Origin: Phycisphaerae bacterium
Lineage (GTDB): Bacteria; Planctomycetota; Phycisphaerae; UBA1845
Assembly: GCA_029260165.1 (NCBI GenBank)
Contig: JAJDDT010000050.1
Location: 1-64,000, forward strand
DNA length: 64,000 nucleotides
Reading direction: 5' to 3'
A program made the position numbers and the translations under genes. Positions 1-64,000 of the stretch are shown one piece after another. Position 1 is the stretch's first letter. Each line of letters starts with the position of its first letter. The notes below the pieces were generated by a model, which saw only the letters and a program-made list of their open reading frames with translations, did not search any database and was not told the DNA's origin.

Positions 1-1
1 G

Positions 2-139
2 ATCGCCTATCATCGCCGCCGCAACACCGAAGCCAAACTCAGCCACACCAAAACCATGCGAGAAACTCTGTCCAAATCAGAGATCGACATGGACCAGATC
101 AGGTCATGCCTGGAGAGTAACTTTGCGCTGTACTGCTAA
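2..139 (+). CDS. C-terminal fragment of a CDS starting upstream of the window (hypothetical)
   Basis: Open frame from the window edge IAYHRRRNTEAKLSHTKTMRETLSKSEIDMDQIRSCLESNFALYC* ending at TAA 137-139. Confidence 0.5.
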   Translation: MAYHRRRNTEAKLSHTKTMRETLSKSEIDMDQIRSCLESNFALYC

Positions 140-623
140 TCAGATTGTCGGGTGATTCCCAATTCTGTCCGCATTCGGGGCAGGCGATTGAGGTGTTTGG
201 CCCTTTTTGGTAGTGGCACTTTGCACAGAAGAGTTCGTTACCCTCGCGTTTTCCCCAACCTGCAATTATCAGAAAGACCGCAAATATACCCAGGTAGAAA
301 CCGGACATTGTGAATACGAAGAAAACCATTCCCTCGTCGCCCGCGACAAGTGTCCAGGGGATCGCGAGGAAAAAGGTCATGGTTATAGAGGCGAAAACAA
401 CCGGCGTTCGATGTTCCTTTTGCAGTCGGTGGTTCGGGCGAATCCGGGGGAGAGCGAATCCGAAGAGGAGTAACGAAACCGTGACCACCGCGACGATCGC
501 GATTGCTTGTCCGAAGCTGAATTTCCCGATTTGACCGAAACTGCTGACTGCGATCGCGAGCGCAGCGCACTGAAACAGAGTGAGGGTGGCTGTGGTTGCG
601 ACGATTTTTCGGCGCGTTGACAT
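99..623 (-). CDS. Membrane protein with C-terminal zinc ribbon, hypothetical
   Basis: Several hydrophobic segments plus CxxC...CPECG motif. Confidence 0.7.
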   Translation of the reverse strand: MSTRRKIVATTATLTLFQCAALAIAVSSFGQIGKFSFGQAIAIVAVVTVSLLLFGFALPRIRPNHRLQKEHRTPVVFASITMTFFLAIPWTLVAGDEGMVFFVFTMSGFYLGIFAVFLIIAGWGKREGNELFCAKCHYQKGPNTSIACPECGQNWESPDNLISSTAQSYSPGMT

Positions 624-635
624 GGTGGGAGTGTA

Positions 636-1025
636 TCAAGTGGATGCGAGGGTGTTAATCCGGGGCGACTTTGATGGTTTTTTCGAGTTCGATGCGTTCG
701 TGCCAAAGGGCGTCTGGTGGGATGAAGAGCGTGCCGTCGGGGTTCCATTGATGCCATGTCGTACAACAGGGGCTTTGTCGATGACCAGCCACCGTTCGGC
801 TCGGATGTGGGTCGGGGCATCGTTCATGCGGAGTTTGATTTCAGTGGTATTGCCTGTTGGTGGACTGTTCCCGGGTTCGATCGGTACGGGGTGCAAACGC
901 ACCGAGTGATTCAAGCGGTGACGTGGTGTTTCATTTTCGTCGATGTAGAAGCCTCTGAAGTGGTCAGGCGCTGTTTCGTACATGATCGGTCGTTGAAAGT
1001 CATTCTCAACGGAAACTCTGAACAC
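636..1025 (-). CDS. Hypothetical protein
   Basis: Longest ORF in the interval; no recognised family. Confidence 0.35.
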   Translation of the reverse strand: MFRVSVENDFQRPIMYETAPDHFRGFYIDENETPRHRLNHSVRLHPVPIEPGNSPPTGNTTEIKLRMNDAPTHIRAERWLVIDKAPVVRHGINGTPTARSSSHQTPFGTNASNSKKPSKSPRINTLAST

Positions 1026-1218
1026 GCCCCACTTTGGTGGGTTCTGCCGCGACCGAAAGTACTATCAGAATGGTCGTTCTGTCCTTCTTTGTCATATCGA
1101 TTTGTCAATCGTTTTTGATAAAAACCTGAATAATTATTTTCGATTGGTGGTTTGTTGTAGTACGGGGTTATTATTGAGGGTATTTGGCAGGGTATTTCGA
1201 TTGTGGTTTGATGAGTTA

Positions 1219-1253
1219 TTGGTTTTCCTGTCACCCGCGAGAGGTGACGCTGC
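1219..1253. repeat. Dispersed hairpin element copy 1
   Basis: TTGGTTTTCCTGTCACCCGCGAGAGGTGACGCTGC; compare 47745-47779. Confidence 0.55.
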
Positions 1254-1271
1254 GCCGAAAATCGATTCTGC

Positions 1272-2180
1272 TCAGCGGAGCATTTTGCTGGGTGGGGCGA
1301 GATCGCCGGTCGTCCTTGCAATGTCGCGGACGATTTCGGCGGCGGTCATGAGTTTATCGAAATCGATCCCGGTTTCGACGCCCATCTGGTGAAACATGTA
1401 GACCAACTCCTCGGTGACGACGTTTCCGCCGCCGCCCGGTCCCTTGGCGAGGTCTGTGAATGGTGTTCCGCCAATGCCGCCGACGGAAGCGTCGAATATT
1501 CGGAGGCCACATTCGTAGGCGATCAGTGCGTTGGCGACGCCCATGCCGTAGGAATCATGAAAATGGACAGCCAGTTTTTCGAGTGCGACGACGGGGGCGA
1601 GGTGGTTGATCACTTGTCGGACGCGGAGTGGATGGGTGGTGCCCCTGGTGTCTGCGAGCGCGACGTGGTCGCAGCCCAGGTCGAGCAGTCGTTTGGTCAG
1701 GTCAGCCACAATTTTGAGGTCGGCGTCGCTGCCGTCGAGGTCCTGGAATACGGCGGACAGGTGGGCGCGAAGTTTGAAGCCGTCGCGTTTGGCGGATTCC
1801 GCGACGACGGTGGCGGCGGTCATGGATTCCTCGATGGACATTCGGAGGTTGAATTGGGAGTAAGATTCTGAGGCGGAGACAAAAATGGCGACGGCGTTGA
1901 GACCCGAGTTCTTGAACTGGTCATAGTATTTGGCGTTTGGTACGAGGGCGGCGAGGTCAGTCTTGTCGCATTGGGCGATGCCGGCGGCGACGTCGAGTGT
2001 GTTGGCCATCTGCGGGACGGCGCGTTTGCTGACGAATGATCCGACCTCGATGAAATTGAGGCCTGCCTTTGACAAGGCGTTGACCAAGGCGACCTTTTTA
2101 TCTGTGGGGACGAGTTGGTCGCGGTTAAGGGACTGGAGTCCGTCGCGCGGAGCCATCTCGCAGATGCGTACCTGTGGCAT
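1272..2180 (-). CDS. Hydroxymethylglutaryl-CoA lyase family protein
   Basis: MPQVRICEMAPRDGLQSLNRD...FIEVGSFVSKRAVPQMANT...GCDHVALADTRGTTHP...VGGIGGTPF; start trimmed to ATG at 2180. Confidence 0.9.
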   Translation of the reverse strand: MPQVRICEMAPRDGLQSLNRDQLVPTDKKVALVNALSKAGLNFIEVGSFVSKRAVPQMANTLDVAAGIAQCDKTDLAALVPNAKYYDQFKNSGLNAVAIFVSASESYSQFNLRMSIEESMTAATVVAESAKRDGFKLRAHLSAVFQDLDGSDADLKIVADLTKRLLDLGCDHVALADTRGTTHPLRVRQVINHLAPVVALEKLAVHFHDSYGMGVANALIAYECGLRIFDASVGGIGGTPFTDLAKGPGGGGNVVTEELVYMFHQMGVETGIDFDKLMTAAEIVRDIARTTGDLAPPSKMLR

Positions 2181-2332
2181 GATGCAATTCTCCTGTGGCA
2201 GCCATGATGGGGTTATGATTGTGGGCGTCAAGGTTGCGGGTTCGGGGTTGGCGATCGCGGGTTGTTGCCTTACGTTCGGCGTATTGTCAGGCGGTGGATG
2301 GCGGAGTCGGGAATGGAAGGTCAGGAGTGGAC

Positions 2333-3094
2333 ATGAGCGATATATTGCGATCGCAGCGGATTGATGATGTTGAGGTCTGGGCGTTGAACCGTCCGCAATC
2401 ACGAAATGCTTTTACGCATGAGTTGATTGTGGAATTGGATGAGGCGGTTCGGCTGGGAATTGAGAATGCGGATGTCGGCGCGATGGTGATCACGGGTGCA
2501 CCGCCGGCGTTTTGCGGTGGTTTTGATCTGCGGGAGGTAGCCAGACATCAGGGGGATGCGGAGAAGAGTCGGGCGATGGCGGAGGCGTTGTTCGATATGT
2601 TCGAACGCGTTTACAACGCGCCCAAGCCTGTGGTGGCAGCCGTAAATGGTCATGCGGTGGCGGGCGGGGCGGGGTTGATGAGCACCTGTGATTATGTGGT
2701 GGTGTCTCGGAAGGCGAAGATCGGTTATCCGGAGATCAGGCGGGGGATCGTGGCTGCGGTCGTGATGCCCTATTTGGCCAGGCAGGTCGGGGAGCGGATG
2801 GCGACGCAGTTGCTCCTGACGGGTGAGTTGCTGGATGCGTACGAGGCGCGGAACGCGGGGTTGGTCAATGAGGTGAGGCCTGAGGATTCGGTGCTGTTGC
2901 GGGCGGTGGAGGTGGCGCAGCAGTTGGCGGGGATGCCTCGATCGTCGTATGCGGAGACGAAGCGGGTGTTGCACGAGGTGTACGCGCTGGATGCGGCGGC
3001 GAGTCGGGAGAGTGTGAAAAAGGTTCATTCGCAGGTGTTTTTGAGCGAGGAGGCGAAAGAGAGCATCGCGCGGTTTCTGGCGGGCGGGGATTGA
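2333..3094 (+). CDS. Enoyl-CoA hydratase/isomerase family protein
   Basis: NRPQSRNAF, ITGAPPAFCGGFDL, AVNGHAVAGGAGLMSTCD crotonase motifs; start at ATG 2333. Confidence 0.9.
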   Translation: MSDILRSQRIDDVEVWALNRPQSRNAFTHELIVELDEAVRLGIENADVGAMVITGAPPAFCGGFDLREVARHQGDAEKSRAMAEALFDMFERVYNAPKPVVAAVNGHAVAGGAGLMSTCDYVVVSRKAKIGYPEIRRGIVAAVVMPYLARQVGERMATQLLLTGELLDAYEARNAGLVNEVRPEDSVLLRAVEVAQQLAGMPRSSYAETKRVLHEVYALDAAASRESVKKVHSQVFLSEEAKESIARFLAGGD

Positions 3095-3669
3095 TGGCTG
3101 AGAGCATTTGGGGTTGCATGAAGACGATACCGTACAAGCCGTTGGGACGTGATCCGTGGATTGCCGGTGGAATCGGCGTTATCACGGGCTTTTGTGCGAT
3201 GCTGTGCCAATACTCGTGGTTCGCGATGAGTTGGCGTGGGCCGGTATATTTTTTCCAGTTTGGTGTCGTTGCATTGGCGGTTGTGCTTATTGTTCGCGTC
3301 TGGCGCTATCCCGAAAGTTCTCATTGTATGGTATGTGGCCTGTGTGCAGGATTCGGTTATTTCGTACCGCACATTATTGATGCACTGCGCACTGCGCGCT
3401 GGACCGGTGAATGGGCGACTGGTCCATATGTATTTCTAATAGGTTTCCTTGCCGTTCTCTCGGGCGTCGCGTATGCGATTGGTTCTGTTGTCGCAGCGTT
3501 TTTTTTTCGAATTTGGCGTCGCGTCGAGAGTCCACCTGAGTGGTTGGTCCATGCGAATTGTCGATCGTGTGGGTATTCATTGAAACACCTGACCGTTCCG
3601 CGCTGCCCTGAGTGTGGCACACCGTTTGATCAGTCCATTGTTATCTCCCCTGATGATTCGGGGGAATAG
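3091..3669 (+). CDS. Membrane protein with C-terminal zinc ribbon, hypothetical
   Basis: Transmembrane segments plus CRSCGYSLKHLTVPRCPECG. Confidence 0.75.
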   Translation: MMAESIWGCMKTIPYKPLGRDPWIAGGIGVITGFCAMLCQYSWFAMSWRGPVYFFQFGVVALAVVLIVRVWRYPESSHCMVCGLCAGFGYFVPHIIDALRTARWTGEWATGPYVFLIGFLAVLSGVAYAIGSVVAAFFFRIWRRVESPPEWLVHANCRSCGYSLKHLTVPRCPECGTPFDQSIVISPDDSGE

Positions 3670-3729
3670 ATCGTATCCACGAAGAGACTGTCGGCGAGCC
3701 GGTCATGCAACGCTCGGCTCGAAACTGTT

Positions 3730-4050
3730 CTAACCGTCCCGGCGGTTCAGGTCCGCCATGACCCAACCATCGCGAATCTCAGCCTCGTACCGCCCGACGC
3801 ACGCCTGCGGGGAATCCACACAAATACCGGTCGTCAAATCGAATTCCCAAAAGTGCCACGGACAGGAAACGATTCCGTCGTTCATCTCGCCACCCGAGAG
3901 GTTGCCGCTTGCGTGAGGGCACGAATTGTCGATGACATGGACCGTGTCGTCGGGCAGGAGAAAGACAGCCAATTCAAGACCGTCATGCTCGACAAACGTA
4001 CCCGCCCCGACCTTGCAAACGTCAGCCCTGATCAGGCGTACGAGCGTCAT
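3730..4050 (-). CDS. Rieske [2Fe-2S] domain protein
   Basis: CPHASGNLSGGEMNDGIVSCPWHFWEFD = CxH...CPWH Rieske motif. Confidence 0.88.
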   Translation of the reverse strand: MTLVRLIRADVCKVGAGTFVEHDGLELAVFLLPDDTVHVIDNSCPHASGNLSGGEMNDGIVSCPWHFWEFDLTTGICVDSPQACVGRYEAEIRDGWVMADLNRRDG

Positions 4051-4074
4051 GTCCTGGATCGTCTTGCGAGTAGT

Positions 4075-4347
4075 CTAAGGATCCACCCATCGCGAAAGAC
4101 GCGAAGGTCTTTCGGTCTGGAAGAGCAGGTCCAGGTCGTGAAAAATGGCTCGGCGATCGTAGTCGATGACGGTACCGATGGAGTGCAGATGATCACCGGC
4201 GGACTGTGTCAGCGTCGGACCCGGTTCCTGGGTCAACGCCAGCAGCTTGCCCGCATTTGCGACGTATGCGGCATTCCTGCCCGCCGTGCAACCGGGCATA
4301 GCCACCAACAGGACAACGAACAGGAGTCCGGCAAATATCGATTTCAT
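4075..4347 (-). CDS. Small putative lipoprotein
   Basis: N-terminal hydrophobic signal with lipobox-like VAMPGC. Confidence 0.55.
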   Translation of the reverse strand: MKSIFAGLLFVVLLVAMPGCTAGRNAAYVANAGKLLALTQEPGPTLTQSAGDHLHSIGTVIDYDRRAIFHDLDLLFQTERPSRLSRWVDP

Positions 4348-4433
4348 GGCTGTATTCCTTGATAAGACGGCGCGTCATTCCCCGCGCTCTGGGAAATCGT
4401 ACGGACCACCCTCAACGGTGTCAAACAGAGGCG

Positions 4434-4931
4434 TCAAACCGAACCGGAACCCCCGATTTTTCGGGCGTCGCGATGCAGCCAAAGCTGTTCAAGCGCGTAA
4501 AGCCACTCGACGTACGCGTATGGGATTTTGTGTTGTTCGTGCAACGCCTTGAGCGTATTCAGCAGGTCTTCGCTCTCGTCGGGTTGCCAGGTTTGTGCGT
4601 TCGGATCGCAAAAGAAGATACGACATCCCCCGGGACGGGCAACGCGCGTGGTGCAGACTCCGTCGCGGTGATACGGGCATTGCCCGGCGCCGTTGTCGAC
4701 CAGAATCTCCTGGCTCGCCCGACCTACAAAATAGGCGAGTTCGACCGGTGTGACATACAACCCGTGGTCGTAGTCCTTGAATTTGCAGCATAACCCGCGG
4801 TTGATGCATACCGGCTGGCGACTCGAAACGCGGCGGTCAAGCTGTTCGTAAACCACGGCGACGTCGTCGAGGAAAACAGTGGACCGAGCCAGTTCAAAGA
4901 CTCGTTCAATGGGAAGCGTCGCCGGAAACAT
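4434..4931 (-). CDS. YkgJ-like cysteine cluster protein
   Basis: CINRGLCCKF, CPYHRDGVCTTRVARPGGCRIFFC. Confidence 0.8.
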   Translation of the reverse strand: MFPATLPIERVFELARSTVFLDDVAVVYEQLDRRVSSRQPVCINRGLCCKFKDYDHGLYVTPVELAYFVGRASQEILVDNGAGQCPYHRDGVCTTRVARPGGCRIFFCDPNAQTWQPDESEDLLNTLKALHEQHKIPYAYVEWLYALEQLWLHRDARKIGGSGSV

Positions 4932-4943
4932 ACAAGGCTCACG

Positions 4944-5366
4944 TTACCAGGATTTCCGGAGACGAATGTCCTCGATCGCGACGAAGTTGTGTTCCTTGCC
5001 GCGGTTCATTCCCGGGCAGGTCAGCGCCGCACGGTTCCACGCATCGGTTGACCGAAGATTTTCCGTCCAGAAAGGCCAGGTTCTGCACTGCAATGGTCGA
5101 ACCGGGTAGATACCGCAAAAGGACTTCTCGCCGTCGCGTTTTAGGAAGATGCAGTCACCGTCTGGCTTTTCAGTAAGACTGTATCGGAGTTCAACGCGTC
5201 GGAGTTGCTCCTTGTCGAGCCATCCGTCCTCGCGCCCGACGAATTTGGAAATTCGGGCGATCTCCTCCTTGGTGACCCAGACAAAACCGGGCGGACCGCT
5301 GCAGCAGTTTCCACACTGCGAGCATTCAAAATGCAAGCCGGCTGCATACCATTTTTCGCGACCCAT
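4944..5366 (-). CDS. YkgJ family cysteine cluster protein
   Basis: CSQCGNCCSGPPGFVWVTKEEI, CGIYPVRPLQCRTWPFW. Confidence 0.88.
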   Translation of the reverse strand: MGREKWYAAGLHFECSQCGNCCSGPPGFVWVTKEEIARISKFVGREDGWLDKEQLRRVELRYSLTEKPDGDCIFLKRDGEKSFCGIYPVRPLQCRTWPFWTENLRSTDAWNRAALTCPGMNRGKEHNFVAIEDIRLRKSW

Positions 5367-5563
5367 CCCGAAACCTCCGATTCAGCGAAAACCACCCTAA
5401 CGACAGGCTTCGGGGATGACAACAAGGGCGAAACCATGCGGGGCGATTGCAGTGGTTATCCCTGCTCCGCGTAACTGACTCGCAGTCAATTTTCTGTCGA
5501 TATCGATCATCGGGGGCGACGTTGCTTCCCTGTCCACCAGGTCCCAGGCACCGGTCAATACCT

Positions 5564-6835
5564 ATGTCCACCCGCGGTTTTATCGGACTGTTCATGATCG
5601 TCGCACTGACGACGGTTTTCTATCGCCTGCCACCGATCGCGGCGGAGCAGGACTCGGTTTATCGGACCTACGCGCCGCTCGTGGAGGTCGATGCTTTGAT
5701 CCGTCGTGACTATGTGATTCCCGTCGAGGGTGACCGACTGACGGACGGAGCCATCCGTGGGTTGCTTCTGAAATTGGATCGTTACAGTGCGTACGTCAGT
5801 CCGGAGGATTTGGCTGACTATAGAACGAAGAACACCGGACGGTACATCGGTGTGGGGTTGGAAATCGGTGAGGCTGACGGATCGCTCGTGGTGATTTCGC
5901 CCGTGGAGAATGGTCCTGCGATGGATGCGGGGGTGGCGTCGGGTGACGTGATTCTGGCGATTGATGGGCGACCTGCGTCGGGGGTTTCGGTTTACGAGGC
6001 GGAGCGGTTGCTTGAAGGAGCGCATGGAACGTTTGCGTCGCTGCGATTGCGTTGCGCTGACGGGTCGGTCGTGATGAAATCCATTCGGCGGTCGATGTTG
6101 AACCGTGTGGCTGTCCGAGGCTGTGGAAGATCGACCGATGGCAGGCACGATTTTGTTCTCGATGCGGAGCGGCGGGTTGGTTATGTGCGCGTGTCCAAAT
6201 TTGACGTGGGCGCGACTGAAGCGTTGATGGTGGCGATCGCGGAAATGAAGAAGGCCGGGATGACATCGTTCATCGTCGATCTGCGATTCAACCCGGGTGG
6301 CTTGTTTACCGAAGCGGTTGCGATGGTGGATCGGTTCGTTGACCGCGGCGTCATCGTCAAGACGGTCAATCGCCGTCGCGCGATCAAGACGTACAAAGCC
6401 ACGCCGGACAATTCCGATACGACAACGCCGCTCGTCGTGCTGATCAATCAGGGAACAGCCAGCTCGGCTGAGATCGTGGCGGGTTCGTTACAAGACCACG
6501 AGCGTGCGACGGTGATTGGTGAGCGGTCATTCGGAAAGGGCAGCGTTCAGAACCTGATTGAGGTTCAACATGGCAACGCCGGTTTGCGTCTGACGGTGGC
6601 GTTGTATCAACTTCCCGGTGGCAGAATCATTCACAAGTCGCGCGATGCCCGGACGTGGGGTGTTGTTCCGGATGTCGTGATTGAGTTGGACGATGATGAA
6701 TACGCCAGGATCATCGCGCGACGACAGGAGATTGATCGTTCTGTTGTGGGGAGCGAGGGCGCGCGCGTGTTCATGGATCGTCAGTTGGCTGAGGCATTGT
6801 CGGTATTGACCACGAGCGGGACGGTCCATCGCTGA
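5564..6835 (+). CDS. S41 family (carboxyl-terminal processing) peptidase with PDZ domain
   Basis: YIGVGLEIGEADGSLVVISPVENGPAMDAGV..GDVILAIDG; LRFNPGGLFTEAV; GTASSAEIVAGSLQDHERATVIGERSFGKGSVQ; start at ATG 5564. Confidence 0.93.
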   Translation: MSTRGFIGLFMIVALTTVFYRLPPIAAEQDSVYRTYAPLVEVDALIRRDYVIPVEGDRLTDGAIRGLLLKLDRYSAYVSPEDLADYRTKNTGRYIGVGLEIGEADGSLVVISPVENGPAMDAGVASGDVILAIDGRPASGVSVYEAERLLEGAHGTFASLRLRCADGSVVMKSIRRSMLNRVAVRGCGRSTDGRHDFVLDAERRVGYVRVSKFDVGATEALMVAIAEMKKAGMTSFIVDLRFNPGGLFTEAVAMVDRFVDRGVIVKTVNRRRAIKTYKATPDNSDTTTPLVVLINQGTASSAEIVAGSLQDHERATVIGERSFGKGSVQNLIEVQHGNAGLRLTVALYQLPGGRIIHKSRDARTWGVVPDVVIELDDDEYARIIARRQEIDRSVVGSEGARVFMDRQLAEALSVLTTSGTVHR

Positions 6836-6869
6836 TTAAGGATTTCGTCCAACAACGCCAGCCATGAAG

Positions 6870-8138
6870 TCAATAGATCGGGAATTGTTGGCACATTTCT
6901 GCTACCTCGCTTCGCACACGCTCGATTTCGCCAATGTTACCCTGTGAGCGCAGGACCTCGTCGATCCATTTTGCGATGTTGGACATTTCTCCCGTTCCCA
7001 GTCCGCGTGTTGTCAGGGCGGGTGTTCCGAGACGCAGGCCGCTGGTTTCGGTCGGCTTTCGCTCGTCGAACGGGATCATGTTCTTGTTCGAGATGATGTT
7101 GGCCTGCTCGAGCCAGGCTTCGGCGTCTTTGCCGGTGACGTCTGGGTAGTTGGGTCGCAGATCGACGAGCATCAGGTGGTTGTCCGTGCCGCCCGATACA
7201 ATGCGGTTGCCGGCTGACGTTAGCGCTTCGGCGAGTGCTCTGGCGTTTTCGATGATTTTGGCCTGGTAGGTTTTGAATTCGGGTTTGAGTGCCTCGCCGA
7301 ATGCGACGGCCTTGGCGAGTATGGCGTGCATCAGGGGGCCACCCTGCGAACCTGGGAAGATTCGCGAGTCGATTTTCCTGGCCCACTCTTCTTTGCACAT
7401 AATCATCCCGCCGCGTGGTCCGCGGAGCGTCTTGTGCGTCGTTGTCGTGACAAAAGAAGCTGTCGGTGTGGGCGTCGGGTGCAAACCGGTGGCGACGAGT
7501 CCCGCGATGTGGGCGATGTCAGCCATGTGTTGCGCGCCGACCTCCTCGGCGATTTCTGAAAACCTGTCGAATTCAATTTGGCGCGAGTATGCGCTCGCAC
7601 CGGAGATAATCAGTTGCGGTTTGTGTTCCTGTGCAAGCTTGCGAATTTCGGCGTAGTTGAATTCCTCGGTTTTCGGGTCTACCCCATAGGAAACAATGTT
7701 GTACAGCAATCCGCTCATGTTGACCTTCAAGCCATGGGAAAGGTGCCCACCGTGGGCGAGGTCGAGTGACAGGATGGTGTCACCGGGTTTTAGTGCTGCG
7801 AGGTAGACGGCTGCGTTGGCCTGGCTTCCGGAATGGGCCTGGACGTTGACGTGATCGCAGCCGAATAGTTGGGTCGCCCGTTCGCGCGCGAGTGACTCAA
7901 TCGCGTCCATGTTGACACACCCCCCGTAATACCGCTTGCCGGGGTAGCCTTCGGCGTATTTGTTGGTGAATACCGAGCCGGCTGCTTCTAAAACGGCTGG
8001 GGAGACGTGATTTTCCGAGGCGATCAACTCGAGTGTGTTTTGTTGCCGCTCAAGCTCAGCCTCCATGATGCGGGCAATATCGGGATCCTGCGTCGCAATG
8101 GCTGACGTTTCTGTCTTGTTGAGTGTGGTTGTCATCAT
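6870..8138 (-). CDS. glyA: Serine hydroxymethyltransferase
   Basis: [58 protein letters not shown]. Confidence 0.97.
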
Positions 8139-8161
8139 TCCTCTTTCTTCGGCGATTGCCT

Positions 8162-9307
8162 TCAGGCATCCTTGATCAAATGTCTCGCGATGATGAGGCG
8201 TTGGATTTCGCTCGTGCCTTCGTAAATCGTGGTGATGCGTGCGTCACGGAACAACTGCTCGACGCGGCACTCTTTGACATAACCGGAACCACCGTGCACC
8301 TGTACCGCGCGGTACGCGATGCGGTTGGCTGCCTCTGTGGCGAATAGTTTCGCCATCGCGCTGGCTTGCGGGTCTTTTCGACCGGTGTCAACGAGATGAG
8401 CTGCCCGGTCAATCAACAGACGGGCGGCTTCAAGATCGACGGCACCGTCAGCCACCATTTCCTGGATGGCCTGGAAACAGGCGATGGGTTGATCAAACTG
8501 TGTTCGTTGGTCGGCGTAGGAAATCATCTCGTCGAGACAGGCTTCACCGATCCCCGCCGCCTGCGACGCGATGCCGATGCGCCCCTCGTCCAGCGCGCCG
8601 AGGCAGACCTTCATGCCCTCGCCTTCCTGTCCGAGCAGGTTTTCATCCGGTACAAAAACGTCACTGAGGTGCAGCACGACGGTTTCGCTACCGCGGATGC
8701 CCATCTTGCCGTGGATTTTGTCACGTTCGATGCCGGTCTCCACGCCATCGACGATCATCGCGCTCAACCCGGTACCGCGGGGACCATCCGGATTTGTTCG
8801 ACACAGAATCAGAAACCACCGGGCGTGCAGACCGTTGGTAATCCACATTTTGCTGCCTGTGACGCGGTATCCTCCGTCGACTTTCGTTCCGATCGTTTTG
8901 GTGGACGCGACGTCGCTGCCCGCATCAGCCTCGCTGATTGCGAAGGCTGCGAATGACTCGTGACTGCCGAAATGACCGTAGTGCTTTTCTTTCCATGCGT
9001 TTGTGGCGTGCATCCCCAGCACCTTGCAAACCATCGAATGCACGGAAACGGTGACGGCTGTTGACGGCGACGCGTAGGCAATCTCGCGGATAATGGACGC
9101 ATAGGTCCGCATGTCGCATTCAAGCCCGCCGAACTTCTCGGGCAGGGGCAGGCTTAGCAGGCCTAACTCGGCGATGGCGGGCATCATTTCCCAGACGGAG
9201 GTCTCGTCCTCGTCCCATCGTCGGTCAGCCTCCAGAAGCTCGTTGCGAGCGAATTCGCGGATGGCATCGAGGAGCAGTGCCTGATCATCTTTTGTGGCGC
9301 TTCCCAC
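8162..9307 (-). CDS. Acyl-CoA dehydrogenase
   Basis: [65 protein letters not shown]. Confidence 0.94.
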
Positions 9308-9443
9308 GTTCGGAATCCTCCCTGGCAGCGCTTGGCGGCCGACGGGGTCGTTTCAGTACCAATCGCGCGATTCTAGTGGACGATCGTGACCCGAGCCAAG
9401 GGCATGGACGTGGGTTCGGGTCGATGAAATCCGGTTTGAGCAT

Positions 9444-9494
9444 AAAAAAAACTGCGGCCCATCGATTCCCCAACGCAGGGTCGATAGGCCGCAG
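9444..9494 (-). terminator. Strong intrinsic terminator (minus strand)
   Basis: Stem CTGCGGCC(T)ATCGA...TCGAT(G)GGCCGCAG followed by T8 on the minus strand. Confidence 0.8.
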
Positions 9495-9508
9495 CAGAGG
9501 CGGCAAGT

Positions 9509-9548
9509 AAAAAAGGTGCCGCGGAGACCCCATTTCGAGGCCTCCGCG
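9509..9548 (-). terminator. Hairpin with T-tract, upstream of the 9444 terminator
   Basis: CGCGGAG...CTCCGCG then GCACCTTTTTT on the minus strand. Confidence 0.55.
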
Positions 9549-9916
9549 ACCCCCAAGGTGGTAACCCACTCTTTAACAGACCCCCAAGGCTACCTTTGGT
9601 TAGCGAAAACTGCCGTGGTTGGCCCCCATCAGCGCTCCTCGCTAACACCGCGATATGGAGCAACCCGTGTGCCAATCGGACATGCATCAGGCATAAATCC
9701 TATAATTCTATTTATTTCAACGAGTTACGTTTCTTGTGGCCGGGACAGGCGGGTTGCGGATCGTGGAAGACTACCCACCGGGGCAGCAGCAAATGGGGAA
9801 TAATCCCCATTCTGGTCACCGATTCCAAAATGTGGATCAGGGCCGGCATTCGCCGTTCAATAGGCACATCGCCCGGAAATGTCTGCAATCGGGGACATTC
9901 CGCCTCATCTCAGCGG

Positions 9917-10567
9917 CTATGGACGGATGCGATCCGCAGGTGGGTCGTGAACGCGATGATCACCGACAATCGGGGCATCGCCTTCTTCCGGTGGGGGTGT
10001 CCAGCAGGATTCGCAACGGGGTTCAAATGCCTCCGCACCACCGACAAGGTTGGCTGCGACAAACGGGATGAGCCGCTGCGTTCGGGTGGCTTGTCCGCCA
10101 CATTTCCCGCATTGGGTTGTTTTCACGGTGACCGAGTCCGCCAGTTTTCGAAGCCTGGCAATCATCGGAAACGGTCTGCCCCAACTGTCGAGATCGAGCG
10201 TGGTCACGATGACGTCGAGACCACGGGTACATAGCTGCTCGCAAACGGCGGGGAAATTGTCGTCAAAAAAGTGGCCCTCGTCGATCGCGACGACGTTCGC
10301 GTTCCCCATGTCAACCTTTTGCAATTCGTCGCTGTGCGTAACGGGGACAGCCCGGCAGCTTCGATGGTTGTGGCTGACCACGCGCGTGTCGTCGTAACGC
10401 CTGTCGAGTGCGTGCTTGAAAACGCAGACGTCGCCGGCCGGCAGACCACGCACACGGTCGATCAACGCTTCGGTCTTCCCCGCGAACATGCACCCACAGA
10501 TGACGTGGATCGACCCGGGTTGACCTTTTTCTCGAAAAACACCGATACCGCCGTACACACTGGACAT
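9917..10567 (-). CDS. tdk: Thymidine kinase
   Basis: GSIHVICGCMFAGKTEALIDRVR P-loop; VVAIDEGHFFD; CGKCGGQATRTQR zinc site. Confidence 0.93.
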   Translation of the reverse strand: MSSVYGGIGVFREKGQPGSIHVICGCMFAGKTEALIDRVRGLPAGDVCVFKHALDRRYDDTRVVSHNHRSCRAVPVTHSDELQKVDMGNANVVAIDEGHFFDDNFPAVCEQLCTRGLDVIVTTLDLDSWGRPFPMIARLRKLADSVTVKTTQCGKCGGQATRTQRLIPFVAANLVGGAEAFEPRCESCWTPPPEEGDAPIVGDHRVHDPPADRIRP

Positions 10568-10623
10568 GATGCCCATGTTACCGCCACACCCGTTGGCGAA
10601 AAGCGTCGAAAATCGGTTTCGCG

Positions 10624-11433
10624 CTATTTTTCAGCGGATTTCCCACCCGCGCCCGCAACGGTTTCCGAAGCAGGCACGCTCACACGCAGAATCTCGTGTA
10701 GTTTTCCAACCCAGCGATCCTTCGGGGCAAGCTCCAGTGCGCGACGGATGGCACGATATCCACCGCCCGGGTCGCCCGAATAAAAACGGTAGTACCCCAG
10801 CAGCGTCCAGACGGCGGGATCGAACGACGATGCCTCCGCGTCGCGATCCAGCTGCGCGAGCACACGACCGAATTCCGTCCGGTCGGCGTAGTGGTCACGC
10901 ACGTCGATATTCAGGTGCATCAACGCGGGCTGCAGTTGCAATGCCCGTTTCAAAAGCAGAAAAGCGTCATCGTAGTGTCGCAGCGCCACCAAAGCATGGG
11001 CGGCGTGCAGGCGACTGAGCGGATCACCCTGGTCCATTTTGGCAGCCAGCATGAGGTGCCGAACCGCTCCACCGTAGTCACGATTCCTGAATTGCTCGAC
11101 ACCCTTCGCCATGGCGATACCCTGGGCGTCGGCACGTCGGTTCGACGATTGTTCTCGTCTGGTCGCCAACACGCCGTCGCGATAACCATCCTCATACCCA
11201 CGATCGTACGCCTGCGAAGCAGCCATCTCCTCCGCCCACGTCCTGACCGTGTATCCCGGTGGAATGCCATCGTGTTTGAACCGCTCGTGTCGTTGGAGCG
11301 ACTGTTCACGCTGATTGCGATACCCGGGATCGTCATCCGCCTTCGGGGCAGGTGGTTTCCCGGATTGGGACCATACGAACGTCGTTGGCGTCAACAACAC
11401 CAACGCGGCGAGCATGAAGATTCGGCACATCAC
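10624..11433 (-). CDS. Secreted TPR-like repeat protein
   Basis: Signal peptide followed by tetratricopeptide-like helical repeats. Confidence 0.7.
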   Translation of the reverse strand: MMCRIFMLAALVLLTPTTFVWSQSGKPPAPKADDDPGYRNQREQSLQRHERFKHDGIPPGYTVRTWAEEMAASQAYDRGYEDGYRDGVLATRREQSSNRRADAQGIAMAKGVEQFRNRDYGGAVRHLMLAAKMDQGDPLSRLHAAHALVALRHYDDAFLLLKRALQLQPALMHLNIDVRDHYADRTEFGRVLAQLDRDAEASSFDPAVWTLLGYYRFYSGDPGGGYRAIRRALELAPKDRWVGKLHEILRVSVPASETVAGAGGKSAEK

Positions 11434-11483
11434 GATTCCTCCCGAAGGTTCAGGTCGGTTGGCTCACCAGCATTATATTGGAT

Positions 11484-12140
11484 TCAACACAGGTTGGGTT
11501 GCGTTTTTTTGACAGCCAACCGATAAATCGCACGCCCCTCGCGTCGATATTTGATCTCGAAATTGGTCTCGATCCGGTCGTTTTCCGTGCAGAAATCCGC
11601 CTCGTCGAACCCAATTTCCCCCAGATCGGGACAGGCAGACACGACTTCCCGGATTTGCTCGAAATAGTCGACATGGTCCGTCTGAATCGCCCACAACCCA
11701 CCGGGAACCAGCACCCGGACGACAGCGTCCACGAACGGGGTCTGAATCAACCGACGCTTGTTGTGCCTGCGCTTGGGCCATGGATCGGGATGAAACACGA
11801 ACAACGACGTCAGACACGCGTCGGGAAGATTGAACTTTACGAATGGCTCGGCGTCCATCCGGATCATGCGAACGTTGCTCACCCCCCACCGCGCCATTCG
11901 ATCGGCTGCGTACTTGTAAAATTTGTTCGCCCACTCGATTCCGATCAGTCGTCGATCCGGATATTGCTGTGCCCGCCGCAAGAGGAAACCACCCTTGCCA
12001 CAACCAATCTCGAGTTCGAGCGGACCAGTCGAGTCGAACCAACACTGCGGATCCACGCGATCGTCAGCGGCTGGCTCGTTGACGATGATATCGTCCATGG
12101 TGATCGGTGACGAATTGTCCGATGTTGGGTGCATGATCAT
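11484..12140 (-). CDS. trmB: tRNA (guanine-N7-)-methyltransferase
   Basis: LELEIGCGKGGFLLRRAQQYPDRRLIGIEW; FVFHPDPWPKRRHNKRRL. Confidence 0.95.
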   Translation of the reverse strand: MIMHPTSDNSSPITMDDIIVNEPAADDRVDPQCWFDSTGPLELEIGCGKGGFLLRRAQQYPDRRLIGIEWANKFYKYAADRMARWGVSNVRMIRMDAEPFVKFNLPDACLTSLFVFHPDPWPKRRHNKRRLIQTPFVDAVVRVLVPGGLWAIQTDHVDYFEQIREVVSACPDLGEIGFDEADFCTENDRIETNFEIKYRREGRAIYRLAVKKTQPNLC

Positions 12141-12215
12141 CTGATGGCTGGCGTCGGTGCGGTACGTCTCTTATGATCCCTCGGTCTGCGAACGGAATCG
12201 TATCGGCAACAGACC

Positions 12216-12986
12216 ATGCGACGCAAACTTGAAGACAATCTACAATCCGTGCGCGATCGCATCGGCGAGGCCTGCACCCGCGCGAATCGCGATCGGGAGG
12301 CTGTGCGCATGGTGGCGGTCACAAAATCGGTCAGTCGCGACGTCATCTGCGAACTGGTCGAAATGGGGGTGACCGATTTCGGCGAGAATCGCGTGCAGGA
12401 ACTGACACAACGCGCTTCGTACATTTCTGAACGAATCAATCGACACTTGTTGGATACCCATCTCGGCAAACCAGCCAAACCAACCTGGCACATGATCGGC
12501 GCGTTGCAGCGCAACAAGGTCAAGCCGCTGCTGCCGTGGGTGGACGTGATCCAATCGGTCGATCGGCTGCGATTGGCGGAGGAAATTCACAAACGCGCCC
12601 AGCCAATGTCGCGGTGCGTTGACGTTTTGCTGGAGGTCAACGGTGGTGACGAATCGCAAAAGAGCGGCGTTGCGGTCTGCGCTGCCAGTCACCTCGGTGA
12701 GCAGATCGCCTCGCTGGAGGGATTGCGGCTGCGCGGGTTGATGACGATGGCACCGCTGGAGGCCGACGAAACGGAGCTGCGACGCGTTTTCACCCGCGTT
12801 CGCGAGCTTTACGACGAGATTTGTCACGATTTTGACGTCGGTGACGCTTTCGACACCCTCAGCATGGGCATGAGCGGGGATTTTGAAATTGCTATCGAGT
12901 GTGGTGCAACCATGGTACGCGTCGGGTCAGCCCTGTTCGAGGGAATCGACGCCGGCCGGTTGCAACCCGTGGTCGACCAAACCTGA
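12216..12986 (+). CDS. YggS family pyridoxal phosphate-binding protein
   Basis: VRMVAVTKSVSRDVICELVEMGVTDFGENRVQEL; WHMIGALQRNKVK; LSMGMSGDFEIAIECGATMVRVGSALF. Confidence 0.93.
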   Translation: MRRKLEDNLQSVRDRIGEACTRANRDREAVRMVAVTKSVSRDVICELVEMGVTDFGENRVQELTQRASYISERINRHLLDTHLGKPAKPTWHMIGALQRNKVKPLLPWVDVIQSVDRLRLAEEIHKRAQPMSRCVDVLLEVNGGDESQKSGVAVCAASHLGEQIASLEGLRLRGLMTMAPLEADETELRRVFTRVRELYDEICHDFDVGDAFDTLSMGMSGDFEIAIECGATMVRVGSALFEGIDAGRLQPVVDQT

Positions 12987-13018
12987 ATTCAGAATTTCCG
13001 CCCGTCGATTGGGTTGGT

Positions 13019-14713
13019 CTATTCGACGATATCGTCCAGCACGCTGCCCCGCGCGTCGGGGTCCGGTGCCACCTTCAGAAAACGAGCGAGCGTCGCGGTC
13101 AGGTCCGGCATTTCCACACGATTCGAATACGTCATTGGCTTGATCCCCGGTCCCATAAGCCACATCGGAATATGCGTGTCGTAGTCGTTGGCGGTCAGCG
13201 GTCCCGATGTGACATTGGATGGATACCAACCCGAGCGAAGCCCGAGGTAAACCGATCCGCTGCGACCCGGAAAATATGACCGTCTCACGAGGCGCTCGAT
13301 TTCGGAAAGCTCGGAGTCCGGCTTGCCGGCCAACAGAGTGCAATTGATCGCGTGCTCGACACCGCGAAAACCTTTCAACGTCCGGGCAACAATCTCATTG
13401 GCCCGATCGATATCATGGCCTTTGAGCTCCATCAGATGGTCATTGATGTATATCCACGGAAGATCAATAAAACCGAGATAGTAGAAATCATCGCCGGGTG
13501 AACCGAACTCTGTCACGAGTGCGTCCTCGATCGATGTCGCAATCGCGTTCAGATCGACCCTGCCTGCATCCTTTCCGAGTCCTTGTGCATATTCCGGGGT
13601 GGGGCAGGCACCGTGGTCAGAAACGACCGCGATGAGACAGTTTTCCAGACCGACCTGTGCATCGAGAAAATCAAACCACGCCGCCAACTGACGATCCGTC
13701 CGATAAAACATGTCCGCCATCTCGTGACTGTCCGGACCAAAAAGATAACCACAATAGTCCGTGCTCGACAAACTGAGCATGAGCAGGTCGGGCGTGTCGT
13801 CGGCACCAAGCGATTCATTGATGATCGCGCGTTTGGCTGTCTCAAAAACCAGTTCGTTACCAAACGGCGACGTCCGGAGTTGACGGTAGTAGATGCGATT
13901 CGGCGTGGGCATGGATGGCCCGAGTGTCTTGGGCATGTTGTTAAGCCACAGTGTCTGGGGACCACGTTCGTAGGGAACGTCATCGGCGTCACAGTTCCTG
14001 TACGCATCGAGGGACAGCATCCGCTCCCAGGAATCGCCGAACCGGTTGTCGACGACACGATCCTTGTTGAGTTGCGTAACCCATGCGGGCAGTCGGTCGT
14101 CGTAGTAGTTGCTCGACAGAAACTGACCCTCGATCCCCTCCCACCAGACCGCTCCGTCCGCGGATTCACCACCGAGCAGGACGGCGGACAACTCCTTGAG
14201 CGAGCAGGACCACACCCTTGCGTCGGCACCGTGGGCTTGTTTGAGTCGTCCCCCGAGGGTCGCGCCGATCACCTGCGAGGGGGCCCCGCCCGGACCAATC
14301 TTGTCGTCCTTGTATCCGAGAACACTGTAGGACTGATCGGTGGTGGCAGAAATCGGTTTCGACAAGCCAGCCTTGTGCCATTGATACGCGACAATTCCAT
14401 GATCGGATGGATACCGACCGGTTGAGATCGTCGCATGTCCGGAGGCGGTGTTGGACGAGCCATAGCCGACGTGGGCGTTGGTCATCCACGCCCCTCGATC
14501 TATCAGCCGCCGGAATCCCCCTTCCCCGAGATTCGCGCCATATCGATCCGGAAAACTGCTCGGGAGCATGTCCACCATCACGATCGCAGCCAGCCGGGGC
14601 GTGCGGAAAACCTTTTCCTGCCGAGGTTTATGGCAGCCCGCAGCGACAAGCAAAACCAGTGCGAGAGCGCAGACGGGAAAACTCCTGGTCATACGATTGA
14701 GAACAGCTTTCAT
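13019..14713 (-). CDS. Alkaline phosphatase family (type I phosphodiesterase-like) lipoprotein
   Basis: IVMVDMLPSSFPDRYGANLGEGGFRRLIDRGAWMTNAHVGYGSSNTASGHATISTGRYPSDHGI; lipobox LLVAAGC. Confidence 0.88.
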   Translation of the reverse strand: MKAVLNRMTRSFPVCALALVLLVAAGCHKPRQEKVFRTPRLAAIVMVDMLPSSFPDRYGANLGEGGFRRLIDRGAWMTNAHVGYGSSNTASGHATISTGRYPSDHGIVAYQWHKAGLSKPISATTDQSYSVLGYKDDKIGPGGAPSQVIGATLGGRLKQAHGADARVWSCSLKELSAVLLGGESADGAVWWEGIEGQFLSSNYYDDRLPAWVTQLNKDRVVDNRFGDSWERMLSLDAYRNCDADDVPYERGPQTLWLNNMPKTLGPSMPTPNRIYYRQLRTSPFGNELVFETAKRAIINESLGADDTPDLLMLSLSSTDYCGYLFGPDSHEMADMFYRTDRQLAAWFDFLDAQVGLENCLIAVVSDHGACPTPEYAQGLGKDAGRVDLNAIATSIEDALVTEFGSPGDDFYYLGFIDLPWIYINDHLMELKGHDIDRANEIVARTLKGFRGVEHAINCTLLAGKPDSELSEIERLVRRSYFPGRSGSVYLGLRSGWYPSNVTSGPLTANDYDTHIPMWLMGPGIKPMTYSNRVEMPDLTATLARFLKVAPDPDARGSVLDDIVE

Positions 14714-15017
14714 AGGTGAGAACGCTCCACAGGGTTGTGATGTTGAACCGAATTCGACCCTTTTGCCGTCAGGCAAAGCCCGAATAATCCGGGAATTGTA
14801 ACGCGTCCTGCCATGGACGGCGACCGGGGACGATCAATCATTTTCAGGCTGTGAAATACCAGATCGGGTGGGGGATATTCCAGGGGACGCTAAATGTTGG
14901 GTCTGGTAGCTCGATCGTTCGATTCTCTGCCGGTGCAGTGACTCATCTGTTACAGTGACGGTGACATTTCGGGCGGTCCCGGACTGCCTTTTCGCAGAAA
15001 CAACAAATTTCACACAC

Positions 15018-15045
15018 TTGTACCCCGCTCGAAAGCGGGTATAGT
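15018..15045 (+). promoter_or_regulatory. Putative promoter of rpsP operon with inverted repeat filling the -35/-10 spacer
   Basis: TTGTAC - CCCGCTCGAAAGCGGG (16 nt) - TATAGT. Confidence 0.4.
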
Positions 15046-15128
15046 TGGCGACTTCGATCGGTGCCGACGTGGAGGCCCGAATGGACGTCCTGGGGACGTT
15101 GGCAGCGTTTTTGGTACTGGAGGTAGCT

Positions 15129-15386
15129 GTGGCCGTCAGGCTTAGATTGAAACGATTCGGTCGCAAGCATCGACCCTTTTACCGCGTGACCGCGGTGGAT
15201 GGCCGTCGCGCGCGTGACAGCCGGGTTATTGAGGAACTCGGTTTCTATGATCCGTTGGAGCGAGAGCCCGACAAGCAGATTCGACTCAAAAGCGAGCGGA
15301 TTGACTATTGGCTTGGTGTTGGCGCTCAACCGTCGGACACTGTTCGCGGTCTGATCAAGAGGCACGGCGAAACTGCCGGCGCTTAG
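15129..15386 (+). CDS. rpsP: 30S ribosomal protein S16
   Basis: AVRLRLKRFGRKHRPFYRVTAVDGRRARDSRVIEELGFYDP; likely GTG start at 15129. Confidence 0.95.
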   Translation: MAVRLRLKRFGRKHRPFYRVTAVDGRRARDSRVIEELGFYDPLEREPDKQIRLKSERIDYWLGVGAQPSDTVRGLIKRHGETAGA

Positions 15387-15411
15387 CGCTCGGTAGTCGA
15401 GTGCTGAATCG

Positions 15412-16110
15412 ATGCGGATCGACATTCTGACGCTTTTTCCGGAGATTTTTCCCTCGTTCCTTGGGACGAGCATTATTGGCCGGGCGTCTGCCGCAGGGAT
15501 TGTCGAGATTCGATACACGAATTTTCGTGATTTTACCCGCGACAGGCACCGCAGCGTGGATGACAAGCCATACGGCGGTGGACCCGGGATGGTCATGATG
15601 TGCGGCCCCGTTTTTGAGGCGGTTGATCATGTGCGATCCGAAGCAGAGTCGACCGGTGGCAGCGAGGAGTTGATCCTGCTCACGCCGCAGGGTGAGCGAT
15701 TCTGCCAGTCAATGGCGGAGGAGTTTGCTGCCAGGGATCGGTTGATCCTGGTTTGTGGTCACTACGAGGGATTCGACGATCGGATTCGCGAAGGATTGAA
15801 GCCTCGCGAGGTGTCGATCGGCGACTATGTTTTGTCCGGCGGAGAATCAGCCGCCGTTGTACTGGTCGACGCGGTGGTGCGTTTGTTGCCCGGAGCGTTG
15901 GGGCATGAGGATTCTGCTGCGGACGAATCGTTTAGCGACGGTTTGCTGGAGTATCCGCAGTATACCAGGCCTCGGGAGTTTCGCGGCATGACTGTTCCGG
16001 ATGTTTTGGTCTCGGGACATCATGCAGAGGTTGAAGCCTGGCGGCGGCGTCAGGCGTTGGAGCGAACAAGGAAACGTCGCCCGGACCTGCTCGAAGACGA
16101 GGCGGAGTGA
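15412..16110 (+). CDS. trmD: tRNA (guanine-N1)-methyltransferase
   Basis: [25 protein letters not shown]...[16 protein letters not shown]...[11 protein letters not shown]. Confidence 0.97.
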
Positions 16111-16216
16111 AGCACGCGATTGAAAACACGACTATGACGCACCGCTTTGGGCACTTTTGGTAAGCACCATCGCCTCTGACCGCGTGTGCGACGCGATGAA
16201 GAAGGAGTAATCTGGA

Positions 16217-16666
16217 ATGATTCACCAACTGATAGACCTCGTGGAAGAGAAATACCTTAAGGCGGATCCTCCGGGTTTCGCCATCGGGGACACGGTCGAT
16301 GTCCATACGAAAATCATCGAGGGCAGCAAGGAACGCATCCAGATATACAACGGTGTCGTGATCGCCAGGAAGGGCCGGGGCACGAGCGAGATGTTCACGG
16401 TCCGTCGCATCGTCGCCAACGAGGGTGTCGAGCGAATCTTCCCCGTGCATTCACCGCGCATCGTCGCCATCGAAGTGAAGCGCCATGGCAAGGTCCGTCG
16501 CGCCAAGCTCTACTATCTCCGCGATCGCATTGGCAAGGCCCGTCGTTTGAAAGAAAAACGTCGCGTTGGAGCAAGGACAGCCGCCGCTGAAAAGGTCATT
16601 GAGGCACCTCAGGTCGAGAAAACCAGCACACCGGCGCCCGAACCCGTCGAGGTGGCTGGGGGGTAG
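16217..16666 (+). CDS. rplS: 50S ribosomal protein L19
   Basis: [45 protein letters not shown]...[13 protein letters not shown]. Confidence 0.97.
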
Positions 16667-16668
16667 CG

Positions 16669-17028
16669 ATGTTGCGGATCGGAGCGTGGGGCGAGCGATT
16701 GGCTGCCAAAACACTCCGCCGGGCGGGCTATCGCGTCGTCGATCGCAATTTCACCTGTCCCGCGGGTGAAATCGATATCATCGCAGCCGACGGTGACATG
16801 CTCGTTTTCGTCGAGGTAAAAACGCGCGTCTCCGACGAACACGCCGACCCGGAGAACAATGTCAACGCACACAAACGGCGACAGATCACCAAAACCGCTC
16901 GGTACTATCTGACCCAAAACAACGCATCGCATCTGCCCTGTCGATTTGACGTGGTGGCTGTTCTTGCTCCCAAACGCGGGAAAGCCACCTGCGAGCATTT
17001 TGTCGATGCCTTTACCCCGACCTGGTGA
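16669..17028 (+). CDS. YraN family endonuclease-like protein
   Basis: GERLAAKTLRRAGYRVVDRNFTCPAGEIDIIAADGDMLVFVEVKTR. Confidence 0.92.
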   Translation: MLRIGAWGERLAAKTLRRAGYRVVDRNFTCPAGEIDIIAADGDMLVFVEVKTRVSDEHADPENNVNAHKRRQITKTARYYLTQNNASHLPCRFDVVAVLAPKRGKATCEHFVDAFTPTW

Positions 17029-17034
17029 CTTCTC

Positions 17035-17808
17035 ATGGGGCTTATCGACTCACACGCACATCTGACGTCGAAGGAGTTTGCCGATCAGATCGGTGATGTC
17101 CTCGATCGCGCGACCCAGGCTGGGGTGGACCGTATCATCTCGATTGGTGTGGGCATGGCTGACAGTGAACGCGTGCTCGCGCTGGCTGCCACCGATGCTC
17201 GTGTCATTCCCGTCATCGGGATTCACCCGCACGAAGCCGGTAACGTCGGGGAGCATGATTGGGACAACTATCGGGGGCACATGAATCGGGAAGACGTCGT
17301 CGCGCTCGGCGAGATGGGGCTTGACTATCATTACGACTTCTCCGATCGCTCGTCGCAACATGCTGTTTTCGAGAAACAGCTCGAGTTGGCATCGCAGACC
17401 AACAAGCCAATTGTCATCCACTGTCGCGAAGCCCACGAGGACACGCTGGCTATTCTGACCCATGGGGGATTCGTTGGAAGACCCGTCGTGTTTCACTGTT
17501 TCACCGGTAGTGAATCGCAGGCGAAAGACCTCGCCAATCGTGGTTGGCGGATTTCCTTTACCGGGGTTGTCACGTTCAAAAAATCGATCGAGCTTCAACG
17601 CATCGCGAAGGCTTACCCGATGGACCAACTGATGGTCGAGACCGATTCACCCTACCTGTCGCCGATGCCGATTCGACACATCCGTCCGAACGAACCGGCC
17701 CATGTGGCCCACACCGCCCGATTTATCGCCGATCTGAAGGGGTTGGATTACGATGAATTCGTCGATGTGACTGCTAACAATACCAAATCGTTTTTCCAAC
17801 TTGTTTAG
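17035..17808 (+). CDS. TatD family hydrolase
   Basis: MGLIDSHAHL...GLDYHYDFSDRSSQHAVFEKQLELA...VIHCREAHEDTL...METDSPYL. Confidence 0.95.
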   Translation: MGLIDSHAHLTSKEFADQIGDVLDRATQAGVDRIISIGVGMADSERVLALAATDARVIPVIGIHPHEAGNVGEHDWDNYRGHMNREDVVALGEMGLDYHYDFSDRSSQHAVFEKQLELASQTNKPIVIHCREAHEDTLAILTHGGFVGRPVVFHCFTGSESQAKDLANRGWRISFTGVVTFKKSIELQRIAKAYPMDQLMVETDSPYLSPMPIRHIRPNEPAHVAHTARFIADLKGLDYDEFVDVTANNTKSFFQLV

Positions 17809-19814
17809 CGCGATATCGAATTCACAGTGAAGAGGTTTGCGTACCATGTCGGTGGATCGCCCGTCGCAAATGACTCGATGTGCTCCAGGCCCAGGGGCGT
17901 GAGCGAGTCAAACATTCCCGGCGTAATCTCGTCGGGAAATCCGTACCGCGACCGACGCAACCTCGAAATCTCCGCCCGGTTCACGAGCACATGCGAATAA
18001 CCCTGACTGGTCAACCAGTTCATGATGTCGGCCTGCGATGTTGCGTTTCTGATGGCTGTCACAAACGGATTGCGATTGAACACAACACAATAGTCGACAT
18101 CCGGTTGAACATAGAACGCCTTGGCGTCACCAATCATGAGCACTTTCGCATCCGCAGGAAACGAGGCATCGTTGAGAACTGACAAGTGTTCGTACCCCGC
18201 ACCCTGCCCGGTCGTGAAGAATTCGGTCGCACCCTCCCACGCAAGACGCTGACCTTCATGGTAGAAATGTTGTTGGTACAAACCCCACATGTGGTACCCG
18301 TTGAAAATCACGCCGGCAACGATAATCGTCGTCATCGTCCATGTGTGTCGGGATGATGGCCTGTCGCGAGCAACCCGCCCCCCCAGCAGGACAAGCGGAA
18401 TGATCAGCGGAACGGCAAACCGCGCGTAAAGGTGTGTCAGTCCGACCCACGCAAGGAATTGCAACACCAGCATACCTGCCAACAACACATCCAGTCGCGA
18501 TCGCCGCATGAACACCATTGCCCACGCCGCGAGGATAAACAAGACCGGACCGAAGCGCTGATTGGGGTCAGCCAGGATGCGTTTCCACGTTAGTCGCGCG
18601 CGATCTGCGATCGAAGACTCGTCCGGGGCGGGTCTGTGCGAATCAACGAAATGACGTGCCTCCGCCTCTCCCCAACCGTCCGGATACGACGCGAACACAT
18701 TGCTCGCGAGCGGAAAAACCGGATTGCCGGTCAGAACCGTATTTTTGACAAGCCAGGGCGAAAATGCTGCCAGGCAACCCGTGGCCACAAGTGCGGCGCT
18801 GCGACAACGTTGCGCCAAGGTTCCGCGTGTCGAAGCCGCGAGCAGTACCAGGGGAGCTGCGATCATCGGGATGGCTGTGTATTTGCAGCCGCACGCGAAT
18901 CCGGCAAGCAGACCGGAAGTCGTCAGCCACCGCCGGCGTTGCGATTCGGTCACCTCGGGATCGGACGCACGCAACAGCGCACCTGTCGCGACGAATCCGA
19001 AGAAGAGCATCAAATTCTCGACGTACGCAATGCCGGACAAATAGACAATCCACCCCGTCGAACCCGCCAAAAGCGCGCTGACGATGCCGACCCGCTTTCC
19101 ATAATGACGCCCGATGACAAAAGCCGCCAGCAGGCATCCGACCCCAATGAGTGCGTTGAGAATTTTCGCGGTGGCTGCCCCGGCGTAGACGTCGTCGACG
19201 ACAATCATGCTGAGCAGATACAACATCTCTGCGTTGGCGGGGAAGTGGCCATAGACATTGTGAGGCGTGCTCGTGATCTGCTCCGCGGCGAGGTATTCCC
19301 TCGGAAGCTCGAGATGATATTCGAGCACGTCGTAGCCACTGCCCTCCTCCTGCCAGAGTACTCCGGGCGGGGTGACGGACACGATGACAATCAGGGAGAG
19401 AAACGGCGATACCAACAGCAACAACCATCGCAATGACGATTGTTCAATCTGTTGGGATGGCCTCCGCCAACCACCATGGCGAAAGGACCACGCCCCGACA
19501 GATCCCAAAATAATCAGCAGGACAATCCAGAGGGTCTGCTGCATGAGTCCCAAACTGCCGAGAATGAGAACCCCCGTCGAAACGACGCCAAGCCCGAACG
19601 CCACGCCGACGAGCAGTTTCCAACGGAATTCGACGTTTTCACCCAACAGCACGCGAGCCAGTCGCGTTCCGATCAGCGTCGCTGCCACCAGAATCAGGAC
19701 CGCCGGCAGACCGTCGATCACAAACAGAAGCAGCGCGGTGGGAGATTCGATGCAGACGCCGGCAATGACCAACGCAGCAGGAATCCCGGGAAACCATCTG
19801 GTGTCATGTTTCAT
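17805..19814 (-). CDS. Polytopic membrane protein, GT39-like glycosyltransferase family
   Basis: Many TM segments; YDVLEYHLELPREYL pattern typical of membrane glycosyltransferases. Confidence 0.7.
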   Translation of the reverse strand: MKHDTRWFPGIPAALVIAGVCIESPTALLLFVIDGLPAVLILVAATLIGTRLARVLLGENVEFRWKLLVGVAFGLGVVSTGVLILGSLGLMQQTLWIVLLIILGSVGAWSFRHGGWRRPSQQIEQSSLRWLLLLVSPFLSLIVIVSVTPPGVLWQEEGSGYDVLEYHLELPREYLAAEQITSTPHNVYGHFPANAEMLYLLSMIVVDDVYAGAATAKILNALIGVGCLLAAFVIGRHYGKRVGIVSALLAGSTGWIVYLSGIAYVENLMLFFGFVATGALLRASDPEVTESQRRRWLTTSGLLAGFACGCKYTAIPMIAAPLVLLAASTRGTLAQRCRSAALVATGCLAAFSPWLVKNTVLTGNPVFPLASNVFASYPDGWGEAEARHFVDSHRPAPDESSIADRARLTWKRILADPNQRFGPVLFILAAWAMVFMRRSRLDVLLAGMLVLQFLAWVGLTHLYARFAVPLIIPLVLLGGRVARDRPSSRHTWTMTTIIVAGVIFNGYHMWGLYQQHFYHEGQRLAWEGATEFFTTGQGAGYEHLSVLNDASFPADAKVLMIGDAKAFYVQPDVDYCVVFNRNPFVTAIRNATSQADIMNWLTSQGYSHVLVNRAEISRLRRSRYGFPDEITPGMFDSLTPLGLEHIESFATGDPPTWYANLFTVNSISR

Positions 19815-20054
19815 GTTGATGGCAGTTTAACCGGGATGGTACGAGTCTGGCAGCCTGGTAAATCGCCTTGTTCGACAGGAATGTCAGCATGATCGACGCT
19901 GTTTTGCGCAGGATCAAGTGACCTGTCCCCGTTTCATGTACCAGGTGTTGTGAGAAACGATCCAGGCCGGTCTCACCACTCGCGAGTAAATCGACAGGCC
20001 GCAAGGCGATAAGTCTCCCTGCCGGCGAAATATGGAACCGTGCAATTCAACTAC

Positions 20055-20741
20055 TCAACACACCCGGTCCCCGATGGTCGCCAACGACGGGAACCAGAAG
20101 TTGAATTGTCGGCGACGGATGTTGGAAAGCCCCGCCTTTTCAAAATACCCGTTCATCACAGGCCACGGTGCGTGATACACACCATGCTCGATGCGGCTGA
20201 TGACCACATCAAATACAAACCACCCGATCACGCAATCGCGAAAGCCGTCGATAATCATGACGCGACCGTCGCGATCCAGCACGCGGTGCATCTCAGCCAC
20301 AGCGGCGTCCTGCTTCGGATAGTGATGGAAGGAGTTCGAGCAGGTGACCATGTCGAAAGAGCCGTCGTCAAAAGGTAGAAACTCGCTGTCGGCGTTGACG
20401 AAACGGGCTTTGTGGTCGATCCCGAAATGTTTCGCCTTGGCCGTCGCAACCCCACACATCTTCGGACAAAAGTCCAGCCCCACGATGGTGGCAGGCAACG
20501 GTGACTCGGCAAGCGTCCTTGCGAGCGTTCCCGTGGCGCAACCGATGTCCAGCACGCGAACAGGTCGTTGATGTTCATGATGCCAGCGCGCGATTTCCTC
20601 CATCGCGAAAATGTAAGACGGGCGAAACAGGAAGTAATTCAACAGCGATCGATCATACGTTCCTGCCCATGCCTGAAATTCCTCGCGCGCGTGCTGTTTC
20701 ATGTCGCGGGCGGACGGTCGTTGTGGTTCTACGAGGCTCAT
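20055..20741 (-). CDS. Class I SAM-dependent methyltransferase
   Basis: VLDIGCATGTLARTLAES, GLDFCPKM, DMVTCSNSFHHY. Confidence 0.88.
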   Translation of the reverse strand: MSLVEPQRPSARDMKQHAREEFQAWAGTYDRSLLNYFLFRPSYIFAMEEIARWHHEHQRPVRVLDIGCATGTLARTLAESPLPATIVGLDFCPKMCGVATAKAKHFGIDHKARFVNADSEFLPFDDGSFDMVTCSNSFHHYPKQDAAVAEMHRVLDRDGRVMIIDGFRDCVIGWFVFDVVISRIEHGVYHAPWPVMNGYFEKAGLSNIRRRQFNFWFPSLATIGDRVC

Positions 20742-20777
20742 GACGTGATGCTAATCGCAATTGCGATGTGCGCGCAT

Positions 20778-20808
20778 AAAAAAACGCCCCCGAAAAAACA
20801 GAGGCGTT
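20778..20808 (-). terminator. Intrinsic terminator downstream of the FlgM-like gene
   Basis: Minus strand AACGCCTCTGTTTTTTCGGGGGCGTTTTTTT. Confidence 0.75.
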
Positions 20809-20823
20809 CAAAGGGGAATTGGG

Positions 20824-21126
20824 CTACGCGTGGAAATCGATTCTGTTGATTTCGGAGAGTACCTTGTCGATGGTCGCGTTGATCTTGTCAGGCGATTCAA
20901 ATACGCCTCGCGCAATCTCATCGCGGATACGATTGATCCGGTCGAGACGAACGTTCGAGAGGCTTTCCTGTGATGCAAGCTCGGAGGCCTGTCCGGAAAA
21001 CTGTACGGAATCCTGCTGATGGTCCGGGGTGGGCGTCCTGGCGCGCTGTGAAGCCTGTCGATCAGCATCAGGCTCGGTGACAAGTCTGATACCCGCTGTT
21101 CCGTTTGTGATGCGAAGCGAATCCAT
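20824..21126 (-). CDS. FlgM-like anti-sigma factor family protein
   Basis: 100 aa; C-terminal RLDRINRIRDEIARGVFESPDKINATIDKVL resembles the FlgM helical segment. Confidence 0.6.
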   Translation of the reverse strand: MDSLRITNGTAGIRLVTEPDADRQASQRARTPTPDHQQDSVQFSGQASELASQESLSNVRLDRINRIRDEIARGVFESPDKINATIDKVLSEINRIDFHA

Positions 21127-21443
21127 AGTGAGTCACACCGTATCGGTCGAAGTCGGGCTTCGATCCGATCCTGGGTCCTGCCTGAAACGCGTTCGTCCGT
21201 GAACGGTGCGGGCGTATGTTTCGAGAATCCCTGCGGCAAACCCGATGCCCCGTCCCTGAAGCACCCAAAGCACACCGCCAACTGGCTACCCGAAGTATCG
21301 ACGCCGATGGTTATCAGTCTTGAGGAAAAGTGTGATAACAATTCTGGCAGGCAGGATTCTGCGGTGGCCAACCCGGTCGCAGTCACGCTGCGAAAAACAC
21401 GCCGAAGGGAAAATCTGCGGCTGCTGCCGTGCAGGTGCGGTTT

Positions 21444-22037
21444 TTATAGGAACCGCGAAGCCACCATGATCAGGAAGGTCAGTCCCGCACCCAACATGGC
21501 AGGGCCGACTTTTTTCGGCGAGGCTGCCAAACCCTGTTTCTGAATGAATGGCTGGATGACCGAATCGCTGCTGAGGTAGCGGACAGCCACTCCGCAGACG
21601 ATCACCATTGGCGACAGAATCATCAGGTTGATGTTGTGCAGGCCAGCCACATGTCCGATAATACCGAACCCCGCGATCATTCCAAACGTGTACAGCAGCG
21701 TCGTGCCGGCCCACCAACCCCACAACTGAAACCCAAACAAGCCAATGGCTGCCACAACCAGGACAATCGACGGGAGCAAACCCGCGGCAATGGAAGCGAT
21801 GGAGCCTTGAAAGACGGTTGACGCGCCAGGAGCGATGATAGCGCCCGCAGCCAGAATCAGCAGGAAAACCGCACTGATCTGCACACCAGCGGTGTTGGCT
21901 GTTTCGGCCTTTCGGACGACAAACGGCTCGGGTGCGATCTGGGGGCTGGCATCTGACGAGCCAACCGATGCGCGCGGCGGACCGGAAAGGTGCCGGGCTT
22001 GTTTCGACGTATCCTGGATATCTTGTTTGGTGGTCAT
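21444..22037 (-). CDS. Hypothetical membrane protein
   Basis: Multiple hydrophobic segments. Confidence 0.65.
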   Translation of the reverse strand: MTTKQDIQDTSKQARHLSGPPRASVGSSDASPQIAPEPFVVRKAETANTAGVQISAVFLLILAAGAIIAPGASTVFQGSIASIAAGLLPSIVLVVAAIGLFGFQLWGWWAGTTLLYTFGMIAGFGIIGHVAGLHNINLMILSPMVIVCGVAVRYLSSDSVIQPFIQKQGLAASPKKVGPAMLGAGLTFLIMVASRFL

Positions 22038-22089
22038 ACGCAGAATATATCGGTTGGGGAGGACTGCGAATCAAGTTTGGCGCGGTCAT

Positions 22090-22944
22090 TCAGGCAATCG
22101 ATGCGAGGGGTCTGATAAGCCTGGCCAACTCGGCTGTCGAGAAGGGCTTTTTCAGATCAAACGGCAGGAAAACGCCGTGATTGTGGTCACTGGCCAGGAT
22201 AATCAGCTTGTCGTGTCGCACTTCAAATCCGGTCTCCTGCGGTTGATGCCCGCAGATGAATGTCCCGACGTCGAACGTGTCCGCCAGAAATTGCAGTGTC
22301 TCTTTGCTCTGGTTTCGGCCCCAGACGAGCGTGTAGGCGCTCCCGCCATCGTGGAGATCGATTGGTTCGGGGATGCGGTCGACGACGGTGGGGTCGAATT
22401 GGGGCAGGTCGCGATTGCCGGGCAGCGAGTGCGAGATCATGATTCGATTGGCGGTCTTGCCAGCCAGGGGCAGCGAGGCGAGGTAGTCGCAGATGGCTTC
22501 GAGCACCTTTGCGGAGTCATACCCGTAGGATTCGGCTAAACCGCGCTCGAAATCGTAGGTCACGACACGCCCGCCCTTGCAGATTTCCTTGCCGGTTAAT
22601 TGCGATAGTTCGTGGTTGCTCTGGAGGAAATGAACCTGGTCGGGGAACTCGATTTTCCATCGGACTGCGTCGAGGAGCACCTTGTGAGAATAATCCGGGA
22701 TGAGCGGTGCGTCGGGTTCGGCGTGGATGATTTCGTGCAGGATGACGTGTCGTGCGGGGGCGTGGTCGAGGTCGCAGTATTTTTTGAGTCGATCGAAATT
22801 GCGATCGTGCCCGTGCAGGTCGCCGGTCATGACGAGCTGCCCGTAGTCGGGGAAAATGAGCAGAGAGCCGTCGCGCAGGGGGTCCTCGCGGTTCAGGGCG
22901 GCTGCCTGTCGAAAAATGTCTGCGGCTGCGGAGGCGTCAATCAT
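22090..22944 (-). CDS. Metallophosphatase (calcineurin-like phosphoesterase)
   Basis: VMTGDLHGHDRNFDRL, FLQSNHELSQ, MISHSLPG, FICGHQPQETG. Confidence 0.85.
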   Translation of the reverse strand: MIDASAAADIFRQAAALNREDPLRDGSLLIFPDYGQLVMTGDLHGHDRNFDRLKKYCDLDHAPARHVILHEIIHAEPDAPLIPDYSHKVLLDAVRWKIEFPDQVHFLQSNHELSQLTGKEICKGGRVVTYDFERGLAESYGYDSAKVLEAICDYLASLPLAGKTANRIMISHSLPGNRDLPQFDPTVVDRIPEPIDLHDGGSAYTLVWGRNQSKETLQFLADTFDVGTFICGHQPQETGFEVRHDKLIILASDHNHGVFLPFDLKKPFSTAELARLIRPLASIA

Positions 22945-22957
22945 GGTGGATTTTGGT

Positions 22958-23821
22958 TTAATTTTTCCGGGCCGAGCGTGTAGCATCCTGGGGCAGCTTT
23001 TTGTCGGTGTCCAACCCACCGTTGAGAATATCTTCCGCTACGTTCAGGCGGGAAATCAGTTGGTGCATGTCTTTCGGTCGATTCTGGGGGTTTTCTGTAC
23101 AACAGTCCATCACAAGTGCGGACAAGGTGGCTGGTATCTCCTCGTTTATCTCCTTCGGTGTTCGTTTCAACCCCTTGATTGTATTCGATTCCGAGTGCCC
23201 CTGCATGTCCGTCGGAAAAGTGTGGCCTGTCAGGACCCAGTACATAGTTGCGCCGAGATTGAAGACGTCGGTTCGCTCGTCGAGGGGCATCTTGCGGACC
23301 TGTTCGGGTGCGATGTAGTCCGGGGTTCCCTGGATGCGGTCCTTTTTATGGCCTATGGGGCAGCTTTGGCCGAAATCGATGATTTTGACGGCGTCACCGT
23401 CGATGAGAATGTTGTTTGGTTTGATATCGGCGTGGACGAATCCCGCCTTGTGCAAGCTGTGCAGCGCCTCGGCGATTTTTTTGAACAGCGCGATGGACCT
23501 GGGCAACTGCTCGGGCCTGATGTCATCGAGTGTTTGGCCTGTGACGTATTCCATCAGTATCAGCAGTTCGCGGGTTTTGAACCATTTTCGCGTACGTTGG
23601 ATGTCGAGACTCCTGCGCAGGGACGGGTGGTCGATTTGGCTGCTGACGGCGAATTCGTTTTCCGCCTGCTCGATGAATCGGTCGTCGTCGGGTCCGTTGC
23701 GAACGACGCGTTTGAGGGCGAAGGAGTCTCCGGATTTATCGCAGACGACGCGGGAGATGGTTGAGCGCGCACCGACGCCGATCTGCGAGATGGTACGATA
23801 CCCTGGCCAAGACGTCGGCAT
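22958..23821 (-). CDS. Serine/threonine protein kinase
   Basis: GFVHADIKPNNILIDGDAVKIIDFGQSC; GTPDYIAPEQ; DERTDVFNLGATMYWVLTG. Confidence 0.93.
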   Translation of the reverse strand: MPTSWPGYRTISQIGVGARSTISRVVCDKSGDSFALKRVVRNGPDDDRFIEQAENEFAVSSQIDHPSLRRSLDIQRTRKWFKTRELLILMEYVTGQTLDDIRPEQLPRSIALFKKIAEALHSLHKAGFVHADIKPNNILIDGDAVKIIDFGQSCPIGHKKDRIQGTPDYIAPEQVRKMPLDERTDVFNLGATMYWVLTGHTFPTDMQGHSESNTIKGLKRTPKEINEEIPATLSALVMDCCTENPQNRPKDMHQLISRLNVAEDILNGGLDTDKKLPQDATRSARKN

Positions 23822-24018
23822 GGTTTTCTACATTCCTTTCCAGGGATTCCGGAGCCGTCGAGCGAAGCCCCGAGTATAATCAGTTTCGTTCAGGCTGTCA
23901 GGCGTCGTCTTCTCTGGCAGAAGGCGTCGTCTTTGTTTACCCTTGGGGAGCGTGTGTCTCACCGGACAGCCGTGTCCGGTCACGTCGCGGCGTTTCAGGT
24001 TATTGAAAGGGGAACCCG

Positions 24019-24765
24019 ATGGGAGAACTGATCGACAGGGTATCGCTGATCACCGGCGGATCGCGTGGGATTGGCAGGGCGTGCTGTTTTGCGCTGGCGT
24101 CGGACAAGAGCAATATCGCACTGAACTACAACAAGTCATCCGGAGCGGCTGACAAGGCAGTGGCAGAGTTGGAAGGCAAGGGGGTTCGCGCGAAGGCTTA
24201 TCAGGCGGACGTCTCGAACGCGGAGCAGACCAAGCGGATGATGGACCAGATTCTCGATGATTTCGGTCGGGTCGACGTGATCGTCAACAATGCGGGGATC
24301 ACACGGGATCGGTCGTTCATGAAGATGACGGTTGATCAATGGCATCAGGTTTTGCTGGTGAACCTCGACGGTCCGTTCAATGTGACGAGTGGGTTGTTGC
24401 CGCAGATGGTTGAGCGTGGTTGGGGTCGGATTATCAACATTACGTCGATCGTTGCGCAGATGGGTAATTTCGGGCAGTCGAATTATGCGGTGGCTAAGGG
24501 CGGCATGATCGCGTTTACGAAATCGCTTGCGCGGGAAGTCGCGGTCAAGGGCGTGACGGTTAATGCGGTCGCACCGGGGTTTATCGAGACGGATATGACG
24601 GCTGCCGTTCCTGAGAAGGTGTTGGATACGGTTCGCCAAATGACGCCGATGGGTCGATTGGGTCGTCCGGAAGAGGTGGCGAGGGCGGTTCGGTTCCTGG
24701 CTGCTCCGCAGGCGTCGTTCATCACCGGACAGGTGGTGAATATCAACGGCGGGATGTACATGTGA
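24019..24765 (+). CDS. SDR family 3-oxoacyl-ACP/acetoacetyl-CoA reductase (FabG/PhaB-like)
   Basis: SLITGGSRGIGRACC, VNNAGITRD, SNYAVAKGGMIAFTKSLA, GFIETDMT. Confidence 0.93.
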   Translation: MGELIDRVSLITGGSRGIGRACCFALASDKSNIALNYNKSSGAADKAVAELEGKGVRAKAYQADVSNAEQTKRMMDQILDDFGRVDVIVNNAGITRDRSFMKMTVDQWHQVLLVNLDGPFNVTSGLLPQMVERGWGRIINITSIVAQMGNFGQSNYAVAKGGMIAFTKSLAREVAVKGVTVNAVAPGFIETDMTAAVPEKVLDTVRQMTPMGRLGRPEEVARAVRFLAAPQASFITGQVVNINGGMYM

Positions 24766-24790
24766 CTCGTGGAAACCGGAGTTTTTTCGC

Positions 24791-26506
24791 ATGAATCGAA
24801 CGATTTTGTTGGTTTTGGTTTTGGGGAGTTTTGGATACGCCAATGCGCGGGTCGAGCAATCCGGAGAACGTTTGCAGTCGCTGAGCCGACGGTATCTGGA
24901 GGCGTACTGGGCGTTTTATCCGTTTCGCGCGGTCCACGCCGGGCTTCATGTTTACGACGGGGTGATTCCGGACCGGGCTGAACCGTCGATACAGCGGTGG
25001 ATCCGATACAATCGCGGGGTATTGGCGGAGCTGGATTCGATTGGATCGTCCGGGCTTGATGCTGAGCGGCGAATCGACTGGTCGATTTTGCATCACACCG
25101 CAGCCAACGAGGTTTTTGTCCTTGATGAGCTTCGTGATTATCGACTGAAACCGACGACGTATGATATTGGCTGGGGCGTGTTAGCGTTGATCCGCCGCGA
25201 CTACGCGCCGTTGTCCGAGCGCATGCGGTCTGCGACGGCACTTCTGTCGCAGGTGCCGGAATATCTGAGACAGGGGGAAGCGAACCTCGATGAACACCTC
25301 CCGTCGGTCTTCGTGCAAGTCTCGCTCAAGTCCCTGCGCGGGACGGCGGACTTTGTTCGTGATGACGTGGCTGGCGCGTTCGCGGGGGTGGAGGATCGGG
25401 AGGCGCAGATTCGCCTGAAAACAGCGAGCAAGGCGGCGAGTGAGGCTATTCATGCGTTTGCAGATCACCTTGAGACAGAGAAGCTGCCAAACGCGCGGGA
25501 TGACTTCGCGATCGGTGAAAAAGCGTTTCGCAACATCGTCAGGTTAACCGAGGGTTTGGATATTCCGCTGGCCAGGCTTCGGGAAATCGGTGAGACGGAC
25601 CTGCAACGGAATCTCGCGCGTGCCCGGGAGATCACGAAGGCCAGATTCCCGGGCAGGACCGTGGCGGATGTTATGAAGATGATGTCGCAGGAGGTCTACA
25701 CGGCTGACACGTTGATTCCGTCAATCGCAAGGGAGGCGGAGTCTGTTCGGCAATTCTGCATTGATCGCGACATCATCACGATTCCGTCGGAGGTTCGCGC
25801 GCTGATCACGGAGACGCCGAAATTCGCTCGGTGGGCGACAGCGATGATGAGCACACCCGGTCCGTTCGAACAGAATGCGACCGAGGCGTATTACGACGTC
25901 ACCCCGGTTGATCCGACGTGGTCGCCGAAGGAGCAGGCGGAGTGGCTGGAGAATTTTAACAAGTCGGTCTCGTTGAACGTGACGGTGCACGAAGCGTACC
26001 CGGGGCATTATGTTCAATTTCTGCATTCGAATCGTGCGCGAAGCGATCTTCAGAAGGCGTTTACGAGTTACGCAGCCGTCGAGGGGTGGGCACACTATGC
26101 CGAGCAGATGATGGTTGAGGAGGGTTTTCAGGCGGATTCACCGCTCTACGAACTGGGGCAGCTTCAGGACGCGCTGCTTCGCAATTGCCGGTTTCTTTGC
26201 GCGATTGGGATGCACACCGACGGGATGACGGTGGCTGATGCGACGACGTTTTTCATGAAGAATTCGTTTCTGGGTGAACTGCCATCGAGACTTGAGGCGG
26301 AACGGGGGACGTTTGATCCGGGTTATTTCAAGTATACGTTGGGCAAGTTGCAAATCCTCGGTCTTCGCGAAGACTACCGCAGGAAGAAAGGCGCGAAGTA
26401 TTCACTTCGCGAATTTCACGACACGTTGCTGTCTCGCGGGATGCCGCCGGTCGAGGTCATTCGGGGATACATGCTGGGCCCCGGGGCTGGTCCGAGCCTG
26501 AAATAG
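24791..26506 (+). CDS. DUF885 family secreted protein
   Basis: HEAYPGHYVQFLHSN and ...SYAAVEGWAHYAEQMMVEEG metallopeptidase-like motifs. Confidence 0.88.
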   Translation: MNRTILLVLVLGSFGYANARVEQSGERLQSLSRRYLEAYWAFYPFRAVHAGLHVYDGVIPDRAEPSIQRWIRYNRGVLAELDSIGSSGLDAERRIDWSILHHTAANEVFVLDELRDYRLKPTTYDIGWGVLALIRRDYAPLSERMRSATALLSQVPEYLRQGEANLDEHLPSVFVQVSLKSLRGTADFVRDDVAGAFAGVEDREAQIRLKTASKAASEAIHAFADHLETEKLPNARDDFAIGEKAFRNIVRLTEGLDIPLARLREIGETDLQRNLARAREITKARFPGRTVADVMKMMSQEVYTADTLIPSIAREAESVRQFCIDRDIITIPSEVRALITETPKFARWATAMMSTPGPFEQNATEAYYDVTPVDPTWSPKEQAEWLENFNKSVSLNVTVHEAYPGHYVQFLHSNRARSDLQKAFTSYAAVEGWAHYAEQMMVEEGFQADSPLYELGQLQDALLRNCRFLCAIGMHTDGMTVADATTFFMKNSFLGELPSRLEAERGTFDPGYFKYTLGKLQILGLREDYRRKKGAKYSLREFHDTLLSRGMPPVEVIRGYMLGPGAGPSLK

Positions 26507-26661
26507 GCGCGTTTGTCGGAGTCCGTCACAAACGCGACGATCCGACGGGCACGGTCACATCGCGCCTTTGCATATGTATGTTCTGCAGCGTCGCCCCACA
26601 TGGACGGGGTGGCCGGCGGTCCCGGTCGACCATGCACCGGCGGTACGCGTGCCCTGCGCGC

Positions 26662-26706
26662 AAAAACCCCGCGGCGGCCCCGGTCGCGAAACAGCTCGCG
26701 GGGTTC
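26662..26706 (-). terminator. Intrinsic terminator of the mini-CRISPR RNA
   Basis: Minus strand AACCCCGCG...CGCGGGGTTTTT. Confidence 0.75.
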
Positions 26707-26832
26707 CGCAGGGTCAATGGGGCCACGACCCGAAGGCCGTGGAAATTGTCTCTCTCGCGAGAGATGCATACCGACCAAGACAATCCTTCAATGGGGCTCC
26801 TTGATGGAGAAAAGGGGACTTTCTTGGCTCTT
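26662..26832 (-). ncRNA. Putative crRNA-like regulatory RNA (CreR/CreA-like mini-CRISPR), about 170 nt
   Basis: Minus strand: pseudo-repeat 26785-26820, 38-nt spacer-like 26747-26784, pseudo-repeat 26711-26746 (27/36 identical to the array repeat, stem kept with a UUCG-type loop), then terminator; promoter TTGACC-N17-TAGAAT just upstream. Confidence 0.75.
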
Positions 26833-26859
26833 GACATAATTCTATCGGCTCCGCAGAAT
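26831..26859 (+). promoter_or_regulatory. Putative sigma70-type promoter reading toward the sigma-like gene/cas operon
   Basis: TTGACA (26831-26836)-N17-CAGAAT (26854-26859). Confidence 0.6.
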
Positions 26860-26867
26860 CCGGTCAA
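26839..26867 (-). promoter_or_regulatory. Putative sigma70-type promoter of the mini-CRISPR RNA
   Basis: Minus strand TTGACC (26867-26862)-N17-TAGAAT (26844-26839). Confidence 0.6.
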
Positions 26868-26880
26868 GACAATATTGTTT

Positions 26881-26898
26881 ATTGTCTTCGTAGGTATG
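26881..26898 (+). promoter_or_regulatory. Putative protospacer-like target of the mini-CRISPR RNA, 5' TTT PAM at 26878-26880
   Basis: ATTGTCTTCGTAGGTATG vs spacer 5' end ATTGTCTTGGTCGGTATG: 16/18 identical, first 8 perfect. Confidence 0.65.
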
Positions 26899-26983
26899 AG
26901 GTCACACGACAAGACGTCAGCCCATACCTATGAGTGAGGTGGCGACGCTCTGCCGCTGCTCTTCCTTGAACGGAGGTATCAAC

Positions 26984-27405
26984 ATGGCGTTTTTTCGATT
27001 TCCCGCATATGACCGTGACGACCTGAAGCAGGATTTGCAACTCACTCTGCACAAACAGGTATTTCCGGTTCCACTTCAAGCCTCGATTACACAATCACTC
27101 GCCGCAAGTTAAAAGATATTACCAAGCGAGAGAAGAAACGACGACACCTGCCGCTTGACTTCTACATCGAACCGTGCCCCCCGAACCATCAACGCCTATA
27201 CGACGACGAATCGGTACACGAAGCGATAAAACTACTCCCGTCATGTGACAAGGATATCCTGCACCTCAAATACTTCGCGGATATGTCAATCCACGAAATT
27301 GCGGAACGACTCGGTCTCACACGGAGCGCAGTGCGCAAGCGAGTCTCTCGTGTCGTTCAAAAACTGGGTAAGTCGCTCGATCCGCCGTTTGGCTACGCCG
27401 CGTGA
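26984..27405 (+). pseudogene. Frameshifted sigma-70/ECF-like factor (or a 42-aa ORF followed by a sigma region-4 remnant)
   Basis: SD GGAGGT 26972-26977 then ATG 26984 MAFFRFPAYDRDDLKQDLQLTLHKQ... (stops after 42 aa). Another frame continues SLDYTITRRKLKDITKREKKRR...DKDILHLKYFADMSIHEIAERLGLTRSAVRKRVSRVVQKLGKSL to TGA 27405 with no ATG until 27283. Confidence 0.6.
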
Positions 27406-27431
27406 ACGATGGTACGCGAGAAATACGGCAA

Positions 27432-27468
27432 TCCGCCATTGGTTTTCTTTTGGCGGGGCTTTTTGTTT
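27432..27468 (+). terminator. Putative intrinsic terminator between sigma-like gene and csb1
   Basis: CCGCCA-N12-TGGCGG followed by GGCTTTTTGTTT. Confidence 0.55.
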
Positions 27469-27577
27469 ATCGAAGTTCGGGTTATGTTCGGATCGTTTTC
27501 CTGTCATTTCCCCGGCGGACTGGATTGACCGACGTCGGGTACACAAAGGCGTATTCCACGCGAAAGGAGAAAAAAAC

Positions 27578-28795
27578 ATGTCCAATCAGTTAACACTGGA
27601 CGTTCTCAAGAAGGCTGTCACGGGTTCAGCCGCGGCGTTTCGTTGTTTAACGGAGTATCAGCCTGCGGGGGGTCCGGGGGACAAGGTTTTCCCACCGACG
27701 TACGAAGGCGGGAAGTATGCGACGGAGAAGCGGAGGCTGGAAAAGGAATCCGAGCCTGTCGATTGCGTGCTGCTCGATTCGGTGCAGTCGCAGGCGAATC
27801 GTATGGAGGAGGCGTTGCGCGACGCGTGGGATCGGGAGCAGATTCCGCTGCCGGTCATCTCGGTTGATTTTGGTGGCAACGATCTGGCGAAATCGCTGCG
27901 CGTCACGAGTTTGGATGCGCCGCATCGCATTGCCGACGCGATCCTGCGCGACAGCCTGCTGAACGGAAAGGCGTTCCGGGAATCGGACAAAGGGAAGCAA
28001 CTGGATCATCTCGACAACCGCCATGCGACGGCGTTGTTCGAACTGTGTCCGACGGCGCTCGTTTTCGGCATGTGGGACTCGACGGGGCCGCGCGGTGGTT
28101 TGGGAGCCAAGTTCGCGCGGGCGATGGTGTCGGAGATCGTGGGGATCAACGCCGTTGCAGGTGTCAAAACGAGCAGCAGGATTGATCCTGCTGAAATCAG
28201 ACGCGATGCCGGACCGCTGTATGTTGCAAAAGAAGGTGGGTGGACGCTGGAAGAAGAAGATGCGAAACGTGAGAAGTCCGGTCCGATCAAGCTTGGCAAA
28301 GACGGGAAACCTTCTGAAGCTAATCATGGGAACATTCCACCGTCGATTGGTGACGGTGGGGTGACCATCGTCAAGGCCGTTCAAACGACGGTGCTTTCGC
28401 TGCCTGCGTTGCGGCGGTTGCGGTTTCCAATCAATGAAAAGCGCGATCCCAGGGTGGACGATGCCGCGCGGACGGTGTTGGCGGCGCTTGGGTTGTGTGC
28501 GGCTACGTTGTTTCAGGAGCAGGGATGCGACCTGCGCTCGCGGTGCCAACTGGTTCCGGTCGATGCGTTCGGATGGGAGTTGATCGGCAAGCCCGGTGAG
28601 GATGTGAAGATTCTTGAGATTACCGCTGAGACGGCGGTCAGTGTGTACAAGTCCGCCGTCAAAGAGGCTGCCAAGGTGAAGCTGCCGTGGATGGAAGACG
28701 TGTTGGAACTGACGCCTTCACCGGAACTGGTGGAGCTGGTCAGGAGGAGTCAGAACCTTGCTGCGGGCGTGGGTGCCGAGGAAGGGGGCGAGTGA
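27578..28795 (+). CDS. csb1: Type I-G (I-U) CRISPR-associated protein Csb1 (Cas7, GSU0053 family)
   Basis: Gene context plus sequence (LTLDVLKKAVTGSAAAFRCLTEYQPAGGPGDKVFPPTY...ALFELCPTALVFGMWDSTGPRGGLGAKFARAMVSEIVG); RBS AAAGGAG; start 27578. Confidence 0.92.
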   Translation: MSNQLTLDVLKKAVTGSAAAFRCLTEYQPAGGPGDKVFPPTYEGGKYATEKRRLEKESEPVDCVLLDSVQSQANRMEEALRDAWDREQIPLPVISVDFGGNDLAKSLRVTSLDAPHRIADAILRDSLLNGKAFRESDKGKQLDHLDNRHATALFELCPTALVFGMWDSTGPRGGLGAKFARAMVSEIVGINAVAGVKTSSRIDPAEIRRDAGPLYVAKEGGWTLEEEDAKREKSGPIKLGKDGKPSEANHGNIPPSIGDGGVTIVKAVQTTVLSLPALRRLRFPINEKRDPRVDDAARTVLAALGLCAATLFQEQGCDLRSRCQLVPVDAFGWELIGKPGEDVKILEITAETAVSVYKSAVKEAAKVKLPWMEDVLELTPSPELVELVRRSQNLAAGVGAEEGGE

Positions 28796-30474
28796 TGTTG
28801 GCGCTTGGAATTCGGTACTTGTGTGGGGTGGTCCGTGCGACGCATCCGAGCAACCGCGAACGTGCGGAGTGGCCACCGCATCCTGATCGCGTGTTCATGG
28901 CGATGGCGTCGGCGTATTTCGAGACGGACGGATCGCCGACGGAAAGGGCCGCACTGGAGTGGTTCGAGCGACAGGAACCGCCGCGAATTCACGCCGGTGG
29001 GTGTCAATACAGAGAGATCGTTACGTCGTATGTGCCGGTGAATGACACCGTCGCCCCGCGGTTGAATCCAAAGAAGCCGTATTCCGATGCTCAGGTCAAG
29101 AGCGGTATGGGACTGCTTCCGGAACATCGCAACCGCCAGCCGAGGTTCTTTCCGACCGCGATCCCGGATACTGCGGGACCTGATGTTGATCCAATGGTGC
29201 ATCTTTCGTGGCCGGATGCTGATCCATCGTCTGAGATCCGTTCCGCACTGGTCGCGTTGTGTGCGAAGGTGACATGCGTGGGGCACTCGTCGTCGCTCGT
29301 GCAGATGAGCGTTGAGGACGCTCCGCCGGATGACCGGCTAAACAAATGGTTGCCGGATGAGCGACCCAACGGTCAACGACTGCGAATCAGCGGTTCCGGT
29401 CGACTCTCGTACCTGGAATCTCAGTTCAACCTTGCCGATATCGAGGAGTACCAACAATTGTCGGTTGAAATCGGTACTGCGAAGGGCAAGGCAGCGAAGG
29501 AGTTGAAGGCGCGATTGAAGAAGCGGTTTGGCGAATCGCCACCTCGATCGATGCGACCCACGCCGTCACTCTACCAGGGGTACACCTGCGCGGAGCCTGA
29601 GGATGTCAGCGACGATATCTCGCGGTCCGTTTTTGATCACCATCTGATTGTGTTGCGTCGGGTCGGCGGGCGGCGGTTTGGGCTGGAATCGACACTTCAG
29701 ATCACGGAGGCGCTGCGAAATACTGTTATGGGGAAGTGTCGCAGGCAACCGCCACCGGAGTGGATCAGCGGGCACAAACCGGACGGCAGTCGCAGCGAGA
29801 AACCACATCTCGCGTTTGTCCCACTCGCGTTCGTGGATCGTGAGCACGCGGATGGCCATCTTCTTGGCGCGGCCATCGTCGTTCCGCGTGGGATTGACTC
29901 CAGCGAGATGCGCCAACTGGGAAAGGTCATTGGTTATGACAAAAACGGCGAACTGCTGCGTACCACGTTGACATTTGGCAAGTCGGGCGAGTGGGAATTG
30001 CAGGTTCAAGTCGAGGACCGTGACGTCGTGCCCGTAACGTTGCAAGAGGCGAAATGGACGGCAAATTACCCGAAGAAGCCGAAAAAGCAGAAGCCACAGT
30101 GTTGGGCGACGGTTACGCCCATCGTGTTCGACGCGCACCCGAAGGATCGCTGGAGCAGGCAGGACTCGCCGCGGGTTCAAGCTGAGCGTCAGGCATCGTA
30201 CTGGTGTCAGGTCGAAGACATGATCGCGTCCGCCGTCGAGCGGATCGGTTTGCCTCGTCCGACAGACGTCGTTGCAAAGGCAACATCGCCATTCATCGGC
30301 ACACCGCACGCCCGGAGTTTTCCCATGATGACGCGCAAAGGTGGTGGGAATCTCCATCACACGCATGCGATCATTACGTTTGAGGAACCGGTGCTCGGAC
30401 CCGTGCTGCTGGGGGCTGGGCGATATCGCGGGTATGGCTTTTGTCGGCCGCTGTCAAAAGGGGACGAGTCATGA
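28795..30474 (+). CDS. csb2: Type I-G (I-U) CRISPR-associated protein Csb2 (Cas5/Cas6, GSU0054 family)
   Basis: MLALGIRYLCGVVRATHPSNRERAEWPPHPDRVFMAMASAYFET; TGATG overlap with csb1. Confidence 0.92.
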   Translation: MLALGIRYLCGVVRATHPSNRERAEWPPHPDRVFMAMASAYFETDGSPTERAALEWFERQEPPRIHAGGCQYREIVTSYVPVNDTVAPRLNPKKPYSDAQVKSGMGLLPEHRNRQPRFFPTAIPDTAGPDVDPMVHLSWPDADPSSEIRSALVALCAKVTCVGHSSSLVQMSVEDAPPDDRLNKWLPDERPNGQRLRISGSGRLSYLESQFNLADIEEYQQLSVEIGTAKGKAAKELKARLKKRFGESPPRSMRPTPSLYQGYTCAEPEDVSDDISRSVFDHHLIVLRRVGGRRFGLESTLQITEALRNTVMGKCRRQPPPEWISGHKPDGSRSEKPHLAFVPLAFVDREHADGHLLGAAIVVPRGIDSSEMRQLGKVIGYDKNGELLRTTLTFGKSGEWELQVQVEDRDVVPVTLQEAKWTANYPKKPKKQKPQCWATVTPIVFDAHPKDRWSRQDSPRVQAERQASYWCQVEDMIASAVERIGLPRPTDVVAKATSPFIGTPHARSFPMMTRKGGGNLHHTHAIITFEEPVLGPVLLGAGRYRGYGFCRPLSKGDES

Positions 30475-33365
30475 CAAAGAAAGAGGCACCGTTGTCCGCG
30501 AGCAATTTCCCTGATTTCTTCCACGAATTGTGGGATTACGACCCATTTCCGTGGCAGAAACGGCTCGCCGATCGCGTGTGCGAGGGTGATTGGCCTGCGT
30601 GCATCGCGCTGCCGACGGCGAGCGGCAAGACGGCGTGCATCGACATCGCGGTGTTCGCGCTCGCATGTCAGGCCAGTCGACCGGCTGCGGAGCGTACCGC
30701 TCCGCGTCGTATATTCTTCGTTGTCGATCGGCGCGTTGTTGTTGATCAAGCCTATGAAAGAGCGAAGGATCTGAGCAGGAAGCTGGCAGAGTTGAAAACA
30801 GAAATCGCGCGCCGCGTGGCTGACGCGTTGCGACATCTCTCAGGCGACGATCGACCACTGGATTGCTACGCCCTCCGTGGCGGGATGTATCGCGAGACCG
30901 CGTGGGTGAGATCTCCGTTGCAGCCGATCGTGATCACCTCGACGGTCGATCAGGTCGGCAGCCGCTTGCTGTTCCACGGATACGGTGTTTCGGATTCGCT
31001 CAAGCCGATGCACGCCGGATTGATCGGGAACGACTCGCTCATTCTGCTCGACGAGGCCCACTGTTCCAGGCCGTTTGAGCAGACCGTGAAGGCTGTTGGG
31101 GAATTCCGGAAATGGCGGCAACGGGATGACGAATCACTGCCACCGTTTCGATTCGTGACCATGACAGCCACGCCGTCCCCGGGCGTTCCCGATGACCAAA
31201 TCGAGCGAGATAACGCCGACGATCGTAACGATAGGGTGTTGGGGAAGCGGATCAAAGCGAGCAAGCCAACCAGGCTCGTCGTGGCCAGGAAAGCAAGTGG
31301 GAAAGAGTGGCGAAAACACCTGGTAGACGAACTGTCCAGACAAACGCGCGAGCTTGTCGATGAGGGATTTCGCGCGGTCGGCGTGATTGTGAATCGCGTG
31401 GCGACGGCGCGTGAGACGGCGCGTAAAATGGAGGAAGGCCTCAAGAAGGATAGTAAGGTCATTCTGCTGACGGGCCGAATGAGACCAGTGGATCGCGACG
31501 AGATCATGAGCGAACTCGCCCCGCTATTAACGGGCAACCCGGACAAAATATCCGAGCCGCTGGTCGTTGTCGCAACGCAGTGTCTGGAAGTGGGTGCCGA
31601 CCTCGATTTTCACGCGTTGGTCACCGAGTGTGCCAGCCTGGATGCCCTTCGTCAGCGATTTGGTCGGCTCAATCGTCGCGCGGACAGGACGGAGGCGAAG
31701 GCAGTTGTCGTCATCCGAAAAGATCAAATCAAGCCCGCCAAGAAAGAATCCGAAAGCGACCCCGTATACGGCAATAGCCTGGCCCATACATGGGAATGGC
31801 TTGAGAAGAACGCATCGGACGGCATGTTTGACTTCGGCACGGCGGCGGTGAACGCGAAAACCTCGGATTTGGACGCCGATAAATTCGCGTCTCTAAATGC
31901 CCCATCGGTGGACGCTGCCGTTCTTCTGCCCGCCTACCTGGACTGTTGGGTGCAGACCAGCCCCATACCAACGCCGGACCCGGACCCAGCCGTTTTTCTG
32001 CACGGTCCTTCGCGCGGCGTGCCGAACGTGCAGGTGGTGTTGCGTGGTGACCTTGGTTTGAATGACAAGGCGTGGGGAGAGATCGTCTCGCTTTGCCCAC
32101 CGTCTTCGTCCGAGGCACTGCCGGTGCGGATCGATGTCTTCAATCGCTGGCTGAGCGGGGTCGATGCGACAGACGACACGAGCGACGTCGAAGGCGAACG
32201 CAGCGACAACGAAGAACAGCCGAAAGATGCCAACCATCGTTCGGACCGCAAGGCACTGCGATGGCGTGGTTCCGACTCAGACCAAACGAAGGTCATCAGG
32301 GAACCCGGCCAGGTTTTTGCGAACGATGTGTACATCCTGTCCACAATCGCCGACGGGTTGACCGACCTGGGGGGCTTCCTCGGAAAAATCCCGGCAGACC
32401 ACGCTGAAGAGGCGTATCAGATTTCACGCGACCGCGCGATTCTACGTTTGACGCCGGAGATATGGAAGATTCCGACGCTCGATGACGTCGATATGGAAAC
32501 CGATGGGCTTGATGAAATTCTATCCGATGCCATCGGTGCACTGGTCAATGATCCCTCGGAATGGATTCGTACCGCGGCTGCGAATTTGGAAAAAGCAGAA
32601 CGGCGATCGGTCAAGTCGCATCCGTCAGGCGGGTTTGTCGTGATCGGCAGAAACCGTCTTGGTCGTTTCGACCCTACCGGGGCCAAGGTGGTCAAGCCGC
32701 GCGCGTCATCGCTGAGGGGGCCAGTCACGCTCGGAAAACACAGCGATGACGTGGCCAGGTGCGCCGAACGATTTGCCACCGAATGTGGGTTGAAATCGGC
32801 TGACGCCTTCAAACTCGCGGGCCTGCTCCACGACATCGGCAAGGCCGATCCCCGGTTCCAGGCATGGCTTCATGGCGGCAACCGGCGTAAGGCGGAGTGG
32901 CGTGAACCGCTGGCCAAGTCCATCAACCCACCGCGCAGCCGCGATGAAAGCAGCAGGTTTCGCGAGCACGCGGGCTATCCGAAGGGCGGACGCCACGAAC
33001 TCCTTTCCGTCCGCCTGGCTGAATGCAACGGTGTGCTCCCGGCAGATCCCGACGCCCGTGACCTGATTCTCCACCTGATCGCGAGTCATCATGGCCGGTG
33101 CAGACCCTTCGCGCCGGTCGTACAGGACGCAATGCCTGAGGAAGTACGTTACCAACTCAATGAATCGACGACTCTCGCAACGTCCACCGCAACGGGTCTC
33201 GAACGTCTCGACAGCGGGGTGGCTGAGCGGTTCTGGAAGCTCGTCCGACGCCACGGCTGGTGGGGATTAGCCTACCTCGAAGCCATCCTGCGACTGGCCG
33301 ACTGGCAGGCGAGCGAAGCGGAGACCCATAGTGCAACTGACACCAACAAGGAGGGAAAACCATGA
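30471..33365 (+). CDS. cas3: CRISPR-associated helicase/nuclease Cas3 with C-terminal HD domain
   Basis: LPTASGKTACIDIA, LILLDEAHCSRPFEQT, TMTATPS, LEVGADLDFHALVTECASLDALRQRFGRLNRR; HD motif LAGLLHDIGKADPRFQAW near C-terminus. Confidence 0.95.
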   Translation: MTKKEAPLSASNFPDFFHELWDYDPFPWQKRLADRVCEGDWPACIALPTASGKTACIDIAVFALACQASRPAAERTAPRRIFFVVDRRVVVDQAYERAKDLSRKLAELKTEIARRVADALRHLSGDDRPLDCYALRGGMYRETAWVRSPLQPIVITSTVDQVGSRLLFHGYGVSDSLKPMHAGLIGNDSLILLDEAHCSRPFEQTVKAVGEFRKWRQRDDESLPPFRFVTMTATPSPGVPDDQIERDNADDRNDRVLGKRIKASKPTRLVVARKASGKEWRKHLVDELSRQTRELVDEGFRAVGVIVNRVATARETARKMEEGLKKDSKVILLTGRMRPVDRDEIMSELAPLLTGNPDKISEPLVVVATQCLEVGADLDFHALVTECASLDALRQRFGRLNRRADRTEAKAVVVIRKDQIKPAKKESESDPVYGNSLAHTWEWLEKNASDGMFDFGTAAVNAKTSDLDADKFASLNAPSVDAAVLLPAYLDCWVQTSPIPTPDPDPAVFLHGPSRGVPNVQVVLRGDLGLNDKAWGEIVSLCPPSSSEALPVRIDVFNRWLSGVDATDDTSDVEGERSDNEEQPKDANHRSDRKALRWRGSDSDQTKVIREPGQVFANDVYILSTIADGLTDLGGFLGKIPADHAEEAYQISRDRAILRLTPEIWKIPTLDDVDMETDGLDEILSDAIGALVNDPSEWIRTAAANLEKAERRSVKSHPSGGFVVIGRNRLGRFDPTGAKVVKPRASSLRGPVTLGKHSDDVARCAERFATECGLKSADAFKLAGLLHDIGKADPRFQAWLHGGNRRKAEWREPLAKSINPPRSRDESSRFREHAGYPKGGRHELLSVRLAECNGVLPADPDARDLILHLIASHHGRCRPFAPVVQDAMPEEVRYQLNESTTLATSTATGLERLDSGVAERFWKLVRRHGWWGLAYLEAILRLADWQASEAETHSATDTNKEGKP

Positions 33366-34285
33366 GCGAACTGATCCTGACCGGACTCGACGGAAGCAAT
33401 CCCCTCGCATTCCTCGCGGCACTGGGTACGTTGCGCGGACTAACCCGCGCCTGGCCGGAATCCAACGTCCGGATGTCCTGGACCACCGACGGAGGCTGGC
33501 GACCGGTGATCAATTCGGAATGCTGCGAACCGGAAAGCATCGTCGAGGCGTTGTACGAAAGACTCCAGGCTGCGAAGGACAACGCAACGCTCGGCTTGGC
33601 CGACAACCTGACGATTCCCGCCGACGAGTATCGCGCGCATCTTGTCCAACAAATCGAAACGCAAGAAGATCCAGACAGCGATGCGACTGCATACTGCGCC
33701 GCATTCGGGTGCGATGCAATATTCGACGAAAAAAGTGGTAACATCAAAGATACCGCACTACGCACCATGAGCGGGGCCGGTCACCAGCATTTCCTCAAGA
33801 CGATGCGCGACGTACTGGCGCAGACGACGAAGGAGCACATCGACAAAACCCTGTTCAACCACTGGCAATACGACGATCCTCTCGCAACACTCAGCTTGCG
33901 TTTCGACCCATCGGACGACAAAAGGTACGCCCTGCGATGGGATGACCCCAGTGGCGACCCGACCCGCAGGAGTCAAGGCAACATGCTCGGTGCCAACGCA
34001 CTCGCAGTTCTGGGCATCCCTTTTCTCGTTGTGGCCCCCGTCTGTGGCGGACTTGGTTCAACAGGTTTCAAAGGCTCCCTGGCGAGGGATACCTATTGGA
34101 CCTGGCCAATGTGGAAGCATCCTGCGTCGCTCGATGTCGCGCGCTCGCTGCTCACCCTGAGCGAACTACAGGAGGAAAGTCCGCCTCGCGACCGGCTCCG
34201 CCCGAGGGGCATCGCGGAGGTCTTTCGCAGTCAGCGGCTCACCACGGGCAAGTTTCGCAACTTCACCCCCGCCCAACCGGTCTGA
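33362..34285 (+). CDS. Type I-G effector subunit, Csb3/'Cas3-extension' (Cas8-like) family
   Basis: 307 aa ORF overlapping cas3 (ATGA); LTGLDGSNPLAFLAALGTLRGL N-terminus; position between cas3 and cas4/cas1. Confidence 0.7.
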   Translation: MSELILTGLDGSNPLAFLAALGTLRGLTRAWPESNVRMSWTTDGGWRPVINSECCEPESIVEALYERLQAAKDNATLGLADNLTIPADEYRAHLVQQIETQEDPDSDATAYCAAFGCDAIFDEKSGNIKDTALRTMSGAGHQHFLKTMRDVLAQTTKEHIDKTLFNHWQYDDPLATLSLRFDPSDDKRYALRWDDPSGDPTRRSQGNMLGANALAVLGIPFLVVAPVCGGLGSTGFKGSLARDTYWTWPMWKHPASLDVARSLLTLSELQEESPPRDRLRPRGIAEVFRSQRLTTGKFRNFTPAQPV

Positions 34286-34416
34286 GCGGAGCGTGACGAA
34301 TCGCCGATCCAGGCCTCGGTGATGACAAGTGAAGCACCGATCGCTTCACGTCGATCTTTGACAAGTGAATAGAGATTCCGGCGGGGCCGCCCGCCTCGCG
34401 ATTATTGGAGGTTCCT

Positions 34417-36237
34417 ATGAATCCCCCATCGACGCCCACGAACACGGGACCGGATGCGGCGACGTCAGATTCGCCCGATCTCCTCCCCGTTCGCATGATC
34501 AACGAATTCGCCTACTGCCCCCGACTGTTCCATCTCATGCGCGTCGAGGGCCGTTGGGCGGACAACGTCTACACCATCGAGGGCAAAGCCGTCCATCGGC
34601 GCGTCGACCAACTCGATCACGTCCTGCCGAACGCCGACGGAGTCACCACGGAGGCATCCACGTCCGATACAGATTCGTCGGAAGAAACGGACCAACGTCC
34701 TGCCGCGAAGAAAACGACATCCGCCTCCACGAGCGACACCGATGAGCCACCCGTCGTGACACGCAGCGTCCCTCTGGACAGCACCCGTCTGGGACTGACA
34801 GCCAAACTCGATCTCGTATCCACCGCCGCCGGACCGGACGGCGTTTCTGAAGCGGTTCCCGTCGAAACCAAGCGAGGCCGCGTCCCCAAAACCCCCGAGC
34901 GATCCTACGAACCCGAACGCGTGCAACTCATGGCCCAGGGACTACTGCTCCGCGAGCATGACTACCGCTGTGATCACGGCGTGCTCTATTTTTCCGGCTC
35001 GCGAACGCGCGTGGACGTTCCGTTCACACCGGAACTGGAGGCCCGCACGATCGCGTTGATCGAGCAGGCTCGTCAAGCCGCAACACAACGCGATCTGCCG
35101 CCACCTCTCGACGACAGTCCCAAATGCGCCGGATGTTCGCTCAATGGAATCTGTCTCCCGGACGAGACTCTCGCCCTCCAACAGGTTCCACCGGACACCG
35201 TCGCACCGAACGTCCGCAGGCTCTACCCTTCACGCGACGACGCACTCCCATTCTACGTCCAGGAGCAGGGCACCAAAGTCGGCAAGTCCGGTAAGACCCT
35301 CATCGTAAAAAAGAGCGGCGAGGAGTTGGGACGAGCCAAGCTCAAGAACGTCAGCCAACTCGTACTCTGTGGGAACATCTCCGTCTCCGCACAAACGACG
35401 CACCTGCTCTGCGACGCAGGCATCCCCATTGTCCACCTGTCGAGCGGCAACTGGTTCTACGGCATCACGCACGGGATCCACCTGCGCAACGCCTACGATC
35501 GTGCAGCCCAGTTCGCAGTCGCAACGCAGCCGGATCGCTGCCTTGAATTCGCCAGGAGCCTCGTCGCCGCAAAGGGTGTCAACCAGCGCACCATGATACG
35601 CAGAAACGCGTCACCCCCGGACGATATTCTGCGAGACATGAACGACCTGATCGCTCGCGTACCCAGTGCCGCCGGCCTGCCGCAACTCCTCGGATTCGAG
35701 GGCAATCTGGCCGCCTGCTATTTCCGCCACTTCGCCGACATGCTCAAACCGCGCGACTTCGATGCCCGGTTCGATCTCGCCGGCAGAAACCGTCGCCCTC
35801 CCAGAGACCCCGTCAACGCCATGCTGTCTTTTGGTTATTCATTACTGACCAAAGAGTTCACCGTCGCGCTGTTGGCCGAGGGACTCGATCCGTGGTGGGG
35901 TTTGTACCATCAGCCGCGACATGGGAGGCCAGCACTCGCGTTGGATCTCATGGAACCCTTTCGACCGCTTGTCGTCGACTCCGCCGTCGTCTCAGCCATC
36001 AACACAGGCATGGTCCGCGCCGCCGACTTCACACGATCCGCCAACGGGTGCATGCTGAAAGCCCCGGGTCGCAAGGGTTTCATTCGGGCGTACGAAAACC
36101 GCCTCGATCAGATCGTCACGCATCCGGTCTTCGACTACCAGTGCGCTTGGCGCGCCATGATCCGACTGCATGCCAAACTGTTCAGCCGTTGGCTTCGCGG
36201 CGACGTCCCAACCTATTCAAGTATCACGACGCGCTGA
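34417..36237 (+). CDS. cas4/cas1: Cas4-Cas1 fusion protein
   Basis: Cas4: MINEFAYCPRLFHL...VPVETKRGR...CAGCSLNGIC; Cas1: LPFYVQEQGTKVGKSGKTLIVKKSGEELGRAKLKNVSQLVLCGNISVSAQTTHLLCDAGIPIVHLSSGNWFYG; SD GGAGG upstream of ATG 34417. Confidence 0.95.
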   Translation: MNPPSTPTNTGPDAATSDSPDLLPVRMINEFAYCPRLFHLMRVEGRWADNVYTIEGKAVHRRVDQLDHVLPNADGVTTEASTSDTDSSEETDQRPAAKKTTSASTSDTDEPPVVTRSVPLDSTRLGLTAKLDLVSTAAGPDGVSEAVPVETKRGRVPKTPERSYEPERVQLMAQGLLLREHDYRCDHGVLYFSGSRTRVDVPFTPELEARTIALIEQARQAATQRDLPPPLDDSPKCAGCSLNGICLPDETLALQQVPPDTVAPNVRRLYPSRDDALPFYVQEQGTKVGKSGKTLIVKKSGEELGRAKLKNVSQLVLCGNISVSAQTTHLLCDAGIPIVHLSSGNWFYGITHGIHLRNAYDRAAQFAVATQPDRCLEFARSLVAAKGVNQRTMIRRNASPPDDILRDMNDLIARVPSAAGLPQLLGFEGNLAACYFRHFADMLKPRDFDARFDLAGRNRRPPRDPVNAMLSFGYSLLTKEFTVALLAEGLDPWWGLYHQPRHGRPALALDLMEPFRPLVVDSAVVSAINTGMVRAADFTRSANGCMLKAPGRKGFIRAYENRLDQIVTHPVFDYQCAWRAMIRLHAKLFSRWLRGDVPTYSSITTR

Positions 36238-36238
36238 C

Positions 36239-36529
36239 ATGGCACGAAAACAATTCCTCATCACCTACGACGTCAGCGATGACAAACGACGCAACAGTTT
36301 GTTCAGGACACTCACCGCCAACGGCGACCATGTGCAATTCAGCGTCTTTCTCTGCGCGTTGAACCCAATGGAACTCGCCGGCTTGCGTGCTGTGATGAAT
36401 GAAACAATCAATCACCGCGAGGATCAGGTCGTTATCGTTGACCTCGGAAATGCGAATTCCGACGCCTCGCCCCTTCTCGATTGCCTCGGAAAACGATATA
36501 ATCCGCCGACACGCGTGCAGGTGATCTGA
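36239..36529 (+). CDS. cas2: CRISPR-associated endoribonuclease Cas2
   Basis: MARKQFLITYDVSDDKRRNSLFRTLTANGDHVQFSVFLC. Confidence 0.95.
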   Translation: MARKQFLITYDVSDDKRRNSLFRTLTANGDHVQFSVFLCALNPMELAGLRAVMNETINHREDQVVIVDLGNANSDASPLLDCLGKRYNPPTRVQVI

Positions 36530-36713
36530 CGCGATTTGGACTCGCGAGCACCCTCGTGGTCCGCAAAACCAGGCCGTCACTCGTAGTCCCTGGCTGACAG
36601 GCACTTATGTGAGACATAACAACGGAGATCGAATGCAGAAAGTACGAAAAAAGACCAACCGCTCGCTAACGAACGTGCAAGTGCTTGCGAAGCAGGAGTT
36701 TACGGCGAAAGCC

Positions 36714-37040
36714 ATTCCCACGACCAAAAGGCCGTGGCCCCATTGAAGCGGTGTCAGGATATGCTCGGGCCACTCAACCGACCACCAATTCCCACGACCA
36801 AAAGGCCGTGGCCCCATTGAAGCCAGAGCTTACAAACTCCGGCGTCGCAAGCATCACAGATTCCCACGACCAAAAGGCCGTGGCCCCATTGAAGCTCTTT
36901 CCGAGGAAATGATCGATCTAATCAACGCAGAATTCCCACGACCAAAAGGCCGTGGCCCCATTGAAGCACCGAACACGAGCTGGGATTGGCCACGCTGCTG
37001 ATGCATTCCCACGACCAAAAGGCCGTGGCCCCCAGTGTTC
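36714..37040 (+). CRISPR. CRISPR array, 5 repeats / 4 spacers, repeat ATTCCCACGACCAAAAGGCCGTGGCCCCATTGAAGC
   Basis: Repeats at 36714, 36788, 36860, 36932, 37005 (last degenerate after nt 28); spacers 38, 36, 36, 37 nt. Repeat 3' end ATTGAAGC resembles the canonical 8-nt 5' handle, so + strand orientation with leader 36530-36713. Confidence 0.98.
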
Positions 37041-37165
37041 GGGATTATCAAACTGGTGACGGGCTACAGACAGACGCTGTTGCATGGCTTCGAGAACGTC
37101 AACGGCGACAGATCGGCCCGTCGGAGCGGTGGCCGCCAGGTCCGACAGACTGGTAGAATTCCATC

Positions 37166-38422
37166 ATGCAACAATCCCCCAACGTCATCATCGTCGGCGC
37201 GGGCGCAGCTGGACTCGCCACCGCCATTTTCACCGCGCGAAACGAATCCGCGGGACCAGTCACCCTGCTCGATGGTGCCCCGAAAATCGGTGCCAAAATC
37301 CTCGTCTCAGGCGGCGGACGATGCAACGTCACCAACACAAACGTCACCACCGACGACTTCTACGGCGGAAACAAAAACATCATCCGCAACATCCTCAAAC
37401 GATTCGACCACTCAGATGCCCGAAAATTCTTCACCCGTCTCGGCGTCCCGCTCCACGAGGAAACACACGGCAAACTCTTCCCCGACACCAACAAAGCCCA
37501 ATCCGTCCTCGACGCCCTTGTCTCCGAAGCCAAACGACTCAACGTCACCATTCACCCCAGCCACCGCGTCACCGAAATCACCCGCGACCAGAACGGCTTC
37601 AACCTGTCTGTCACCACCAATGACAAAACCGAGACATGGCACGCCATCCGCCTCGTCCTCGCCACCGGGGGAAAATCACTCCCCAAAACCGGCAGCGACG
37701 GACTCGGATTACAACTCGCTCAATCCCTGGGACACACCATCATCGAAACAACACCCGCACTCGACCCGCTCATCCTCGCCGGTGATTTCCACTCTGAACT
37801 CACCGGCATCACCCACGACATCACCCTCAACATTCAAACGGCCGGCGAAAAACAAATCCGCATCACAGGCCCCGTCGTCTGGACCCACTTCGGACTCAGC
37901 GGACCAGCAGCCATGAACGCCTCACGCTTCTGGCATCGAGCGAAAATCGAAGACAGGGACATCCGCATGACCGCCAATTTCACCATTCATCAAACATTCG
38001 ACCAGCTCGACGAAACCCTGCAATCCACAACGACCGACCGCCCCAAAGCCCGCGTCACCACCATCGTCCACCAATGGCTTCCCCAACGAATGGCCGATGC
38101 GATTTGCAATTCAGTCAACATCCCCAACGATCTCGAAATGGGCAATCTCACCCGCGACGCCCGCCGAAAACTCACCCACGCGTTAACCGACTGGCCTGTC
38201 GAAATCATCGGCACCAGAGGCTACAAATACGCCGAGGTCACCGCCGGCGGAATCCCGCTATCCGAAATCGACCCCAAAACAATGGGCTCCAGAAAATGCA
38301 GGGGATTATTCCTGGTCGGCGAAATCCTCAACGCCGATGCCCGTATCGGAGGCTTCAACTTCCAATGGGCATGGTCCACCGCCCACGTCGCCGGCCAGTC
38401 GCTCGGATATCGCCGTCAATGA
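37166..38422 (+). CDS. FAD/NAD(P)-binding oxidoreductase, HI0933/YhiN-like family
   Basis: VIIVGAGAAGLATAIFTAR; GAKILVSGGGRCNVTNTN; LVLATGGKSLPKTGSDGLG; GLFLVGEILNADARIGGFNFQWAWSTAHVAGQS. Confidence 0.94.
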   Translation: MQQSPNVIIVGAGAAGLATAIFTARNESAGPVTLLDGAPKIGAKILVSGGGRCNVTNTNVTTDDFYGGNKNIIRNILKRFDHSDARKFFTRLGVPLHEETHGKLFPDTNKAQSVLDALVSEAKRLNVTIHPSHRVTEITRDQNGFNLSVTTNDKTETWHAIRLVLATGGKSLPKTGSDGLGLQLAQSLGHTIIETTPALDPLILAGDFHSELTGITHDITLNIQTAGEKQIRITGPVVWTHFGLSGPAAMNASRFWHRAKIEDRDIRMTANFTIHQTFDQLDETLQSTTTDRPKARVTTIVHQWLPQRMADAICNSVNIPNDLEMGNLTRDARRKLTHALTDWPVEIIGTRGYKYAEVTAGGIPLSEIDPKTMGSRKCRGLFLVGEILNADARIGGFNFQWAWSTAHVAGQSLGYRRQ

Positions 38423-38444
38423 ACGAATTCGCCGCCGCAACCGC

Positions 38445-38903
38445 TCAGGAGTCGACGTCGTTCGTCCGATCCCGCCGCCGTTGTCGCGACGTCTGTTGGA
38501 TCGACCATATTCGGTCGGGCATGACCCTCGGTTTGCCATTCTTGTCAACGCAGGCAAGCGTGGTGGTCGCGGTGGCCTTCGTTTGTCCATCGACGAGCAG
38601 TTCGTAGGCGTGATCGATGCGCGTACGCGTGAAACGTTCAACATGCGTGCGGACGGTGACGAGGTCGTCGTAGTGGACAGGCCTCCGGAATCGCGTGCTC
38701 ATGCTTGCGACGACGAAAAAAACGCCCTCGACCTCCAGTTCCCGATAGGCAATCCCCTGATCGCGGAGCGCTTCGGTGCGGGCTTCCTCAAGGAACGCGG
38801 CGTAGTTCCCGTGGTGCACACAGCCCATCTGGTCGCACTCCGCGTAGCGAACGCGGATAACATGTTCGTGAGACGGGTTGTCGGACATGGGAAATTGGGG
38901 CAA
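38445..38903 (-). CDS. Acyl-CoA thioesterase (YbgC/4-hydroxybenzoyl-CoA thioesterase-like)
   Basis: HVIRVRYAECDQMGCVHHGNYAAFLEEARTEALRDQGI. Confidence 0.92.
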   Translation of the reverse strand: MPQFPMSDNPSHEHVIRVRYAECDQMGCVHHGNYAAFLEEARTEALRDQGIAYRELEVEGVFFVVASMSTRFRRPVHYDDLVTVRTHVERFTRTRIDHAYELLVDGQTKATATTTLACVDKNGKPRVMPDRIWSIQQTSRQRRRDRTNDVDS

Positions 38904-38964
38904 TCTCCTTTCAATCGGTCAGTTTATCCAAAATCGAAAACAAGTCACCGTTTCTGTCCGACCA

Positions 38965-39180
38965 TCAATGGGGTCGCAATTCTTCGCCAATACCGTCGAC
39001 GAAAAACTCCACGCACCCACAACGCGGGCAGACATAAACGTCAAAATGCTCTTTTGCAACGAAAAACTCGCCGATCTCGCCAAGCCAGCCCCAGTTTGTC
39101 CCCTCATGAAACCGTTTGGTGCCCGTAAACTCCATCGTGACGCTGCAACGCTTGCACTCAACACCCATGTATTCTCCCAT
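38965..39180 (-). CDS. Small zinc-ribbon protein, hypothetical
   Basis: CKRCSVTMEF...VCPRCGCVEFF. Confidence 0.6.
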   Translation of the reverse strand: MGEYMGVECKRCSVTMEFTGTKRFHEGTNWGWLGEIGEFFVAKEHFDVYVCPRCGCVEFFVDGIGEELRPH

Positions 39181-39314
39181 CGTTTCGCTCCCTTCCGGTC
39201 AGCCTCGATTCCGAAAACCTCCCGTCACCGTACCAACGGAGCACCCATTCCGCGATGACAATCCGCTGGCGAATCCGGATCGCAGTGAACCAGAGGGATC
39301 CCCACATGAAAACG

Positions 39315-39725
39315 CTATTTCCTGTTCTTCAACCGTCGGACGAATTTCAACCCGGACCAGATTTCGTCCACCGCGCATATCTTGATATCCACCAAACCAG
39401 TGGCCAACCCCATCTCGCGGACGATCGATTCGGTGACGTCGGTCGAGACACCGGAAGATTTCTTAGGCCAGAATATCCACAACATCCCGTCGCGCGACAA
39501 CGCTTCCGGATAGCGGGCGAGGTCTTTTTCGAGATCCCTGACCCGTTTGGCAAACAGGTGAATGAAATCAAGCCCGGACACCAGTCGTTTCCTGCGATCA
39601 ACCTCATCGGGCAACGGTCCGAGCGTGGCGTCGTAGTCATCGGGCGGCCTGACGATCAGAATCCGGAAGCCCGACCTGATCCCGAGTTTTTTGATGGGCG
39701 GTGTTCCTGAATAACCAGCCGGCAT
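39315..39725 (-). CDS. DUF3052-like family protein
   Basis: GYSGTPPIKKLGIRSGFRILIVRPPDDY...DGMLWIFWPKKSSGVSTDVTE. Confidence 0.75.
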   Translation of the reverse strand: MPAGYSGTPPIKKLGIRSGFRILIVRPPDDYDATLGPLPDEVDRRKRLVSGLDFIHLFAKRVRDLEKDLARYPEALSRDGMLWIFWPKKSSGVSTDVTESIVREMGLATGLVDIKICAVDEIWSGLKFVRRLKNRK

Positions 39726-39767
39726 GATTCATGTCCCTCGTAATGACGGACCGATTATAGCTGCAGA

Positions 39768-40277
39768 ATGGCCAACCTGCAGGGAAAGAAGGATCCGTTG
39801 AGGCGCTGTACCCGTTTAATGCATTTTGGTGTTACGTCATTATTGACAATAGGTTGCGCAATTTTTTCGGCGTCGGGCTGCTCGATGATAACCGCGAGCG
39901 AGCAAATTGAAGCATCGCTGTTCGATCAGGCACGCGATTGGAACAACGGTGATATTGAAGGGTTCATGAAGGGTTATTGGCGATCGCCGGCGCTGACTTT
40001 TTCATCCGGTGGGACCGTCGAACATGGATGGCGACCGACGCTCGAGCGGTATCAGCGGCGGTATCCGACAACTGAAGAAATGGGCCACCTGACGTTTGAC
40101 GGGTTGGAAATCGAATTGCTCGATGAGGATGTCGCGATGGTACTTGGCGAGTGGCTTTTGTTGCGCGCGGACGGAGTGGTCGGCGGGAACTTCACACTCG
40201 TGCTTCGGCGGATATCAGGGCGGTGGAAAATCGTCCACGACCATACGTCTGTGCGGACGTCCGATAACACAGAATAG
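39768..40277 (+). CDS. SnoaL-like/DUF4440 (NTF2 fold) lipoprotein
   Basis: ASLFDQARDWNNGDIEGFMKGYWRSPALTFSSGGTVEHGW; lipobox FSASGC. Confidence 0.75.
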   Translation: MANLQGKKDPLRRCTRLMHFGVTSLLTIGCAIFSASGCSMITASEQIEASLFDQARDWNNGDIEGFMKGYWRSPALTFSSGGTVEHGWRPTLERYQRRYPTTEEMGHLTFDGLEIELLDEDVAMVLGEWLLLRADGVVGGNFTLVLRRISGRWKIVHDHTSVRTSDNTE

Positions 40278-40474
40278 CGTAAATCCGCCCGAACAGCCTC
40301 GCGACGTGTTGGGGTGGTTCGACAATGATTATCCGTAACCCGTTGTTTTTCAACGACTTGCGGCTAATTCAGGAGAACGGTTGCTTCGGAGCGTGGATAG
40401 ACGCTAGGATTTCCCGACCGTGGCGCGGTTCACAATTGGGGTTCATCCGCTACCGATACTGAAATACGAGGACT

Positions 40475-41143
40475 ATGAGGCGGACACACAGGACATTGAT
40501 CGTTGTATTCGCGTCGGCTGCGTTGCTGCCGGCGATTTCGACCCTGGCTGAGGCGGGCAAGGACGGCAGGCACGCCGGGGCCGAGCGGGTATCAGCGGGT
40601 TCGGGGTCTGCTTCTGACCTGCCCGGACGCCGGGCGCGCAGCGGCCGATTGGAGACCGTGTCGAAGGTTGAACTCGACCGGTATATGGGCACATGGTATG
40701 AAATTGCCCGCTTTGACAATCGTTTCCAGCGCGGCACGGTCGCAACGACGAGCGAATTTTTGCGACGTGACGACGGAACGATCGCGGTGACCATGACCGC
40801 GCGCAAACGCGATCTTGACGGCAAGTTGAAAAAATCAAACGCCAGGGGTTGGATCGTCGACAACCCGGCCAACGCAAAATGGAAGGTTCAGTTTGTCTGG
40901 CCTTTTCGGTCGGACTACTGGATCATCGATCTGTGCGACCAATACAGCTACGCTGTGGTCGGTCAGCCGTCACGGAAGAATGTGTGGATCATCAGTCGCG
41001 AACCGGTGATGGAAAAAGCGACGTACGATCGCATCTGCAAGAAGCTGGCGGGGCTGGGATTCGATCCTGCCAAACTCGTGCGAACCCCGCAACCCGATAT
41101 TGGTCAGCCCACCGACGCACACCTCGCGAGTTCCTCAAAATAG
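40475..41143 (+). CDS. Lipocalin family protein (Blc-like)
   Basis: LDRYMGTWYEIARFDNRFQRG; WIIDLCDQYSYAVVGQPSRKNVWIISREP. Confidence 0.93.
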   Translation: MRRTHRTLIVVFASAALLPAISTLAEAGKDGRHAGAERVSAGSGSASDLPGRRARSGRLETVSKVELDRYMGTWYEIARFDNRFQRGTVATTSEFLRRDDGTIAVTMTARKRDLDGKLKKSNARGWIVDNPANAKWKVQFVWPFRSDYWIIDLCDQYSYAVVGQPSRKNVWIISREPVMEKATYDRICKKLAGLGFDPAKLVRTPQPDIGQPTDAHLASSSK

Positions 41144-41175
41144 CGCCGGTCGAGCCGCGATCGCGCTGTCTGCGT

Positions 41176-41886
41176 TTAGTCTCGCGCCTGCATGAACAGG
41201 CGTAACACATACCAGAACATCATGGCGACGGATGCGAAGAGTTCGAGCGAGGCTCCCACATATCGGTCGCGCGGATAATGGTGGAGGATTTTCGAGGTGT
41301 CGTAGAGAATGGCAGCGCCCGCGAAGCACACCATGAGCGCGCTGAACCACGGGCCTAATGTGAATCCCATAATGAGCGAAAGAACGATCGCGACCATGGC
41401 GCAAAGCCCGATCCACATCAGCAAGCCGCGCAGGAACGAGAAATCCTTTCGCGTGACAAACACAATGCCGGTCAACCCGATGAACGCGACGATGGTGAAG
41501 GCGGCTGCGATGCCGATGACACCCGAATAGTATTGGTTGGCCATGTAGAGCAATGGGACAAAGATGATCGCTTCTGCGCCGACAAACATCGCCAGGGCGG
41601 CGTATTGAAGGGCTTTGGACTCGACGTTGTGGGCCAGACGGGTTGCAAACCAACTGACGAGAACGAACCCGCCAATCACGACAAGCCAGCCGCCGGGCAG
41701 GCTCATCAGGGTATTGGTGATGCCCTGAGCTGCGCCGGAGGTAAAGATGGCCATCTCGACGCAGGTGAAGGTGAGAATCGCGCCGACAAGGTGCAGATAG
41801 GTCAGAAAGATGAACCGGGCACGGGCATCTACGGAATCATGCAGGATGGCTCCGGGGGTCGCGGTCGTCTGAAACTGGTTGTACAT
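41176..41886 (-). CDS. Bax inhibitor-1/YccA family membrane protein
   Basis: Seven hydrophobic segments; ALMVCFAGAAILYDTSKILHHY, ASLELFASVAMMFWYVLRLF. Confidence 0.9.
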   Translation of the reverse strand: MYNQFQTTATPGAILHDSVDARARFIFLTYLHLVGAILTFTCVEMAIFTSGAAQGITNTLMSLPGGWLVVIGGFVLVSWFATRLAHNVESKALQYAALAMFVGAEAIIFVPLLYMANQYYSGVIGIAAAFTIVAFIGLTGIVFVTRKDFSFLRGLLMWIGLCAMVAIVLSLIMGFTLGPWFSALMVCFAGAAILYDTSKILHHYPRDRYVGASLELFASVAMMFWYVLRLFMQARD

Positions 41887-42250
41887 GTCGAAGCTCCTGT
41901 GGTCGGGATTGGGCGAACATTGAGTTCTGTGTCGGTCCGAACGGTGTTGAAATTATCGACATCCGATCCGTGAGGCAAGTTCCCGGTCGGGCTGTTCCGG
42001 CGATCCCTGTCGATGGAATCCAACAGTCTTGTATCGAGAAGTCCTGGCTGATTTTGTTGAGAAAACCGGAAAGGACAGCGTCGCAATCGCGTGGCTGCTG
42101 GAATTGACGGTGAGATCCAATTGGCTGATGCGCGTAAGCCTTTTCTGGAAAAGAAGTTAGGAAGTTTCCCGGCGTGGCGACCGGCGTTGAGGCGCGACCT
42201 TTCGGGGGGGGGTTATCTCGATTTTGAAAAAACGAACCGGCTGACAATTC

Positions 42251-42280
42251 TTGACGAAAATGTCCGATGTTGGGTATAAC
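42251..42280 (+). promoter_or_regulatory. Putative promoter upstream of thrS
   Basis: TTGACG-N18-TATAAC. Confidence 0.5.
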
Positions 42281-42480
42281 TGAGCGACGGTCAGCGGGAA
42301 GTTGCCCCTGACCGAGGTCGATGAATTGTGTGTGAGACGGCTCGAAGCCATTTGCGCGTGTATTTACAAGCCATGTTCACAGTTTAGGTCATGTGGGACT
42401 ACTGTGTCGGTTTGTGCGCGCTGACAGCTTTGTGCCGTTCTTTTTTTGATGATTGTGCAACAACGTAGCGGAGCAGACCA

Positions 42481-44694
42481 CTGAAGATCACCCTTCCTGA
42501 CGGCAAAACGCTGGAGTTGGCTGAGGGAACGACCACATATGATGTCGCCAGCGGTATAGGCCCTGGTTTGGCGCGGGCTTCGGTGGCGGGTTATGTAACG
42601 CGAAACGGTGTCGGCGAGATCGTCGATGTGCATCGACCGCTGCCTGGTGATTGCGATCTGCGTATTCTGACCCAGGCCGACGAGGATCAGGACAGTCTGC
42701 ATGTGTTGCGACACAGTTGCGCGCATGTGATGGCCGAGGCGATTTGCAAGCTCTATCCCGACGCGAGGTTGGTCTATGGTCCGCCGGTGGAGGGTGGGTT
42801 CTATTACGATATCGATCTTGATGAATCGATCACGCCCGATGCTTTCGAGCGCATTGAGGCGGAGATGAAACGGATCATCAAGGAGAAGCGCCCGTTCACG
42901 CGGTATGAGATGTCGCGATCGGAAGCGATGCAGAAGCTTGCGGCTGAGGGAAATCGGTACAAGGTGGACAACGCCGAGCGGGCGGATGGCGATGAACTGA
43001 GTTTTTACGTCACCGGTGACAAGCCTGGGGAGCAGTTCGAGGATTTGTGCCGCGGACCGCATGTGCCGACGACGGGGGCGATTGGGGCGTTCAAGGTTCG
43101 GCAGGTGAGTGCTGCCTACTATCGCGGCGATGCCAATGAGAAATCGCTGCAGCGGGTGTATGGGACCGCGTTTTTCAAGAAGGCTTCGTTGCGGGAGTAT
43201 CTGGAGCGTCTGGAAGAGGCGAAAAAGCGTGACCATCGCGTGCTCGGCAGGCAGTTGGAGTTGTTCCATATTGACGAGATGGTCGGGCAGGGGTTGGTGT
43301 TGTGGGCGCCAAACGGGGCGACTATTCGCAAGGAGCTCCAGGATTTTATCTCGGCGGAGCTTCGCAAAACGGGGTATCACGAGGTTTTCACACCGCACAT
43401 CGGCAAGGTCGAGCTGTATCGCACGAGCGGGCATTTTCCCTACTATGAGGATTCGCAGTTTCCGCATTTGATGCCGATTCGCGAAAACGCCAAGCCGTTG
43501 TACAAGTTTTTGCGCGACCTACGGGATGCGTACAAATTGGGGGATGTTGATCGGGAGCGTGATCTCGTTCGGGCGGCGGGGATCAGGGAGAACGAATATC
43601 CGTGGGACGAGCAGGATCCGGTCAAGCGATTTGCGATTGGTCGGCAATTGTGTCAGGAGGGTACGGAGGGGTGTAGTTGTGCGGAGATTTCAAATCGGCT
43701 TGAGAAGCACGGCGACGACAGTTTCGTGCTCAAGCCCATGAACTGCCCGCACCATATCCGTATTTTTGCGAACAAGCCTCACAGTTACCGCGATTTGCCG
43801 GTGCGGTTGGCGGAGTTTGGGACGGTGTATCGCTGGGAGCAGTCGGGCGAGTTGAACGGTATGACGCGTGTTCGCGGTTTCACGCAGGACGACGCCCATA
43901 TATTCTGCACGCAGGAACAGGTGGCCGACGAATTGATTGGCTGCCTTGATCTGGTGAAGACGATTTTCGGTACGCTGGGGATGGAGGATTATCGTGTGCG
44001 GGTGGGTCTTCGGGACCCGGATTCGAGCAAGTACGCCGGGGATGTGGAGCGATGGAGCCTAGCGGAGCAGGCTTGTCGCGAGGCGGCGGCGACACTGGGA
44101 GTCCCGTTTTCGGAGGAGTCGGGTGAAGCGGCATTTTACGGCCCGAAAATTGACTTTATTGTTCGGGATTGCATCGGTCGTGAGTGGCAACTCGGCACCG
44201 TGCAGGTGGACTATTCGTTGCCGGAGCGGTTTGGTTTGTCGTACGTTGGGTCGGACAATCGCGAGCATCGACCGGTGATGATTCATCGGGCACCGTTCGG
44301 GAGCATGGAGCGGTTTGTCGGGATATTGATCGAGCATTTTGCGGGCGAGTTTCCGCTGTGGTTGTCGCCGGTTCAGGTGATTGTGATGTCGATCAGTGAC
44401 AAGAGCGGGCGTTTTGGTCAACAGGTGCATCGTCGCCTGCTTGAGGCGGGTGTTCGGGCGGAATTCGACGCTGCGAGTGAAAAGATCGGGCCTAAGAAGC
44501 ATCGGGCGCGTGCGCGGAAGATTCCGTATATCATTGTGGTTGGTGAGCAGGAAGCGGCTGACGAAACGGTGAACGTGAATGATTCGGGTGGTAAGAATCT
44601 TGGAAATCAATCGGTCGACGATTTTGTCGAGCGATGTGTTGAAGAAATCAAATCGAAAGGGCGCCAGGCCGTTGCTCTAAGCGGAAGCGCATAG
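42481..44694 (+). CDS. thrS: Threonyl-tRNA synthetase (apparent CTG start)
   Basis: Full TGS (KITLPDGKTLELAEGTTTYDVASGIGPGLA) plus catalytic domain; the only in-frame candidate between the TAG at 42466 and the TGS domain is CTG 42481. Confidence 0.95.
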   Translation: MKITLPDGKTLELAEGTTTYDVASGIGPGLARASVAGYVTRNGVGEIVDVHRPLPGDCDLRILTQADEDQDSLHVLRHSCAHVMAEAICKLYPDARLVYGPPVEGGFYYDIDLDESITPDAFERIEAEMKRIIKEKRPFTRYEMSRSEAMQKLAAEGNRYKVDNAERADGDELSFYVTGDKPGEQFEDLCRGPHVPTTGAIGAFKVRQVSAAYYRGDANEKSLQRVYGTAFFKKASLREYLERLEEAKKRDHRVLGRQLELFHIDEMVGQGLVLWAPNGATIRKELQDFISAELRKTGYHEVFTPHIGKVELYRTSGHFPYYEDSQFPHLMPIRENAKPLYKFLRDLRDAYKLGDVDRERDLVRAAGIRENEYPWDEQDPVKRFAIGRQLCQEGTEGCSCAEISNRLEKHGDDSFVLKPMNCPHHIRIFANKPHSYRDLPVRLAEFGTVYRWEQSGELNGMTRVRGFTQDDAHIFCTQEQVADELIGCLDLVKTIFGTLGMEDYRVRVGLRDPDSSKYAGDVERWSLAEQACREAAATLGVPFSEESGEAAFYGPKIDFIVRDCIGREWQLGTVQVDYSLPERFGLSYVGSDNREHRPVMIHRAPFGSMERFVGILIEHFAGEFPLWLSPVQVIVMSISDKSGRFGQQVHRRLLEAGVRAEFDAASEKIGPKKHRARARKIPYIIVVGEQEAADETVNVNDSGGKNLGNQSVDDFVERCVEEIKSKGRQAVALSGSA

Positions 44695-44727
44695 GATAAA
44701 GGGGTTGTTAATGAAAGGAACCTGTTT

Positions 44728-45243
44728 TTGCAAGCCGCTAAAGCAAACCGCGTAAACGAACGAATTCGCATCACGCCCATCAGGGTGATTGACCAGAACA
44801 ACGAGCAGATGGGCGTCCTGCCGACGCATGAGGCGTTGCAGATTGCCCGTGATGCGGGGCTTGATCTCGTTGAGGTGTCGCCGACTGCGAATCCACCTGT
44901 CTGCCGCATTATGGATTACGGCAAACACAAGTACGATCAGGCCAAGAAGAACCGAAAGCAAACCTCTTCAGAACAGGTGCTCAAGGAGCTTCGTTTGCGA
45001 CCGAAAACGGACGATCACGACCGGATGATCAAGATGAAGCGGGCGAAATCGTTTCTGGAGAGTGGTCACAAGGTGCAATTCACGATGCTGTTCCGCGGTC
45101 GCGAGCGATCACACCAGAATCTCGCCCTGGATCGGTTCAATCAGATCGTCGAGGATCTGGGCGAACTGGTGAAGGTCGAACGTGCTGCGCGGGTCGATGG
45201 TCGCCGCATGACCATGGTTCTGGCCCCTGCCAAGAAGGTGTAG
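44728..45243 (+). CDS. infC: Translation initiation factor IF-3 (TTG start)
   Basis: RVNERIRITPIRVIDQNNEQMGVLPTHEALQIARDAGLDLVEVSPTANPPVCRIMDYGKHKYDQAKK. Confidence 0.96.
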   Translation: MQAAKANRVNERIRITPIRVIDQNNEQMGVLPTHEALQIARDAGLDLVEVSPTANPPVCRIMDYGKHKYDQAKKNRKQTSSEQVLKELRLRPKTDDHDRMIKMKRAKSFLESGHKVQFTMLFRGRERSHQNLALDRFNQIVEDLGELVKVERAARVDGRRMTMVLAPAKKV

Positions 45244-45433
45244 CAGTATTAAGTGGTCCATTCGGGGACGATGTCGCGACATCCGATATCGGTTGCAGGA
45301 TGAGCGCGTTTTCCCTATGTTTGGCGTCGGATTTGGAATTTCGGACCGGCCAATCGTGTGTTGACCCCGTGGATTGAAGAAACCGTCGGAGACGGGTCAG
45401 GCCGGCAAATCAACCTGGTGAAAGGCATCAATT

Positions 45434-46588
45434 ATGAGTTTGCATGGGATTATTCCCCCACATGGGGGAAAACTGGTCAATCGAGTTTCGGGAAAAGCGC
45501 AGCCTGAGCCGTTTTCGGGGTCGGAATCGTCGATTGTCCTGATGGAGCGGCAGCAGTGCGATCTGGAGATGATCGCGGTCGGGGCGATGAGTCCGTTGAC
45601 CGGATTTGTCGGTTCCAAAGATTACAACAGCATTTGTGACAATCTGACGCTGACCTGCGGGGCGGCCTGGCCTTTTCCGATCACATGCAGTGTGGACAAG
45701 GGGACGGCTGACGGTCTGAAAATCGGGGACAAAATCGCCTTGCTGGACGATGCGAAGCGGTTGCTGGGTTGGCTGACGCTTGAAGAGAAATACGACCACG
45801 ACAAGGACAAGCAGGCACAGTCGTGCTTTAAGACGACCGAAACCGCGCATCCGGGCGTCAAGGTGTTGATGGAGGAAGGCGATGTTTGTCTGGCGGGACC
45901 GATCGACGTTGTTTGTCCAAGGTATGACGTCGATTTCAAGGAGCATCGCCTGACCCCTGAGCAGACGCGAAAGGCGTTTGCCGACAAGGGTTGGAAGACG
46001 GTTGTCGGGTTTCAGACGCGGAATCCGATTCACCGTGCCCACGAATACCTGACCAAGACGGCGTTGGAGATTTGCGACGGATTGTTGATTCACCCGCTCG
46101 TGGGACAGACGCAGCCTGGCGATATTCCGCCGGACGTTCGCATGAATTGCTACACGACGTTGATTGAGAAGTACTATGTGGCTGACCGGACGATGCTCAC
46201 TGTGTTGCCGGCGGCGATGCGTTACGGTGGGCCTCGCGAGGCGGTCATGCATGCGATTCTGCGTCAGAATTATGGTTGTTCGCATTTCATCGTCGGTCGC
46301 GATCATGCGGGGGTCGGCAGTTACTATGGTACCTATGATGCGCAGGAGATTTTCAACACCTTGCCCGACGGCGCGCTGTCGATCACGACGCTGAATTTTG
46401 AGCATTCTGCGTGGTGCAAGCAGTGCGAGGGGATGACGAGTTCAAAGACGTGTCCGCACGGTCCCCAGGAGAAGATTTTCCTGAGCGGGACCAAGGTTCG
46501 CGAGATGTTGGCCAAGGGTGAGAAGCCACCGATGGAGTTCTCTCGACCTGAGGTTGCGGACATTCTCATCGCATCGATGAAGGGCTAG
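45434..46588 (+). CDS. sat: Sulfate adenylyltransferase
   Basis: LIGAMSPLTGF-like GAMSPLTGFVGSKDY; VVGFQTRNPIHRAHEYLTK; HFIVGRDHAGVGSYYGTYDAQEIF. Confidence 0.95.
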   Translation: MSLHGIIPPHGGKLVNRVSGKAQPEPFSGSESSIVLMERQQCDLEMIAVGAMSPLTGFVGSKDYNSICDNLTLTCGAAWPFPITCSVDKGTADGLKIGDKIALLDDAKRLLGWLTLEEKYDHDKDKQAQSCFKTTETAHPGVKVLMEEGDVCLAGPIDVVCPRYDVDFKEHRLTPEQTRKAFADKGWKTVVGFQTRNPIHRAHEYLTKTALEICDGLLIHPLVGQTQPGDIPPDVRMNCYTTLIEKYYVADRTMLTVLPAAMRYGGPREAVMHAILRQNYGCSHFIVGRDHAGVGSYYGTYDAQEIFNTLPDGALSITTLNFEHSAWCKQCEGMTSSKTCPHGPQEKIFLSGTKVREMLAKGEKPPMEFSRPEVADILIASMKG

Positions 46589-46604
46589 TGGCTGCCGTAT
46601 CGGC

Positions 46605-47651
46605 TTGATGGGTCAAGGCATGAAGCAATCCACGGTGAATACCGACGCAACAGCATCGGTTCCGGCTGATCTGATTCCGACGCTGGATACGTGGGACAGG
46701 CCTGTCGTCGTGGGTCATGTTCGACCCGACGCGGACTGCTTTGGTTCGATGCTCGCGATGGCGTTGTGTTGGCCTGGAGCGAACGGGCCATCTTTGGTCT
46801 CGCTGCCACCGGGTTCGGAATCGCGTCGGTTGTCGTTTCTGGTGGAATGGGCGAATGTTCCCCAAGCGGAGCCGGCGGATTTTTTGAAGGCGGACGGGTT
46901 CATCGTCGTGGACACCGCCAAGGTGTCGCGATGCAACATCGACCCATCGGTGAAGGAATCGTGGCCTGACGGTCGCGGTGTTGTCAACATCGATCATCAT
47001 GCATCCAACACGCTGTTCGGCAATGTGAACTACGTCGATCATGACGCAGGTAGTGCCTGCGAACTGGTCTACCGGGTGATTCGTGAGGCGGGACGGGAGA
47101 TCAACGCGACGGTTGCATCGCTTCTGTACGCCGGGATTCACAGCGACACCATAGGTTTTTCACTTCCGACGACGCGTGCGTCTGCGTTGCGGGCGGCTGC
47201 GGATCTGGTCGCGTGTGGAGCGCGGGTTGAGGAAATCGGTGAGCGATTGTGTCGCGGATTGAGCGAGAGCGAGTTCAACCTCGAACGCGTGATTTACGCC
47301 AATACGAAGATCGTTGCGGATGGTCGGATTGCGTACAGCACGGCTTCTTATGATGAAATCACCGGGGCGGGTTGCGGTGCGGCCGATATCGACGATCAGG
47401 TCAGTATTCCCAGATCGCTCGTCGGTATCGACATGGCTATCCTGCTCACCGAGGGCAAACCCGGACGGACGCGACTCAACATTCGTGGCGAGCGGGGATT
47501 GGACGTGTTGCCGTTTGCGTTGACGCTCGACGGTGGTGGGCACCAGCAGTCGGCTGGCGCGATTATCGACGGGTCCGTGGATGATGCAGCGGCGAAGGTT
47601 CTTCCCAAGGCGATCGCCTACCTCGACGAGCGGGCGAAGCACCGATCCTGA
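46605..47651 (+). CDS. DHH family phosphoesterase (NrnA-like oligoribonuclease/pAp phosphatase)
   Basis: VVGHVRPDADCFGSMLAMA; VNIDHHASNTLFG; DGGGHQQSAGAII. Confidence 0.92.
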   Translation: MMGQGMKQSTVNTDATASVPADLIPTLDTWDRPVVVGHVRPDADCFGSMLAMALCWPGANGPSLVSLPPGSESRRLSFLVEWANVPQAEPADFLKADGFIVVDTAKVSRCNIDPSVKESWPDGRGVVNIDHHASNTLFGNVNYVDHDAGSACELVYRVIREAGREINATVASLLYAGIHSDTIGFSLPTTRASALRAAADLVACGARVEEIGERLCRGLSESEFNLERVIYANTKIVADGRIAYSTASYDEITGAGCGAADIDDQVSIPRSLVGIDMAILLTEGKPGRTRLNIRGERGLDVLPFALTLDGGGHQQSAGAIIDGSVDDAAAKVLPKAIAYLDERAKHRS

Positions 47652-47744
47652 CGTGCGTCAGTCCTGCACGCGACCGGATGCACAAACGACCTGGCTGGAG
47701 CGGTTTCATTGCGAGTGCCGGGGTCCGGGGCAAACTCGCATTGG

Positions 47745-47779
47745 TTGGTTTTCCCGTCACCCACAAGGGGTGACGCTAC
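47745..47779. repeat. Dispersed hairpin element copy 2
   Basis: TTGGTTTTCCCGTCACCCACAAGGGGTGACGCTAC; compare 1219-1253. Confidence 0.55.
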
Positions 47780-47796
47780 ATTGGATTGGAAACGCT

Positions 47797-48381
47797 TCAG
47801 GATCGCCGGTTGCGATAGAGATCGGGCTTGACGACTTCGATCATGGCTTGGGTGTTGAGCGAACCGCCGAGGAATTCGTTGACTGCCTGGGCGATCGGCT
47901 CGGGGTTTTTCAAAACCTCGTTGTAGTCGACGTATTTCATGTCGAAGTTGGGTCGTTCCGCCAACCATGCGTAAACCTTGTCGAGTTGATTCCTGAAATT
48001 ATCGCGAAGTTGATCGGTTGAGAGTCCGCCCTGCGACTTGCCTCGACGTTCGAGCATGATGTTCTGCGAGTCGATTACTTCATCGAGATTGCGACGCATG
48101 AAAACGACGCGGAAGTGGTAATCATCCGGGAGGTCGTACAACAGAAGATAGATCATCTTGACGGATTTTCCGACGGCGGATGGCAGCCACGACGGGTCGT
48201 CTTTGGTTCTCTTGACCGGCTCGAATTCGTAGTAGCCCTGGGGGTTGTCGTCGTCCGCTGCGCGAACGCGATCGGTGATGGCTTCGATGCCGCCCTGATC
48301 GATCATCCGCATCATCATCGACGTGCCTGATCGCGGCAGTCCGGAAACTATGGTAATGGTTTGATCTTTTTGATTCGTCAT
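47797..48381 (-). CDS. Sulfotransferase-like P-loop protein
   Basis: TITIVSGLPRSGTSMMMRMIDQGG; FRVVFMRRNLDEVIDSQ; start trimmed to ATG 48381. Confidence 0.88.
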   Translation of the reverse strand: MTNQKDQTITIVSGLPRSGTSMMMRMIDQGGIEAITDRVRAADDDNPQGYYEFEPVKRTKDDPSWLPSAVGKSVKMIYLLLYDLPDDYHFRVVFMRRNLDEVIDSQNIMLERRGKSQGGLSTDQLRDNFRNQLDKVYAWLAERPNFDMKYVDYNEVLKNPEPIAQAVNEFLGGSLNTQAMIEVVKPDLYRNRRS

Positions 48382-48531
48382 GGTCGTTCCACAAGAATTA
48401 CAATGGGTGTCCGGGGGATCCCACGTTGCCCCGCAAAGGGTGGGGATTGTACGATATTCGTGCCAACATGTCGCGTGGGACAATTTGCGTGCAGGCGGAC
48501 AGGTCGGCAGTATCATGGTTCGCCCGGAACC

Positions 48532-49113
48532 ATGAACGAACTCGCCCCGGACATTCTGTTGGCTGCCTACGCGGAGGGGATTTTCCCGATGGCGGATGAA
48601 AACCAGGAGCTTTTCTGGCTTTCGCCGGACCCGCGTGCCATCCTGCCGCTCGAGGGGTTTCATGCTTCGAGGAATCTTATGAAAAAGTATCGCAACGGAC
48701 CGTACGAGTTTGCGATCGACCGGGCGTTCGAGCGTGTGATTGAGCGATGTGGGGACCGGTGCGAGGGGACGTGGATATCGGATGATATTCGGGAAGCGTT
48801 TACCAGGCTTCACCATTTGGGATTTGCACACAGCGTGGAGACCTGGTGTGGCGGGCGGTTGATCGGGGGTCTTTACGGGGTGTCGATGGGCGGGGTGTTT
48901 TGGGGTGAGTCGATGTTTTTTCACGAGACGGACGGATCAAAGCTGGCGTTGGTGCATCTCGTGCGACGCATGGTCGAGCGGAAAATGACACTTCTGGACG
49001 TGCAGTTCACGACCGGGCATCTCAAGCGGTTCGGGGTGGCTGAGATTCCGCAGGCGGAATACCTGACGCGTCTGAAGAATGCGTTGAGTATTTCGACTGA
49101 TTTTGCCGATTGA
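48532..49113 (+). CDS. aat: Leucyl/phenylalanyl-tRNA--protein transferase
   Basis: LLAAYAEGIFPMADENQELFWLSPDPRAILPLEGFHASRNL; GGLYGVSMGGVFWGESMF; DVQFTTGHLKRFGV. Confidence 0.95.
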   Translation: MNELAPDILLAAYAEGIFPMADENQELFWLSPDPRAILPLEGFHASRNLMKKYRNGPYEFAIDRAFERVIERCGDRCEGTWISDDIREAFTRLHHLGFAHSVETWCGGRLIGGLYGVSMGGVFWGESMFFHETDGSKLALVHLVRRMVERKMTLLDVQFTTGHLKRFGVAEIPQAEYLTRLKNALSISTDFAD

Positions 49114-49174
49114 CCCGAAGACTCTCGTTGAGACCTGGCCACATGCCACCGGCGTGATGAAGACCTTTGCGCTT

Positions 49175-51130
49175 ATGACCACGACGATTTCCTCCAGCCT
49201 GACGCAGCCCGCCATTCCGAATCATCGGTTTTCCAACGAGTTGTACGCGCGCAACATGGCTGCCCTCTGGCGACATGATATCGAACTGGCTCAGCAGATC
49301 GACGATGTGTCGGAGGATCAATGGCTCGAAGCGCAGGAGGCGCGATCCGGGGCCATGACAGCGTGCGTGACGCCGGCGGGCGGAAAGGCGACGTGGCTGC
49401 ACAGTCGACACAACCCGGAGGCGGAGGGTGAACGATTGGCGGCGGGTGTGGAGTTGGAGGATAAGTTCTGTGTCGTCGTGTTTGGATTCGGGCTGGGGTA
49501 TCACGTTCGCGAACTGCACACGCGGTTGCGCGGCGACGGGTTCATTGTTGCGATCGAGCCATCCCTGTCCACGCTCGCGACGGCGATGGGGTGTGTCGAT
49601 CTTTCCGAGGTCATTCGCTCGGGGAAACTGATCATTCTCACACAACTCGACAAATCCATTTTGCACGAGCGCCTCAAACCATTCATGACGCTGATGATGC
49701 TTGGGGCGAAGTTCGTCGCGCATCAGGCTTCGCATCAGATCAATCCGGCATTTTACGCACAGGCGCGCGAGGCGGTGACCGATTTTATTGCCTACGCGCG
49801 GATGACGCTGCTGACACTTGTTGGAAACTCGGAAGTCACCTGTCGCAACATTGCCTACAACCTGCCGACGTATGCGTCGACGCCGCCGATCGATGTTTTG
49901 CGCGATCGATTCAAGGGGTATCCGGGTGTGGTCGTTTCCGGTGGTCCTTCGTTGCGGAAGAACATTGAATTATTGTCTGAGGTCAAGGGCAACGGCGTTT
50001 TGTGCGCGGTGCAGTCGCTGCTCAAGCCGCTGACGCGACGCGGGATCAAGCCTGATTTTGTCACGAGTCTGGATTTTCATTCGATTTCGCAGCAGTTTTT
50101 TCACGGGATCGAGGATTTTGGTGATGTGCATCTGATCGCCGAGCCAAAGGTGAATTGGCAGGTGCTGGATTTGTACAAGGGGCCTGTGTCGCTTCTGCAC
50201 AGCGAGTTTGCGGAACGAATCATCGGACCCGAGCTGGGTAGTCGAAACGGACTGCCCGCGGGTGCGACGGTGGCCCATCTTGCGTTTTATCTGCTGAACT
50301 ACATGGGGTGTGATCCGATCGTGTTCGTCGGGCAGGACCTGGCTTTTTCAGGGAATTGCTTTTACGTCCCCGGTGTTGAGACGCACCACACCTGGCGGAG
50401 CGAGATCAATCGGTTCAATTCGATGGAAACCAGGGAGTGGGAGCGCATCGTTCGCAACCGCAATATTCTCCGCAAGACCAGGGATGTGGAAGGTCGCGAT
50501 ATCTACACCGACGAGCTTCTGTTCACCTATCTCGAACAATTCGAACGCGACTTCGCAACCTGCAACGCGACCATCATCAACGCGACCGAGGGCGGCGCGC
50601 GAATGCGTGGCACGCAGGTCATGACACTCCGCGACGTGATCGATGAATATTGCACTCGACCGCTCCCTGAAAATGCGTTTGCCTACCGCGACCATGCTAC
50701 CTGGAACGATGCGTCGAGACTTGACGACCACAAAGAGCAAATCGCGACACGAATCGACGAAATCACGAATATTCGGGACGTCTGTGACGAAATGTTGGGT
50801 CTGCTCGCGGAGTTGCAGGAGCTGGCGGACGAACCGGTGAAATTCAATCGTCGGCTTGTGCGTGTGGACGAATTGCGTGCGATTGTAAACCGGGCGGGAC
50901 GATCCTACGACATCGTGACAGCCGCGACGCAACGGGCGGAGTTGCAGCGATTCACGGCTGACCGGAAGCTCGATGCGTCTGACGCGACCGGGATCGAACG
51001 GGCCAGGCGACAGCTCGATCGCGATGTTCGGTTCGTCGAGGCGTTTCGCGAGGGGGTTGTTCGGATGATCGACATCCTGCAGGAGACATTGCGGCGGTTC
51101 GATCAACGTGCGGAGGCTTATCGGTCATGA
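49175..51130 (+). CDS. DUF115/motility-associated-factor-like glycosyltransferase
   Basis: GVVVSGGPSLRKNIELL...VDFVTSLDFHSISQQFF; GMCDPIVFVGQDLAFSGNCFYVPGVE-type motif; exact start uncertain (49103-49175). Confidence 0.85.
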   Translation: MTTTISSSLTQPAIPNHRFSNELYARNMAALWRHDIELAQQIDDVSEDQWLEAQEARSGAMTACVTPAGGKATWLHSRHNPEAEGERLAAGVELEDKFCVVVFGFGLGYHVRELHTRLRGDGFIVAIEPSLSTLATAMGCVDLSEVIRSGKLIILTQLDKSILHERLKPFMTLMMLGAKFVAHQASHQINPAFYAQAREAVTDFIAYARMTLLTLVGNSEVTCRNIAYNLPTYASTPPIDVLRDRFKGYPGVVVSGGPSLRKNIELLSEVKGNGVLCAVQSLLKPLTRRGIKPDFVTSLDFHSISQQFFHGIEDFGDVHLIAEPKVNWQVLDLYKGPVSLLHSEFAERIIGPELGSRNGLPAGATVAHLAFYLLNYMGCDPIVFVGQDLAFSGNCFYVPGVETHHTWRSEINRFNSMETREWERIVRNRNILRKTRDVEGRDIYTDELLFTYLEQFERDFATCNATIINATEGGARMRGTQVMTLRDVIDEYCTRPLPENAFAYRDHATWNDASRLDDHKEQIATRIDEITNIRDVCDEMLGLLAELQELADEPVKFNRRLVRVDELRAIVNRAGRSYDIVTAATQRAELQRFTADRKLDASDATGIERARRQLDRDVRFVEAFREGVVRMIDILQETLRRFDQRAEAYRS

Positions 51131-52764
51131 AGTGTATCTCAGCCCTGGAAGTCGATCTGGATCGGTCGCCGATCGGAACGCGGAGTCGGGCAACGGATGA
51201 GCTGCTCGGTCAGCCCGTGTTGACCCGGACACTGAAACAGCTCGCCCGCGCCGAAAAGAGCGAACGTATATTCGTTATTTGTCCCGACGCGCAGCGATCC
51301 CGTTGCGAATCGCTGATACCGGGCGAGTTGCAGGATCGTGTGACTGTTCGTGCGCCAAGGGTGACCGTGGACCCCTACCGCAACCTGATTCGCACCGCCC
51401 GAAAATGGTCGCTGGATTCGTGGCGGGGCGGGCTTGGTGGAACCACTTCGGTCGACGAGTACACCCGATCGGACGAGTTGGCGATCCTCGCCCATGAAGA
51501 GAAGGCTGACTGCGTGGTGTCAGCTCCCTCGTGCGCTCCGCTGATCGATCCAACCATGATCGACGCGCTGATTGACCATGCGGACGAGACGTCGGAAGAG
51601 GCGCGAATGACGTTTGCCCAGGCGCCTCCCGGTTTGGTCCCAACGGTGTTTCGCAGGGAATTGCTCTTGGAAATGGGGCAAAAACATGTGCCGCCCGGGT
51701 TTGTGATGGCCTACAAACCCGACGCGCCGATGATGGACCTGACCCATAAATCGTGTTGTTTCACCGCACCGGAGTCGGTTCGATATGCTGCGGGTCGCTT
51801 GATTGTCGATACCGACAGGGCGTTCGACACGGTGCGGGGTTTTTTGCAGACGAACCAACCCATCGAAGCGGAGCGCGTCGCCGACTGGCTTTTGAAACGG
51901 GAACGGACAACGATCCCCGACCTGCCTCGGGAGGTCGAGATCGAATTAACGACGGAAGATCAACTTCCCAACGCGTTGCTCAGGCCTCGGGGGGACCGGG
52001 TTCCGAATCGCGGACCGATCGGGTTGGGAATCGTTGAAGGAATCACGTCCGAGCTTGCACGATATGACGACGCCTTGATTGTCCTCGGTGGATTCGGCGA
52101 GCCTTTGCTACACCCCCGATTCGCAGACATTCTGAAAATCCTGAAAAACGCGGGCGTTTATGGCGTGGCTGTCCGAACCAACGGTTTGGCGTTGGATCGG
52201 GCGATGGCGGAGCTTTTGATCGAGCACAACGTGGACGTCGTCAACGTCATGCTGGACGCGTGGTCGCCCGAACGGTACGCCGAGGTGCAGGGCGCTGCCC
52301 GACTTGACGAGGTCAGGCAGAATCTTGCCAATCTGGCCACGACCAAACGCGAACACGAAACACCGGCTCCGCTCGTTGTTGCAGAACTGACCAAAACCGT
52401 CGAAACGATGGACGAGATGGAGGCGTTTTTCGACGGTTGGTTGCGCGAGGAAGGCTGGGCAAATATTCGGGGTTATAGTCATTATGCCGGTCAGTTGCCC
52501 GATCGTGCGGTCATGTCGATGTCTCCGCCAACGCGATTCTCTTGTTGGCAGATCCGAAATCGGGCGACCGTTCTGGCCGACGGCAGGCTTGCGACCTGTG
52601 ACCAGGATTTCGCGGGTCGTCACACCGTCGGGTCGCTCTCGGAGTCGTCACTGGAGGATGTCTGGAAATGCGGGTTTTACGAAAACCTGCGGGCTGATCA
52701 CGACGCCGGCGGTCTCACGATCCTGCCGCTCTGCGCAGCCTGCGATGAATGGCATCGCCCGTAG
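51127..52764 (+). CDS. Nucleotidylyltransferase-like + radical-SAM-like/SPASM fusion protein lacking the canonical radical SAM cysteines
   Basis: N-terminal LDRSPIGTRSRATDELLGQPVLTRTLKQLA; GGFGEPLLHPRFADIL; C-terminal CWQIRNRATVLADGRLATCDQDF...CAACDEW. Confidence 0.75.
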   Translation: MKCISALEVDLDRSPIGTRSRATDELLGQPVLTRTLKQLARAEKSERIFVICPDAQRSRCESLIPGELQDRVTVRAPRVTVDPYRNLIRTARKWSLDSWRGGLGGTTSVDEYTRSDELAILAHEEKADCVVSAPSCAPLIDPTMIDALIDHADETSEEARMTFAQAPPGLVPTVFRRELLLEMGQKHVPPGFVMAYKPDAPMMDLTHKSCCFTAPESVRYAAGRLIVDTDRAFDTVRGFLQTNQPIEAERVADWLLKRERTTIPDLPREVEIELTTEDQLPNALLRPRGDRVPNRGPIGLGIVEGITSELARYDDALIVLGGFGEPLLHPRFADILKILKNAGVYGVAVRTNGLALDRAMAELLIEHNVDVVNVMLDAWSPERYAEVQGAARLDEVRQNLANLATTKREHETPAPLVVAELTKTVETMDEMEAFFDGWLREEGWANIRGYSHYAGQLPDRAVMSMSPPTRFSCWQIRNRATVLADGRLATCDQDFAGRHTVGSLSESSLEDVWKCGFYENLRADHDAGGLTILPLCAACDEWHRP

Positions 52765-52914
52765 GAATATCCTGTAAGAGGCTGTCGTGACTGAAATTAC
52801 GACGCAATTGGTGCAGGCCGGATTCCGATATCATGGTTGATTGACCGCTGGAGCGGACCTACACTTGCAAGGAACGACGCGTACAGCTTTTCCGGCTTTG
52901 AGAGCGACCATTTC

Positions 52915-54594
52915 ATGCAATCCAGACAACCTCGCTATGTCGGTATCGACCTTGGAACGACGTTTTCCGGAATCGCCTACGTTGACCGGGCGGGGCGACC
53001 GGTCTCCGTGCCTAATCGCGACGGTTCGTTCGTCACGCCATCGGTGGTGATGATTGGTTCGAATCGCGAGATCAAGGTCGGAGAAGTCGCGCGACGGGCT
53101 GCTATCGAACATCCTGATCTGGTCGCGGTCAATTTCAAACGCGATATGGGCGACAAATTCTACCATCAGCCTGTCGGGGGCAAGGAGTTTTCCCCGGAGG
53201 CGTTGTCTGCGCTGGTGCTGCGCCGACTTCGGGAGGATTTTGAATCACAGATTGGTCCCGTTCGCGGTGCGGTGATCACCGTGCCGGCTTATTTCGGTGA
53301 TCTGCGTCGAAAAGCCACGCAGGATGCGGGCAGAATCGCCGCTCTCGACGTGGTGGATATCATCAATGAGCCCACGGCGGCTGCCCTCGCCAATGCCTTT
53401 CGACAGTATCTGGAAGCGGGCGGGTCGTCGATCCGGTTTGAAATCGCCGCCATCGCCGCGACGGCACCATCGACGACGCTCGTGTTCGACCTGGGCGGTG
53501 GCACGTTCGACGCCACGATCATTCGCATCAATGGCGAACATTTCAACGTGCTCGCCACCGGTGGCGAGGTGCGACTTGGCGGGGTTGATTTCGACCGCCG
53601 GCTTGCGATGAGACTGGCGGACGATTTTGAGAAGCACCATGGGCACGACGCACGCAAGGATGAAAACGCCAAGGCGCTGCTGTTTGCCACCGCAGAGCAG
53701 GTGAAAATCGCCCTCAGTGCAGAGCCACAAACGACCGCGCGGTTGCGGGCGGACGGGCAGGACATGGCTGTCCCGATGACGCGCGATCGGTTCGAGCACA
53801 TGACGGCTGACCTGCTCACACGTCTGCAAATGACGGTTGAAATGTTGCTGGAAGACGCGCTTCTGACGTGGGATCGGATTGACGACGTGCTGCTGGTGGG
53901 TGGTGCGTCGCGCATGCCGATGGTCTGCAGGATGCTCGAACGCATCTCCGGCAGGAAACCGAACATGGCCACCGCACCGGAGCAGATTGTTGCTCACGGT
54001 GCGGCGATTCACGCAGCCATCACGCAGATGGCGACCTCGGCAGCGACGGTGACCACGGATGGTGCCCGGACGTTTGGAAGCAGCGAACTCGCTGAATCGG
54101 AGACCGGCAGTGGAGAAAACATTCTCGATTTTTTCGATCCACCGGTCGTCGAGGCTGCCCAAAAGATTCAGATGGCGGACGTCAACTCGCACAGTCTCGG
54201 CGTGATTGTTCGGTCGTCGAAGGAAAACCGGATCGTGAATTCCGTGGTGATCCCGGGGAACACGCCGATTCCGACCGCCCGGACGAAGGTTTTTGGCACC
54301 GAAGCCGCCAATCAGCGCATCATCCGCGTGCCCGTTGTGGAGGGATCGTCGCGCGACCCGCGAGGATGCACGCAGATCGGTGAATGCGTCATCCGCGATC
54401 TCCCGAAAGGGTTGCCACAGGGATCACCGGTCGAGGTTGTGTTCAAATATGATCGAAGTGGGCGTATCCATGTTCAAGCCACCGAAACAACGACGCAATT
54501 CACCGGGGAAGCCAGTATCCAACGCGACTCCGGTTTCGATCAGAAAACGATCGAGGAACTGACCCGGGCTGTCCGGGAATTGACGGTCGAGTGA
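52915..54594 (+). CDS. Hsp70 family protein (DnaK-like)
   Basis: YVGIDLGTTFSGIAYV; VPAYFGDLRRKATQDAGRIA; VFDLGGGTFDATII; VLLVGGASRMPMV. Confidence 0.95.
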   Translation: MQSRQPRYVGIDLGTTFSGIAYVDRAGRPVSVPNRDGSFVTPSVVMIGSNREIKVGEVARRAAIEHPDLVAVNFKRDMGDKFYHQPVGGKEFSPEALSALVLRRLREDFESQIGPVRGAVITVPAYFGDLRRKATQDAGRIAALDVVDIINEPTAAALANAFRQYLEAGGSSIRFEIAAIAATAPSTTLVFDLGGGTFDATIIRINGEHFNVLATGGEVRLGGVDFDRRLAMRLADDFEKHHGHDARKDENAKALLFATAEQVKIALSAEPQTTARLRADGQDMAVPMTRDRFEHMTADLLTRLQMTVEMLLEDALLTWDRIDDVLLVGGASRMPMVCRMLERISGRKPNMATAPEQIVAHGAAIHAAITQMATSAATVTTDGARTFGSSELAESETGSGENILDFFDPPVVEAAQKIQMADVNSHSLGVIVRSSKENRIVNSVVIPGNTPIPTARTKVFGTEAANQRIIRVPVVEGSSRDPRGCTQIGECVIRDLPKGLPQGSPVEVVFKYDRSGRIHVQATETTTQFTGEASIQRDSGFDQKTIEELTRAVRELTVE

Positions 54595-55574
54595 TGACTG
54601 ACAGCGACGATCAGAATGTGACGACCCTTCGACCGTATACCGAGATTCTCGGTTTGCCGGCGGATCAGTGCCCACCACATCACTACAGTTTGCTGGGCGT
54701 CGAGTTGTTTTGCAGCCATTTCGAGCGCATCAACCAGGCTGTTCGCAAGCGTTACCGAACGATTCGCGAGTACCATGACCACCCGGATCGAAAAACACGC
54801 GAAGCGGTTCAGGACGTCATGAACGCGGTGGCCATCGCACGGGTTGTTCTGACCGACCCCGCACGCAAGGAATCGTACGATATCGAACTTGCCCATCGGC
54901 TTGGCGTCGATCGCGAGTCTGTCCTGAGCGACCAACTGGCCTCTCCGATTCCGGAATGTCAGTTGATCGTCGTGGCTGGTCCCCGCCTTATCGGGCAACG
55001 ACATGAGCTTGTCGAGGGGACGGACTTCACGATTGGATCGAATTCCAATTGCTCCCTGTTGATCGACGGTAGCAGGGCAGCGGACGTACATGCAACGGCT
55101 TGGTTCACCGACGGTGACTGGGTCATCAAGCCGGCGGATCGGGAAAAAATCATTCAGGTCAATGGCACCACGACGCTCGAATTCGTGCTTGCCCCGGGTG
55201 ATCTGGTCGATGTGGGTGGCTACCGTCTCATGTTCTGCGGTGTCCAGGAGAAACCCGACCCCAGGGGGTCCGCCCCGCCGCTCTCGATGATCATGCACAA
55301 GGGCATCAGCGTTGCGATGCCGGTGTTCAACGCGCTGCCGTCCCAGCGATTCGTCGTTGGACAATCCGAGACCGCTTTGTGGCAACTCTCCGATCCGACG
55401 ATCTCGCGTCATCACTGCGTGGTGCGAACGGTGGGCGACGCGTGGGAGGTTGAGGACATGGAAAGCACCAACGGTGTGCAGGTCAATGGTGTCGAGGTCC
55501 TGCGCGCAGTGCTGGCGGACCGCGACATTCTCACCCTCGGACAATTCGATATCCTGATCAGTTTGCGTTATTAA
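54594..55574 (+). CDS. FHA domain protein with N-terminal J-like region
   Basis: Two FHA-like regions (WQLSDPTISRHHCVVRTVGDAWEVEDMESTNGVQVNG); N-terminal HHYSLLGVE...RKTREAVQDVMNAVAIARVVLTDPARKESYD. Confidence 0.85.
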   Translation: MTDSDDQNVTTLRPYTEILGLPADQCPPHHYSLLGVELFCSHFERINQAVRKRYRTIREYHDHPDRKTREAVQDVMNAVAIARVVLTDPARKESYDIELAHRLGVDRESVLSDQLASPIPECQLIVVAGPRLIGQRHELVEGTDFTIGSNSNCSLLIDGSRAADVHATAWFTDGDWVIKPADREKIIQVNGTTTLEFVLAPGDLVDVGGYRLMFCGVQEKPDPRGSAPPLSMIMHKGISVAMPVFNALPSQRFVVGQSETALWQLSDPTISRHHCVVRTVGDAWEVEDMESTNGVQVNGVEVLRAVLADRDILTLGQFDILISLRY

Positions 55575-55612
55575 CAAAAACACGAAACGTCGACCGACCG
55601 CGAAGCCAATGG

Positions 55613-57877
55613 ATGGGTGCGATGAGCTGGAGCGATGAATTGTCTTCACTGGCGGGCAGGTATGTCCCGCTGGGCCTGTTGAACAAACGCAAGCCTCGAC
55701 ACTACCAGGGCATCGTTGACATGCTCGGCGATACCTACGGGCAGTGGCACAAAGCATGGAAAGTGCTCAACGGGCCTTGCAACGGATGCGCCGTGCAGAC
55801 CGACGGTTTGCGCGACAACGTGATTCCGAACGCACCGCACTTCTGCCTCGTTCGACTCGGACTGGTCGAGGAAGCGATTCGCCCGATGGCGGACCCGAAC
55901 ACTTTTGCCGATGCCGCGTCGATGCGCAAACTGGGCAACGATCGCATCGAACGGCTTGGACGCGTCGGCACGCCCTTGATCTGGCGAAAAGGAACACCCG
56001 GGTATCAACCCATTGCGTGGAAAGAAGCCTACGACCTCGCGGCCACATGGATCACGCAACACCGCGGCGACCAGTCCGCGTTCTTCGCGACCAGCAAAGC
56101 CGTCAACAACGAGGAATATTTCACATTTCAGCAATTCGCACGCGTCGTCGGACAGACGAACAACGTCGATAGCTGCGCAAGACAGTGTCACGCAGCCAGC
56201 GTAACCGCACTGAAAGCGACCGTCGGCGTCGGCGCATCGACCGGATCGCTCAGCGATTTTATGGAGGCTGACGCACTCGTGTTGGCCGGGACGAATCTTG
56301 CGAACAACCAACCTCTCGTGATGCGCTACATCGAGCAGGGGCGTCGAAAACGTCGCGGCAAACCGTACGTCATCGTGGTCAATGCCTATCGCGAACCCGG
56401 ACTGGAACGGTATTGGGTGCCGTCGCATTGGCGAAGCGCCCTGTTCGGATCGCAAATCTGCGACGAGTTTGTGCATGTCCGCACGGGTGGAGACATAGCA
56501 TTCTTCAACGCCGTCCTGAAGATTCTGATCGAAGACAAACTCCTGACCGACGATCATCGCGCGTGGATCGACGAACATGTGTCCGGTTTCGATGCGCTGA
56601 CGTCATCGCTTCGCGAACAGTCGATTAGCGACCTGAGCAGGATGTCCGGTGCGTCGCAGGAGAAAATACGTCGAACAGCCATGGTCCTCGCACGCAGCAA
56701 AAACATCGTATTTTGCTGGGGCATGGGACTGACGCAACATCGAACCGGCACCGACAACATCAAGGCGTTCATCAATCTTGCGTTGGTCCTGGGACAACTC
56801 GGAAAATCCAAATCGGGATTGGCGCCGCTTCGCGGTCAAAGCGGTGTCCAAGCCACCGGTGAATGCGGGGTGGCTCCGAATATCTTCCCCGGCGGAGTCG
56901 GCATCGATGCTTCCTCCGCGAAACACTACGGCGACTTGTGGGGCGCGACCCTTGACGACAAGCCGGGACTCCCGACCGGGAAGATGGTTTCAGCCATCGA
57001 TCAAGGCGACATCAAACTGTTGTGTGCGTTGGGCGGCAACCTCCGCGACACGATGCCCGATCGCCGATACGTCGAGCGCGTCCTGTCAACCGTTCCGTTC
57101 CGCATCCGCTTCGATGTCATGATGAACGCCGAAACGATGATCGAACCGGGTGAAGCCTCTCTGGTTATCCCGATTCGCAACTGGTACGAATGGGACAGCG
57201 TTTTCACGACGACGTCCACCGACCGCACGGTCCGCGCGTTTCAAGGCACACTACAAGGCCAGAACAAGCACCTGCCCGAATCATGGATCGCGTTTAAGGA
57301 AATCGCCCGGCGCATCCTTGGCGAGGACCTGCCCGGATTCGATTACGAGTCCACACAGGACATCCGCGAAATGATGAGCAGGTCCATCAGCATGTACGAC
57401 GGCATCGAACGACTTCGCTACCCACACCAACAGATGCAATGGGGCGGACCCTACCTGCTTCGCGACGGATTCACGAACATGCCGGACAGCAAAGCCGTCC
57501 TCAGTATTCTCAAACCCAACGCCACCGACATTCCAGAAGGCCACCTACTCTTGAGTACGCGCCGTGGTTTTGGACAATGGAATTCGCAGCACCCGCCAGC
57601 CGTCAAAAAAGACTCCTTCTCGGGTGCGACGACCCGGCAGGCGATCCTGATGCACCCCGATGATATCAAAGAGCTGGGCTTGCATCATCTGCAACCCATT
57701 ACCGTCGCATCCAAAACAGGCCAAACCGATGGTGTGTGCTGGTGTGATGATCACGTCTTCCCAGGACACGTCCAGGCCTTCTGGCCCGTCGCCAACGACC
57801 TCATCGAATACGGAATCTACGACGAACCAAGCTGCGAGCCGGACTACAATGTCGCAGTAACGATCAAACCGAGATGA
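55613..57877 (+). CDS. FdhF/YdeP family molybdopterin oxidoreductase
   Basis: NGPCNGCAV; SKAVNNEEYFTFQQFARVVGQTNNVDSCARQCHAASVTALK; FCWGMGLTQHRTGTDNIKAFINLALVLGQLGKSKSGLAPLRGQSGVQATGECG. Confidence 0.93.
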   Translation: MGAMSWSDELSSLAGRYVPLGLLNKRKPRHYQGIVDMLGDTYGQWHKAWKVLNGPCNGCAVQTDGLRDNVIPNAPHFCLVRLGLVEEAIRPMADPNTFADAASMRKLGNDRIERLGRVGTPLIWRKGTPGYQPIAWKEAYDLAATWITQHRGDQSAFFATSKAVNNEEYFTFQQFARVVGQTNNVDSCARQCHAASVTALKATVGVGASTGSLSDFMEADALVLAGTNLANNQPLVMRYIEQGRRKRRGKPYVIVVNAYREPGLERYWVPSHWRSALFGSQICDEFVHVRTGGDIAFFNAVLKILIEDKLLTDDHRAWIDEHVSGFDALTSSLREQSISDLSRMSGASQEKIRRTAMVLARSKNIVFCWGMGLTQHRTGTDNIKAFINLALVLGQLGKSKSGLAPLRGQSGVQATGECGVAPNIFPGGVGIDASSAKHYGDLWGATLDDKPGLPTGKMVSAIDQGDIKLLCALGGNLRDTMPDRRYVERVLSTVPFRIRFDVMMNAETMIEPGEASLVIPIRNWYEWDSVFTTTSTDRTVRAFQGTLQGQNKHLPESWIAFKEIARRILGEDLPGFDYESTQDIREMMSRSISMYDGIERLRYPHQQMQWGGPYLLRDGFTNMPDSKAVLSILKPNATDIPEGHLLLSTRRGFGQWNSQHPPAVKKDSFSGATTRQAILMHPDDIKELGLHHLQPITVASKTGQTDGVCWCDDHVFPGHVQAFWPVANDLIEYGIYDEPSCEPDYNVAVTIKPR

Positions 57878-57899
57878 TCACAACGGAGCACCAAATCCA

Positions 57900-58574
57900 A
57901 TGAACGCCGGCGATATTCATGCCGTCCTTCTAATCGCTGTAGTGATCCTGGCCGCCCATGCGCTTGCATTTGGTAGGCGCGAAAAAAAGGCGATGCCACA
58001 ATTCCGACTCGGCGTCTGGGTTTATGTCATCGTGATGGCCCTTTGGGCCGCCAATGTCATGATGCCCTGTCTTTGTCACCGAGCGAAGTGCGCCACGCAG
58101 GTCGCCATTTGTGCGCCTTGCGGTATTCTGATTCTGCTGTTTGGGCGGAACCGCGTGCGCGCCGTGAAGTTAGCCATCGTTGTCATGACCATCATGGTTG
58201 GCCTGTGCATCCAATTCAACCTGCTCATACACGGAGTCCACTATACGAGCGGCTCACGGTCCGTTGCACGAACCAACTATTTGAACAGAACACGAAGTTC
58301 CAGTCGGATATCGGATTGCGTAAAAGACGCGAAGACAGCGAACACTGTTCGTCCAAGTGGTTGGGTACAGGATTGGCCGGAGTTGGATGCCATTTCCAGT
58401 CAAAAGCGACAGATTGTGACCGTCGTGCCGCAATACACGGCGCGATCTGTGTGGCACACGCCGCTGACCCAACTTATGGAAACAACGCGGACCAATGTTT
58501 CCCCATGGTGGCCTGAGGGTTCGTTCGAGGACAATGCCGACAAGCTCGAATTCCGCCAGCGCGACGTCCGGTAA
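57900..58574 (+). CDS. Hypothetical membrane protein
   Basis: Hydrophobic N-terminal segments. Confidence 0.55.
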   Translation: MNAGDIHAVLLIAVVILAAHALAFGRREKKAMPQFRLGVWVYVIVMALWAANVMMPCLCHRAKCATQVAICAPCGILILLFGRNRVRAVKLAIVVMTIMVGLCIQFNLLIHGVHYTSGSRSVARTNYLNRTRSSSRISDCVKDAKTANTVRPSGWVQDWPELDAISSQKRQIVTVVPQYTARSVWHTPLTQLMETTRTNVSPWWPEGSFEDNADKLEFRQRDVR

Positions 58575-58839
58575 TCTTCTTTTGCCATTCGCAAAAGCCC
58601 CACTGCGAAACATCAAATAATACCGTCCGCGGACCATTTCATACGCTCCGACTGGTTGAGAAGATGTCCCCATACCCGCTATGATTGCCCTCGGCGACCG
58701 TGGAGGGGCCTGCCGGACCGGGATGAATCACGACGACCGTCGTCGCCTTCCGAATGGACTCTCGAAACAAGACGAAACCCATCGCCCGCGGAACATCTCC
58801 GCACGGGCGAGCAGCGAATCCCCAGTGACAGGACGATTG

Positions 58840-60534
58840 ATGATGACCCAACGAGCACCGTTTCTGACAGTTTTGATTTTCACCATTTCAGCAGCCGCGA
58901 CGCTCGCGGGCGGACCACTCCACGTCAACGCCAACCTCAACACAGGAAACGACGACGGATCGAGTTGGGCCAACGCCTACCAGGGATCCGACGGACTGCG
59001 ACAAGCCGTTCTCGACGCAACAGCCGGCACTGAAATCTGGGTCGCAAGCGGCGTCTACAAACCCACCCAAACCACCAGCCGATTCATCTCGTTCAATCTC
59101 AGGAACAACGTGCAAATCTACGGCGGGTTCGACGGCAGCGAGACAAGCCGCGACCAACGCGATTACGAAACCAACGAAACCATCCTCTCAGGCGACCTCA
59201 ACGAAAACGACACTGGAGGGGGCGGATTCACCGAAAACTCCTACCAGGTCGTCGACGCCAACAACACCAACCCCTCCGCAAGACTCGATGGATTCACCAT
59301 CACCGCAGGAAACGCCAACCACCCCTCCATCATGACCGAACAGGTCGGCGCCGGCATCGTCTTCATCGACAACGACCGCCCATCCATCGCCAATTGCAGA
59401 GTCACCGGGAACCGCGCCACCTTCGGAGGAGGTGCCTGCTACATGCGCACCAGCAGTCCGTTTATCACCAATTGCACGTTCGACAACAACAACGGTGGCA
59501 ATTTCGGCGGCGCCTTCGACTGCTTCAACAACTCAAACCCCGTCATCACAGACTGCAAGTTTATCAACAATATCGCCTTCCGCGCAGGAGGCGTCGAATT
59601 CTTCGGAAACTGCAACCCGAACCTCACGCGATGCCTCTTCAGGGACAACGTCGCAGCCGGTGGCGGCGCAATCGGCGGAGCCATGTACATCGCCCAGGGA
59701 GGCATCGCAAACATCAACCACTGCACCTTCGAAAGCAACTCCGCGCGCAACGGTGGGGGTATTTACAACGAACAAGCCAGCCCACGCATTCGCAACAGTA
59801 TCTTTGACGGCAACTTTTCAACGACGACCACAGGACAGGGCGGCGGAATGTACAACACCAGTGCAAGCCCGCAAATCACCGACTCCCTCTTCGTGAACAA
59901 CGCAGCCCGTCTTGGCGGTGCGATGCGCAACCTTTCAAATTCAAACCCCCTTCTCACCAACGTCACCGTCACAAACAACGATGCCACCGGGAGTGGGACG
60001 GGAGGTGGGCTTTCAAACGCCGGCACCTCCCCCACCGTGCGAAGCTCGATCTTCTGGAACAACACCGACGCCACCGGAACTGACGCATCGTCACAGATCG
60101 CCGACAGCGGTGCCGGTGGAGCCAACGTCCGCTTCAGTGACGTCCAGGGCGGTTGGACAGGCGCCGGAAACGACAACATCAACCAGGACCCCTTGTTCCT
60201 AAACCCCGCCAACCAGGACTTCCGCATCAATGGCCAATCACCCTGCGCCAACACCGGCGACCCGTTTTTCAACCCCGCCAACGATGCCACCGACCTCGAC
60301 CATCAAGCCCGCGAACTCTGTGGCCTCATCGACATGGGCGCTTACGAATCGGGTGACGGCGACGCCGACTGCGACGACGTCGTCGATCTGTTCGACATCG
60401 ACGAATACAACCTGTGCGTCACCGGACCGGACAATGGCCCCGTCGCCAATGATTGTGTCATGTTCGATTTCGATGGCGATGATGACATCGACTACGCCGA
60501 CGCAGCGGGCTTGTGGGTCGCCGTCACGGAATAG
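58840..60534 (+). CDS. Secreted right-handed parallel beta-helix protein with C-terminal Ca-binding/dockerin-like motif
   Basis: Signal peptide; repeated GGGxYNxxxxPxIxN-type turns; DGDADCDDVVDLFDIDEYNLC...FDFDGDDDIDYADAAGLW. Confidence 0.85.
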   Translation: MMTQRAPFLTVLIFTISAAATLAGGPLHVNANLNTGNDDGSSWANAYQGSDGLRQAVLDATAGTEIWVASGVYKPTQTTSRFISFNLRNNVQIYGGFDGSETSRDQRDYETNETILSGDLNENDTGGGGFTENSYQVVDANNTNPSARLDGFTITAGNANHPSIMTEQVGAGIVFIDNDRPSIANCRVTGNRATFGGGACYMRTSSPFITNCTFDNNNGGNFGGAFDCFNNSNPVITDCKFINNIAFRAGGVEFFGNCNPNLTRCLFRDNVAAGGGAIGGAMYIAQGGIANINHCTFESNSARNGGGIYNEQASPRIRNSIFDGNFSTTTTGQGGGMYNTSASPQITDSLFVNNAARLGGAMRNLSNSNPLLTNVTVTNNDATGSGTGGGLSNAGTSPTVRSSIFWNNTDATGTDASSQIADSGAGGANVRFSDVQGGWTGAGNDNINQDPLFLNPANQDFRINGQSPCANTGDPFFNPANDATDLDHQARELCGLIDMGAYESGDGDADCDDVVDLFDIDEYNLCVTGPDNGPVANDCVMFDFDGDDDIDYADAAGLWVAVTE

Positions 60535-60633
60535 CGACGCTCCGCGTATGGCCGGCGTCACCCGCTGTGGAATTCAGGGGCTTGTCGATTCACACGCTGA
60601 TTGCCGGTTGAAGACAGCATTGATTCATGTGAT

Positions 60634-63048
60634 TCAGTTGGTTGCGAGGGCGTATTGTGTGTCTTTCGACGGGCCAGCCTGCTCCAGTTTTTCCAGGAGG
60701 TATTCGAGTTTGAGGTTGGCGTCCAGGAGGATGGGGTTGTCGGGGTCATTGGCGGGGTAGATGATGTTCATGGGGACCCCCGCGCGTTTGAATGCTTTCA
60801 GTTGTGCAGCGATGTCGGGGTTTTTCAGGGTAAAATCGGCCTTGAAGGCGATGACGCCCAGCTCTTCCATTTTGGCGCGGACCTGGGGTGTGTTGATGGC
60901 GACTTTCTTGTTGACCTTGCAGACGGTGCACCAGTCAGCCGTGTAGTCAATGAAGACGGTTTTGCCGGATTCGATGGCTTCGTCGACGGCGCAGGTGTTC
61001 CATTTCTTCCAGGGTATTCCTTCGGACCAGTCATCGACGCAGAAGGTGAGTTGGTTTTTCTTTGATTTTTGAGCAGCCATCGCTTCGCTGATGGGACTGA
61101 CGTATCCGAAGATGAGCGCTGCGGAGGCAACGATCGTTCCGAACGCTCCCGCCCGGTATTTGAGGATTTGGGGTTTGGACATGGACAATGTGATCTTGCC
61201 GAGTATCCAGCAGGCCAGCGCGATGGCGACGAAAAAGACAAAGGTCAGTTCGAGTCCTTTGACACCGATTTGTGAGGAAAGTGGATGTGCAAGCCAGACG
61301 ACCATGGTGAGCAGTGCGAAACCCATGATGCGTTCAAAGGTGATCATCCATTGGCCTGGTCTTGGCAGGAAGCTGAGCCAGTTGGGATTGGCGCCGAGGA
61401 GCATGTAAGGGCTGGCCATCCCGAGTCCGGCGAAGAGGAATGCGGAGATGGCGATGTGTTGTGGTTGTTGGGTGGCCCATCCGAAGGCACCGGCGAGCAG
61501 CGGACCGGTGCAGGCGAAACCGAGGACGGGTGCGAGTGCTCCTTTTCCGAAAGAGGCGAGTGGTCCTTCCTTGTTGATTTGTGCGTCGAGGTTGGTGGCG
61601 ACGGTGGGAACCTGCAAGGTGTAGACACCGAGCATGCTGAGCGCGAGGGCCATCACGACGGCGCAGAGGGTGATAACGGCGATGGGGTATTGGAGGATGT
61701 TTTGTCCGCTGGATGCGAGGAGTCCGAGGATGACGAAGAAGAGCATGACGCCTGCACCGAACGCGAGTCCGAGGATGAGGGTGCGTTTTCGTGATTCGTG
61801 TGCCTGCTGGACGAAGCCCATGACCTTGATGGAGAGGAGGGGGAGGACGCAGGGCGTTGCGTTGACGAACAGGCCATAGAGGAAGCAGAAGAAGAAGAGT
61901 CCTGCGGTGCCGAACCTGGCGAGGAAGCCACCGGGTTGGTCGGTTGTTGCTTCGATAGGGAGTAGGTCGGCGGGGCTTGTGCCGTCGGGGTCGATGGTGA
62001 TGGTGTCGGCTGTGATGGTTGCGTTGTCGATGGTGATGGTTGTGCCTGCGTCGGCGTGGGCGGTGTCGTTGGTGGTTGGGGCGGCGTTGGCGGATGAGAT
62101 GGGGATGTTGAGTGACCATTCGACGGCTTCTTTCGGGAAACATTTGCCCTTGTCATCGCAGGCCTGGTAGACAAAGAGTCCGGTGAAGTCCTTGTTGTGG
62201 CCTGCGAGGTCGTCGAATGCTTCGGCTTTGACTTTGATGGTAATGTGATCGGCGAATTCGGCGACGGTGCCGATGGGGAGTTTTCGTGTTTGGGCGGCGG
62301 GGAATTGTGGGTTTTCAAAATAACCTTCCTCGAAGGGTCCCATGAAGACCGCGGTGGCGATGAGTCCTGGGAGCGAGGGATTGTTGGATTGTATGTGGAA
62401 TCCCTTGTTGATGGCGATGTCAAGGTGGATTTCGAATTTTGAATCCGGGGCGAGTTCCCCGGCACCGAGTCTGGGGGTGATCGTGACGAACCTTGCGTGG
62501 CCATCGGGGGTCGGGAGTTTTTTGTGGGCGCTGGTGAACAGGGCGGTGTTGGCTGGTTTGGACTGATCGGGCGACGAGGCGACGGGGATGGTGACGGTGG
62601 CGGCCTGGGTTTCGGGAATGCAATTTTGGGCGCAGACGAGCCATTTGAAGTCGGCGGCGATTTTGATGGATGAGGCTGGGATGTTTGCGGGCGGGGTGAC
62701 GGTGACGAGGAGGACGGGTTTGCCCTCGTGAATGTTGGTGACAATGGTGTGGGCATCGTGTCGTTGGGGGACGGGGTGTTGGAACGTGGAGACGGAGAAG
62801 CCTTCCGGCAGGTTCCATTTCGCGGTTGGGGCAGCCCCTGCGTCGCCGGGGTTGGACCAATAGATATGCCAGTGGTTTTGGATGTCGAACCGCAGGGCGA
62901 GTTCGAAGGGCTTGCCCGGGGTGATGGCGGTCACCGAGGGGATCAGTTGGACGGTGGCCTTGGCTGCGAAAGCAGGGGTCGCTGTCAGGCACAGGGCCAA
63001 CACGGGTGCGAATCGGCGGAGCAGTGCGGCGCGTGAACGTCTGGTCAT
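60634..63048 (-). CDS. dsbD: Thiol:disulfide interchange protein DsbD-like (fused thioredoxin domain)
   Basis: NATPCVLPLLSIKVMGF; GFACTGPLLAGAFG; VFIDYTADWCTVCKVNKKVAI. Confidence 0.92.
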   Translation of the reverse strand: MTRRSRAALLRRFAPVLALCLTATPAFAAKATVQLIPSVTAITPGKPFELALRFDIQNHWHIYWSNPGDAGAAPTAKWNLPEGFSVSTFQHPVPQRHDAHTIVTNIHEGKPVLLVTVTPPANIPASSIKIAADFKWLVCAQNCIPETQAATVTIPVASSPDQSKPANTALFTSAHKKLPTPDGHARFVTITPRLGAGELAPDSKFEIHLDIAINKGFHIQSNNPSLPGLIATAVFMGPFEEGYFENPQFPAAQTRKLPIGTVAEFADHITIKVKAEAFDDLAGHNKDFTGLFVYQACDDKGKCFPKEAVEWSLNIPISSANAAPTTNDTAHADAGTTITIDNATITADTITIDPDGTSPADLLPIEATTDQPGGFLARFGTAGLFFFCFLYGLFVNATPCVLPLLSIKVMGFVQQAHESRKRTLILGLAFGAGVMLFFVILGLLASSGQNILQYPIAVITLCAVVMALALSMLGVYTLQVPTVATNLDAQINKEGPLASFGKGALAPVLGFACTGPLLAGAFGWATQQPQHIAISAFLFAGLGMASPYMLLGANPNWLSFLPRPGQWMITFERIMGFALLTMVVWLAHPLSSQIGVKGLELTFVFFVAIALACWILGKITLSMSKPQILKYRAGAFGTIVASAALIFGYVSPISEAMAAQKSKKNQLTFCVDDWSEGIPWKKWNTCAVDEAIESGKTVFIDYTADWCTVCKVNKKVAINTPQVRAKMEELGVIAFKADFTLKNPDIAAQLKAFKRAGVPMNIIYPANDPDNPILLDANLKLEYLLEKLEQAGPSKDTQYALATN

Positions 63049-63810
63049 TTGGGTGTCTCCCGTTGCGTCGTTTTGAGTCGTGATCGCTGGCTCGCCATTG
63101 TAGTACGAAATCTGCGTTTGGTTGATCGCGCGACGGGACGGGAATGCGTGGGTTGTTGCGCAGCCGTTATTTCAGTGTTGCTTGAAAAACGGCAGTTTGG
63201 GTACCCGGGTCGTTGACAGGCTTTCAAGTGACCCTATATTGTTTGCTCGGCGGGGTGTTTTCGCACTTCCGTCGGCGATAGTAGACGTCACGGTCCTGCC
63301 TGAGGGTGGGGCTGTGTTCTGGAGGAAAAATGGTGCCATTTTCGACCCTGCACGATGCGGGGGCGTTCAGCGGTAACCGCGCCTGGCTCGCGTTGGCAGT
63401 TGAAAGCGTTATCGTCCGCACCTGCGATTATCGGGTGTCTGCCGGCGGTTGAGCGAGAATGAATAGACCGTGTGTTTGTCGGAGAAACGCGAGTTGGCGT
63501 GCGTCGAACGGTTCATTGCATGAGAAAAGGGGAAGCTCGGCGGGGCGTTGCCTTGGCTGGGTTGTGGGATTCTTGATTTGAATTTGTGTCGGCGGACGTT
63601 TTGTTGCGTTCTTTGCGATGCGTGTCTGGCGGGCTGAACACCTCTTGTTGCGTGTGTGGGTTGGCTGACGGGTTCTTCCGTTGGTTGGTTTATCCAAATG
63701 GCACTTTGAAACTGGCGCCTGTCGGTCGGGTTTTGATCGACGGATGGGTTGTGCCGGGCGGTTTGTGCGGGTTTTTCGCGAGGCCGTCATGCATTGGGCA
63801 GGGATTTATC

Positions 63811-64000
63811 GTGCAAATATTCTCATTGTTGATTGCGACTTTGGTGCTTGGTGCGGATGGTCCGGTCAGTGCGCCGCAGGGATCGGCGGTTCCTGAGGTT
63901 CCGCCGTTGTATTTCGTCGCGTTGATCGTGATTGGTTTTGTTCTGGGTGGTGGAGCGGCCTGGTTCATGCTCTATGCATTTGGGAAGGAGAAGGTCCGGG
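63811..64000 (+). CDS. Start of a small membrane protein, truncated by window end
   Basis: GTG start VQIFSLLIATLVLGADGPVSAPQGSAVPEVPPLYFVALIVIGFVLGGGAAWFMLYAFGKEKVR open to the edge. Confidence 0.4.
   Translation, partial: MQIFSLLIATLVLGADGPVSAPQGSAVPEVPPLYFVALIVIGFVLGGGAAWFMLYAFGKEKVR

Follow-up and report, generated by a model that had tools for sequence, protein, structure and literature searches.

Repression of transcription by a CRISPR effector through partial pairing is known for scaRNA/Cas9 and tracr-L/Cas9, which differ from the type I-G element analyzed here in having a class 2 effector and another RNA architecture. Cas-regulating RNAs (CreRs) were reportedly described by Liu et al. 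in 2023 (Cell Host Microbe), and Shmakov et al. are said to have found, also in 2023 (NAR), standalone repeat pairs, mostly in type I systems, around a spacer with partial complementarity to cas promoters; our element resembles these mini-arrays in both the standalone repeat pair and the partly cas promoter-complementary spacer. The type I-G effector is, to our knowledge, the least studied of the type I effectors, and no Cas5 subunit holds its 5' handle.

CreRs have been reported in types I-B, I-E and V-A (PMC13131331, a 2026 review) and in type I and V-A (PMC12737573). CreA, the RNA of the CreTA modules, pairs at nucleotides 1-5 and 7-11 and carries diverged repeats (PMC8501985, PMC9458426); scaRNA is also mentioned in PMC9458426. 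For the type I-G effector, the PAM is TTN, Csb2 cleaves 4 nt past the hairpin, so that a handle of 8 nt remains, and every sixth base is flipped out in Cas7 (PMC9638904). We found no report of a CreR in type I-G in the literature covered, outside of which lie the two 2023 surveys, and the candidate described here would extend RNA-guided self-regulation to type I-G, which is new as far as we have found. The original prediction for this locus proposed a CreA- or CreR-like RNA acting with the I-G Cascade; the sequence supports such an RNA, favors CreR over CreA, and adds a target that had been overlooked. We consider it very likely that the element is a CreR-like cas-regulating RNA that would bring about repression of the cas operon by its own Csb1/Csb2 Cascade.

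The crRNA-like RNA gene and its type I-G neighborhood

The window, that is, the 64-kb stretch of Phycisphaerae DNA analyzed here, contains a plus-strand cas operon that NCBIfam types as I-G from csb1 to cas2, as had been predicted. The operon consists of csb1 (cas7g; 27578-28795), csb2 (28687-30474), which is the cas5/6 gene of I-G and encodes the crRNA-processing subunit (function from PMC9638904), cas3g (30441-33365), a gene for a type I-G Cas3-extension family protein (33362-34285), a cas4g-cas1g fusion (34405-36237) and cas2 (36170-36529). It is followed by the true CRISPR array (36714-37040, plus strand), with 4 exact repeats, a degenerate terminal repeat and 4 spacers of 36-38 nt (repeat spacing 74, 72, 72 and 73), such that the locus contains all the components of a type I-G host system (csb1, csb2, cas3g, cas4g/1g, cas2 and an array).

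Near this operon, outside the array and divergent from the cas genes, lies a crRNA-like gene with repeat-derived sequences, as is characteristic of CreRs, that extends from 26867 to 26657 on the minus strand. The gene begins with a sigma70-like promoter (26839-26867; TTGACC-N17-TAGAAT, 10/12 to the consensus, promoter calls here being consensus matches only, which differ between loci), with a predicted start that precedes the guide by about 47 nt. Degenerate repeat 1 (26785-26820), the spacer-like guide of 38 nt (ATTGTCTTGGTCGGTATG...; 26747-26784), which falls, as originally noted, inside the length range of the real spacers, and degenerate repeat 2 (26711-26746) follow on the same strand. 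The gene ends with a terminator-like GC-rich hairpin and a U run (26657-26708, minus strand; fold -28 kcal/mol); the loop of this hairpin exceeds the length allowed by the terminator scan, and it was detected by folding. With its own promoter and terminator-like hairpin, the element therefore has the makeup of a complete small-RNA gene.

The original description of the two repeats holds in full. Repeat 2 is identical to the array repeat at 27 of 36 positions, and the next-best match outside the array, over both strands of the window, is 22/36; the changes from AAAA to a TTCG loop and from an A/C mismatch to a G.U pair preserve the hairpin, which folds with 8 bp (-14.1 kcal/mol for the repeat). 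Along with this UUCG-loop hairpin, repeat 2 keeps CCCCATTGA and has lost the handle end, so that its order is hairpin, CCCC, ATTGA. Repeat 1, with 20/36 identical positions overall, keeps GCCCCATTGAAG, in the order CCCC and the 8-nt 5' handle ATTGAAGG (26792-26785), and has lost the original hairpin, with a small CTCC/GGAG stem present. The repeats have thus diverged in complementary ways, repeat 1 keeping the future 5' handle and repeat 2 the future 3' hairpin. As in CreA, two diverged repeats flank the guide, and repeat 1 is more diverged than repeat 2.

Degenerate repeats around a single spacer could also represent a decayed, inactive fragment of an array with a former phage spacer. However, the promoter and the terminator-like hairpin are kept, the repeats decayed in the complementary manner just described, and the guide, for which we found no phage match, matches the local promoter region, as do the guides of 13 relatives (see below). 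We reject this extremely improbable explanation because of the kept gene signals and the local targets in the window and in the 13 relatives.

A search of the RNA-gene region identified no Rfam match. In the unprocessed transcript (26838-26655, minus strand), base pairing is possible between the leader CCAAGAAAGUCC and the start of the guide GGAUUGUCUUGG, and this pairing might mask the guide until processing.

The target site and its counterparts in related loci

The features overlooked by the original prediction are the RNA promoter, the terminator-like hairpin, a frameshifted sigma-like gene and a target with a TTT PAM. Nucleotides 1-18 of the guide match the plus strand at 26881-26898 in 16 of 18 positions (protospacer 26881-26918, plus strand), with mismatches at positions 9 and 12 and no match beyond nucleotide 18, and the PAM-like TTT (26878-26880, plus strand; the I-G PAM being TTN) is located immediately in front. 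This is the best guide match across the whole 4.4-Mb genome in a pattern search; the runner-up site in the window matches at 13/18. A sigma70-like promoter facing the cas genes (26831-26859, plus strand; TTGACA-N17-CAGAAT) places the target at about +15 to +52 relative to its predicted start. Partial complementarity to the cas promoter or leader is a feature of CreRs, and in the window the sigma-like gene intervenes.

We gathered csb1 relatives by genome search and one contig scan, the latter yielding L036 from a Planctomycetaceae MAG, and examined the sequences upstream of csb1; at least one of the relatives is metagenome-assembled, and some contigs stop before the region of interest. Conservation upstream of csb1 had been proposed as a check of the original prediction, and indeed, paired degenerate repeats with a guide and a TTN-flanked target in the same locus are present in 14 of the 42 close I-G loci (the window, L036, L040, L041, L042, L108, L111, L112, L157, L163, L164, L165, L171 and L172). 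We defined the pattern on an initial set of loci, and L157, L163, L164, L165, L171 and L172 were added from loci fetched later; the handle motif CCCATTGAAG alone missed loci with repeats ending in CCGAATTGAAG, which were recovered with the ATTGAAG core and controls. Within 3.5 kb upstream of csb1 and at the sensitivity of this search, we detected no pair in the other 28 close loci, some of the contigs ending too soon, and no convincing pair in any of the 39 more distant I-G loci, whose csb1 shares about 30% identity.

The handle in repeat 1 is kept in nearly all 14 loci, and the hairpin in repeat 2 in all of them, 36-43 nt downstream of the guide start. The guide sequences are unrelated among the 14 loci, and each matches its own locus; for example, L036 has paired degenerate repeats at the same 74-nt spacing as the window, and its guide and its local target, which follows TTC, are both unrelated to those of the window. 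That guide and target change together under a constant layout is the strongest argument for function.

To quantify pairing, we counted matches over guide nucleotides 1-17 without the 6th and 12th (maximum 15), and the 14 pairs score 13-15. Pairing spans nucleotides 1-5, 7-11 and 13-17, the 5+1 rhythm also seen in CreA (nucleotides 1-5 and 7-11, with a PAM beside the target), and after nucleotides 17-18 the match level equals chance. Positions 6, 12 and 18, the bases flipped out by I-G Cas7, are mismatched in 11, 13 and 11 pairs, respectively, and the remaining positions within nucleotides 1-17 in 13 cases altogether. Since the score skips positions 6 and 12, chance alone gives about 75% mismatch there; with 11, 13 and 11 of the 14 pairs mismatched, positions 6, 12 and 18 are therefore unconstrained. 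For the seven pairs identified first, mismatches occur in 11 of 14 cases at positions 6 and 12 versus 5 of 105 at the other positions within 1-17 (Fisher p ~1e-9). The guide seen in the window departs from the rhythm, position 6 being matched and position 9 mismatched.

Controls gave far fewer matches: among 774 real array spacers, a single one reaches 14/15, without TTN; scrambled handle cores yield 0-1 hit and wrong PAMs 0-2 hits, in each case versus 17; and shuffled guides reached the observed score in 2 of 4000 trials for L108 and in 0 of 4000 for each of the other 13 pairs. Handle-plus-seed pairs thus occur almost only beside the subtype PAM TTN, a further CreR feature.

The target region of the window also contains a perfect 9-bp palindrome, AAGACAATA-TTGTT-TATTGTCTT (26866-26888), where none is expected by chance, that overlaps the predicted start site and the 5' end of the target; the palindrome is perhaps a protein operator, and given this overlap, a protein regulator may bind there as well. 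One could regard guide and target as mere copies of a protein-binding site, in that the palindrome AAGACAATATTGTTTATTGTCTT overlaps the target and ATTGTCT/AGACAAT bounds the guide as well. Such duplicated operators appear very improbable given that the matching sequences are unrelated over the 14 loci and always come right after the handle, and that TTN is always found at the target. Furthermore, simple duplication would be expected to leave few mismatches at positions 6, 12 and 18, which is not what the pairs show, and would not produce a 6-nt rhythm. We reject this explanation on the combination of unrelated sequences, handle, TTN and rhythm in the 14 loci.

Of the 14 loci, 11 have a plus-strand protospacer and the remaining 3 (L036, L041 and L111) a minus-strand one, which bears on the suggestion of an antisense RNA that acts on the cas leader transcript without Cascade. 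In these 3 loci, guide and protospacer are both on the minus strand, and pairing with the cas-ward mRNA is possible, but in the other 11, among them the window, the cas-ward mRNA shares the sense of the plus-strand protospacer and cannot pair with the guide. Targets on both strands rule out RNA-RNA antisense pairing as an account of the whole set; such pairing also leaves the PAM and the 6-nt rhythm unexplained, and with plus-strand protospacers in most of the loci, we reject it as having a practically negligible probability.

Several additional observations were made in the related loci. In L167, which we kept out of the 14 and which also shows a second partial match, a one-spacer mini-array at -3373 and -3446 relative to csb1 scores 13/15; its repeats are unlike those of the main array of the same locus and look like the array repeat of L168, a different I-G locus. 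The L167 guide partly matches sites at about -2803 and -2813 behind TTG, in front of a small gene, and this locus is likely to be a further guide-target case. In L042, a tRNA T-arm-like sequence, GGTTCGACTCC, lies between the guide target and csb1, at about -200 to -150 from the latter.

Genes between the target and csb1

In the window, a sigma-70 region-4 (ECF-like) gene (26984-27405, plus strand) sits between the RNA gene with its target and csb1. It contains a frameshift near 27055-27065, which could be either genuine decay or an assembly error. A sigma-factor-like gene, intact in each case, is also the first behind the target in L036, L111 and L157, and L105 seems to carry one too, its contig ending before the expected RNA-gene region. 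The sigma-like protein profile matches only pair-bearing loci, except for a weak match far upstream in L129. The folding of a candidate terminator between the sigma-like gene of the window and csb1 was unconvincing, and no terminator is claimed.

At the head of many I-G cas operons, beside the sigma-like gene or the guide target, stands a conserved small gene (about 70 aa, motif LR..F...LRK). It is the first or second gene in L036, L105, L108, L111, L164 and L165 and was also seen in L158, L167, L168 and L176; the family has no Pfam or NCBIfam match. In L111, a truncated cas3-like fragment (-661 to -27 relative to csb1) is present between the small gene and csb1.

In other relatives, the target is found directly before csb1, at -57 in L171, -91 in L041, -137 in L112 and -160 in L163, with no gene, toxin-like or other, in between. 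This arrangement speaks against an addiction module of the CreTA/CrePA kind, in which the guide would repress an RNA or protein toxin whose gene lies between target and cas operon, the cell being penalized for losing Cascade. The anatomy of the RNA and the partial pairing are those of CreA (PMC8501985), including the two diverged repeats and 5+1 seed pairing of CreTA, and a sigma-like gene, sometimes with a small gene, does occupy the required place in the window, L036, L111 and L157. Nevertheless, the intervening genes are sigma-factor-like or belong to the 70-aa family and none resembles a known toxin, no toxin-like gene was recognized under the target promoter in these four loci, and csb1 itself comes first in the four loci where only 57-160 nt separate it from the target. 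We therefore regard an addiction module as improbable, with a small probability left for an RNA toxin of an unknown kind: in differing from CreA by the absence of a recognized toxin and by a target right before csb1 in several relatives, the I-G loci favor cas regulation over toxin repression.

Proposed cas regulation in type I-G

In keeping with the CreR-like reading, the small crRNA-like gene adjoins the cas operon, its guide is partly complementary to the promoter region of that operon and, in the simplest I-G loci, there is no toxin. The I-G element differs from described CreRs in that it would use the Csb1/Csb2 effector with 17-nt pairing in three segments, and in the sigma-factor-like gene that is first behind the target in four I-G loci, perhaps also in L105. 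Since the guide matches the start region of its own operon and no virus, the CRISPR machinery most likely lowers its own production.

Under the model that we propose, the RNA would be transcribed leftward from its own promoter and cut by Csb2 3' of each degenerate-repeat hairpin, repeat 1 providing the 5' handle AUUGAAGG and repeat 2 the 3' hairpin. Cas6-type processing and effector binding, both CreR features, are suggested by the hairpin, the 4-nt spacer and the 8-nt handle, and make the RNA a candidate for loading into the Csb1/Csb2 effector. The loaded effector would then pair over three 5-nt segments with the TTN-flanked site shortly downstream of the start of the divergent promoter facing the sigma-like gene and the cas operon, and this partial pairing is predicted to allow binding without destruction by Cas3 and to block transcription, thereby repressing the cas genes. 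Because such a partially paired complex would bind and block transcription without Cas3 destruction, cas expression would be under feedback control, with release when array crRNAs or anti-CRISPRs occupy the effector.

A more elaborate, tentative possibility, which we rate well below direct cas repression, is that in one I-G lineage the guide silences the adjacent ECF-like sigma factor (and its small partner), which in turn activates the cas operon, forming a two-step circuit; the frameshifted sigma gene of the window would then represent a relay decaying to direct control.

Whichever the circuit, what the natural pairs keep is limited to three 5-nt segments within about 17 nt, the flipped bases being free to drift, and the 14 pairs provide a ready set for measuring the pairing needed for Cascade binding without DNA destruction. 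The sigma-factor layout, for its part, suggests a control circuit that is apparently new to the literature known to us.
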